Positions 1 to 32,936 of a DNA stretch of 32,936 bases are shown here, piece by piece. The stretch lies in assembly GCA_025358085.1 (NCBI GenBank), contig JANYKT010000062.1, positions 1 to 32,936 of the forward strand. Direction: 5' to 3'. Positions within the stretch are counted from its first letter, which is position 1, and the number at the start of each line of letters is the position of its first letter. The DNA is from Deltaproteobacteria bacterium. Its GTDB lineage: Bacteria; Myxococcota; Myxococcia; Myxococcales; 40CM-4-68-19. The translations under genes and the position numbers were made by a program. Under the pieces are notes generated by a model. The model was given only the letters and a program-made list of their open reading frames with translations, ran no database searches and was not told the origin of the DNA.

Positions 1-189
1 CGACGGCTCGATATAAGCGACCTTCCAGGGCTCCGGCCCGAGAACGCGCAGGAAGGTCTGCGGGTTCATGGTGCCGGCCCCGACCTCGAGGTCATAGCCC
101 TGCAACAGAGCGCAGCCGTGCTCGGCCCAGTAAGTTTGCAGTCGGAGGAGGAGGCTCTGGAAGTCCTTGGGCGCGCTGGCGTTCGGCAT
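1..189 (-). CDS. glyQ: Glycyl-tRNA synthetase alpha subunit, N-terminal part (runs off the window)
   Basis: Catalytic alpha chain of the bacterial two-subunit (alpha2beta2) glycyl-tRNA synthetase, which charges tRNA-Gly with glycine in the cytoplasm. I translated the complement by eye: it begins [18 protein letters not shown], then gives [40 protein letters not shown] and IEPS. This matches the GlyQ N-terminus, including the family blocks YWxxxGC, EVGAGTxxPxTxLRxLGPEPW and YxxPS. Only about 63 codons are inside the window; the rest and any glyS lie before position 1. The ATG at 187-189 is the natural start. It lies 63 bases after the truD stop on the same strand, so the two genes could be co-transcribed. 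The family call is firm; only completeness is unknown. Confidence 0.9.
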
Positions 190-252
190 GGCGGCGCGCA
201 AGCTAGACGGCGCGCTGGCGATGCGCAAGCGCGCGCTTTCGACGAGCGTTCG

Positions 253-1791
253 TCAGCGCGAGCGGGTCTTCCGGGTGGCTGCGCGGTGCTGCGCGCGCGT
301 ATCCTTGCGCGCGCGCTGGCGGGCGAGAAATCCCTTCGCGTCTTTGGTGGGCTCGGCCGCAGCGTGCAACTTTGGCGCTGTCTCAGAGTCGCCCGCTGCA
401 TCTTCCGCAATCTCTTCCTGCGCCGTCGGGTCGGGCGGTCGCGCGCCTTTCCGCGCAGGCGCGGCGTCCCCACCCGATCCCCGCGTCGAATACCGTGACG
501 GCGTTCCCTTGCGCGTTTCGGTGGCGCGGTCGACCTTGGCGGGTTCCTCGAAGGGCCGTCCCCAGACCTTGCCGACCGTGCGCTCCTTCTCGGAGTCTTT
601 CTGCGATTTCTCGCCCGCGTACCAGAGCACGCGCCGCACCACCAGCGTTGCGTAGGCGCCCGGCGGCAGCGTGAACGAAAGGTTGATCTTCACCCGCCCG
701 CGGTTCAGCTCGTCGGGGCGCGAGTCGTTGCAGCGCAGCTTGCCGGGGACCACGAACAGAGGCCGCTCCTCGTGCTTGAAGAATACCTGCGGCGCGTCGG
801 GCACCTTGAGCTGCGAAGGGGAGAGACCCTGCGCCGCCAGCGCGCTCAGCGCGGAGGTGCGGATCAGATCTTCGTTGAACTCCGAGTCCGGCGCCAGGAG
901 CGGAAATGTCTTTTTCCAAAGTTCGTCGCGAAGCGTCTTCTCCAGCGTGCGCGGCATCACCAGCGCGCCCGCCTGGTAGCGCAGACCGATGAGCTCGGCC
1001 GCCTTCACGCGCGCGCCCAGGTAGCGCTTGACGCCCTCGTTCCAGACGTAGCTCTGCAGCTCGAAGAGCACCATCATCCGCAGGCGCCGGTCGATGTGCA
1101 TGAACGCGCCCTTGAAGTTCTCCGGGTCCTCGCGCAGCTGCCGCAGCACCGGCGCATAGCGCTTGCCGGCGTCCTGCGGGGCGCGCAGGTTCCACTCGCC
1201 CCAGTGCTCCTTCCAGAAGCGCTTCACCTTGGCGTCGTCGCTGTGATCGAGCTCGGACGGGGTGGCGAGGAACGACTTGAGCGCGCCCTCCCAGTCGCCG
1301 CGCACCAGCTGCTTCGCGATGAAGCCCTGGCCGTGCTTGAGGAAGCCGAATCGTTGGGAGTCAAAGTAATTGACCACCCCGGACTTGAGCACCTCGGCGA
1401 CGCTCTCCGGCACGCGGGCCGCCTCGGGGGCGGAGAGGTCACGCACCGTCACCTCGAAGCGGTTGGCGGTGATGTTGCTGGAATCGAGCGGTTCAGCGGT
1501 GCGGCCGATCAGCTTGAGCCGCAGGTCGCCGGCCTGGATCACGTCGGTCATTCCGAGCGAGCCGCCCATCACGCCGAGCAGCTGTTCGGTGCGGCCCTGC
1601 TTGTCCTTGAGTCCGCAGATGGAGAGGTTCCTGCGCTTGACCCCGAACTCTTTCGAGACGCGCTCGACCGCCTGCAGCGTGGACACTTTTTGTTTGTCCA
1701 AGCGGTACACCCAGACGGGCCCATCGGCGTCCGGCTCGAACTTGTAGCCTTCACGCACCACGAAATCTTCAGGTCGCTGCTTGATCTTCAC
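253..1791 (-). CDS. truD: tRNA pseudouridine(13) synthase TruD with a long basic C-terminal tail
   Basis: Isomerises uridine 13 of tRNA-Glu (and some other tRNAs) to pseudouridine. The start is a GTG at 1789-1791. Family features: a KIKQRPEDFVVRE N-terminus; the catalytic block ICGLKDKQGRTEQ, with the nucleophilic Asp at residue 63 (D80 in E. coli); NYFDSQRFG at about 141-149; and the final core strand PGAYATLVVRRVLWYAG near 378-394. The TRUD insertion domain lies between about 150 and 340. The usual protein is about 350 residues. This one has 512, because after about residue 395 a Lys/Arg/Ala/Pro-rich, apparently disordered tail of about 115 residues follows, ending in TRKTRSR. It is divergent from the adenylyl cyclase gene, with 86 bases between the starts, so the promoters must share that gap. 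The enzyme call is secure; the role of the tail is unknown. Confidence 0.93.
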   Translation of the reverse strand: MKIKQRPEDFVVREGYKFEPDADGPVWVYRLDKQKVSTLQAVERVSKEFGVKRRNLSICGLKDKQGRTEQLLGVMGGSLGMTDVIQAGDLRLKLIGRTAEPLDSSNITANRFEVTVRDLSAPEAARVPESVAEVLKSGVVNYFDSQRFGFLKHGQGFIAKQLVRGDWEGALKSFLATPSELDHSDDAKVKRFWKEHWGEWNLRAPQDAGKRYAPVLRQLREDPENFKGAFMHIDRRLRMMVLFELQSYVWNEGVKRYLGARVKAAELIGLRYQAGALVMPRTLEKTLRDELWKKTFPLLAPDSEFNEDLIRTSALSALAAQGLSPSQLKVPDAPQVFFKHEERPLFVVPGKLRCNDSRPDELNRGRVKINLSFTLPPGAYATLVVRRVLWYAGEKSQKDSEKERTVGKVWGRPFEEPAKVDRATETRKGTPSRYSTRGSGGDAAPARKGARPPDPTAQEEIAEDAAGDSETAPKLHAAAEPTKDAKGFLARQRARKDTRAQHRAATRKTRSR

Positions 1792-1877
1792 GGGCGCGAC
1801 CTAACACTCGCGGGCCAGCCGGGCAAGTGATAGGCTCAGGCCGCCGCCAGGTAACTACCCCGGGGGGAAAGCATCGG

Positions 1878-3701
1878 ATGTCCGCCTGTCCTCTTTGCTA
1901 TCGCGCCGTCGATCCGGTAGGCGGCCGCTGCCCGAGTTGCGGAGCCGAGCGCCGGGCTTCTACAATCGAGTCGCGCCCGTACGTTTCCGCGACCACGCCG
2001 TCCATTTCGCAAGCGGGTCCTGCGTCGCTGTTCGCCAGCGCTGCCGATGAGCCGACTCCGCCGAGAACCAGGCTGCCTGGTCCCGCGTCCCGCTCGCCGC
2101 CACCGCGCTTGATCCTCAAGGGTTTGGCAGGCGATCTCACCGAATATCCGCTCAGCGACGTCAACAACGTCCTCGGCCGCAGCACCAGCGCCTCGGTGCG
2201 GCTGGCCGACCGCGAGGTGTCGCGCAAGCACAGCCAGATCGATCACGAGGACGAGGACTACATCCTCCGCGACCTTGGCTCCTCCAACGGCACGTTCCTT
2301 AACGGCAAGCGCATCTTCGGGCCGTCGAAGCTGAAGGACGGCGACGAGGTGGTGATCGGCACCTCGAAGATGGAGTTCCGGGTCGCGGCCGGTGGCAACA
2401 AGGCAAAGAACGCCGAGATCGTCCACTCCAAGGACGGCGACGGCGAGCTCGAGGGCGTGGTGGCGCGGGTCGAGGCCAAGGCGAACTTTGCGCCCGTCGA
2501 GCAGGTGCACGACATCAACCAGCTCAAGCGCGACTACGAGCGCCTGCGGGTCGGGCACGAGTTCTCCAACTACGTTCGGCTCGAGCGCGACCTCAATGAG
2601 TTGCTCGCGCGCATCCTGCAAATCGCCTTCGACCTCATCCCTTGCGACAATGGGGTCATCCTGCTGCGCGATGCCACTTCGCGGGAGCTGGTCATCCAGG
2701 CCATGCGGCAGCGCAAGCCTGGGCAGGGCAAGGTGCTGGTCTCGGACACACTGCTCTCGCAGGTGCAGGCCACCCGCGAGGGCGTGCTCACGAGCGACGC
2801 CATCGCCGACGAGCGGTTCCAGTCCAGCCACTCCATCATCGCGCTGGGCGTCCGCTCAGCCATGGCGGTTCCGCTGCTCAACACCTCGGGGGACGAGGTC
2901 AAGGGCATCATGTTCCTCGACTCGCGCGAGCGCATTGCCGCCTTCACCACAAAGGATCTGGAGGTGCTCAGCGCCATCGCTGCGCAGGCCTCGGTGGCGC
3001 TGGAGAACAGCGAGTACGCCCGCGCGCTGGAGCACGAGGCGACGCAGCGCGCGCAGCTGTCGCGGTTCCTCTCGCCGGCGCTGGTGGAGCAGGCGGCGCG
3101 CGGCAGCATCGAGCTGTCCAAGGGCGGCGCGCTGACCGAGCTGACCATCCTCTTCAGCGACATCCGCGGCTTCACTTCCATGTCCGAAAAGATGCCGGCG
3201 CAGGAGGTCGTCCAGATGATGAACGACTACTTCGAGGAGATGGTGGACATCCTCTTCGAGCATCACGGCATCCTCGACAAGTTCATCGGCGATGCCATCA
3301 TGGGCTTGTGGGGCGCGCCGGTGAAGCGGCCGGACGACGCGACGCAGGCAGTGCGCGCGGCCGTGAAGATGCAGAAAGCGGCGCAGCGGTTTTCGGCCGA
3401 GCGGGTCCGGCAGGGCAAGCCGCCGCTGAAGGTCGGTATCGGCATCCACACCGGGCATGTAGTCGTCGGCAACATGGGCTCGTCCAAGGCGCTCAGCTAC
3501 ACAGCCATCGGCGACGGCGTGAACCTGGCCTCGCGGCTCTGCGGCGTGGCGCGCGAAGACATGATCGTCATCTCCGAGGAGTGCGCGCAGAAGGCCGGCA
3601 AGGACAAGTTCGTGCTCGAGGCCCTGCCGCCCGCCAAGGTGAAGAACCGCGAGCAGCCGGTCGAGATCTACCGGGTGCTGGAGGCCATCGAAGACGACTA
3701 G
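1878..3701 (+). CDS. Zinc-ribbon/FHA/GAF class III adenylyl cyclase
   Basis: Predicted soluble enzyme making cAMP from ATP, 607 residues. Domains in order: zinc ribbon with CxxC pairs (C4/C7, C18/C21); Pro-rich linker; FHA domain about 78-170 (LGRS near 98, SRKH near 115, GSSNGTF near 134), which should bind phosphothreonine; GAF domain about 229-382; class III cyclase domain about 420-600. The catalytic set looks complete: metal aspartates D428 (FSDIRGF) and D472, adenine-selecting K468 (DKFIGD) and T542 (SYTAIGD), and the transition-state pair N549/R553 (GVNLASR). The K/T pair argues for ATP rather than GTP. I chose the ATG at 1878 because a GGGGGGAAAG ribosome site lies 6-7 bases upstream and it opens directly on the zinc ribbon; an upstream in-frame start at 1827 lacks this. 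A PYP-like gene and a Ser/Thr kinase follow, so the FHA domain may read a kinase mark (inference). Confidence 0.9.
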   Translation: MSACPLCYRAVDPVGGRCPSCGAERRASTIESRPYVSATTPSISQAGPASLFASAADEPTPPRTRLPGPASRSPPPRLILKGLAGDLTEYPLSDVNNVLGRSTSASVRLADREVSRKHSQIDHEDEDYILRDLGSSNGTFLNGKRIFGPSKLKDGDEVVIGTSKMEFRVAAGGNKAKNAEIVHSKDGDGELEGVVARVEAKANFAPVEQVHDINQLKRDYERLRVGHEFSNYVRLERDLNELLARILQIAFDLIPCDNGVILLRDATSRELVIQAMRQRKPGQGKVLVSDTLLSQVQATREGVLTSDAIADERFQSSHSIIALGVRSAMAVPLLNTSGDEVKGIMFLDSRERIAAFTTKDLEVLSAIAAQASVALENSEYARALEHEATQRAQLSRFLSPALVEQAARGSIELSKGGALTELTILFSDIRGFTSMSEKMPAQEVVQMMNDYFEEMVDILFEHHGILDKFIGDAIMGLWGAPVKRPDDATQAVRAAVKMQKAAQRFSAERVRQGKPPLKVGIGIHTGHVVVGNMGSSKALSYTAIGDGVNLASRLCGVAREDMIVISEECAQKAGKDKFVLEALPPAKVKNREQPVEIYRVLEAIEDD

Positions 3702-3758
3702 TCAGCGGCGTAAACGAAGGTATTGACGCCCGAGCGGCGAACCAGCGATCAGAGGCGC

Positions 3759-4160
3759 ATGCGCACGACCGACGCCACCAGCGACGAGGCGATCTTCGGG
3801 TTGAGCATCGAGACCATCGAGTCGATGAGCGCGAGTGAACTGGACAAGCTTCCTGTGGGCGCCATCCAGCTCGACGCGGAGGGCAGGGTCAAGAACTACA
3901 ACACGTTTGAATCGAGGCTCTCCCACCTGCCGAAGAGCGCCGTGATCGGCAAGGACTTCTTCCGCGAGATCGCGCCCTGTACCGATGTGAAGGAGTTCCG
4001 TGGGCAATTTCAGGAGGGCATGGCAAAAAAATACTTGCACGCCAAATTCAACTTCCACTTCAATTTCGAGAAGGATCCGCGGTACGTGACCGTGACCTTG
4101 TTCTACAGCGATCTCACCGGGTCGGTCTGGGTCTTCGTCCAGCCCCTGGTCACGAATTAG
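3759..4160 (+). CDS. Photoactive yellow protein (PYP)-like PAS protein
   Basis: Small single-domain PAS protein, 133 residues (PYP has 125). It aligns to Halorhodospira PYP from recalled sequence: VGAIQLDAEG with PYP FGAIQLDGDG, VIGKDFFREIAPCTD with VIGKNFFKDVAPCTD, and the closing VWVFVQ with YWVFVK. The Cys that carries p-coumaric acid in PYP (C69) corresponds to C74. Y42 and E46, which hydrogen-bond the chromophore, correspond to Y47 and E51 with identical spacing. T50 is Ser55, R52 is Leu57, Y98 is Phe and M100 is Lys, so the photocycle could differ or the protein may not bind the PYP chromophore. The ATG at 3759 is preceded by AGAGG, though the spacing is only 3 bases; a TTG at 3723 would add 12 residues. 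The gene lies 57 bases after the cyclase stop on the same strand and may be co-transcribed. No tyrosine ammonia lyase or coumarate ligase gene is in the window. Confidence 0.82.
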   Translation: MRTTDATSDEAIFGLSIETIESMSASELDKLPVGAIQLDAEGRVKNYNTFESRLSHLPKSAVIGKDFFREIAPCTDVKEFRGQFQEGMAKKYLHAKFNFHFNFEKDPRYVTVTLFYSDLTGSVWVFVQPLVTN

Positions 4161-4721
4161 TCAGCTCCAGACCACCATCTGTACGGCGACGGCGACGGAG
4201 CCCAGCGCCGCCGCCTGGCCCGCGTCGAGCAGGCCGGGCTGCGAGAGGATCTCTTTGGCGCGGGCGCGGGCGCGCGGGTGCTCGTGTCCGAACAGCGCCG
4301 CCTCCATGCGGAAGATGCTCACCAGCGCGAGCGTCATGGCGAGGCGCGGACTGGCCTCGCGGCCGTCGAACAGGGCGGCGCGCAGCATGTCCATCAATTC
4401 GCAACGGTCGTCCAGCGCCTTGCGGCCACGCGGGCGGTGGTGCGCCACGCAGAGCGCGAGGCGCTTGAGCCACTCGACTGTGGGCAGTGGTCTCGTGGAG
4501 GCGATCTCGCCCAGCGTCTCGTCGAGCGTGTCGTCGAGCGTGGGATCGATGCTGAGCACCTCGATGGCCTCATTCAAAGCGATGCGCTGCTGCAGCACCA
4601 ACTCCAGGAGCGCGGCGGCGGTGGCGCGGCAGGCGGGCGCGACGGTGGCCAGCGACCCGCGACCGTCCGGGTCGAGGTCGAGCAGAGCCAGCGCCTCATG
4701 GAGCGGTCGCGAGACATCCAT
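4161..4721 (-). CDS. Hypothetical alpha-helical protein
   Basis: Unrecognised 186-residue protein with no signal peptide, membrane segment or known motif. It is rich in Ala, Leu, Arg and Asp and reads as almost entirely helical, with an acidic stretch (DPTLDDTLDETLGEI) around residues 79-93. It is convergent with the PYP-like gene: the two stop codons abut at 4158-4160 and 4161-4163 with no gap. It is divergent from the kinase gene, with 77 bases between starts. ATG at 4719-4721. Codon use matches neighbouring genes, and the frame is open across the whole interval between two recognisable genes, which supports a real gene. No function is proposed. Confidence 0.6.
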   Translation of the reverse strand: MDVSRPLHEALALLDLDPDGRGSLATVAPACRATAAALLELVLQQRIALNEAIEVLSIDPTLDDTLDETLGEIASTRPLPTVEWLKRLALCVAHHRPRGRKALDDRCELMDMLRAALFDGREASPRLAMTLALVSIFRMEAALFGHEHPRARARAKEILSQPGLLDAGQAAALGSVAVAVQMVVWS

Positions 4722-4798
4722 CGAGGCAAGGATACGCGCGCAGGGGCGCGCGCCGGAAGAAAACTTGCGGGATTGATTGGCAGGGCCAAACTGTTCCG

Positions 4799-6007
4799 GT
4801 GGACGCCCCGCTCAACGAGAAGAAGCCACGCGCGGTCTCGCAGCGCTGCCCTAATTGCCAGGCACGCACCGACGTCAGCACGACGATCCTCGGGGCGCTG
4901 GTGCGCTGCGCCCGTTGCGCCGTCCGCTTCGAGGTGAATCGCGGAGACACGCCGCGTCCGCAGCTGCTGCCGGACCCCGAGGCTGCAACGGTCGCGTCGC
5001 CCGCACCCGCGACGGGAGGCGCAAAGCCCGAGTCCCCGCTTCCACAGCTTGATGGGTTCACTGTCCACCAGCGCATCGGCGTCGGCGGCATGGGCGAGGT
5101 GTACCGCTGCACGCGCTTGAGCGACGGCAGGTCGCTCGCGGTCAAGATCCTCTCGGCGCAGATGGCCGCGGTCCCCGACTACGTGCGCCGCTTCGGCCGC
5201 GAGGCGGCGGCGATGGCCCAGCTCGATCACCCTGGCATCGTCCGCATTCTCTCGCGCGGCCGGAGCCCGAAGCACTGCTGGATCGCGATGGAGCTGGTGG
5301 AGGGCGTCTCGCTGCGCACGCATGTGTGGCAGGCAAAACCTTCCGCGCGGCAGCTGGCGCGTTTGCTGGCGCAGGTGGCGCACGCCCTCGCCTACGCTCA
5401 TGCGCGCGCGGTGGTGCACCGCGATCTCAAGCCCGACAACGTGCTGGTCACGCCAGACCTGCGCACCAAGGTGCTCGACTTCGGACTTGCCGGGCTGCAC
5501 GCCGCGGGCGCCGAGTGTCTCACGCAGACGAACGTGGCGATGGGGACCGCGAACTATATGGCCCCCGAGCAGCGCAAGGACGCCAAGCGCGCCGACCATC
5601 GCGCCGATCTCTACTCCTTCGGCGTGATGTCGTACGAGCTGATCACCGGGGAGTTGCCCGTCGGCCGCTTTCTCCAGCCGTCGCGCGCGGTGCCGGGGCT
5701 GGACAAAGGCTGGGATGCGGTCATCGAACGGTGCCTCGAGGTGGATCCGGCGGCGCGGCCGCACAGCGCGCTCGAGTTGGCCCACGCCCTCGAGGCGCTT
5801 GCAGGGGTCAACAACGCGGTGGAACCTGCGCCACGCACCCGCCGCAAGGCCGGCAAGTCCGGGATCTGGTCGTGGCTCGGACTCGGAGCGGGCTTGGCTG
5901 TGGTGATGGGCGTCGCTGCACTCCGCGTGTCGTCCGACCACTCGGCTCGACGGCCTCTGGTGGAGGCGCACGCGCGCGCCTTTGTCCACAAGCCCGCTCG
6001 CCGCTGA
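4799..6007 (+). CDS. Hanks-type serine/threonine protein kinase with N-terminal zinc ribbon and C-terminal membrane anchor
   Basis: Membrane-anchored kinase of 402 residues that transfers phosphate from ATP to Ser/Thr of proteins. The N-terminus has paired CxxC motifs (CPNC near 17, CARC near 38), a probable zinc ribbon. The kinase domain, about 87-340, has every core motif: Gly loop GVGGMGEV from 94, lysine K116, HRDLKPDN with D209, K211 and N214, DFG at D227, and an APE motif within NYMAPEQR. It therefore looks active. A hydrophobic segment at about 358-376 (WLGLGAGLAVVMGVAAL) is followed by a short Arg-rich end, so there is no large extracellular sensor such as PASTA. Start is a GTG at 4799. 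The FHA-domain cyclase about 1.1 kb upstream is a plausible partner because FHA domains bind phosphothreonine; this is inference from proximity. Confidence 0.9.
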   Translation: MDAPLNEKKPRAVSQRCPNCQARTDVSTTILGALVRCARCAVRFEVNRGDTPRPQLLPDPEAATVASPAPATGGAKPESPLPQLDGFTVHQRIGVGGMGEVYRCTRLSDGRSLAVKILSAQMAAVPDYVRRFGREAAAMAQLDHPGIVRILSRGRSPKHCWIAMELVEGVSLRTHVWQAKPSARQLARLLAQVAHALAYAHARAVVHRDLKPDNVLVTPDLRTKVLDFGLAGLHAAGAECLTQTNVAMGTANYMAPEQRKDAKRADHRADLYSFGVMSYELITGELPVGRFLQPSRAVPGLDKGWDAVIERCLEVDPAARPHSALELAHALEALAGVNNAVEPAPRTRRKAGKSGIWSWLGLGAGLAVVMGVAALRVSSDHSARRPLVEAHARAFVHKPARR

Positions 6008-6055
6008 AGGTCGCTCACGAATCAAAGCGCTGAGCTTCACCAGGCTCGCGCGACG

Positions 6056-6247
6056 TTATGCCTTGGGTTTCGGGCGATAGAAAATCGCGATGGTCAGGCA
6101 GTGGAATTCATTGTCGCTGGACTGGATGACCGTGCGATCGACGATCTCGAGGTCGGCGTTGGCGCGCATCCACCGCGTCACCTGTTCGCCCAGATCCTCG
6201 CGCTCCCTCGCCTTGGTCGCCGAAAATACTTTCACGCCTCTGAACAT
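6056..6247 (-). CDS. Small conserved-looking hypothetical protein
   Basis: Protein of 63 residues starting MFRGVKVFSATKARERE and containing IVDRTVIQSSDNEFHCLTIAIFYR. The pattern of an amphipathic helix followed by two beta strands fits a small alpha/beta protein; there is no signal peptide or membrane segment. The ATG is preceded on its strand by GAGGGGGG, a strong ribosome site 7 bases or so away, which supports a real gene despite its size. It is divergent from the gene starting at 6371, with 123 bases between. I cannot assign a function. Confidence 0.6.
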   Translation of the reverse strand: MFRGVKVFSATKAREREDLGEQVTRWMRANADLEIVDRTVIQSSDNEFHCLTIAIFYRPKPKA

Positions 6248-6370
6248 CCCGACCGCCCCCCTCGCGAATGGCCCTCATCTTCCATCCCGGCGCCCGCTTG
6301 TCAAATGTGTTGCCTTGCAGTCGAGCCGGGCCGACCCCACACTTTTGCAGGCGCGTGGCGGGGGGCGGGG

Positions 6371-6700
6371 ATGGCAAAAAATTCAGCGGAGCGGGCGCAG
6401 CGGGATGAGACCAGTAAGCGGGAGCTGGCGATGGAGCTCATCCGCCGTATTCGCTCGATGGACCGCGAGAAGTTGCACGAGGTGATGCTGGAGCAGGCCG
6501 GCGAGGAGCTGGCGCAGTTCTTTCTCTCCTATGCGACCGACCTGATGGAGCGCGAGCCCGCGCGTGCGGTCGAGAACGCATCCAGCCTGCTGCTCATCGG
6601 CTATCTCATCCGCTGCTTCGAGCAGGACCTGGACCTGCGCGCGACACTCGACGAAAACCCATTGGTGCACCAGGCGACGAAAGCCCCATTGCTGCATTAG
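6371..6700 (+). CDS. Small helical hypothetical protein
   Basis: Unrecognised protein of 109 residues, beginning MAKNSAERAQRDETSKREL. It is almost entirely predicted helix, with charged heptad-like stretches at 1-50 (KRELAMELIRRIRSMDREKL) and a more hydrophobic helix SSLLLIGYLIRCFEQDL near 75-92. The open frame extends upstream to 6101, but the ATG at 6371 follows a G-rich ribosome-site-like tract (GGGGGCGGGG), and the upstream part overlaps the divergent gene at 6056-6247, so I use 6371. It is followed 39 bases later by the holin-like gene on the same strand. Function unknown. Confidence 0.55.
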   Translation: MAKNSAERAQRDETSKRELAMELIRRIRSMDREKLHEVMLEQAGEELAQFFLSYATDLMEREPARAVENASSLLLIGYLIRCFEQDLDLRATLDENPLVHQATKAPLLH

Positions 6701-6739
6701 GCACTGGTGGCTCGCCTGCGCCGTCACTAGGATGCGCGC

Positions 6740-7207
6740 ATGGTGTTGCCGGGGTCGTCGCTGCCGCAGAAGGATGCGTTCCAGCGGCTCATCGAAGGTC
6801 TGCAGACATTCATCCGCGAGCACCTGGCGCTGGCCAAGTCCGAGGCCAGAGATGAGCTTTCGGCGCTCGCGCGCGACCTCGCTGTCGTCGCCGTCGGCGT
6901 CCCGTTCCTGCTGACAGGCTACCTGCTGCTGATGGTCGCGGCCGGATGTGCGCTGTCACTTTTGTTGCCGGCCTGGGCTGCGTTCGGGGTCGTCGCCGTA
7001 GCCAATCTCGGTGCCGGTTCTGTACTGATGTTTGTTCTCGGCCGCCGGATTCTGCGGAGGCGGGTGGCACTGCCGCGGAACGGCGAGGAACTGGAGCGAA
7101 GCAAGCAGTGGGTAGCGCAGCTCAAGAACGCGACCGACGTCCGGCCGCAGCCGGCGCTTTCCCAAGCGCCGGCGCACATCGCGACAACCGAGGTGAAGCA
7201 TGGCTGA
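6740..7207 (+). CDS. Putative Actinobacterial-holin-X-type (phage_holin_3_6) membrane protein
   Basis: Inner-membrane protein of 155 residues. An N-terminal amphipathic region (about 10-52) contains the family-typical run FIREHLALAKSEARDELSAL. Two close transmembrane segments follow at about 55-77 (VVAVGVPFLLTGYLLLMVAAG) and 80-102 (SLLLPAWAAFGVVAVANLGAG), then an Arg-rich cytoplasmic turn and a C-terminal tail. This matches the chromosomal holin-superfamily/YqjE-like family, which is not a lysis gene in most bacteria. Its stop overlaps the start of the next gene (7200), the first link in a three-gene chain of small membrane proteins. The family is often found with DUF3618 and DUF883 genes, as here. 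I infer an envelope-stress or membrane-organising role; no activity can be read from the sequence. Confidence 0.72.
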   Translation: MVLPGSSLPQKDAFQRLIEGLQTFIREHLALAKSEARDELSALARDLAVVAVGVPFLLTGYLLLMVAAGCALSLLLPAWAAFGVVAVANLGAGSVLMFVLGRRILRRRVALPRNGEELERSKQWVAQLKNATDVRPQPALSQAPAHIATTEVKHG

Positions 7208-7412
7208 TACAAGCAGGGATTCGGCGGCGATCCGCGCCGGCATCGAGCGGGCGCGGATGGAAATCGAAGAGTCGGTTGCGGCGCTGCGCGCCAATGTCAG
7301 CGAGAAACTTGACTGGAGGCATCTGGTGCGGCGGCACCCGGCCGCTGTCTTCGGTGGAGCGGTTGCGCTGGGCGTTCTCGTCGCGCGCTGGACGTCGAGG
7401 TCAACACTATGA
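7200..7412 (+). CDS. DUF3618-like small membrane protein
   Basis: Seventy-residue protein. The first half (IRAGIERARMEIEESVAALRANVSEKL, about 11-37) is the helical DUF3618 signature of a short IRxxIExxRxE motif. A second half with a single membrane segment follows (PAAVFGGAVALGVLVARW, about 47-64). It overlaps the preceding holin-like gene by 8 bases, and its stop shares an ATGA overlap with the next gene, so the three are very likely translated from one mRNA. Such proteins are thought to sit at the inner membrane; biochemical function is not established. The family call rests on pattern memory of this short domain. Confidence 0.65.
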   Translation: MADTSRDSAAIRAGIERARMEIEESVAALRANVSEKLDWRHLVRRHPAAVFGGAVALGVLVARWTSRSTL

Positions 7413-7669
7413 GCCAGAATTCAGGCGAGGTGCAGGTTCCTATGGACGAGATCCGCAAGCCGGCCGCTGGTCCTTTGCCAGGCGTGGCCTTCCAGCAGGG
7501 CGTCGAGATCGGCCGCGAATGGGTACAACAGGCGGCGGTCAAGGTCGCGGCCTGGGCTGAGGAGAATCCGGGACAGATGGTGCTCGCAGGCCTGGGGCTT
7601 GGGTTCGTGGTCGGAAAACTCTTCTTCACGCGGTCGTCGCGCGAACCCCTCGACGACTTCGACGGCTGA
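7409..7669 (+). CDS. DUF883/YqjD-like membrane-anchored protein
   Basis: Protein of 86 residues with a polar N-terminus and a C-terminal segment WAEENPGQMVLAGLGLGFVVGKLFF (about 48-72). This resembles the C-terminal anchor of the DUF883/ElaB/YqjD family, in which E. coli members bind ribosomes at the membrane in stationary phase. The N-terminal coiled coil of classical YqjD is shorter and less regular here, so the call is tentative. The ATG overlaps the DUF3618-like stop (ATGA at 7409-7412). The gene closes the three-gene envelope cluster; the next gene starts 40 bases later. Confidence 0.5.
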   Translation: MSQNSGEVQVPMDEIRKPAAGPLPGVAFQQGVEIGREWVQQAAVKVAAWAEENPGQMVLAGLGLGFVVGKLFFTRSSREPLDDFDG

Positions 7670-7708
7670 GTTCTTGCGGCACAGCAAACTGACCGGCAGA
7701 GTGCCTCC

Positions 7709-8203
7709 GTGCCGGTCGCAGAGCTCCACCCGTTCGTGCTGCACTTCGCGGTGGCGCTGCTGCTCGCGGCGCCACTCTGCGACTCGCTGGGGTTGCTGCT
7801 CCGGCGCGAACCGCTGCTGTACGCAGGCCGCTGGAACACGCTCCTGGGTGCTGGCGCCGCGGTGGTTTCCGTCATCACCGGCCTCGCGGCCGAGGCGGCG
7901 TTGGGTCCGCACAGCGCGGCGGGAGGAGCGCTGCTCGAACTGCATCGGGCGCTCGGCTACGTGATGGTCGCGGTCTGGGTCCCGGTGGCTGTCTGGCGTG
8001 CCCTGTCAAAGCTCGCGCTACCCCAGCGTGCGCGGACTCTCTACCTGACAGTCGCGTTCGTCGGGGCCGCCATCGCGCTGGTGCAGGCGGGGCTGGGCAG
8101 CGCGCTTGTCTATCGCCACGGGGTGGGGCTGTCGTCCACGGCCCGCGCGGAGCCTACGCCTCACAGCACCACCCGGATCCCGATGGACAAGACGGTCCAC
8201 TAA
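7709..8203 (+). CDS. DUF2231 integral membrane protein
   Basis: Protein of 164 residues opening with ELHPFVLHFAVALLLAAP, the hallmark HPxxVHFPxxL-like motif of DUF2231 (commonly annotated as a four-helix membrane protein). Hydrophobic helices lie at about 7-29, 41-62, 79-98 and 111-133, giving four membrane spans. A polar C-terminal tail of about 30 residues follows. The start is GTG at 7709. Members are often near cytochrome or haem-copper oxidase genes, but none is present here. The stop codon at 8201-8203 leads straight into a hairpin (8206-8222) that also serves the opposing queF gene. Confidence 0.75.
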   Translation: MPVAELHPFVLHFAVALLLAAPLCDSLGLLLRREPLLYAGRWNTLLGAGAAVVSVITGLAAEAALGPHSAAGGALLELHRALGYVMVAVWVPVAVWRALSKLALPQRARTLYLTVAFVGAAIALVQAGLGSALVYRHGVGLSSTARAEPTPHSTTRIPMDKTVH

Positions 8204-8222
8204 AAACGGGCCGCGCGCCCGT
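8201..8222 (-). terminator. Rho-independent terminator for queF
   Basis: Read on the minus strand, a perfect 6-bp stem (ACGGGC/GCCCGT) with a 5-base loop is followed directly by TTTTT. It lies 42 bases after the queF stop. On the plus strand the same hairpin follows the DUF2231 stop codon but has no T-run, so efficient termination is expected mainly for queF. Confidence 0.75.
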
Positions 8223-8263
8223 CTGCGAGCGAGGCGACCTGTCGGGGAGGCCTAAGCGCCTGG

Positions 8264-8623
8264 TCAACTCTGCGTGGGATGCCGCGCGATCACCACGGTC
8301 TTGATTCCGCCGCGGACCATGAAGTCGCCGACGACCTCGCAGCGCCTCGGATGCAGCGCCGCGATGAGGTCGTCGAGGATGCGGTTGGTCACGGCCTCGT
8401 GGAAGGCGCCCTCATCTCGGAAGCTCCAGAGGTAGAGCTTGAGGCTCTTCAGTTCGACGCAGAGATCGCCGGGGGTATAGGTAATGCGGATGGTGGCGAA
8501 ATCCGGCTGCCCCGTCTTCGGGCAGACGCAGGTGAACTCGGGGCACTCGAAGCGGATTTCATAGTCGCGCATCGGACTTGGGTTGGGAAAAGTGTCGAGG
8601 GATCGGGTGGGCACACGCGGCAT
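8264..8623 (-). CDS. queF: NADPH-dependent 7-cyano-7-deazaguanine reductase (short, unimodular type)
   Basis: Reduces preQ0 to preQ1 in queuosine synthesis. The 119-residue product matches the short QueF form: [21 protein letters not shown] at the N-terminus, [12 protein letters not shown] carrying the thioimide-forming Cys and the acid Asp, the QueF signature [25 protein letters not shown], and the closing [11 protein letters not shown] at 8621-8623 chosen because GGAG stands 6 bases upstream; an in-frame ATG at 8633-8635 would add four residues and longer upstream starts are outside the family. Short QueF proteins are usually about 120-165 residues, so this one is complete. No other queuosine gene is in the window. 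The gene ends in a clear intrinsic terminator (8201-8222). Confidence 0.92.
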
Positions 8624-9002
8624 GGCGCGCTCCATAACAAGACTTAAGCCGCACCGCCTAGCGAGAAGAAGTGCCGTGCCCGCGCCCGGGCCGTCAATCC
8701 GATGGGCGCCATCGAACTCCTTGCAGCCTGCCAAGGCGTGCAGTATGAGGCGCCTGATGACACGGAAGGCAGAGCCTCCAAGTCGACGGCCCCCCCGTCG
8801 CGGCGCACATCCCGCAACGACCCGCGCCCCCATCCGCAAGGCAAGGCCAGCTCCACTCGACGTCAGCTACGACGCAGACTTCGGTGTCGCTTTCGCAGTC
8901 GTGCCCGCCCTCAAGCGACGTCCCGACGCGTGAGGCCTGGACGCAGGCGGAGCCTTGCCTGAGGGGCTTCCTTTTGTGTCTGCAAGTGAAAATCATGACA
9001 GC
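8624..9002 (+). other. Gene-free spacer between queF and the RskA-like gene
   Basis: About 380 bases between divergent genes. Open frames here are low-complexity Arg/Pro/Ser translations typical of GC-rich non-coding DNA and carry no recognisable domain. It must hold the promoters of queF and of the RskA-like gene. I see no preQ1 riboswitch-like sequence upstream of queF, and no repeat or convincing -10/-35 pair. Confidence 0.5.
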
Positions 9003-9839
9003 ATGGCGACCAAAATATTGCCGAACTCCGCTCCTCCTTTTTCGCGTCTAACCGAAAGCCGGGGCGCCAGCTCCTCCTGGAGGGTCGCGATCCCGATCGT
9101 CCTCGTGGCCGTGGCGGTCGTCGCCGCTCTGGCGTACCTGGCCTCGCAGCTGACGACCTCCAGCGAGAAGCTGGCGGCGGCGCAGCGCGACTCCGAGGCC
9201 TCGAAACAGAGCGTCGATGGCTTCCAGAAGCAAACCTCGCAGCTGCAGGCGGACAACGCGTTGCTCCGGACAGCCGGGCGCACCACGCTCATGTTAGAGG
9301 CCGCAAAGCCGGCGACCAAATCGAAGAAAAAGACGACCGACGCGGCCGAACCTTCGGCGGGCTGGGCTGCAGCCACTTGGGGCGAGGCGGCCGACGGGAA
9401 GACCTGGATGCGGGTCTCGGCCTATGGCCTGCAAGCGCCGGCCAACGGCAAGGCGTACCACCTCTGGTTCACTCCCACGACCGGAGCCCAAATCGACGCC
9501 GGCAGGCTCGAACCCGCCGCCGACGGCAGCGCGTTCGCGATGATGAAGGACCTGCCCGCGGTTGACCAAGGCAAGAGCGTAGCCCTCGCACTCAATGAGG
9601 AAGGGGCGAAGGCCTCCGGCGAACCGCTGATGGCTGCGCAGCTCCCGACACTGAAAGCGACTGTCGCGGCGCCCAAGGCCGCTGCTCCAGCCCAAACGGC
9701 ACCCGCCGCCGGCGCCGGAGCCCCTGCCGGTGCCACCTCACCGGCTGGGGCCGTGGCCCCTCCTGGCGCCGCGACACCGGCTGCCGAGGCACCAGCCGTT
9801 GTCCCGGGAAAGGATGAGCCGGCCCCCACGAAGCCGTAG
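9003..9839 (+). CDS. Membrane-anchored protein with an RskA-like (anti-sigma-K) extracytoplasmic domain
   Basis: Protein of 278 residues. An N-terminal cytoplasmic piece of about 26 residues precedes one membrane segment (VAIPIVLVAVAVVAALAYLA, about 28-47), then a helical coiled-coil-like stretch (52-88). A domain at about 118-215 resembles the C-terminal domain of anti-sigma factor RskA, with TWMRVSAYGLQAPANGKAYH followed by LWF and a GAQIDAGRL turn. An Ala/Pro/Gly-rich tail (217-278) ends the protein. The zinc-binding anti-sigma N-terminal domain is absent and no sigma factor gene is adjacent, so a classical anti-sigma role is doubtful. ATG at 9003 chosen because it gives the cleanest membrane topology; a TTG at 8955 would add 16 residues. 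The ribosome site is weak. Confidence 0.65.
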   Translation: MATKILPNSAPPFSRLTESRGASSSWRVAIPIVLVAVAVVAALAYLASQLTTSSEKLAAAQRDSEASKQSVDGFQKQTSQLQADNALLRTAGRTTLMLEAAKPATKSKKKTTDAAEPSAGWAAATWGEAADGKTWMRVSAYGLQAPANGKAYHLWFTPTTGAQIDAGRLEPAADGSAFAMMKDLPAVDQGKSVALALNEEGAKASGEPLMAAQLPTLKATVAAPKAAAPAQTAPAAGAGAPAGATSPAGAVAPPGAATPAAEAPAVVPGKDEPAPTKP

Positions 9840-9880
9840 CCATAGGGCAACGCCCTGCAGTCGTGGTAGGAGGGCGGGCC

Positions 9881-10495
9881 ATGAGACGGCTCGCCCTCTT
9901 CGTCGTTCTGGCCCTTGTCTCCGCGTGCAAAAACGCCGCGGCTGTCCCCGACCCGCTTGCCGGGCAGCGCAAGATTTGTCAGCAGCTGGCCGCCGACAAA
10001 CAGCTGCGGGCCGGGGTCTCGGTGGACGACTGCGCGCGCCAGCTCCAGGCCGCCGACAGCCGGGCGGACAGCAGCCGCCAGGCTGAAGAACTGGCGAATC
10101 GCCTGCAGCAGCTGGTCGCGGCCTCGCACCAGCAGGGATCTTCACAAGGGGAGCAGGATGCTCAGCTCAATGTCGTAGTTGCCAAGTTGCAGGGGCTCGG
10201 CAAGGCTGCGGTGCCGATGGCGTTGTCGATGATGACCACCACCATCGACCCTGACCTGCGTGCTCCGCTGGCGCGGGTGCTTTCGACCGTGTGCGCCGCC
10301 GACTGCGCTGCGGGTAACTTCGACTGCATCGTCCCGGCGCTGCTCGAAGGAACCTCGGACGACAAGCCCAGCGACGTTCGGCGCGACTCGGCCGCGGCGC
10401 TCGCGCGTTGTACGGGAGAAAAGGTCAAGGGCGAACCATCGGCGTGGCGCAAATGGTGGTCTGATCGCGAGGCTCGTCAGCCCGCGGATCACTGA
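9881..10495 (+). CDS. Putative lipoprotein of unknown function
   Basis: Protein of 204 residues with a lipoprotein signal: MRRLALFVVLALVSAC, lipobox VSAC with Cys at residue 16. The mature part is helical, Gln/Ala-rich (about 35-90), then holds several cysteines (for example VCAADCAAGNFDC near 140-152) that could form disulphides outside the membrane. Residues about 100-180 suggest HEAT-like helices (AVPMALSMMTTTIDPDLRAPLARVL), but this is weak. The ATG at 9881 is preceded by AGGAGGG at optimal spacing, deciding the start. It lies 41 bases after the RskA-like gene, so the two may be co-transcribed. Function not recognised. Confidence 0.7.
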   Translation: MRRLALFVVLALVSACKNAAAVPDPLAGQRKICQQLAADKQLRAGVSVDDCARQLQAADSRADSSRQAEELANRLQQLVAASHQQGSSQGEQDAQLNVVVAKLQGLGKAAVPMALSMMTTTIDPDLRAPLARVLSTVCAADCAAGNFDCIVPALLEGTSDDKPSDVRRDSAAALARCTGEKVKGEPSAWRKWWSDREARQPADH

Positions 10496-10624
10496 AAAAT
10501 TTAGCCGTTCTGACCATGTCAAATCCTTGACCGAAGCGGCGGCTCGCCCCTACGCTTGTGCTCCCGAATCCTCAATCAACAACAACGATCCGTTGGATAG
10601 CAACGGAAGACGACGAGAAGAGCC

Positions 10625-11698
10625 ATGGGTGAAGAAGGACCTCCGAAGACAGAGATGATCAACCCCGCGCTGCTCGACGGGGTGTCGGCCAACTTCATCG
10701 TGAAGGGGCCGAACGGGGTCGAGAAGGCCTACCCGATGCGCCAGCTCGTGATGACCATCGGTCGCTCGGACCAGTGCGACATCCCGGTGAAGGACAGCTC
10801 CATGTCCGGGCGCCACTGCGAAGTCAGCAAGATCAATGGCGAGATCAAGGTCAAGGACATGGGCTCGGCGAACGGCATCTGGCTGAACGGCGAGCGCGTG
10901 GAAGAGTGCGAGCTCTTCGACGGCGACGTCATCCGCCTTGGCCAGACCTCGATCCGCGTGGATGTGGTCGGCGGCCGCAAACGCCCCGCCGCAGGCCTCT
11001 CTCCCAAGCTGCTCGGCGCCATTGTCGGCGGCGTGGTGTTGCTCGCGGTGGCCGGCATCGCCATCGGCATGACCATGAAGAAGAAGGCGCAGCACAAGCG
11101 CGACCTCGCCACCCTGAGCTCCTTCGTAGCTGCCGCGCGCGAGGGGCAGAAGTCCAAACCCTGCTCCGCTGCCGTGGACAAGGTTGCCGATGTGGCGAAG
11201 AGCATGAACTCCCTTGGCAAGCCCAGCTGTGCGAACCCGCCCAAGGGGGACGACGCCAGGCGCGTGGTCTCGGGCTTCAAGGAACTCGCGCGAACCGACG
11301 ACCGCGTTGCCACCTCCATCACCCAGTTCGCGGCACAGTCATCGAGCTCTACGGTCGCGCTCACCGGGTCGGCCGAACAGATCGCGGACCCCGAGCTGAA
11401 GTCCAAGCTGGCCGAAGCGGAGGAGCTGATCGAGCAGCGCTCGCAGGTGACCCAGACCTTCATCGCCGACTGGAAGAAGATGGGCCAGGCAACCAATGCT
11501 TACTCGGCGCTGCTGGAGCAGGCTTTCATCCAGGGCAACAAGGGCGTCTGCGCCGCGATTGATCGCGGCATCGCGGCCAAGACCGCGCCCGAAGTGATGG
11601 TCGCCTGCAACAAGAACTTCGACAAGACCAAGAATGCCGTCGAGGAGAAGCTCAAGGAAATCGAAGACGGCGGCGGCGACGAAGCAGCTGAAAAGTAA
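10625..11698 (+). CDS. FHA-domain single-pass membrane protein
   Basis: Protein of 357 residues. The FHA domain at about 23-115 has the phosphothreonine-binding motifs TIGRS (45-48), SGRH (61-64) and SANGIWLNG (81-89). One membrane helix (LLGAIVGGVVLLAVAGIAIGM, about 129-149) is followed by a large, helical, probably extracytoplasmic domain with scattered cysteines (PCSAAVDK, KPSCANPP, GVCAAIDRG, VACNKNF) that could pair in disulphides. So a cytoplasmic phosphopeptide-binding head is joined to an outside domain. A 129-base leader separates it from the previous gene. The next gene begins 10 bases after its stop, implying co-transcription. The Ser/Thr kinase at 4799 is a candidate writer of its ligand (inference). 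Confidence 0.85.
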   Translation: MGEEGPPKTEMINPALLDGVSANFIVKGPNGVEKAYPMRQLVMTIGRSDQCDIPVKDSSMSGRHCEVSKINGEIKVKDMGSANGIWLNGERVEECELFDGDVIRLGQTSIRVDVVGGRKRPAAGLSPKLLGAIVGGVVLLAVAGIAIGMTMKKKAQHKRDLATLSSFVAAAREGQKSKPCSAAVDKVADVAKSMNSLGKPSCANPPKGDDARRVVSGFKELARTDDRVATSITQFAAQSSSSTVALTGSAEQIADPELKSKLAEAEELIEQRSQVTQTFIADWKKMGQATNAYSALLEQAFIQGNKGVCAAIDRGIAAKTAPEVMVACNKNFDKTKNAVEEKLKEIEDGGGDEAAEK

Positions 11699-11708
11699 GG
11701 GGTTGTTT

Positions 11709-12242
11709 TTGTCGCTCTGGTTCTTCGGCGTGCCCGCGATCGCTCTGATCGCGGGCGCGCTCGTTTTGGTGCTCTGGAAAGCGCAAAGACTTCGCGCGCG
11801 GCACCGGCGCGTCTTTGCGGCGCCGCTGCCCATCTTCCCGGAAGGACGCGAGCGGCTGGTCGATGCGCCGCGCGCGCTCTATCACGGCACCCGCTTCAAC
11901 GATGGCGCCGCACTGCTCGTGCCTGCCTGGGGCGAGGAGTGCGTGGGCGATCTCTACTGCACTGAGCAGGCGCTGTTCCTGCAGCGCGAAGAGCAGGGCG
12001 TGCAGCTTTCGATTCCGCTCGACTGGGTGAGCGAGGTCTCGCTGGTCCGCGGCCATGCAAAGTTGGCCGGCAAGGAGCTGCCGATGCTCCGGGTGCGCTG
12101 GCTGCGCGGCGGAGAGGCGCTGCAATCCGACTTCTCGCTGCGCGGCGGAATGGCGTCGCTGGAGCGGCTGCGGCGCGAGATCCATCTGCGCCAGGGCGAT
12201 GTGCAGGCGCGACTGAAGCCGTTTCTGGATCAGCTGCGATGA
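11709..12242 (+). CDS. Membrane-anchored hypothetical protein
   Basis: Protein of 177 residues with an N-terminal membrane helix (LWFFGVPAIALIAGALVLVLW, about 3-23), an Arg-rich stop-transfer segment (KAQRLRARHRR) and a cytoplasmic domain of mixed beta strands, with YHGTRFNDGAALLVP, LYCTEQALFLQREEQG and VQLSIPLDWVSEVSLVRGH. The strand pattern resembles PH/GRAM-like folds, where a conserved W follows an I-P-L run, but this is only suggestive. The start is set as TTG at 11709, 6 bases after TAAGGGG, which also contains the previous stop. The longer open frame from 11634 overlaps the FHA gene. Its stop overlaps the start of the hydrolase gene (ATGA at 12239-12242). Confidence 0.6.
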   Translation: MSLWFFGVPAIALIAGALVLVLWKAQRLRARHRRVFAAPLPIFPEGRERLVDAPRALYHGTRFNDGAALLVPAWGEECVGDLYCTEQALFLQREEQGVQLSIPLDWVSEVSLVRGHAKLAGKELPMLRVRWLRGGEALQSDFSLRGGMASLERLRREIHLRQGDVQARLKPFLDQLR

Positions 12243-13027
12243 AGGTCACTTGCGTCGGCAGCGCGGACGCGTTCAACAGCGCCGGTCGCGGCCACACCTG
12301 CTGGCTGATCGAGGACGAACACGGCGCCGCCATGGTGGACTTCGGAGCGACAGCGCTCGCGGGCCTGCGGCGGCTGGGCCGCGATCCTGCGCAGCAACTC
12401 GACGCCGTCCACTTCACCCATCTCCACGGCGACCACATCGCAGGCTGGCCGTTCCTGCTGGTTGATGCGCAGTACCGCGCCCGGCGCGCGAGACCGCTGC
12501 TCGTCACCGGTCCGCCGGGGACACGGGACCTTTTGCAGGCACTTTGGGGTGCCTGTTACGCGGACACCGCGACGCGTCCGCTGGGCTTCTCCATCGACTA
12601 CCGCGAGCTGCAGCCCGGGGCGCAGGAGACCCTCGGGGGCCGCGAGGTGCGCGCTTTCCGCGCCCAGCACATGCGCGCGCCGCACGTCGCTCTCTCCCTG
12701 CGCATCGGACCTGTCGCATTCACCGGCGACACCGGCGCGCACGCTGGCCTTTCCGCGCTCACCCAGGGCGCGGAGCTCCTCTGCGCCGAGTGCACCGACC
12801 TCGAACCGGGGCCACTCCGCGCGGCCCCGGACTACCCCGCCAACGAGCGTCGGCACCTCTCCTGGAGCGAGCTCCGCACGCTGCTGCCCGCGCTGGGCGT
12901 CCGCCGCGTGCTGCTCGCCCACCTCTCAGCCGAAGCACGCGAGGCCGGCGCCGCGATCGAGCGCCAGGCGGCCATTCTTGGTCTCGACTTGCACATCTGC
13001 GACGACGGTACCGCCGCCGACGTGTAG
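12239..13027 (+). CDS. Metallo-beta-lactamase-fold hydrolase
   Basis: Cytoplasmic protein of 262 residues of the MBL superfamily. The zinc motif HxHxDH is present as THLHGDH (H61, H63, D65, H66). Further expected ligands are His near QHMRAPH (about 142-147), Asp in AFTGDTG (near 162) and a late His in LLAHLS (near 223). The start VTCVGSADAFNSAGRGHTCW is typical of the ribonuclease Z/phosphodiesterase-like group (RNase Z-like and cyclic phosphodiesterase members), so the substrate could be RNA, a cyclic nucleotide or another phosphodiester. The ATG overlaps the previous stop (ATGA). With an adenylyl cyclase 8.5 kb upstream a cAMP phosphodiesterase is possible, but nothing in the sequence decides this. 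Confidence 0.82.
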   Translation: MKVTCVGSADAFNSAGRGHTCWLIEDEHGAAMVDFGATALAGLRRLGRDPAQQLDAVHFTHLHGDHIAGWPFLLVDAQYRARRARPLLVTGPPGTRDLLQALWGACYADTATRPLGFSIDYRELQPGAQETLGGREVRAFRAQHMRAPHVALSLRIGPVAFTGDTGAHAGLSALTQGAELLCAECTDLEPGPLRAAPDYPANERRHLSWSELRTLLPALGVRRVLLAHLSAEAREAGAAIERQAAILGLDLHICDDGTAADV

Positions 13028-13036
13028 ACTTGGCAC

Positions 13037-13345
13037 ATGAACCGGATTGAGCAGCTGCGAAAGTTCATTGAGGCCCGACCCGACGAGGCGTTCCCGCGGT
13101 ATGCCCTCGCGCTGGAGTTGAAGGGCGCGGGCGACGCAGCGGCGGCGGCCGGTGAACTGGCGGAGCTATTAAATCGGAAGCCTGATTATCTCGCTGCCTA
13201 TCTGCAGCACGGTATGCTGCTGCAGGCCCTCGAACGCCCTGCCGACGCGCGCGCCGCCTTGACCCGCGGACAAGCGCTGGCGCGGGAGAAGGGCGATCAG
13301 CACACGCTGTCGGAGCTGACCGCGGCGCTCGATGCACTACCCTGA
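13037..13345 (+). CDS. Small TPR-repeat protein
   Basis: Protein of 102 residues made of about two and a half TPR helix pairs: RPDEAFPRYALALELKGAG (14-32), KPDYLAAYLQHGMLLQALER (48-67) and DARAALTRGQALAREKGD (70-87), with TPR-typical Ala, Leu and Gly positions. TPRs mediate protein-protein contacts. ATG 10 bases after the hydrolase stop, so it probably ends the run of genes from 10625. No catalytic motif or signal peptide. Confidence 0.72.
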   Translation: MNRIEQLRKFIEARPDEAFPRYALALELKGAGDAAAAAGELAELLNRKPDYLAAYLQHGMLLQALERPADARAALTRGQALAREKGDQHTLSELTAALDALP

Positions 13346-13426
13346 TTTAATCATATTACACCGCCCTGGAAACAGACGCGCTTTCCTTGACTGGGCGGGT
13401 CGCAGCGCGCAGGATCGCCGGGCCCC

Positions 13427-13804
13427 ATGAGACCGAAAAAAGTGCTGATCGTCGATGACTCGAAGCTGCTGCATCGAATGTTCGAGATGATGCTGCGGCA
13501 GTACACGCTCGTGCACGCCTACGACGGGCGCGAGGCGATCGACAGATTGAATGAGCACAAGGATGTCGACCTGGTTCTGCTCGACATCAATATGCCGCGG
13601 ATGAACGGGCTGGAATTCCTGGCCGAGGTCAAAAGCATCGTCGAGCACCAGCGAATTCCGGTCGTCATCATCACCACTGAAGGAACCGAGGACGATACCC
13701 AGCGCGGGCTCGATGCCGGCGCCGCCGCATATGTGAAGAAGCCATTTCGTAACGAGGAATTGTTAGGCGTGATCAATCGGCTCACCGCGAGCCCCGCCCC
13801 GTGA
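13427..13804 (+). CDS. Single-domain CheY-like response regulator
   Basis: Receiver domain only, 125 residues. It has the acidic pair D10/D11 (VLIVDDSK), phospho-acceptor D53 (LVLLDINMP), Thr at 83-84 (VIITTEG) and the conserved Lys-Pro K105-P106 (YVKKPF). All phosphorylation residues are present, and there is no DNA-binding or enzymatic output domain, so it must act through protein contacts. It heads a four-gene chain with overlapping ends (GTGA with the GAF gene at 13801-13804), suggesting it signals to or through the products downstream. No histidine kinase is in the window. The 81 bases upstream contain TTGACT but no convincing -10. Confidence 0.9.
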   Translation: MRPKKVLIVDDSKLLHRMFEMMLRQYTLVHAYDGREAIDRLNEHKDVDLVLLDINMPRMNGLEFLAEVKSIVEHQRIPVVIITTEGTEDDTQRGLDAGAAAYVKKPFRNEELLGVINRLTASPAP

Positions 13805-14547
13805 CCGAGCCGCGAAAGCTGGCCGACGCTTTGCCGCCTCGTGCCGGGGTTGCCCTTGAGGAACTGCGCGCCACGCTCGATCGCGCCGCCGAGCTGACGC
13901 GCGAGCTCAGGGACCTGCCCGCTCCCGCTCCCGCTGGGCAAGTCCGGGAAGAACTGGCCGCTCGACTCGCCGACGTCGAATCGGACCGGACCGAGCTGTC
14001 GCACAAGCTGGCCGAATACGAGCAGCAGGTGGGCCGGCTGATGAACCTGTACGTCGCAACCTACCAACTGCACGCCACGCTCGATCCCGCCGAGGTGCAA
14101 GCCACCATCGCCGAGATCGCCATCAACCTTCTCGGCGCCGAGCGCTTCGCGCTGCTCTTCTGGAAGACCGACGCGGCTGAATGCGAGATCGCCCTCCAGC
14201 AGGGCATGGATCGAGACGGGAGCGGTCTCTACATCAACAACACTTATGCCGGCGGCGACGCGGCGGTGGACGCGACCTTGTCCGACGGCGTGCTCCGCAT
14301 GGGGCCCATCGACGGGTCGGACGTGCTGGCCGCGGTCCCACTCACGGTGCAAGGCGCGACGGTGGGCGCGCTCGTCATCCTGAAGCTTTTTGACCACAAG
14401 TCGGGGCTGCGGCCGGACGACCGCGACCTGCTGGACCTGCTCGCGGCCCACGCGGCCTCTGCGCTGTTTGCAGCCCGCGTGTATTCGAACACCGACCGCA
14501 AGCTCAAGACACTGGAGAGCCTGGTCAAGCTCGTCAGGCGCAAGTAG
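13801..14547 (+). CDS. Coiled-coil GAF-domain protein
   Basis: Protein of 248 residues. A helical coiled coil occupies about 18-80 (LEELRATLDRAAELTRELRD; EELAARLADVESDRTELSHK). The GAF domain, about 85-230, contains NLYVATYQLHATLDPAEVQA, LLGAERFALLFW, VLAAVPLTVQGATVGALVIL and DRDLLDLLAAHAASAL, the usual GAF closing helix. GAF domains bind small molecules such as cyclic nucleotides or mediate dimerisation; the ligand here cannot be read. The GTG start overlaps the receiver stop (GTGA), so translation is coupled. The next gene follows after one intervening base, and GAF domains recur in that product. Confidence 0.85.
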   Translation: MTEPRKLADALPPRAGVALEELRATLDRAAELTRELRDLPAPAPAGQVREELAARLADVESDRTELSHKLAEYEQQVGRLMNLYVATYQLHATLDPAEVQATIAEIAINLLGAERFALLFWKTDAAECEIALQQGMDRDGSGLYINNTYAGGDAAVDATLSDGVLRMGPIDGSDVLAAVPLTVQGATVGALVILKLFDHKSGLRPDDRDLLDLLAAHAASALFAARVYSNTDRKLKTLESLVKLVRRK

Positions 14548-14548
14548 C

Positions 14549-16114
14549 TTGAGCCTCTCCGGCAACCTCGAGGACGTCTCCGTCGCGGACGCGCTGCAGT
14601 TCATCCATCTCGGTGGCCGGACCGGCACGCTGACGCTGACCCTGGGCGAGACCCGCGCCGAGATTGGCTTCCACCAGGGCCGCATCGTGAACGCCTGGGG
14701 GCCGGGCTCCAAGCGGCTGGGAGAGCTCCTGGTCGACGAAAAAGTCATCGACCAGCCCACCCTTGATGCGGCGTTGGCGCAGCAGAGTGCCGAGCACCCG
14801 CGCCGTTCGCTCGGGCAGATCCTGGTGGCCACGAAGGCGCTCGCGCCCGAGGTCATGTACCGCGCCGTGCAGCAGCAAATCGAGCGGACCGTCCACGACC
14901 TGGTGGCCTGGTCGCAGGGCACCTTCCAATTCGCGCTGGACGATCTCAAGCCCATCGACGACATCGCTGTTTTCCCCGGCGACGTCATCGGCCACCTCAA
15001 TCTCGACACGCAGATGGTGCTGCTCGATGCGCTGCGCATCTTCGACGAGCGCAACCGCGACGCGCAGCTGGCCAAGACACCCACGCCAGCCCTGGGCGGT
15101 CCCAAGGTCGCGCCGGCGCCGATGGTCCCGCCGCCTCCTCCCGCGGACATGCTCGCTGCCGTGCCGCGACCGGCTCTCGCGCCCGCCACCGCGACCGATC
15201 CGGTGGGACAGCGGCTGCGTCTGCAGATCATCTCTTCCGATCGCCAGCTTGCCGAGAAGCTTGCGCAGGGGATGCCCGCAGCCGAGGCCACCGTGGTGCG
15301 GCTGACGCTGCGCGAGGCTGGAACGCCGCCACCGGGCGAGCAGCCGCCCATCGTGCTCATCGATCTGCGCGGCGGCGGCATCGCGCTCGACGCCATCACC
15401 GGACTTCGCCGCGCCCGGCCCCGCGCCTCCATCCTCGCGGTGGTCGACGCTGGCGTCCCGCTTTCGCAGGTGTACCAGGCGGGCGCAATGGCCGCGGTTC
15501 CGGGCGACATCAACATCATCCTCGCCTGCTTTCGTTCGATGGCCGCCAACCGGCGCGACCTGCTGACCGGCGGCGTCCGGACCGAAAAGGTCGACGCCAG
15601 CTTCGCCAAGCTTCGCCGCATCGTCGGCGACCTGCGCTCGGGGCTCATCTCCACCACCATTTCGCTGAGCCTGATGAACATCATCAGCGAATCGGTCGAG
15701 CGCGCGGTGCTCTTCCTGGTGCGCCGCGACGGCCTGACCGCGCTGGGCGCGTTCGGGAACAGCCACGATGGCCAGCCGCTCGCGCATGTCACCCGCGGTC
15801 TCAAGCTCCCGCTCACCGAACAGAACGCGCTGGTCGACAGCCTGGCCGACGGCCAGGTGCGGTCCTCGCTCTTCGACGACGCGCACTTTCCGGCCAGCTT
15901 CGTCGGCCTGGTGGGGCGGCCGCGCTCGTCCCAGTGCGCAATCTTTCCCGTGCTCGGCGGGTCGCGGGTCATCGCTGTCGTCTATGCAGACAATGGACTT
16001 TCCAATCGCGCCATCGAGGAGATCGACATCCTGGAGCTGGCGGCCGCGCAGGCTGGCCTTGCCTTCGAAAACGAGCTGCTTCGTCGCCAGGCCGCCCAGC
16101 CGCGGCCGGCTTGA
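14549..16114 (+). CDS. PATAN (DUF4388)/degenerate receiver/GAF scaffold protein
   Basis: Protein of 521 residues. The PATAN domain is at about 1-165: SLSGNLEDVSVADALQFIHL, GRTGTLTLTLGETRAEIGFH and GRIVNAWG, the standard GxL-x-xSLxDLLQ and HxGRIVxA pattern. A Pro-rich linker (175-215) follows. About 222-340 looks like a receiver fold: LQIISSDRQL (SSD where receivers have DD), IVLIDLRGG with Asp272 at the acceptor place, and ILAVVDAG. The acidic pocket is incomplete, so phosphorylation is doubtful. The GAF-like domain is about 345-510 (SLMNIISESVERAVLFLVRR; QCAIFPVLGGSRVIAVVYAD). Start TTG at 14549, since upstream sequence overlaps the GAF gene. The next gene starts at its stop. Confidence 0.85.
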   Translation: MSLSGNLEDVSVADALQFIHLGGRTGTLTLTLGETRAEIGFHQGRIVNAWGPGSKRLGELLVDEKVIDQPTLDAALAQQSAEHPRRSLGQILVATKALAPEVMYRAVQQQIERTVHDLVAWSQGTFQFALDDLKPIDDIAVFPGDVIGHLNLDTQMVLLDALRIFDERNRDAQLAKTPTPALGGPKVAPAPMVPPPPPADMLAAVPRPALAPATATDPVGQRLRLQIISSDRQLAEKLAQGMPAAEATVVRLTLREAGTPPPGEQPPIVLIDLRGGGIALDAITGLRRARPRASILAVVDAGVPLSQVYQAGAMAAVPGDINIILACFRSMAANRRDLLTGGVRTEKVDASFAKLRRIVGDLRSGLISTTISLSLMNIISESVERAVLFLVRRDGLTALGAFGNSHDGQPLAHVTRGLKLPLTEQNALVDSLADGQVRSSLFDDAHFPASFVGLVGRPRSSQCAIFPVLGGSRVIAVVYADNGLSNRAIEEIDILELAAAQAGLAFENELLRRQAAQPRPA

Positions 16115-18021
16115 TGCTGGAGGGACTACCTTTGACAGGCTCTGAGATCCTGGCCGGGCTGGAAGATGCACGGCCGAACGTACGGGAGCAGGCCATCGCG
16201 CGGGCGGCGCAGGAAATTTCGCCCGAGGCGCTGGGCAAGCTGGTCGGCAATCAGGAGAATGCGGTCCTGCGCAACTCGGCGCTGGCGGCGCTCGAGCGGC
16301 AAGGGCCGTTTGCCGTGCCCCACCTGATGTCGTTGGCAGGCGAGAAAAACCTCGAAGTCGCGATGTTCGCCGTCCAGCTGCTCTCGCGCATCAAGGACCC
16401 TTCGACCGTCGCGGCGCTGCTGCCGCTGGTCGAGCACACCGACCCCAACATCGCGCAGGCGGCCATCGAGGCGCTCGGGGCCCTCAAGGCCCGCGACGCC
16501 GTGCCCGTGCTCATCCGCCGGCTCGACGCCGACCTCTGGCTGCAGTTCGCGGCGGTGGCTGCTCTCGGCGAGATCGCCGACGCTCGTGCCGTCGAGCCGC
16601 TGCTCGACGCCATCGCAAACGAGATGCTGTCCGAGCCTGCGGTCGAGGCGCTGGGCCGCATCGCCTCGCCCGAGTCGTTGCCGCGGCTGCTTGCGGTGCT
16701 GGCCGATCACGACCGGCTGCCGCTGCGCGACTACGTGCTGCGCGCGGCAGCGCTGGTGATCGAGGGCCACGCGGTGCCGCCCTCGGTCTTCACGCGCTTC
16801 CGCCGCAAGCTGCAGCTCGGCGACGCGCGGCAAGAGGCGCAGCTGGTGGATTACCTCGCGGGACTGATCGTCTCGGGCGAGATGGGTCTGGCGCGGGCCG
16901 CGGCGTCGCTTGCGCTCTCGGCCGAGCTGTCGCTGCTCTATCCGGCGGTTGTGCAGCGCGCACTCGAAGACGACGCGGAAGAGGCGCGCTGGACAGCCGC
17001 GCTCTGCCGCCGGCACGAGCGCACGCTGCGGTCGGCGCTGCTGGCGCTCTTGCGCAACGCCGACGCCCGCGTGCGCCGCGCGGCGCTGCTGGCTACGCAC
17101 GGCGACGCGGCCACCGTGTTGCCGCTGCTGAGGGATCCGGAGGTCGCCGTGCGCGCCGCCGCGTGCCAGGCGCTGGGCCGCAGCCGCGACGTGGCCGCCA
17201 TCCCCGCGCTGGTCGACAAACTTTCGGCGGGCGCCCCGCAGGAGGTGTCGGCCGCGGCCGAGGCGCTGGGCTGCATGCCGGGACAGAGCCTGCTCGCGCT
17301 CGCGCCTTTCCTCGAGGCGCCCGACCGGGTGCTCCTCGCGCTGGGCGTTCTGGAAGCAGCGAAGAGTCCACTCTTCGAGGACAAGGTCGTGGAGCTGCTC
17401 GATGCCGGGAGCGCGACGGTGCGCCGCGCGGCGCTGAGGGTGCTGGTCAACCTCGACCACATCGACTTCGAGGAGCAGCTGGTCCGCAAGCTGGAAGATC
17501 CCGACGAGCAGGTGCGCATCGAAGCGGTCGAGCTGATCGTGCGCAACGGCTCGTCCACTCGCGCGGAGCCGGCGCTGGTCGGGCTGCTCGGCGTCGGCGA
17601 CGAGCTGCGCTACCATGTCATCCGGGCCTTGGGGCGCCTGCGCGCCACCGGCGCGGCTCCGGCGCTGGAGGAGCTCTTCACGCGCGCGGGAGGTCACGAG
17701 CGGCTCGAGGTGGTGGCCGCGCTCATTCGCATCGCGGCGCCGGGGATATTGCCTTTTCTGCATGCGCGCCTCGCTGAGCCCGACACCGAACTCCGGCGCG
17801 TTGCCGCCGACGGCCTCGCGCGAGTCGCGACGGCGGCCGAGCTACCGCTCCTGCTCCAGCTCGCGTTGGACTCCGACTGGACACTGCGCAATCACGCTGG
17901 GTGGGGCTTGGGGCGGCTGGGGCTCGCTGCTGGCCGTGAGACACTGCTCGCGCTGGTTCGGGACACCGAGGCATTGGTGGCGCGCACGGCTCGCGCAGCG
18001 CTCGCCAAGCTACCTGCCTGA
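16114..18021 (+). CDS. HEAT-repeat protein
   Basis: Cytoplasmic scaffold of 635 residues made almost wholly of HEAT-like repeats with the xxDPxxxVRxxAxxALxxL rhythm: NVREQAIARAAQEIS (~23-37), DPNIAQAAIEALGALKARDA (~110-129), EVAVRAAACQALGRSRD (~342-358), DEQVRIEAVELIVRNG (~465-480) and ELRRVAADGLARVATAAELP (~556-575). Two start options exist. ATG at 16114 overlaps the previous stop (TGATG). A TTG at 16132 follows a strong GGAGGG site (16119-16124) at 7 bases and would remove six residues. I give the longer form. Because it closes the receiver-GAF-PATAN chain, it is a likely docking partner for those proteins (inference). Confidence 0.88.
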   Translation: MLEGLPLTGSEILAGLEDARPNVREQAIARAAQEISPEALGKLVGNQENAVLRNSALAALERQGPFAVPHLMSLAGEKNLEVAMFAVQLLSRIKDPSTVAALLPLVEHTDPNIAQAAIEALGALKARDAVPVLIRRLDADLWLQFAAVAALGEIADARAVEPLLDAIANEMLSEPAVEALGRIASPESLPRLLAVLADHDRLPLRDYVLRAAALVIEGHAVPPSVFTRFRRKLQLGDARQEAQLVDYLAGLIVSGEMGLARAAASLALSAELSLLYPAVVQRALEDDAEEARWTAALCRRHERTLRSALLALLRNADARVRRAALLATHGDAATVLPLLRDPEVAVRAAACQALGRSRDVAAIPALVDKLSAGAPQEVSAAAEALGCMPGQSLLALAPFLEAPDRVLLALGVLEAAKSPLFEDKVVELLDAGSATVRRAALRVLVNLDHIDFEEQLVRKLEDPDEQVRIEAVELIVRNGSSTRAEPALVGLLGVGDELRYHVIRALGRLRATGAAPALEELFTRAGGHERLEVVAALIRIAAPGILPFLHARLAEPDTELRRVAADGLARVATAAELPLLLQLALDSDWTLRNHAGWGLGRLGLAAGRETLLALVRDTEALVARTARAALAKLPA

Positions 18022-18077
18022 CGGCCTCGAAACCTCGGGCAATTGCGGAGCGCCAGCTCGATGGAGAACGTGTTTTA

Positions 18078-18662
18078 ATGCGAGTCTTCGTCAACTCTGT
18101 CGCTGCCGCGCTGCTGGTCGCCACTGCCGTGCAAGCTCGCATCGAGCGGCCGATGGGGCGCGCCCCGCGGCGTTCACAGCGGTCCCTGGAGCTTGTCGCT
18201 CCCAAATTGTGGCAGGACAAGCAGGGCGCCTTCGCGCTGGAGCGGCCCGAAGGTGATCGCTGGAGCTTCCAGGGAAGCGTGCGCGGGCCCGACGGCGGAA
18301 TGCTTCCCCTGCTAGCCCTGTCCGAGGACAGTGGTGCCCAGCTGGTCATACAAAATGCCGACGGCCTGACGAACGTCAAGGCTCTCACCCGGATGCTCGC
18401 GGAGCACTTGACCGAAGAGCAGCGCGTGCACGTCGAAGACATCGAGCGCGTGCTCGCGCGCGGCGGCGAGGCCTACGCGTTTTCCTTTACCGTGGCGGAT
18501 GAAGCGCGGGGCCGCGTCGCCGTGGTCAAGGCCGGCAACCATCTGGCGCTGGTGATCGCGTCCTGGCCCCTGGGGGCGCCGCCCACCGTGTCCGAAGACG
18601 TCGAGGAGATGATCGGCTCGCTGGGCCCGGTGCCGGGCGCCTTGCCTCCGGGAGCGTTCTAG
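18078..18662 (+). CDS. Exported hypothetical protein
   Basis: Protein of 194 residues with a signal peptide MRVFVNSVAAALLVATAVQA (likely cleavage after A20). The mature region has alternating beta strands and helices: APKLWQDKQGAFALERPEGD, SFQGSVRGPDGGMLPLLALS, a helix NVKALTRMLAEHLTEEQR and strands YAFSFTVAD and GRVAVVKAGNHLALVIASW. This resembles small periplasmic proteins that carry a single alpha/beta domain such as DcrB/PsbP-like folds, but I cannot name the family. Start at ATG 18078. It is 56 bases downstream of the HEAT gene and could be in the same transcript. A hairpin at 18662-18686 follows. Confidence 0.6.
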   Translation: MRVFVNSVAAALLVATAVQARIERPMGRAPRRSQRSLELVAPKLWQDKQGAFALERPEGDRWSFQGSVRGPDGGMLPLLALSEDSGAQLVIQNADGLTNVKALTRMLAEHLTEEQRVHVEDIERVLARGGEAYAFSFTVADEARGRVAVVKAGNHLALVIASWPLGAPPTVSEDVEEMIGSLGPVPGALPPGAF

Positions 18663-18686
18663 GCGACGCCCGAAGGGCGGCTCGCC
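18662..18686. terminator. Hairpin between convergent genes (probable bidirectional terminator)
   Basis: GGCGACGCCC-GAA-GGGCG-GC-TCGCC forms two 5-bp helices interrupted by a 2-base bulge. It lies exactly in the 29-base gap between the exported-protein stop and the stop of the minus-strand DUF2520 gene. No T-run follows on either strand, so it is either a weak intrinsic terminator or a processing barrier. Confidence 0.4.
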
Positions 18687-18691
18687 ATCGG

Positions 18692-19528
18692 TTATCGCCC
18701 GCGCCGCGGCAATGTGGCGGAGACCTGGTCAAGAGTCTCCGGAGGCGCCCGGTTTCCCTCCCGCGCCAGGCGCAGTGCGGCTCGTGCGAGCTCATCGTAG
18801 AGCGACAGCAAGTCCTTCGACAGGGCAGCGCGGTGGGAACGCACGGTAGCCGCATCGCCTCGCGCGAAGGGTCCGGTGAGTGCGCGCGGGGGCGGAAGGG
18901 CTTGCAGTTTCTTCAACGCGCCAAGGGAGAGTGGCAGCAGTGCCGCGCGAGCCTCGCCTTCAGTTGCACCCGTGGCCTTGCGGAATGCGAGCGCGGCTTC
19001 GGCGAAGAGCGCCACCACGCCGCCCGCTGCCAGCGTCGCAGCAGCGTGGTAGAGCGGCCGCGCCTCGTCGCCGACATCCAGCGGCGTAAGGCCGAGCGTG
19101 CGTGCGAGGTCTTCGAGCTTCTTTCGCGCGGCCAATGTCGATCCGGCAAGGCCCGCCGAGGCGCCGCGGAACGGCGTGCGCTCGCCGTGTACGATGGCGC
19201 GGAGCGGATGAAGCGACCCGACCGCGGCGCCCTGCTTGCGCGCGGACTCGAGCGCCAGGAGTGACAGCGCACCTGACAGGTGCACGACGAGCTGTCCGCG
19301 GCGGAAGCGCAACGTCTGGCAGAGGGGCTCGACCGCGGCGTCCTTGACTGCGAGCAGGACCAGGTCGAAACGATCGAGCGCGGGCAAAACGGTGGTCCAG
19401 CGAGCGCTAACTTTTTGCCAGCGCGGCAACGGCGAGCGGTTCCAGCGCAGGCCGACGCGACAACCCTCACGCGGCAGCGAGCGCGAGAGCGCCTGTCCCA
19501 CCGCGCCGCCGCCCAGGATTGCGATCAC
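18692..19528 (-). CDS. Rossmann-fold/DUF2520 dehydrogenase-like protein
   Basis: Protein of 278 residues, related to the 6-phosphogluconate-dehydrogenase-like group annotated DUF2520. N-terminal nucleotide-binding fold VIAILGGGAVGQALSRSL (GxGxxG, residues 1-18), followed by DLVLLAVKDAAVEPL and VVHLSGALSLLAL, SLHPLRAI (the SLHP motif typical of DUF2520), and a helical C-terminal dimer domain with LYHAAATLAAGGVVALF. GTG at 19526-19528 chosen because the Rossmann fold starts right there; the longer frame to 19621 runs into the Clp gene. The start is 16 bases after the Clp stop, so both are likely in one operon. The substrate is unknown. Confidence 0.8.
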   Translation of the reverse strand: MIAILGGGAVGQALSRSLPREGCRVGLRWNRSPLPRWQKVSARWTTVLPALDRFDLVLLAVKDAAVEPLCQTLRFRRGQLVVHLSGALSLLALESARKQGAAVGSLHPLRAIVHGERTPFRGASAGLAGSTLAARKKLEDLARTLGLTPLDVGDEARPLYHAAATLAAGGVVALFAEAALAFRKATGATEGEARAALLPLSLGALKKLQALPPPRALTGPFARGDAATVRSHRAALSKDLLSLYDELARAALRLAREGNRAPPETLDQVSATLPRRGR

Positions 19529-19544
19529 CTTGGGCCGCCGGCTG

Positions 19545-22163
19545 TCAAGCGAGGTCGCGGCGGAACTCGATGCCGCCCTGGGGCGCCGCGCACGCCAGCA
19601 GCTTTTCGCCAGCCCGGACACGGCCCGCGAGAATTTCGTCAGCGAGCGGCGACTCCACCAGCCGCTGGATGGTCTGCCGCATCGGCCGCGCGCCCAGCAA
19701 AGGCTGGAACCCGCCTGCGTCGATCAGGTGCTCGACCAGTCCGGGACCGGTGCGGAAGGCAATGCGACGCTCGTCCCAGAGCCTGCGCGACGAATCGGCC
19801 AGCAGCAATTGCGCGATGCGCGCGACCTCTTCCCGCGCCAGCGGCGCAAACACCAGCCGCTCGTCGAGGCGCGCCCAAAGCTCCGGCGCGAACCCGGCCC
19901 GGGCCTGCGCAAGCGCGCGAGCGGCCTGCGGATGCTCGGCCGGCGTGGGCGGCATGGTCCTCGCCAGCGCCGGGTCGTCGTTGACGAAACCGACCGCGCG
20001 GACCTCGCCGCCTCCGAAGGCAGCCGCGCCGAGATTGCTCGTGAGTACGAGGATGGTGCCGCTAAAGTCGATGCGACGTCCCCGGCCGTCGGTGAGCGCG
20101 CCTTCGTCGAGGACCTGCAGCAGAAGCTGCAGCACCGAGGGGTGCGCCTTCTCCACTTCGTCCAGAAGCACCACGCTCGCAGGCTTGCGCCGCACTGCCT
20201 CGGTAAGCTGGCCGCCTTCGCCATAGCCGACGTAGCCGGGCGGGGCGCCCACCAGCCGCGCCACCGAGTGCGGCTCGGCGTACTCAGAGAGATCGAGCCG
20301 CACCAGCTCCGCGTCGAGCTCCAGCGCCAGCGCCCGCGCGGTCTCGGTCTTGCCCACGCCCGAGGGTCCGACCAGCAGGAACGACGCCAGCGGCCGCTGC
20401 GCGCTGAAGCCGGCATAGTTGCGCCGGATGGCGCGCGCGATCACGCCGATGTTCGCCTCGTGCCCCACCACTCGCGCGGCCAGCCTTTGCTCGAGGCTCA
20501 GGTAGCGCTCGCCGTCGGGCGCGAGCAGGCGATCCTCGGGAAGCCCGGCCATGCGAGCCACCGCCCGGGCGACGTCGTCGCGCGAGACCTGGGTGCGGCC
20601 CTCTCGGCGCGCGCGAGAGCCGGCCAGATCGATGGCCGCGAATGCTTTGTCCGGCAGGCACCGATCGCGCACGTAGCGCGCTGTCAGGGCAGCCGCGGCC
20701 TCCAGCGCCTCGGGCGTGAACGAGACGTGGTGGTGTTCTTCATAGCGGCGGGCTGCCCCTTCAAGGATGCGCGCCGTCTCGCGCGGCGACGGCTCGCGCA
20801 CCAGCACCGGGACGAAGCGCCGCTCCAGCGCCGGGTCGCCCTGGATGTGCTTGCGGAACTCGTCATGAGTGGTGGCGCCGACGCAGGGGAACTCGCCGCG
20901 GGCGAGCGCCGCCTTCAGCTCGTTGGCCGCGTCCTGCGGACCTTCGCCAGCTGCGCCCGCGCCGATGAGCATGTGCAGCTCATCGATGAAAACGACCACG
21001 CGGCCCTCGGCGCGCCTGACCTCGTCCTTGATGCCCAGGAGCCGTTCGCTGAACGAGCCGCGCAGTTGCGTCCCGGCGACCAGTCCGCCGACGTCGAGCT
21101 CGATGATGACTCGCCGGTCGAAGACACCCTTGTGATGGTGTGCCCCCTGGCTTGCACCATCGTGGTTCCCCCATGGCGTTGCCACCAGCCGCTGCGCCAA
21201 ACCCTCGACGATGGCCGTCTTCCCCACGCCTGGTTCGCCCACCAGCACCGGATTGTTCGCGCGGCGCTTGCCGAGGATGTCGAGCACCTCTTCGACTTCG
21301 CGCTCGCGGCCCAACGCGGGGTCGAGCCGGCCTTGCGCGGCGAGCAAGGAAAGGTTTCGGCCGTGGGTGCAGAGGAAGGGGTACTCGCGCGGATCGAGCG
21401 TGTGGGCAGCGGCAGCGACGGCAGCCATTCTTGCGCTCGCGCCCAGGGCGGCGCTGCTGTTGGCGTCGGGGCCTGGCGCCAAAGAGACCCCGAGCGAGGG
21501 CGCGATGGGACGGCCGAGCGGGGAAGTCGATGCTGTGGAGGTCACCAAAGGCCCGCCGGAAAGAGGCGCGTAAGGATCGGGCGCGTCCGCCGGGGGTGGC
21601 AGCGTCGAGACTCGCGCGGGCGACGACGGCAGCGGCTGCGCGTAGGCGGGCGGTGCTCGCGGCGACTCGAATCGCGCGGTCGACCGCTGTTGTGCGGGCG
21701 GATGCGCGACCTTCACGTCGTCGGCCCCGGGAAAGCCCGGCCGCGCGCGCCGTCGCGGAGCCGCGCCAGTGAGATAGCCCAGCGCCGTGGTTCGCAGCGA
21801 AGCGACCGGCGGGGCGCACTTCTCCACCAGCGCCGCGGCCAGGGACCGCGACAGCCGCGTCAGCGCGACCAGTAGATGCAGCCCTTCGGCGCGCTCGCTC
21901 TGGCAATCGTCGGCCAGCTGCCGCGCACGATCCAGCGCCTGCGCGAAACTGCCGTCGGCTTCCTGCAGCGAAGGCTTGCGCGAGAGCTCGGCCAGCACCG
22001 CGTCCTCGTCGCAGCCCCTCTCGCGCAGGAGCGCATCAGCCGGTCCCGGCACAGTGAAGATCGCCAGCAGGAGATGGGCGGTTCCGGGGATCTGCGAGGC
22101 ACCCCGGGCAAGGTCTGCCGCCTCGGCGGCGATCTGCGAAAGTTCGGCTGAATCAATGGCCAT
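19545..22163 (-). CDS. ClpA/ClpC-like double AAA+ ATPase with long N-terminal linker
   Basis: Hexameric unfoldase, 872 residues. An N-domain-like region (1-130) contains a HLLLAIF motif near 30. A Pro/Ala/Ser linker of about 120 residues spans 135-258. D1: Walker A GEPGVGKT (309-316), Walker B FIDELH with D394/E395, arginine finger in LERRF near 449. D2: Walker A GPSGVGKT (599-606), Walker B LLDEVEKAH with D668/E669, pore loop GYVG (643-646). No ClpB coiled-coil middle domain is visible. AVGFVND at 724-726 stands where ClpA carries its ClpP-binding loop (IGL/F). In D1 the pore loop is AGTQLRG: Leu367 replaces the usual Tyr. A short His-rich insert (WGNHDGASQGAHHH) lies before it. Start ATG 22163 chosen for its N-domain match. 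The DUF2520 gene follows. Confidence 0.88.
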   Translation of the reverse strand: MAIDSAELSQIAAEAADLARGASQIPGTAHLLLAIFTVPGPADALLRERGCDEDAVLAELSRKPSLQEADGSFAQALDRARQLADDCQSERAEGLHLLVALTRLSRSLAAALVEKCAPPVASLRTTALGYLTGAAPRRRARPGFPGADDVKVAHPPAQQRSTARFESPRAPPAYAQPLPSSPARVSTLPPPADAPDPYAPLSGGPLVTSTASTSPLGRPIAPSLGVSLAPGPDANSSAALGASARMAAVAAAAHTLDPREYPFLCTHGRNLSLLAAQGRLDPALGREREVEEVLDILGKRRANNPVLVGEPGVGKTAIVEGLAQRLVATPWGNHDGASQGAHHHKGVFDRRVIIELDVGGLVAGTQLRGSFSERLLGIKDEVRRAEGRVVVFIDELHMLIGAGAAGEGPQDAANELKAALARGEFPCVGATTHDEFRKHIQGDPALERRFVPVLVREPSPRETARILEGAARRYEEHHHVSFTPEALEAAAALTARYVRDRCLPDKAFAAIDLAGSRARREGRTQVSRDDVARAVARMAGLPEDRLLAPDGERYLSLEQRLAARVVGHEANIGVIARAIRRNYAGFSAQRPLASFLLVGPSGVGKTETARALALELDAELVRLDLSEYAEPHSVARLVGAPPGYVGYGEGGQLTEAVRRKPASVVLLDEVEKAHPSVLQLLLQVLDEGALTDGRGRRIDFSGTILVLTSNLGAAAFGGGEVRAVGFVNDDPALARTMPPTPAEHPQAARALAQARAGFAPELWARLDERLVFAPLAREEVARIAQLLLADSSRRLWDERRIAFRTGPGLVEHLIDAGGFQPLLGARPMRQTIQRLVESPLADEILAGRVRAGEKLLACAAPQGGIEFRRDLA

Positions 22164-22362
22164 CGGTGCGGCGTACTCTCGCCCACGCCGATCGACACGC
22201 GCAAGCGGCAAGAGTGATGGGCGAGGTCGTGCTTCGCTGTGTCCCACCCCATTGTAAGTCGCGGGGTCGCGTCCCTAGGGTTCCGCTCGCGCCGCCAACA
22301 GCCCGTGCTGCCTGCCCATCGACAAGCGACGCCCAACGGATCCTTTACCACTGGAGTCACGC
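22164..22362. other. Divergent intergenic region between clp-like and esterase genes
   Basis: About 199 bases with no credible gene. It must hold promoters in both directions. A GGAG at about 22352-22355 acts as ribosome site for the esterase gene. I see no clear inverted repeat or -10/-35 box. Confidence 0.4.
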
Positions 22363-23457
22363 ATGCAGATGAATCGTACCAAGGCGATGGCCACGATCCT
22401 CGCAGCGCTCTTGCTCGCGCTGCCCGGAACGTCCGCGGCCAACACGGTGACGCAGAACCTGTCCTGGACCATCAACCGGCCGGGTGCGACGCAGAAGTAC
22501 CGCGTGGTCGCCTACGGCGACTCCATCTTCGCCGGCTATCACGGCAGCATTTCGTCAGTGGCGCGGCGGGCGGGGCCTTACGTCGACGCGGAGTACGCGC
22601 AGAAGACCTGGAACGCCAACATCGAGCTCTACCGTCGGACCAAGTCGGGCGCGGTGGCCTCGGATATTTACAACAACAAGATCGTCAACGAGCGCTCGTA
22701 CATGCAGGCCACCGACACGCGCGTCGTGATGTTCGAGATGTGCGGCAACGACTTCCTGCAGGCGCGCTCCACCTTCGCCGGCCAGAGCGGGACTTGCGAC
22801 TACAGCGTCATCGACAACGCGCTCGCGAACTGCACGAATTACCAGCAGGCTGCCATGCAATACATCAACGCCAACGCCTCGCCGAACACGAAGTTGAAGA
22901 TGATCGTGAACCTTTACTATCCGGGGTTCAACGGCGACAACGGGAACTCGAGTTGCAACGACCCGTCCTCGGGCGTACCGGTCAACAAGCAGACCAAGTT
23001 CCTGCCGTACATCGCGCACAGCAATTGGCGCGCCTGTAACGCCGCCGCGCAGCGCGGCTTCACCTGCGTGGATTCGTTCGCGCAATTCATGGGCGCGGAC
23101 TACGACTCCAACGGCGACGGCCTCATCGACTCCGAGGCGCTGCGCTACCAGGCAGGCGAGACCGAGGCGGCCTACGTGCAGCGCATCTCGGTGACGCTGC
23201 GGCCCACCCTGCGCGACGCCTCCACGCACTTCGCCAACGCCAGCACGAGCTACGACTACCTGCAGTCGGACAACACGCATCCGACCTATTCCGGCAACAC
23301 CATCTATGTCGGCTTTTTCGGCGGCACCGGCAGCGGCTCAGGCGCGCCCGACTACAGCGACGCGCAGCTGACCGGCGGGAAGAATCCGATCTGGAACCAG
23401 CTGGGGCACGAGCGCATGGGCTGGGCCACCTCGGCGTTTACGCCCGCTTCACCCTGA
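22363..23457 (+). CDS. Secreted SGNH/GDSL-type hydrolase with an EF-hand-like loop
   Basis: Exported esterase/lipase-like protein of 364 residues. The signal peptide (MNRTKAMATILAALLLALPGTSA) probably ends after residue 25. The four SGNH blocks are visible: GDSIFAGY with nucleophile S54, a glycine block in the region of 60-70, CGNDF with N129, and SDNTHPTYSG with D303 and H306. An unusual segment DYDSNGDGLIDSE (247-259) has the DxDxNGDGxIDxxE spacing of an EF-hand calcium loop, rare in this family. ATG 22363 follows GGAG at good spacing. The 3' end overlaps the convergent membrane-protein gene by 9 bases. The ester substrate is not predictable. Confidence 0.88.
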   Translation: MQMNRTKAMATILAALLLALPGTSAANTVTQNLSWTINRPGATQKYRVVAYGDSIFAGYHGSISSVARRAGPYVDAEYAQKTWNANIELYRRTKSGAVASDIYNNKIVNERSYMQATDTRVVMFEMCGNDFLQARSTFAGQSGTCDYSVIDNALANCTNYQQAAMQYINANASPNTKLKMIVNLYYPGFNGDNGNSSCNDPSSGVPVNKQTKFLPYIAHSNWRACNAAAQRGFTCVDSFAQFMGADYDSNGDGLIDSEALRYQAGETEAAYVQRISVTLRPTLRDASTHFANASTSYDYLQSDNTHPTYSGNTIYVGFFGGTGSGSGAPDYSDAQLTGGKNPIWNQLGHERMGWATSAFTPASP

Positions 23458-24240
23458 GAGTCCGGCTCCGAAGATCGCGGCGACGCCTCCGTAGAAGGCC
23501 AGCGCCGCCGCGATCTCGAGCGTCCACCGGACCGCTTTTGCCCGCCCTTTTGCGAGGCGGGTCGCGGGCACGGCGACCACTTCGACCAGCGCGCGCAGCG
23601 CCGCGGCAAAGATCAGCAGGTGGCTGAAGACGTAGAAGCTCACGCCCGCGAGCGTGTGCAGCCAGCGCGATAGGCCATACGAGTGGAACTCGCCGAGCAG
23701 GCCCCCGTAGGTGATGAACTGGTGCAGACGGAAGAGGATGAAGGTCACCACGGCAGGCACCGCGACCAGCTTGACGAGGGGCAGGTGCAGCTTTCGCGCG
23801 CGGTGGCGGACGCTCGCGTCGTCGAAACCCGGCAGGGGCGGCTGTCCGAGCGCAGCGAGCAGCGGCGCCGGATCGGCTGTGGTGACGCGCAAGGGGAAGA
23901 CCGCGCCCGAGCGCAGCACCAGCGCGAAGCCGTCCGCCGGTAGCGGCACGCGGAAGGGACGCAGCGCCTGCAGCGACCCGCGCGGGAGGGTCGCGCCCGC
24001 GCTCAGCCTGATCTGTCCGGCGTCGACGTCGAGAGTCTCTTCGCGAAACAACGCGCGGTCGAGCATCGCCGGCAGTGCCGAGAGGAAGAAGATGGAGCGG
24101 ACCAGCGCGGGTAGGGCGACACTTTCGGGGTCGCGCGCCAGCAGCACCGCGAGCCAGAGGAGGTTCGCTGCGGCCAGCACACGCAGGGCTGCGCTCGCGG
24201 CGCGCTGCCAGGGGTGCAGCAGGTGCACGCGAAATTTCAT
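23449..24240 (-). CDS. Polytopic inner-membrane protein of unknown function
   Basis: Protein of 263 residues, starting MKFRVHLLHPWQRAASAALR. Hydrophobic segments: about 15-34, 42-60, 150-172 (VKLVAVPAVVTFILFRLHQF), 191-215 (WLHTLAGVSFYVFSHLLIFAAAL) and 236-258. Between the first pair and the later ones lies a beta-rich cytoplasmic or periplasmic loop of about 80 residues (LFREETLDVDAGQIRLSAGA, RVPLPADGFALVLRSGAVFP). Not recognised as a named family. ATG at 24238-24240. The stop region overlaps the esterase end by 9 bases on the other strand, and the start is only 27 bases from the divergent gene at 24268. Confidence 0.65.
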   Translation of the reverse strand: MKFRVHLLHPWQRAASAALRVLAAANLLWLAVLLARDPESVALPALVRSIFFLSALPAMLDRALFREETLDVDAGQIRLSAGATLPRGSLQALRPFRVPLPADGFALVLRSGAVFPLRVTTADPAPLLAALGQPPLPGFDDASVRHRARKLHLPLVKLVAVPAVVTFILFRLHQFITYGGLLGEFHSYGLSRWLHTLAGVSFYVFSHLLIFAAALRALVEVVAVPATRLAKGRAKAVRWTLEIAAALAFYGGVAAIFGAGLSG

Positions 24241-24267
24241 CAGCTGCGGATATAGTCGATTCCGCTC

Positions 24268-24855
24268 ATGACCACGCGTTCGGGAAGGGAAGACGACGAT
24301 GGCGTCGCCTGGAGCCTGCCAAAGCATGGGCGGCTGCGGACCGCGCTGGGCGTGGCCGCGGTGCTGCTGCTCGGGTTCGCCGGCTACCTCTGTTTGCAGC
24401 CCGCGGTCCCGCCGCCCGAGCCAGCGCGCGTGGCGGAAACGCCTGGGCCCGGCACCGCTCCGGACGCGTCGCCAGCCGAGCCGCCGGACCCGATGGAGCG
24501 CGCCATGCTGCTGACGCTCGCGGATGCCGGCCTCGAAAACAAGAAGGAGATTTCAGTGACCGACCTGGGAAAAGGCGACGGCACCGGCATCGGCGCGTTC
24601 CCGAGGCCGGGCACGAAGCCAGTGCTGCGCGGGCTGGTGGTGCCGGACGGCTTCGTCCTCCCGGAAGGCTACGTTCGTCACACCCAGGCCACCGATGACG
24701 GCCGCACGCTGCCGCCAATTCTGATGTTCCACCCGGACTACCGGCCGCTGGACGCCAGTGGCAATCCCATCAAGCTGCCGGCAGACCGCATCGTCCCGCC
24801 CGAGCTTGCGCCCCCCGGAATGCCGCTCGTCGAACTGGACGCCGGGGCGCCGTGA
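24268..24855 (+). CDS. Single-pass membrane-anchored protein of unknown function
   Basis: Protein of 195 residues: a cytoplasmic N-terminus of about 23 residues, one membrane helix (TALGVAAVLLLGFAGYLCLQ, about 25-44), a Pro/Ala/Glu-rich linker (45-75), then a polar domain with GLVVPDGFVLPEGYVRHTQA and a terminal PPELAPPGMPLVELDAG. The domain has few hydrophobic residues and is probably partly disordered. It lies 27 bases from the divergent membrane-protein gene. Its stop overlaps a GTG (GTGA at 24852-24855) that opens a 31-codon frame leading into lnt, so it may be translationally linked to lnt. No family recognised. Confidence 0.6.
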   Translation: MTTRSGREDDDGVAWSLPKHGRLRTALGVAAVLLLGFAGYLCLQPAVPPPEPARVAETPGPGTAPDASPAEPPDPMERAMLLTLADAGLENKKEISVTDLGKGDGTGIGAFPRPGTKPVLRGLVVPDGFVLPEGYVRHTQATDDGRTLPPILMFHPDYRPLDASGNPIKLPADRIVPPELAPPGMPLVELDAGAP

Positions 24856-24947
24856 GCGCGCGGCTCAGCTTTGTGAACGAGCCCCGGATGGAGTGGCGCC
24901 GTCGTCCGTGGTTAAAGGACGGACGCAACCTGGCGGGCGCGCGGTGA
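24852..24947 (+). CDS. Possible 31-codon bridging ORF between the membrane-anchored gene and lnt
   Basis: Frame starting with GTG that overlaps the previous stop (GTGA) and ending with TGA that overlaps the lnt start (GTGA at 24944-24947). The product would be 31 residues, very basic, with MEWRRRPWLKDGRNLAGAR at its end. Its exact GTGA links on both sides are what a translational-coupling chain would look like, but chance is possible in DNA this GC-rich. Not recognised; low confidence that it is translated. Confidence 0.3.
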   Translation: MSARLSFVNEPRMEWRRRPWLKDGRNLAGAR

Positions 24948-26470
24948 GGGCGGCTGCGGGCGCGCTCGTTAGCGCCGCGCTGCTGGGGCTCGTCGCGCGG
25001 GTCGAGGCCCCCTGGCACCCGCTCTCGCTAGTCGCACTGGCGCCGTGGTTCTGGGGGCTCGACCGCAGCGCGCCGCGCGCGGCGCTGACCTCGGCGGCGC
25101 TGCTCGCGACGGCCTTCACCGCCAGCGCCTTCTGGTGGCTGCCGGGGACGGTGGCCGCTTACACCGGCTGCCCGCGCCCGCTGGCGTGGCTCGGCTGTCT
25201 CGCGCTTGCACCGCTCGTTTTGCAGCCGCAGCTGCTGGCCGCCGCGGGAGCGCGCCTGCTCGCGCGGCGGCTCGTGCTCTCGCACGCGTCCCTCTGGCCG
25301 GCGGTGGCCACCGCGCTCACTTATGTCTTTGCCGAGTGGGCGCTGCCGCGGCTCTTCGCCGACACGCTGGGCTACGGGCTCTTTCCCTCTCCCTGGCTGC
25401 GGCAGGCGGCGGACCTCGGCGGCGGCGCTGGGCTCACCCTTTCGTGCCTTGCCGTGAGCGAATGCGCGGCGCGCCGAACTCGCCTGGCCGCGCTGGGAGC
25501 TGCGCTGGTGGTGCTTGCGCTCGCGGGTTACGGCGCGGTTCGCCTGCGCCAGGTGGAGGCGCGCACGGTCGCTGCACCCGTACTGACCGCGGGCGTGGTG
25601 CAGGCAAACATCACCGCCTACGACAAGCTCGCAGCGGAGCAAGGAACCTTCGAGACCGTGCGGCAGATCCTCGAGACCCACGTCGCGCTTTCGCGCGAGC
25701 TCCTTGCGCAGGGTCCGCTCGATCTCCTGGTCTGGCCCGAGACCGTTTATCCGACCACCTTCGGCGCGCCGAAGAGCGGGGACGGCGCCGCCTTCGACCA
25801 GCAGATCGCCGCGATGGCCCGCGAGGCGCGCGCGCCGCTCGTCTTCGGCGCCTTCGAGGCGGACGCCCTGGGCGAGCACAACGCTGCCTTCTTCCTCGAT
25901 GCCGACGGCTCCTTGCAGGCGAGCTACCAGAAGTCGCTGCTCTTCCCGCTGACCGAGTACGTTCCGCGCTGGCTTGACTCCAGCCGGCTGCGGGCGGTGC
26001 TTCCGTGGGCTGGCCGCTGGCAGCCGGGACCAGGCCCGCGCGTGCTGCCGCTGCGCCTGCGCGACGGCAGCGCGCTCCGCGTCGCGCCGCTCATCTGCTA
26101 CGAAGCGATCCATCAGGACTATGTAGAGCGCGCCGCCGGCCAAGGCGCGCAGGTCTTGCTGACGCTCTCCAACGATGCGTGGTTCCCCGCCGCCGCGGGG
26201 GCCCGGCTGCACCTCACCGTGGCCGCCTTCCGCAGCATCGAGACCCGCCTCCCGCAGCTGCGCGCCACCAACTCGGGCATCTCCGCGCTGGTGCTTCCGT
26301 CGGGCGAAATCGTTTCAGCGACCGCGTTCGATTCGCGCGCCGCGATCCGCCTGCGGGTACCGCGGGTCGCGGGTGCCGCAGGTTCGCTCCTGCCGCTCGG
26401 GCCCGCCTGCGCCGCGGGGTGCGCGGTCCTCGCCCTCCTCGCGCTCGCGAGAAAACGGCGAACATGCTAG
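24944..26470 (+). CDS. lnt: Apolipoprotein N-acyltransferase
   Basis: Adds the third acyl chain to the N-terminal cysteine of lipoproteins in the inner membrane, 508 residues. About six hydrophobic segments fill residues 1-200, then the carbon-nitrogen hydrolase domain follows at about 215-470. Catalytic triad by position: Glu266 in LLVWPETVYP, Lys330 in ASYQKSLLFPLTEYVP, and Cys385 in LICYEAIHQDY (E. coli E267, K335, C387). The motif LSNDAWF also fits. The GTG at 24944 starts just before the first membrane segment. Lnt is typical of Gram-negative bacteria and fits the lipoproteins elsewhere in this window. A Lys/Arg-rich end (ARKRRTC) follows the last membrane helix. udk follows after 10 bases. 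Confidence 0.93.
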   Translation: MRAAAGALVSAALLGLVARVEAPWHPLSLVALAPWFWGLDRSAPRAALTSAALLATAFTASAFWWLPGTVAAYTGCPRPLAWLGCLALAPLVLQPQLLAAAGARLLARRLVLSHASLWPAVATALTYVFAEWALPRLFADTLGYGLFPSPWLRQAADLGGGAGLTLSCLAVSECAARRTRLAALGAALVVLALAGYGAVRLRQVEARTVAAPVLTAGVVQANITAYDKLAAEQGTFETVRQILETHVALSRELLAQGPLDLLVWPETVYPTTFGAPKSGDGAAFDQQIAAMAREARAPLVFGAFEADALGEHNAAFFLDADGSLQASYQKSLLFPLTEYVPRWLDSSRLRAVLPWAGRWQPGPGPRVLPLRLRDGSALRVAPLICYEAIHQDYVERAAGQGAQVLLTLSNDAWFPAAAGARLHLTVAAFRSIETRLPQLRATNSGISALVLPSGEIVSATAFDSRAAIRLRVPRVAGAAGSLLPLGPACAAGCAVLALLALARKRRTC

Positions 26471-26480
26471 CTGACCGCGC

Positions 26481-27095
26481 GTGCGACCACTCACCATCGG
26501 CATCGCCGGCGGCACGGCGAGCGGAAAGACCACCGTTGCTCGCCGCTTGGTCGAGCGCCTCGCCGGCCATCCCATCGCCTTCCTCGATCAGGATGCTTAC
26601 TACCGCGACCTCACCGACGTCCCACTGGAGGAGCGCAGGGCCTTCAACTTCGATCACCCTGACGCGTTCGATACCGATCTATTGGTCACGCACCTGCTGG
26701 AGCTGAAAGCGGGCCGGGCCATCGAGAAGCCTGTCTACAGTTTTACGCAGCACTCGCGCACGGCCGATACGGTCCGGGTCAATCCCGGCGACGCAATTAT
26801 CCTGGAAGGCATCCTGGTGCTCGCGCTCGAGCCGGTTCGCAAGGAGCTGGATGTGAAAGTCTTCGTTGACTCCGACGCGGACGTGCGGGTCATTCGCAGG
26901 CTCTCGCGGGATATCAAGGAAAGAGGCCGCGATTTCGACGGCGTCATCGAGCAATACTTCCGTACCGTGCGGCCGATGCATTACGGCTTCGTCGAGCCGT
27001 CCAAGCGCTATGCCGATATCATCATCCCGCACGGCGGCAACAACGAGATCGCAATTGAAATGGTCGCAGGCGCGGTGCGCCAGAAGCTGAGTTGA
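26481..27095 (+). CDS. udk: Uridine kinase (uridine/cytidine monophosphokinase)
   Basis: Phosphorylates uridine and cytidine to the monophosphates in pyrimidine salvage, using ATP or GTP. The 204-residue product has the P-loop GGTASGKTT (10-18), DQDAYYRD and FNFDHPDAFDTDLL (the Udk substrate motif), PVYSFTQHSR, IILEGILVL, IRRLSRDIKERGRDFDGVIE and the final PHGGNNEIAIEMV. Length is normal. Start GTG at 26481, 10 bases after lnt, so lnt and udk are probably one transcript. Downstream is a 255-base gap holding the 6S-like candidate. Confidence 0.95.
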   Translation: MRPLTIGIAGGTASGKTTVARRLVERLAGHPIAFLDQDAYYRDLTDVPLEERRAFNFDHPDAFDTDLLVTHLLELKAGRAIEKPVYSFTQHSRTADTVRVNPGDAIILEGILVLALEPVRKELDVKVFVDSDADVRVIRRLSRDIKERGRDFDGVIEQYFRTVRPMHYGFVEPSKRYADIIIPHGGNNEIAIEMVAGAVRQKLS

Positions 27096-27109
27096 TCGAA
27101 CCGCAATTG

Positions 27110-27262
27110 GAGGGGTTCCTGCCAGTCCAGGACATGCCTGAATCATTCTATAATGCATCGGCTTTTGGCTCGCCCTGCTCAAGGCCGTCGGGCCGAGAAG
27201 ACGCTGTTCTGACAAACCCGGCACCTCTGGGTTCACCCGGCGGACACTAGCAGGGTGGCTGA
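27110..27262 (+). ncRNA. Candidate 6S RNA (ssrS-like)
   Basis: Judged by eye against E. coli 6S RNA from memory. Closing stem: CCTGCCAGT at 27118-27126 pairs with ACTAGCAGG at 27246-27254 (eight of nine pairs). A large internal bubble follows, with 5' strand CCTGAATCATTCTATAATGC resembling the E. coli CCTGAGCCGATATTT region. The distal arm has CTCGCCC (27169-27175) pairing with GGGCCGAG (27190-27197), one base bulged. The block GCCGTCGGGCCGAGAAG parallels E. coli GTCCGTCCGAGAAG. AACCC (27215-27219) pairs with GGGTT (27229-27233) in the 3' bubble strand, followed by CACCCGGCGGACA, again like E. coli. Fits family structure; the 5' and 3' ends are estimates. The region has no gene. 6S RNA binds RNA polymerase to down-regulate transcription in stationary phase. 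Confidence 0.5.
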
Positions 27263-27293
27263 AGGCGTACTACCCAGCGGCGCTGCAGGGGAT

Positions 27294-27319
27294 GCGCGGC
27301 CGGCCTTCGCTGGCCGCGT
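27294..27319. terminator. GC-rich hairpin, possible terminator
   Basis: GCGGCCGG at 27296-27303 pairs with CTGGCCGC at 27310-27317 (one G-T pair) around a CCTTCG loop, and one or two further pairs extend it. It could end the 6S-like transcript or, on the minus strand, the VOC gene. Neither side has a real T-run, so the call is tentative. Confidence 0.35.
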
Positions 27320-27350
27320 TGCGTGCCAGAGCGGAGGCGGCGGGATCCGC

Positions 27351-27746
27351 TCAGCTCGTCTTTTTCGGCTTGCGCCCCGGGGGCTTCAAATCTTCGTCCC
27401 AGACGACGGCCTCGACGTTGTTTCCGTCGGGATCGATTACGAAGGCCGCATAAGCGGCATAATCCTCCCGCGGCCCCGGCTTGCCGTTGTCCCTGCCGCC
27501 CGCTTTTAAGGCCTCGCTATGGAAGGCGTCGGTCGATCGCTTCGACACGCCATGAAACGCAAGGTGCGTGGGCGTGCCGACCGTACCCGGTGTCACCCAG
27601 AAGTCGTGGCGGCCCGTACTATCCTTGAAGCCGAAGGAGCCGCCGCTTTTCATGTCGCAGACGTACCCGAGCGGCTGCAAGGCGCGCTCGTAGAACTTGC
27701 GGCTCTTCCTGGGATCGGTGCAGCGGAGACTGACGTGCTCGATCAT
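27351..27746 (-). CDS. VOC (glyoxalase/bleomycin resistance) family protein
   Basis: Single VOC domain protein of 131 residues, beginning MIEHVSLRCTDPRKSRKFYE (the usual paired beta-alpha-beta-beta-beta start), with HLAFHGVSKRSTDAFHSEAL in the middle and AAFVIDPDGNNVEAVVWDE at the end (the DPDGNxxE motif with a metal-ligand Glu). Metal ligands appear as His4, His63 and Glu113 by pattern. Members include dioxygenases, glyoxalases and antibiotic-binding proteins; the substrate cannot be read. ATG at 27744-27746 has a perfect AAGGAGG site just upstream. The Lys-rich end (PPGRKPKKTS) is unusual. Transcribed in the same direction as the di-haem oxidoreductase gene upstream, with a palindrome between them. 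Confidence 0.85.
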   Translation of the reverse strand: MIEHVSLRCTDPRKSRKFYERALQPLGYVCDMKSGGSFGFKDSTGRHDFWVTPGTVGTPTHLAFHGVSKRSTDAFHSEALKAGGRDNGKPGPREDYAAYAAFVIDPDGNNVEAVVWDEDLKPPGRKPKKTS

Positions 27747-27775
27747 CGCGCCTCCTTATCAGAGGATCTACAAGA

Positions 27776-27803
27776 CAGGTATCCTCAGGATCGAAGATAC
27801 CTG
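27776..27803. promoter_or_regulatory. Inverted repeat between the di-haem oxidoreductase and VOC genes
   Basis: CAGGTATC and GATACCTG form a perfect 8-bp inverted repeat with a 12-base centre; nested inside is ATCCTCAGGAT, also a palindrome. It lies 16 bases beyond the oxidoreductase stop and 29 bases before the VOC start. It could be the oxidoreductase terminator stem (no T-run) or a repressor operator of the VOC gene. Confidence 0.4.
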
Positions 27804-27819
27804 CCCTCGTTGAGGCGAC

Positions 27820-29241
27820 TCAGAGCGAGCGCAGGAAGTTCAAGATGTCCTGCCGGTCCGAGGTCCCCAGCAAATTGAAGACTTGCAACACAAGATTCGC
27901 CTCGGAAGCACAGGCAACACCGTCAGGCGTGCTCATCTGGCCCGGCGCGCAGGCGGGGTTCTGGCTCGAATGGGCCTGGATGGCGTTGAGCAATCCGCCA
28001 TTGAGAGGAGTCGAGCGCCCGTCGTGGAGGAAGAAGATGCGTTGGCCCACGCCCCACAAGGGGGCAGAGCGGAACTCGTCGGCGCCGGCGGAACCCTGAC
28101 CGACATGGTCGGCGAGTCCCGGTCCCATGTGATGAATCGCGAAATCGGAGAACGGATGATAGGGAAGACCGCCTTGCCCGGTGGAGTTCGACTCCTCGGT
28201 GGTGAGCGTCGCCGAATGGCAAAGAGCGCAGCCAACGGAAGTGAATAGCTGCTGTCCGTGCACCTGGCTCGTGCTCGTGGTGGTTGCCACGGGCGCCGCC
28301 GAGAGCCGCATGAAGGCGGCAAAGTTGACCAGGTCCGAGGACATTTCGCTCAAGGTCCCGGTCAGGCCCTTGGTGTGCGGATTGTGAATGTTGCTCGAGT
28401 CCTCCGGCGTCGGATTCAGCTCGCAGCCCGCGGCCATCGCCCGCTCATTGCCAAAGATCTCGTTGGTCACTCCCTGTTCGACGTTGTAGGCCTCGCCGGC
28501 AAAGAGCAGCAGCGACTTGTTCTGCGCCTTCCAGCCGAACCGCGTAATCGTCCCGTCATTGCCATTGGTATTGAACCTCCCGCCGATCTGGTACAGGGCC
28601 CGCAGGCTCGCAGTGCTGTTCAGGTTGTCGATCAAGGCGTTGTCCGACGTATTCTCGACGAGGCCGAGGCCGAAGACCGGCGTGGGAATGCGAAAGATGA
28701 CGTTGTTTCTCGAAAGCTGGGTGACGAAGTCGGGCTGCGACGCCGTGCAAGTCGGCGCGTCCACCCTGCCTGCGATGGTGTAAAGGCCATGCACGCCGCC
28801 GTCGTTGCTGCCGTCGGGATTCCGAACGAAGCGCGCCTCGCGGACGGGCCCATCGGGCTGGATGAACGGAGGCACCAGCTGGTTGCGGCCCGGCAGCCGG
28901 TCGAGCGTCGCGAACGATACTTGCGGATTGGGCACGCGAAACTGGCCAAGCGTGGGATGCGGGCTCGTGCCACCGATGTCGGGCTGCGCGTGGCAGGAGG
29001 CGCAGCTATTGGCATTGAAGGTCGGCCCAAGGCCCACGCCAGGTTCGTTGAGAAGGGCTCCGGAAACCGAATCGATTTCCTTGAAGCGTGCCCGCGCGGC
29101 GAGGAAGAAAGTCACCTCGTCGGTAGAGAGGCCCGAGGCCGGTCCACCGGCACTGCTCGGCCCTCCGCGCGGGCCAGGGTCGGTTTGGGCCACTGCGGCG
29201 AACGATAAAACGACACACAATGAAAAGACAACCGAACGCAT
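27820..29241 (-). CDS. Di-haem oxidoreductase (DHOR, putative peroxidase family)
   Basis: Exported c-type cytochrome of 473 residues. The signal peptide MRSVVFSLCVVLSFAAVA is followed by CASCH (C80-H84) and CALCH (C338-H342), the two haem c sites. The motif FAIHHMGPGLADH (~368-380) and PLWGVGQRIFFLHDGRS (~393-410) are hallmarks of the DHOR family, related to bacterial cytochrome c peroxidases and the thiosulphate dehydrogenase-like group. Located in the periplasm, it would oxidise or reduce small molecules; the substrate is unknown. ATG at 29239-29241 is preceded by AGGGG. The upstream DNA is distinctly AT-richer than the rest of the window, and no cytochrome maturation gene is nearby. Confidence 0.88.
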   Translation of the reverse strand: MRSVVFSLCVVLSFAAVAQTDPGPRGGPSSAGGPASGLSTDEVTFFLAARARFKEIDSVSGALLNEPGVGLGPTFNANSCASCHAQPDIGGTSPHPTLGQFRVPNPQVSFATLDRLPGRNQLVPPFIQPDGPVREARFVRNPDGSNDGGVHGLYTIAGRVDAPTCTASQPDFVTQLSRNNVIFRIPTPVFGLGLVENTSDNALIDNLNSTASLRALYQIGGRFNTNGNDGTITRFGWKAQNKSLLLFAGEAYNVEQGVTNEIFGNERAMAAGCELNPTPEDSSNIHNPHTKGLTGTLSEMSSDLVNFAAFMRLSAAPVATTTSTSQVHGQQLFTSVGCALCHSATLTTEESNSTGQGGLPYHPFSDFAIHHMGPGLADHVGQGSAGADEFRSAPLWGVGQRIFFLHDGRSTPLNGGLLNAIQAHSSQNPACAPGQMSTPDGVACASEANLVLQVFNLLGTSDRQDILNFLRSL

Positions 29242-29401
29242 CGGGTACCCCTATCGAATGACGGAATGGGCCCTGCGATAAACATGCACTCGGAAGCGTT
29301 GCCCGGCAGCAAATACGGTACGCTGCAAGCTTGGCGGCGTCAAATGGCGCATATAGATACAGTAACTTTTATACTAATGAAATTTCTATAGACTGGAGTG
29401 C
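29242..29401. other. AT-rich upstream region of the di-haem oxidoreductase gene
   Basis: Gene-free. Positions 29342-29395 are strikingly AT-rich (for example ATATAGATACAGTAACTTTTATACTAATG), unlike the GC-rich surroundings. This likely includes the minus-strand promoter for the oxidoreductase, perhaps also a plus-strand promoter for the small reading frame at 29402. No exact promoter box can be fixed. Confidence 0.4.
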
Positions 29402-29560
29402 GTGAGCATCGCTGGAATCATCTTCGCAATTGCCCTGCTTTCATGCAGCAGGCAGGACCAAGCAGCTCCAGGCCCCCTCACTTACCGCACGCGATCGACG
29501 CATAGTCGATGGAACAATGATCGTATTTCGAAGCCTGAGGGGATCGTGCAACCCAACTAG
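29402..29560 (+). pseudogene. Possible short or frameshifted lipoprotein gene
   Basis: GTG start, 52 codons. It begins MSIAGIIFAIALLSCSRQD, which reads as a lipoprotein signal with lipobox LLSC and Cys at 15; the remainder is polar (RTRSTHSRWNNDRISKPEG) and ends at a TAG. In another frame, immediately after, the sequence DGFEKVVALFEDYPTATQ runs to a stop at 29616-29618, which looks protein-like. This suggests a small lipoprotein gene broken by a frameshift, or a genuine micro-lipoprotein. No ribosome site is evident and I recognise no family. Confidence 0.3.
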
Positions 29561-29798
29561 TGACGGATTCGAAAAGGTAGTGGCATTGTTCGAGGATTAT
29601 CCAACGGCCACTCAATAGGCGTTGCTTCCCTTCTGACCGTCAGTTTTTCAACGAAGTGGAAATCGATCTGGCCTCAGCCGGCTATTGCCAAAACGAAGTT
29701 GAAATCGATTTGCCTCCGCCGGCTGTTCCCGGACCGCAATCCAGAGCGTGGCGACATAAGGCGCCTGCAGTCATCGAATTGTGCGAGCTCTCAAAGCG
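29561..29798. other. Non-coding spacer with a tandem repeat
   Basis: Lower-GC stretch lacking a credible gene after the possible lipoprotein remnant. Contains the imperfect tandem repeat at 29650-29731. Otherwise nothing recognisable; open frames here are short. Confidence 0.4.
29650..29731. repeat. Imperfect tandem duplication, about 40 bases per copy
   Basis: Two adjacent copies with a 42-base period: AACGAAGTGGAAATCGATCT then GGCCTCAGCCGGCTATTGCC, and AACGAAGTTGAAATCGATTT then GCCTCCGCCGGCTGTTCCC. About three quarters of the bases agree. It lies in the AT-richer, gene-poor interval, and resembles a small duplication or minisatellite rather than a mobile element end. Confidence 0.6.
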
Positions 29799-30533
29799 TC
29801 AGTTCTTGCGGATGACGTGGCCTTTTGAATCGAGCTTGTAGGCGTCCGGCAAGGCGGCTTCGACCTTGGGCGTATAGCCCTTCACGTCCCAGGTGGAGTC
29901 GGCGAGCAAGCCCGCCAGCGCCTCGCGGACGCGCGCATTCGAGCTCTCTTGCGCCTTTAATAGATGCTGAATCAAGGGCTCGCGGCCCACGTCGCCTTCC
30001 TGCCGCACGATCACCTGCGCGGTAGCGATCTGCACCTCGTCGTCCATATCCTCCAGGAAGGGCAGCACCGCGGGCGCGATGTCGGGGCTCTTGTGCTCGC
30101 CGAGCGCGTGCAGGATCAGCACTTTCTTTTCGGGCACCCGGCTGTATTCGCTGCCAACCTTGCGCGCGAGCTCGACCAGGAACTGCACCACCTCGGGCTC
30201 CGGCAGCAAGTCGGCCAGCGCCTTCAGCGGCCAGGCGATCTCGTCTCGGGTCAGGATGAACTTCTTGATCGGCTGCAGCGCCAGATCCGTGCTGTCGAGG
30301 AGGATGGCGTGCACGCGCTGCTTTTCCTCATCATCGGTGATGCCCGGGTCGACGCGGATGGTGTAGCGCAGCAAGAGCGCATCGATGGCCGCCTCGCTGC
30401 GCAGCTTGCCGAGCTCCTCGATGGCGCCCTGGCGATTCTCCGGCGGACCAAACTTCTCCAGCAGCTTCTTCTGCAGCCGGCCCGCCCGCTGCTCCGGGGT
30501 CCCACCGATACCGAGCATGTCGAAAAGTCCCAT
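29799..30533 (-). CDS. HEAT-repeat protein downstream of dnaJ
   Basis: Soluble protein of 244 residues, MGLFDMLGIGGTPEQRAGRL onward. HEAT/armadillo-like helices: RQGAIEELGKLRSEAAIDAL (~34-53), AWPLKALADLLPEPEVVQFL (~99-118), VLILHALGEHKSPDIAPAVL (~138-157) and EVQIATAQVIVRQEG (~166-180); a C-terminal polar part ends in DSKGHVIRKN. HEAT proteins usually bind partner proteins. Its ATG (30531-30533) is 9 bases after the dnaJ stop, so it is almost certainly co-transcribed with dnaJ, suggesting a client-handling or co-chaperone role (inference). Confidence 0.78.
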   Translation of the reverse strand: MGLFDMLGIGGTPEQRAGRLQKKLLEKFGPPENRQGAIEELGKLRSEAAIDALLLRYTIRVDPGITDDEEKQRVHAILLDSTDLALQPIKKFILTRDEIAWPLKALADLLPEPEVVQFLVELARKVGSEYSRVPEKKVLILHALGEHKSPDIAPAVLPFLEDMDDEVQIATAQVIVRQEGDVGREPLIQHLLKAQESSNARVREALAGLLADSTWDVKGYTPKVEAALPDAYKLDSKGHVIRKN

Positions 30534-30542
30534 GGCGTCCTT

Positions 30543-31709
30543 CTACAGCGCGACGTCCTTCCGTACATCGCCTTTGTAGAGCTTCTCCAGCAGAGCGGCC
30601 GGCTCGGCAGCCTCGGGCGAGTCGGGCAGCACGATTTGCAACACCACGTAGAGGTCCCCGCGCGGCGCGCCGGTCGAGCCCGAGCGCAGCGCCGGCAGGC
30701 CGCGGCCGCGCAGGCGCAGCTTGCGGCCACTCTGGGACACGGGCGGTATCTTGAGCTTGACGGGTCCCTCGAAGGTGGGCGCGGTGACCTCGGCGCCGTT
30801 CAGCGCCTCGCCCACGGTGATGGGCAAATCGAGCGAGAGGTCGCGCCCGCTCACGCGCACCGTCGCGTGCTCGCGCACGGTGATGCGCAGGTACAAGTCG
30901 CCGGACTCGCCGCCGCGCTCGCCCAGGCCACCCTGTCCGGGCAGGCGCACGCGCGAGCCGGTCTCGACGCCCGCGGGGATCTTCACCTTCAGCCGCGCGA
31001 CCTCGGTGACGGTGCCCTCGCCGCCGCAGCGCGGGCAGGGGTCCTTGATCTCACCGCTGCCCATGCAGCGCGGGCAGGTGCCGCGGAAAAGGCCGCCCAT
31101 CTGCACCTCGCCGCTGCCGTCGCATTGCGGGCACTTGGCGGGCTTGCTGCCGGGCCGCGCGCCCGTGCCGTGGCACTCGGCGCAGCGGGCAGGGCGGCTG
31201 ACCGAGATTTCGCGCTCGGCCCCCAGCACGGCGTCGCGCAGGTCCACCTCGATCGCGGTCTCAGCGTCGTCGCCCGGCGCTGGCTCGACGCGCGCGCGCC
31301 GGGTCCGGCCAGCCTGGCGCCGCGAGAAGATGTCGCCGAACATCGAGCCCAGGTCATTCGGGTCGAAGCCCTGGCCGCCTCCAAAGCTTTGCCCGCCCCC
31401 AACGCCGCCGAAGCCAGAAGCCCCGCCCCGCCTGCCAAAATCGGCCTGCTGCTTCTGGTACTCGCGCACCTTGGCCTCGTCGAAGCCCGGCTTTGTCGCC
31501 ATCTCGCCGAACTCGTCGAAGAGCGCGCGCTTCTTCGGGTCACCAACGGCGTCGAAGGCGCCGGAGACGTCCTTGAATTTGTCCTCCGACTTCTTGTCGC
31601 CCGGGTTGACATCCGGGTGCAGCTTCTTGGCGAGCTTGCGGTACGCCTTTTTGATCTCCTCGGCGGAGGCGCTCTTGGACACACCGAGGGTGGCGTAAGG
31701 ATCCTTCAT
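30543..31709 (-). CDS. dnaJ: Chaperone protein DnaJ (Hsp40)
   Basis: Co-chaperone stimulating the DnaK ATPase, 388 residues. The J domain (1-70) contains HPD at 31-33 (KKLHPDVNPGD). A Gly/Phe-rich region (~94-116, SGFGGVGGGQSFGGGQGF) is followed by a zinc-finger region with four CxxCxGxG repeats (CAECHGTG, CPQCDGSG, CPRCMGSG, CPRCGGEG, about 171-230). The substrate-binding C-terminal beta domains hold IPAGVETGSRVRLPGQGG and GRKLRLRGRGLP. It is a full type I DnaJ. The ATG at 31707-31709 starts MKDPYATLGVSKSASAEEIK. No dnaK or grpE is present in the window. The gene is divergent from the SurA-like gene, 87 bases apart. Confidence 0.93.
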   Translation of the reverse strand: MKDPYATLGVSKSASAEEIKKAYRKLAKKLHPDVNPGDKKSEDKFKDVSGAFDAVGDPKKRALFDEFGEMATKPGFDEAKVREYQKQQADFGRRGGASGFGGVGGGQSFGGGQGFDPNDLGSMFGDIFSRRQAGRTRRARVEPAPGDDAETAIEVDLRDAVLGAEREISVSRPARCAECHGTGARPGSKPAKCPQCDGSGEVQMGGLFRGTCPRCMGSGEIKDPCPRCGGEGTVTEVARLKVKIPAGVETGSRVRLPGQGGLGERGGESGDLYLRITVREHATVRVSGRDLSLDLPITVGEALNGAEVTAPTFEGPVKLKIPPVSQSGRKLRLRGRGLPALRSGSTGAPRGDLYVVLQIVLPDSPEAAEPAALLEKLYKGDVRKDVAL

Positions 31710-31796
31710 GGGGCGGACCGTAACACCGGACCGAGGGTGGTCAATCAGCTGGATCTTCAATTGACCTGCGAATGGGGCGCTCGCTACCCTCTGGTC

Positions 31797-32264
31797 GTGC
31801 GCCTGACCAACCTCCTGATCGTGCTCATCGCCGCCTCGCTGCTGGCGCTTCCTCTCCACGCCCAGGGGGAGCGGCAGCTGCTCGACGAGGTGGTGGCGGT
31901 GGTCGAGACGCACGCCATCACGCTCTCCGGTCTCGCTGCCGAGACGCGGGTCAAGCTGGTCGAGGTGCAGGGCCCGGCCGCCGCCGATGCGGTGCCGGAC
32001 CGCAAGCTGCTTGCGGCTTCGCTGCGGCGCACGGTCGAGGAGCGGGTGGTGCTCGGCGAGGTTGAGCGGCTCAAGCTCTTCGACCTCGAGCGCAGCGAAG
32101 TGGACAACCTGCTGGCCCGGCTGCGCGCCCGGTTTCCCAGCGTCCAGAAGTACGAGGCCTTCCAGCGATCGGTCGAGCTCACCGACGACGAAATCGGCGC
32201 CATCCTGGCCCGCGAACTGCGCGTGGCGCGGTACCTGGACAACCGGCTCAAGCTCGCCGCCTAG
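31797..32264 (+). CDS. SurA-N-like periplasmic protein, truncated by an in-frame TAG
   Basis: First 155 codons of a gene for an exported protein related to the SurA/peptidyl-prolyl isomerase N-terminal chaperone domain. The signal peptide MRLTNLLIVLIAASLLALPL is followed by HA-Q cleavage. The mature part has the SurA-type opening LLDEVVAVVETHAITLSGL, and long helices ELTDDEIGAILARELRVARY and LDNRLKLAA before the TAG at 32262-32264. The usual SurA N-domain continues into a final helix; here the same frame goes on for 65 codons to a TGA at 32460-32462, one base before the rimI start. So the original gene was probably 31797-32462, and the TAG is a nonsense mutation, a recoding site or a sequencing error. 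GTG at 31797 chosen because the signal peptide starts there. No parvulin domain is present in either form. Confidence 0.7.
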   Translation: MRLTNLLIVLIAASLLALPLHAQGERQLLDEVVAVVETHAITLSGLAAETRVKLVEVQGPAAADAVPDRKLLAASLRRTVEERVVLGEVERLKLFDLERSEVDNLLARLRARFPSVQKYEAFQRSVELTDDEIGAILARELRVARYLDNRLKLAA

Positions 32265-32462
32265 CTGCGCGAGAGCGAGCTTGCCGAGGCCACGGGCGGG
32301 CGAAAACTCGGCAAGTCCGACCGCGAGGCGCTGCGGCTGCAACTGCAAAAAGAGAAATACCTGCGGCTGCTCGCCGAGCTTTTGCAAGACCTGCGCAAGC
32401 GCGCTGACGTGCGCGTGCTGGACCCGCTCGAGGCGGACGCGCCGCTCCAGAGGGCCGACTGA
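32265..32462 (+). other. In-frame continuation of the SurA-like gene after the TAG
   Basis: Sixty-five sense codons in the same frame as 31797-32264: LRESELAEATGGRKLGKSDR, then EALRLQLQKEKYLRLLAELL, then QDLRKRADVRVLDPLEADAP, then LQRAD and a TGA stop. About 85 percent of these codons end in G or C, as in genuine genes here. The predicted helix ending in RADVRVLDPL matches what follows the helical SurA_N domain in related proteins. The next gene (rimI) begins one base after the TGA, as expected if the original gene ended there. No internal ATG/GTG with a ribosome site convincingly restarts translation. Confidence 0.65.
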
Positions 32463-32463
32463 G

Positions 32464-32936
32464 ATGGCCGTGCGCGCGCGGGCCAGTCTCGAGATCCGGC
32501 GCATGCGTCCGGATGATCTCGAAGAAGTCATGGTGATCGAGCGGGCCGCCTTCAAGCATCCATGGTCCACGGAGCTGTTTCGCCGCGAGCTGGAGCACGA
32601 CTGGAGCACCATCCTCCTCGCTGTCGAGCCGCTCACCAGCGCCGCCAAAGGCGAAAGCCGCATCGTCGCGTTTCTCATTTATTGGCTGGTGCACGACGAG
32701 GTGCATATTCTCAATGTAGCGGTCTCGGCGGAGCACCAGCGCAAGGGCATCGCGCGGACGCTGATGGCCGAGACCGAACGGCGCGCGAACCTCGCCGATG
32801 CGTCGCTGATGACGCTTGAAGTCCGCCGATCGAACCTGGGCGCGCTCGATCTCTACCGCGCGTTCGACTACCGCGCCGTCGGCGTGCGGCCCAACTACTA
32901 CGCGGACGAAGGCGAGGATGCGATCGTGATGGTGAA
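32464..32936 (+). CDS. rimI: Ribosomal-protein-alanine N-acetyltransferase RimI, 5' part (runs off the window)
   Basis: GNAT acetyltransferase that acetylates the N-terminal alanine of ribosomal protein S18 in E. coli. From the ATG at 32464 I read MAVRARASLEIRRMRPDDLE, EVMVIERAAFKHPWSTELFR, then ILNVAVSAEHQRKGIARTLM, the acetyl-CoA-binding motif, LEVRRSNLGALDLYRAFDYR and VGVRPNYYADEGEDAIVMV. All RimI hallmarks appear: F-x-HPWS, ILNxAV, Q/RxxGxA, LEVRxSNxxAxxLY and Y-Y. An insertion TSAAKGESR lies in the loop near 57-65. The end of the window cuts the gene at about codon 157, near its expected end. One base separates it from the stop of the continued SurA frame. Confidence 0.9.
   Translation, partial: MAVRARASLEIRRMRPDDLEEVMVIERAAFKHPWSTELFRRELEHDWSTILLAVEPLTSAAKGESRIVAFLIYWLVHDEVHILNVAVSAEHQRKGIARTLMAETERRANLADASLMTLEVRRSNLGALDLYRAFDYRAVGVRPNYYADEGEDAIVMV

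Follow-up and report, generated by a model that had tools for sequence, protein, structure and literature searches.

An operon of CheY-like, GAF and PATAN proteins with an optional HEAT-repeat member as a probable output arm of chemosensory systems in Myxococcota and Acidobacteriota

In Myxococcus xanthus, the Che7 chemosensory system consists of CheY7, CheA7, CheW7, Mcp7, Cpc7, CheR7 and CheB7, with locus tags running from MXAN_6959 (CheB7) to MXAN_6965 (CheY7) (PMC3945109). An interaction between its single-domain receiver CheY7 and the HEAT-repeat protein Cpc7 is reported in an article that cites Darnell 2014 for it (PMC11514114). PATAN proteins are known from a different setting. Cyanobacterial PATAN regulators bind PilB1, the motor of the pilus, and set the direction of twitching (PMC10519157, PMC12288463). 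For the M. xanthus PATAN proteins MXAN_3211 and MXAN_4965, co-occurrence with SgmX, a polar regulator of pili, is reported (PMC11580455). The operon described here brings a CheY-like receiver, a GAF protein, a PATAN protein and, in some genomes, a HEAT-repeat protein into one gene order, and in several lineages it adjoins the genes of chemosensory systems.

The stretch of DNA analysed, hereafter the window, comprises 32,936 nucleotides. It covers one contig completely, in the draft genome (5.4 Mb) of a soil myxobacterium-like organism (G000). Four genes follow one another on its plus strand. Gene A (13427..13804; 125 aa) encodes a CheY-like single-domain receiver (Pfam Response_reg, 8.9e-27); gene B (13801..14547; 248 aa, GTG start) a helical N-terminus followed by a GAF domain (GAF_2, 1.5e-6); gene C (14549..16114; 521 aa, TTG start) a PATAN/DUF4388 domain, a pseudo-receiver and a GAF domain; and gene D (16114..18021; 635 aa), an optional member, a HEAT-repeat protein (HEAT_2, 7.2e-50, seven stretches). 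A and B overlap by GTGA, a single intergenic base precedes the TTG of C, and C and D overlap by TGATG. These four frames, their order, their junctions and the 635-residue HEAT protein had all been reported in an earlier sequence-only reading, and each is confirmed in the sequence. Orthologues of C have M or V as their first residue where this TTG lies, which supports the start assigned to C. Gene D has an alternative TTG start six codons in, and its exact overlap with C is not conserved among relatives. The operon encodes no histidine kinase, and no CheA, MCP or CheW gene was found near it in the window. On the minus strand, an open reading frame of 817 aa (13519-15972) spans A, B and C; it is most likely spurious, a product of high GC.

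Gene A has the residues expected of a CheY-like receiver, and its catalytic set is complete: the acid pair D10-D11, the phospho-acceptor D53, T83 and K105. In an alignment of 14 receivers, D10, D11, D53 and K105 are invariant and T83 is nearly so. The product of gene B contains stretches, LYVAT and QLH, that are invariant in a 25-member alignment, and its predicted model (pLDDT 85.5) combines a helix at residues 45-92 with a GAF fold whose matches in the PDB are GAF domains (5w10, 3oov). The best of these fold matches is a cAMP-bound GAF domain; the same contig encodes an FHA-GAF-class III nucleotide cyclase (1827-3701) and a Ser/Thr protein kinase (4799-6007), and a link between B and these genes is possible. 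The best non-orthologues of B include GAF genes from REC-GAF-CheD-CheA operons.

The N-terminal part of C (residues 1-168; 14549..15052, plus strand) is a PATAN/DUF4388 domain (PF14332, 5.8e-28, residues 4-168), the domain that marks response regulators of the PatA/PixG type. Set within it is a helical insert (residues 56-110; 14714..14878, plus strand) related to MshEN/GSPII domains, which was absent from the sequence-only reading. The MshE-related c-di-GMP motif model NF053729 scores 40.5 bits on the window protein against a cut-off of 38, and 35 of the 36 members of the C family match it (E 0.001). A profile built from the 36 members aligned residues 51-110 with PilF (1.8e-17), PilB (8.7e-9) and MshE (5htl, 9.1e-8) in the PDB. 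Makarova 2006, as cited in PMC5812497, names an 'alpha-helical insertion' of PATAN in its title, and the insert of C probably corresponds to it. The VIA-align list of structural matches for the C model barely covered its N-terminal part and contained no PATAN or MshEN chain for it. Among Myxococcota PATAN proteins unrelated to the operon, four (L001, L022, L026, L033) reach 50-52 bits with NF053729 (cut-off 38), and the PATAN proteins L021, L024 and L029 do not match this model.

Comparison with the published motif of the c-di-GMP half-sites (PMC5013675) separates the window protein from most of its relatives. Half-site I fits the motif in most orthologues, and across the family the Arg of half-site II is replaced by Ser or another residue. 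In the window protein, Lys replaces Gly at the [GAS] position in both half-sites, and in half-site II the [RKPN] position has Ser in place of Arg. Homologues from Desulfuromonadales have a degraded second half-site. Because the half-site residues differ in this way, binding of c-di-GMP is plausible for relatives of C and doubtful for the window protein, whose site, judged by these residues, is probably weakened or lost.

The middle domain of C had been read as a receiver lacking one of its acidic residues and perhaps a pseudo-receiver, with structure prediction suggested as a check. The AlphaFold model (pLDDT 82) places a degenerate receiver fold at residues 221-344 (15209..15580, plus strand), with Z of about 14 to the receivers of PleD and TorR, and the 36-member family profile aligned residues 235-354 with PDB receivers at 2.5e-4. 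Loss of catalytic residues goes further than had been noticed. When the domain is aligned to A, both acid-pair positions are Ser, and neither the Thr nor the Lys survives; Asp272, at the phospho-acceptor position, is kept, here and in most family members. On this pattern of residues and the predicted fold, the domain is classed as a pseudo-receiver, and the phosphorylatable receiver that PatA/PixG-type regulators have in the same protein is missing from C. The C-terminal part (residues 358-516; 15620..16096, plus strand) is a strongly conserved GAF domain, for which Pfam gave only a weak match beside PATAN and which the model resolves with Z of 17.2 to an MCP GAF domain (3oov). Conservation of C is highest in the PATAN and terminal GAF domains and low in the linker; over residues 347-515, mean identity to the window protein is 0.72 in Myxococcota and 0.58 in Acidobacteriota.

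The order A-B-C is found again in other Myxococcota and in Acidobacteriota, where identity of C ranges from 41 to 70%, and its recurrence in two phyla argues that the arrangement is more than chance. In the window's own family (f1), full-length or fragmentary C occurs in 10 of 12 genomes, and A, B and C lie in the same order wherever contigs allow; the locus in G006 yielded B and C only, and the neighbourhoods in G005 and G006 differ from that of the window. Nearly every locus has the GAF gene B ahead of the PATAN gene. When named genomes were scanned with an alignment query, the Acidobacteriota with A-B-C in order belonged mostly to Thermoanaerobaculia, and remote PATAN-GAF homologues turned up in Desulfuromonadales. 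Full-length C was not seen in the large-genome Myxococcaceae-like family f4, and a plasmid search returned no relative of C. Two Acidobacteriota loci have a gene of 280-297 aa without a Pfam match directly behind C (L083, 11663-12505; L099, 11643-12536). In the genome G067, GAF-PATAN occurs three times behind a receiver gene (L131, L132, L133), and one of these copies adjoins CheB.

The HEAT gene follows a different pattern. D is present in G000, G002, G008 and G009 and, outside f1, in G031 and G080. In G001, G004 and G007, C and the gene that follows it have no D between them, and a search of G001, G004, G005, G006 and G007, five close relatives that all keep B-C, found no orthologue of D anywhere. 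A-B-C is therefore the core of the operon and the HEAT gene is optional, so the four-gene order, for which a survey had been proposed, extends beyond this genome but in its HEAT-containing form only to a subset. The tree of C is too poorly resolved to separate a single gain of the HEAT gene from repeated losses. Among 60 relatives, the best non-orthologous matches to D lie, at seven of the eight loci examined, in HEAT genes of che clusters, usually between MCP and CheR; CheA and/or MCP, CheW and CheR surround the HEAT gene at L062, in the window's own genome, and at L063, L064, L065, L066, L067 and L068, and L074 is the exception. At five of these loci (L062-L065, L067), the gene order is the one implied by the M. 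xanthus che7 tags (PMC3945109). HEAT-to-HEAT similarity is inflated by the repeats; the N-terminal 200 residues of D align in register with HEAT proteins of 631-655 aa from the Acidobacteriota clusters (31%, 1e-22) and with a HEAT protein of 211 aa from G023. An enzymatic role of D was considered and rejected, because its NCBIfam matches to phycobilin lyases and NblB fall well below the cut-offs and reflect generic HEAT similarity.

Chemosensory genes adjoin the A-B-C triad in at least four different arrangements. In six Acidobacteriota loci (L082, L083, L087, L094, L098, L099), A-B-C is divergent from CheA-CheW-MCP-HEAT-CheR(-CheB). Behind A-B-C-D in G031 come another REC-GAF pair, CheA, MCP and CheR, and in G080 a CheA-type Hpt segment lies directly behind D. 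G049 has one run of REC'-GAF'-CheD-CheA-MCP-CheW-CheR-CheB-B-C, and in G163 B-C precedes REC'-GAF'-CheD-CheA-CheW-MCP-CheR-CheB. In G005, an MCP gene ends just upstream of A and CheA is about 8 kb away. Upstream sequence of 8 kb or more is available for 18 loci, and 8 of these have CheA no more than 10 kb upstream. The window's genome has two CheA genes in 5.4 Mb, so that fewer than 1% of random places would be as near to one; even with eight such genes the proportion would be about 3%. Because the six divergent Acidobacteriota loci may descend from one ancestral arrangement, the independent linkages number about four or five, not ten. At L089, L091, L092, L095, L097, L101 and L102, which have long flanks, the search used found no che cluster. 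The Acidobacteriota che clusters examined yielded no single-domain receiver other than A, which therefore fits as their cognate CheY. Both che clusters of the window's genome (L061, L062) already have their own CheY. REC-GAF pairs related to A-B also head CheD-CheA-type che operons at L072 (3890-8979), L071 and L048. That the CheY-like switch, the PATAN protein and the HEAT scaffold form one functional unit, as the sequence-only reading had proposed, is supported. Its further suggestion of a self-contained pathway is not supported, because the same genes adjoin CheA, CheW, MCP, CheR and CheB in other lineages and because five close relatives lack the HEAT gene although they have the PATAN gene with its GAF partner.

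The operon is probably the output arm of a CheA-CheW-MCP chemosensory system. Against this reading stand the absence of CheA, MCP and CheW near the operon in the window, the presence of a CheY of their own in both che clusters of its genome, and the long-flank loci at which the search used found no che cluster. In the mechanism we propose, A would be phosphorylated by a CheA encoded elsewhere in the same genome, and phosphorylated A would engage the HEAT scaffold D, in the manner of CheY7 and Cpc7, and/or the GAF protein B. The signal from B and D would then converge on C. There the pseudo-receiver and the GAF domain would have regulatory and binding roles, and the PATAN domain would act on a target, most plausibly a type IV pilus motor; in most relatives of C, the MshEN-like insert could also read c-di-GMP. 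The window's genome encodes several T2SSE/PilB-type ATPases. By analogy with described PATAN regulators, polarity or behaviour switching through a PATAN link to pilus motors is plausible. A fuller version, offered only tentatively, is a complex of REC, GAF and PATAN-MshEN-pseudoreceiver-GAF proteins, conserved in two phyla, that works as a chemosensory output device. A single PATAN adaptor would integrate CheA-CheY phosphorylation with c-di-GMP and steer type IV pili accordingly, and the HEAT protein would be an interchangeable scaffold that binds CheY.

Three other accounts of the operon were weighed against an output arm of a chemosensory system. In the window and in most genomes of the family, the genes are set in a conserved neighbourhood of housekeeping genes and not beside che clusters, as they would be if an orphan histidine kinase switched A and a complex of B, C and D marked the cell pole without CheA; the co-occurrence of MXAN_3211 and MXAN_4965 with SgmX points the same way. 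Such a self-contained polarity module is nevertheless unlikely, given the recurrent che linkage and the lack of a histidine kinase in the operon. C might instead be mainly a c-di-GMP receptor that controls a pilus or secretion ATPase, with A and B as accessory modulators and the che linkage secondary. The score of the insert above the cut-off, its match in nearly the whole family and the likeness of the family profile to PilF, PilB and MshE would agree with this; the exchange of Gly for Lys in both half-sites of the window protein, the loss of the half-site II Arg in the family and the degraded second half-site in Desulfuromonadales make it quite improbable. It is hardly credible that unrelated genes came to be adjacent by chance, with D as a passenger. 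The absence of D from the five relatives that keep B-C and the unconserved C-D overlap would be expected under such neutrality, but the A-B-C order is kept in two phyla amid unlike neighbourhoods, and D travels with C also in the f6 genomes G031 and G080.

An output arm of this composition would tie CheY-HEAT signalling, known from myxobacteria, and PATAN control of pili, known from cyanobacteria, to MshEN-type reception of c-di-GMP, in soil lineages that are poorly cultured. Many 'DUF4388' proteins with MshE-like inserts become testable as c-di-GMP receptors, and several Acidobacteriota che systems gain a concrete candidate for their output. No description of the A-B-C core, with or without D, or of its che linkage was found in the open-licence papers searched, in keeping with the earlier statement that no described pathway with this exact domain chain was known; each part is of a known kind, and the combination and the linkage are new as far as that literature was searched.

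Individual resemblances to known systems are accompanied by clear differences. The cyanobacterial regulators PixG, PixE, LsiR and TaxP2 likewise join PATAN to a receiver-type domain and are encoded with chemotaxis-like genes, whereas here the receiver in C is degenerate and followed by a GAF domain, the active receiver is the separate protein A, and a second GAF protein, B, is encoded ahead of the PATAN gene. The insert of C (residues 51-110) shares with the MshEN/GSPII domains of MshE, PilB and PilF a tandem two-motif helical structure, but it sits in PATAN and not in an ATPase, and the key Gly of both motifs is Lys. The REC-GAF proteins of the Anaeromyxobacter-like CheD-CheA-MCP-CheW-CheR-CheB operons (L048, L072) are about 30-39% identical to A and B; they have no PATAN protein directly behind the pair, and G049 combines both kinds in one operon. 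Compared with the M. xanthus Che7 system, the window operon has GAF and PATAN partners and no CheA or other che core genes, and its HEAT gene lies outside a CheY-CheA-CheW-MCP-HEAT-CheR-CheB order. That order is present in the same genome at L062 (contig C155, 8288-17926), with a HEAT protein of 784 aa, and in the divergent Acidobacteriota clusters beside A-B-C; neither a GAF nor a PATAN partner was found at those che7-type loci that were examined. D is not Cpc7 itself, being a distinct, shorter HEAT lineage (635 versus 778-789 aa) with 26-29% identity over long alignments. What the two systems share is a single-domain CheY together with a HEAT protein, and the relatives of D occupy the position of Cpc7.

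Follow-up and report, generated by a model that had tools for sequence, protein, structure and literature searches.

Nonsense-type bacterial pseudogenes are among the described systems closest to the locus reported here, which shares with them, as they appear in one account (Cooley and Wright 2024, PMC11017572), a single internal stop, an intact conserved frame and a draft genome as its source. There is no difference in kind, but the gene affected here is near-universal in the sampled relatives, and its real loss would be less usual. The same account reports that assembly errors lie behind many putative pseudogenes. A stop inside a frame can also be read as sense: in some crAss-like phages UAG is reassigned to Gln (genetic code 15; PMC9523058). 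The present locus resembles this reassignment in having TAG where same-family relatives have Gln, but is unlike it in that RF1 is present, no tRNA with a CUA anticodon was found among the 46 tRNAs recovered, and TAG is an ordinary terminator.

The window (the whole stretch of DNA analysed, 32,936 nucleotides) is one whole contig (G000:C114) of a draft genome of 5.42 Mb in 217 contigs, 98.11% complete with a contamination estimate of 3.07%. The draft appears to be a metagenome-assembled genome, as is a same-family record, L099. Near the end of the window, a GTG at 31797 opens a plus-strand frame of 155 codons that meets an in-frame TAG at 32262-32264. Past the TAG, the same frame comprises 65 sense codons and closes with a TGA at 32460-32462, which a single base (G 32463) separates from the rimI ATG at 32464. 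This layout agrees in every particular with the earlier note, which had described a SurA-N-like gene split by TAG and continuing to within one base of rimI. The features are:

30543..31709, minus strand: dnaJ-like gene (labelled by eye), oriented divergently to the interrupted one
31797..32261, plus strand: the 155 codons of the interrupted gene that precede the TAG, opening with what by eye resembles a signal peptide and including a SurA-N-like helical region with a weak SurA_N_3 match
32262..32264, plus strand: in-frame TAG (amber) codon; a sense codon in all 29 aligned relatives
32265..32459, plus strand: the 65 in-frame sense codons past the TAG, with homology to the C-terminal region in relatives
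32460..32462, plus strand: TGA, end of the full frame
32464..32936, plus strand: rimI-like gene (label from the earlier note), running off the contig end

The surroundings of the gene are conserved: of the 29 relative loci, 28 have a rimI match downstream of it and 25 have an upstream dnaJ match on the opposite strand; the dnaJ match is downstream in two loci (L028 and L029) and absent from two (L013 and L023). Other copies from the same family, for example L003, L004 and L008, likewise stop 0-1 base ahead of the next ATG. A restart site near the TAG is not likely, because the only in-frame ATG, GTG or TTG codons after it are a TTG at 32382 and GTGs at 32409 and 32415.

To place the gene among its homologues, we used the read-through protein as query over 60 genomes, namely the source genome and 59 relatives, none of the relatives belonging to the same genus. 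All 60 genomes gave matches, and an ortholog-like copy was found in 58/59 relatives at E <= 7.7e-12; the gene is single-copy in the source genome. In G011 (same family, 61% complete) the only match is weak and probably represents a paralogue. The match extends to query residue 208 or beyond in 57 of the 58 ortholog-holding relatives. In G059 it ends at residue 155; the open frame reported there is 355 aa and, if it contains the match, by arithmetic continues for at least 38 codons. A stop inside the ortholog match occurs only in G033 and G043, where TAG stands at the natural end of the gene (219 and 218 codons of match, respectively), and none of the 58 ortholog-like copies is interrupted at the position of our TAG. 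A scan of genome contigs returned, among the matches listed, L099 and one match from Polynucleobacter, which covers residues 1-84.

We aligned the 29 relatives, of the 59, that were given loci; ten are of the same family, whose eleventh member is G011. All 29 continue for at least 63 residues past the TAG position, L020 having 63 before its own stop, and none stops at that position, which upholds the earlier claim that related proteins run on. The aligned same-family relatives have CAG (Gln) at the TAG column in 10/10 cases; over all 29 the residue is Gln in 14, Arg in 10, and His, Lys, Thr, Glu and Ser in one each. Given CAG in the same-family relatives, the TAG is explained by one transition, the CAG-to-TAG change that the earlier note had offered as an example. 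Three columns that are invariant in 12 sequences (R200, V205 and R206) all lie past the TAG. Because the relatives align across the TAG without a break, we take the homology as decisive in indicating that the upstream and downstream parts belong to one gene. The ratio of differences after the TAG to those before it was 1.42 for the source genome, compared with 1.28 (sd 0.27) for 45 pairs of relatives. The part after the TAG thus looks free of clear acceleration or relaxed constraint. As its rate of change does not clearly exceed that seen in relatives, the lesion appears recent on that scale, in line with the recent loss proposed before.

The open frame alone is weak evidence here, because 324 of the 802 genes that were called across 984 kb of the genome have at least 65 open codons beyond their own stop (the target is not among the 802, the caller having overextended the dnaJ-like gene to 30546-32504). 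In codon usage, the 65 codons after the TAG score 22.7, against a mean of 18.0 (sd 9.7) for the last 65 codons of 727 genes. For the 324 open after-stop stretches the mean was -13.5, with 7.1% scoring at least 22.7; a following gene that shares the frame can also produce a high score after a stop. In their codon usage the 65 codons match coding sequence, as the earlier mention of the usual codon bias had it.

At the protein level a close known system is the SurA core chaperone module, made up of the N domain and the C-terminal helix. The C-terminal helix has a role in SurA, which is the basis for expecting loss of function when it is removed. In Pfam, the 155-residue part matched SurA_N_3 at E = 0.0053 (17.0 bits, below the 27.2-bit cut-off) and SurA_N at 13.2 bits (below the cut-off of 30.8), and the 221-residue read-through matched neither a SurA family nor a PPIase (parvulin) family at E <= 1. 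No family was returned by the NCBIfam search. A search of PDB sequences with the family profile gave weak matches only, the best being GDAP1 chains (E 0.064), with SurA 2pv3_A at E 0.85. A structure model, built on a two-sequence alignment, was all-helical (mean pLDDT 64.3, pTM 0.54). Foldseek with this model found nothing at E <= 0.001 (SurA 9hg9_F was at rank 27, E 4.0), and a second look at 780 chains with VIA-align placed two SurA core chains at the top: 8pzv_F (Z 7.0, rmsd 6.6, 150 aligned; model residues 32-205, SurA residues up to 424) and 9hg9_F (Z 5.8, rmsd 7.2, 148 aligned; model residues 36-210, SurA residues up to 428). Both alignments use a low-confidence model, and Z scores of 7.0 and 5.8 are within the tool's warning range and may mean only a common helical arrangement. 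The first residues look, by eye, like a signal peptide. Together these observations suggest that the gene encodes a small helical protein destined for export. It may be a SurA core that lacks PPIase domains, which we offer as a weak lead. The previously given SurA-N label is weakly supported, with SurA_N_3 under its cut-off in the upstream part and the best structural matches, though to SurA cores, at Z 7.0 and 5.8. The likeness to the SurA core module lies in that upstream match and in the top structural rows, whereas the 221-residue frame is unlike SurA in having no PPIase match, and its fold is not established at such Z and pLDDT values.

We consider the best explanation to be one recent nonsense codon in an otherwise intact single-copy gene, with a probability of roughly 0.9 (0.92) that covers a true allele and an artefact together. 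That the TAG is a true allele of the organism is, in our estimate, a little better than an even bet. Under the nonsense reading, the simplest event would be a C-to-T transition at a Gln codon, giving TAG. Translation would be expected to end at residue 155, in view of RF1 and the lack of a suppressor among the tRNAs found. The TAG falls within the long helix 130-165 of the model and, since on the SurA-core reading the helix corresponding to the C-terminal helix of SurA would be removed, the 155-residue product without its C-terminal part would probably be non-functional. With the rimI start one base after the TGA, ribosomes that no longer reach this TGA would leave coupling lost, and rimI may perhaps be less well translated.

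A homology survey of 118 homologous places (34,611 codons) with 726 query proteins of G003 and G002 gave five internal stops. The target alone was strongly similar on both sides (29/30 and 17/30 residues); it is a planted control and no chance draw, the G002 stretch having been chosen for holding its homologue. A second stop, in L124, had flanking similarity of 12/30 and 10/30 residues, and the remaining three stood either where a match begins or within a poor match in L115. The L124 case is a Y_Y_Y-GGDEF protein with an in-frame TAG at L124:10094-10096 (G000:C38:10094-10096), inside its GGDEF domain; the Pfam match to this domain runs across the TAG, with 129.5 bits when read through and 108.6 for the part before it. 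In L115, positions 15442-15807 hold two TGA codons in a stretch that is similar to a G003 protein and transposase-like by eye. Searches of the whole genome with seven families returned 5 interrupted rows in 299 matches (the weakest HATPase_c rows not being listed):

GGDEF: one TAG in 17 matches, the L124 gene again
ABC_tran: one TAG in 70, at G000:C214:102638-103084 (150 of 171 first-look candidates scored)
Sigma54_activat: 0 in 35
Pkinase: one TGA in 37, at G000:C181:20340-21137
adh_short_C2: 0 in 31
HATPase_c: 0 among the matches listed (84 matches, weakest not listed)
MFS_1: two TAG rows in 25, at one place (G000:C122:7796-8963), both weak and one under the cut-off

The same kind of search gave 0/82 in the control genome G003 (three families) and 2/188 in G002 (four families; one TAG and one TGA). 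A few genes of the draft thus carry an internal TAG or TGA, not amber only, and on these small numbers internal stops are not clearly commoner in the source genome than in relatives. Coding-like stretches directly after stops were seen in 31/802 genes (TAG 17/217, TAA 8/109, TGA 6/476), a rate at which TAG exceeds TGA but not TAA; the corresponding counts were TAG 11/242, TAA 2/73 and TGA 2/231 in G003, and TAG 3/47, TAA 0/23 and TGA 5/110 in G002. Of the 30 cases viewed (the window's minus-strand case being omitted), most appear by eye to be the next gene in the same frame, and some, for example two in L046, were not placed; the Pfam check among the after-stop cases covered L124. The numbers are small, and nothing in these surveys calls for recoding.

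A base-calling, assembly or strain-mixture error, with the population keeping the intact gene, is a sub-case of the nonsense reading, and we hold it to be a serious possibility, though one we would bet against. The source is a 217-contig draft with a 3.07% contamination estimate, further genes of the draft have internal stops, and putative pseudogenes often arise from assembly errors, according to PMC11017572. Real loss is also unexpected of a gene that is present in 58/59 relatives and single-copy here, and this speaks for an artefact or for a consensus that took up a minority allele. On the other side, internal stops at 5/299 (weakest HATPase_c rows not listed) are not clearly commoner than the 0/82 and 2/188 of the two control genomes. 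Natural shortening, in which the gene truly ends at 155 residues or became two genes and the short product works, seems improbable. The upstream part is the better conserved, and SurA_N_3 matches it alone, weakly; yet no aligned relative ends at the TAG position, the invariant R200, V205 and R206 sit after it, in the model, though a poor one, helix 130-165 would be truncated and helix 173-202 would be missing, and the first in-frame ATG, GTG or TTG past the TAG comes only at 32382.

Amber recoding or efficient suppression, whereby TAG is read as Gln and the full 221-residue protein is made, was among the options of the earlier note and now appears very unlikely. It would account for the Gln at this column in 10/10 aligned same-family relatives, and in the source genome four of the five interrupted family rows are TAG (two at one place), as is the second interruption found by homology, the same GGDEF gene. 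However, RF1 (prfA) is present without an internal stop (TIGR00019 478.8 bits, cut-off 423.25), and a CUA anticodon occurs in 0/46 tRNAs (Rfam matches, all read with ARAGORN), an incomplete set in which no tRNA-Ile was labelled. With the tRNA search relaxed to E <= 10, just four further matches appeared, all weak. TAG terminates 217 of the 802 called genes in the 984 kb sample (TGA 476, TAA 109), so that TAG is not rare as a terminator. A TGA interruption occurs too, and, if transitions are weighted 4:1 (our own choice), codon usage leads one to expect TAG from about 65% of the single-base changes that create a stop. We set recoding aside on the intact RF1, the lack of a CUA tRNA among those found, the common use of TAG as terminator and the interruption surveys. 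We give equally little credence to a variant in which a conserved exported chaperone-like protein would be made in two lengths by leaky amber reading, with TAG otherwise a stop and rimI coupled to read-through. The tRNA result is qualified further by an unassigned tRNA-like call that ARAGORN made at L080:242-337, with a two-base anticodon (tg), and that is not among the 46 Rfam matches.

The likeliest account of the nonsense codon is thus a recent loss of an ordinary kind or an error in the sequence, and not a new reading of the genetic code; the finding is ordinary whether allele or artefact. The locus serves mainly as a warning: annotation should treat both halves as a single interrupted gene, and one internal stop in a draft genome should be taken neither for recoding nor for proof that a gene has been lost. 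A real allele would be the one interrupted copy observed of a gene held by 58/59 sampled relatives (the 59th, 61% complete, gave only a weak match). It would amount to a naturally occurring knockout of a SurA-core-like protein about which little is known, with dnaJ-like and rimI-like genes next to it. Elsewhere in the window, a minus-strand ORF at 27820-29241 (473 aa) contains CxxCH motifs and by eye resembles a secreted haem-binding oxidoreductase.
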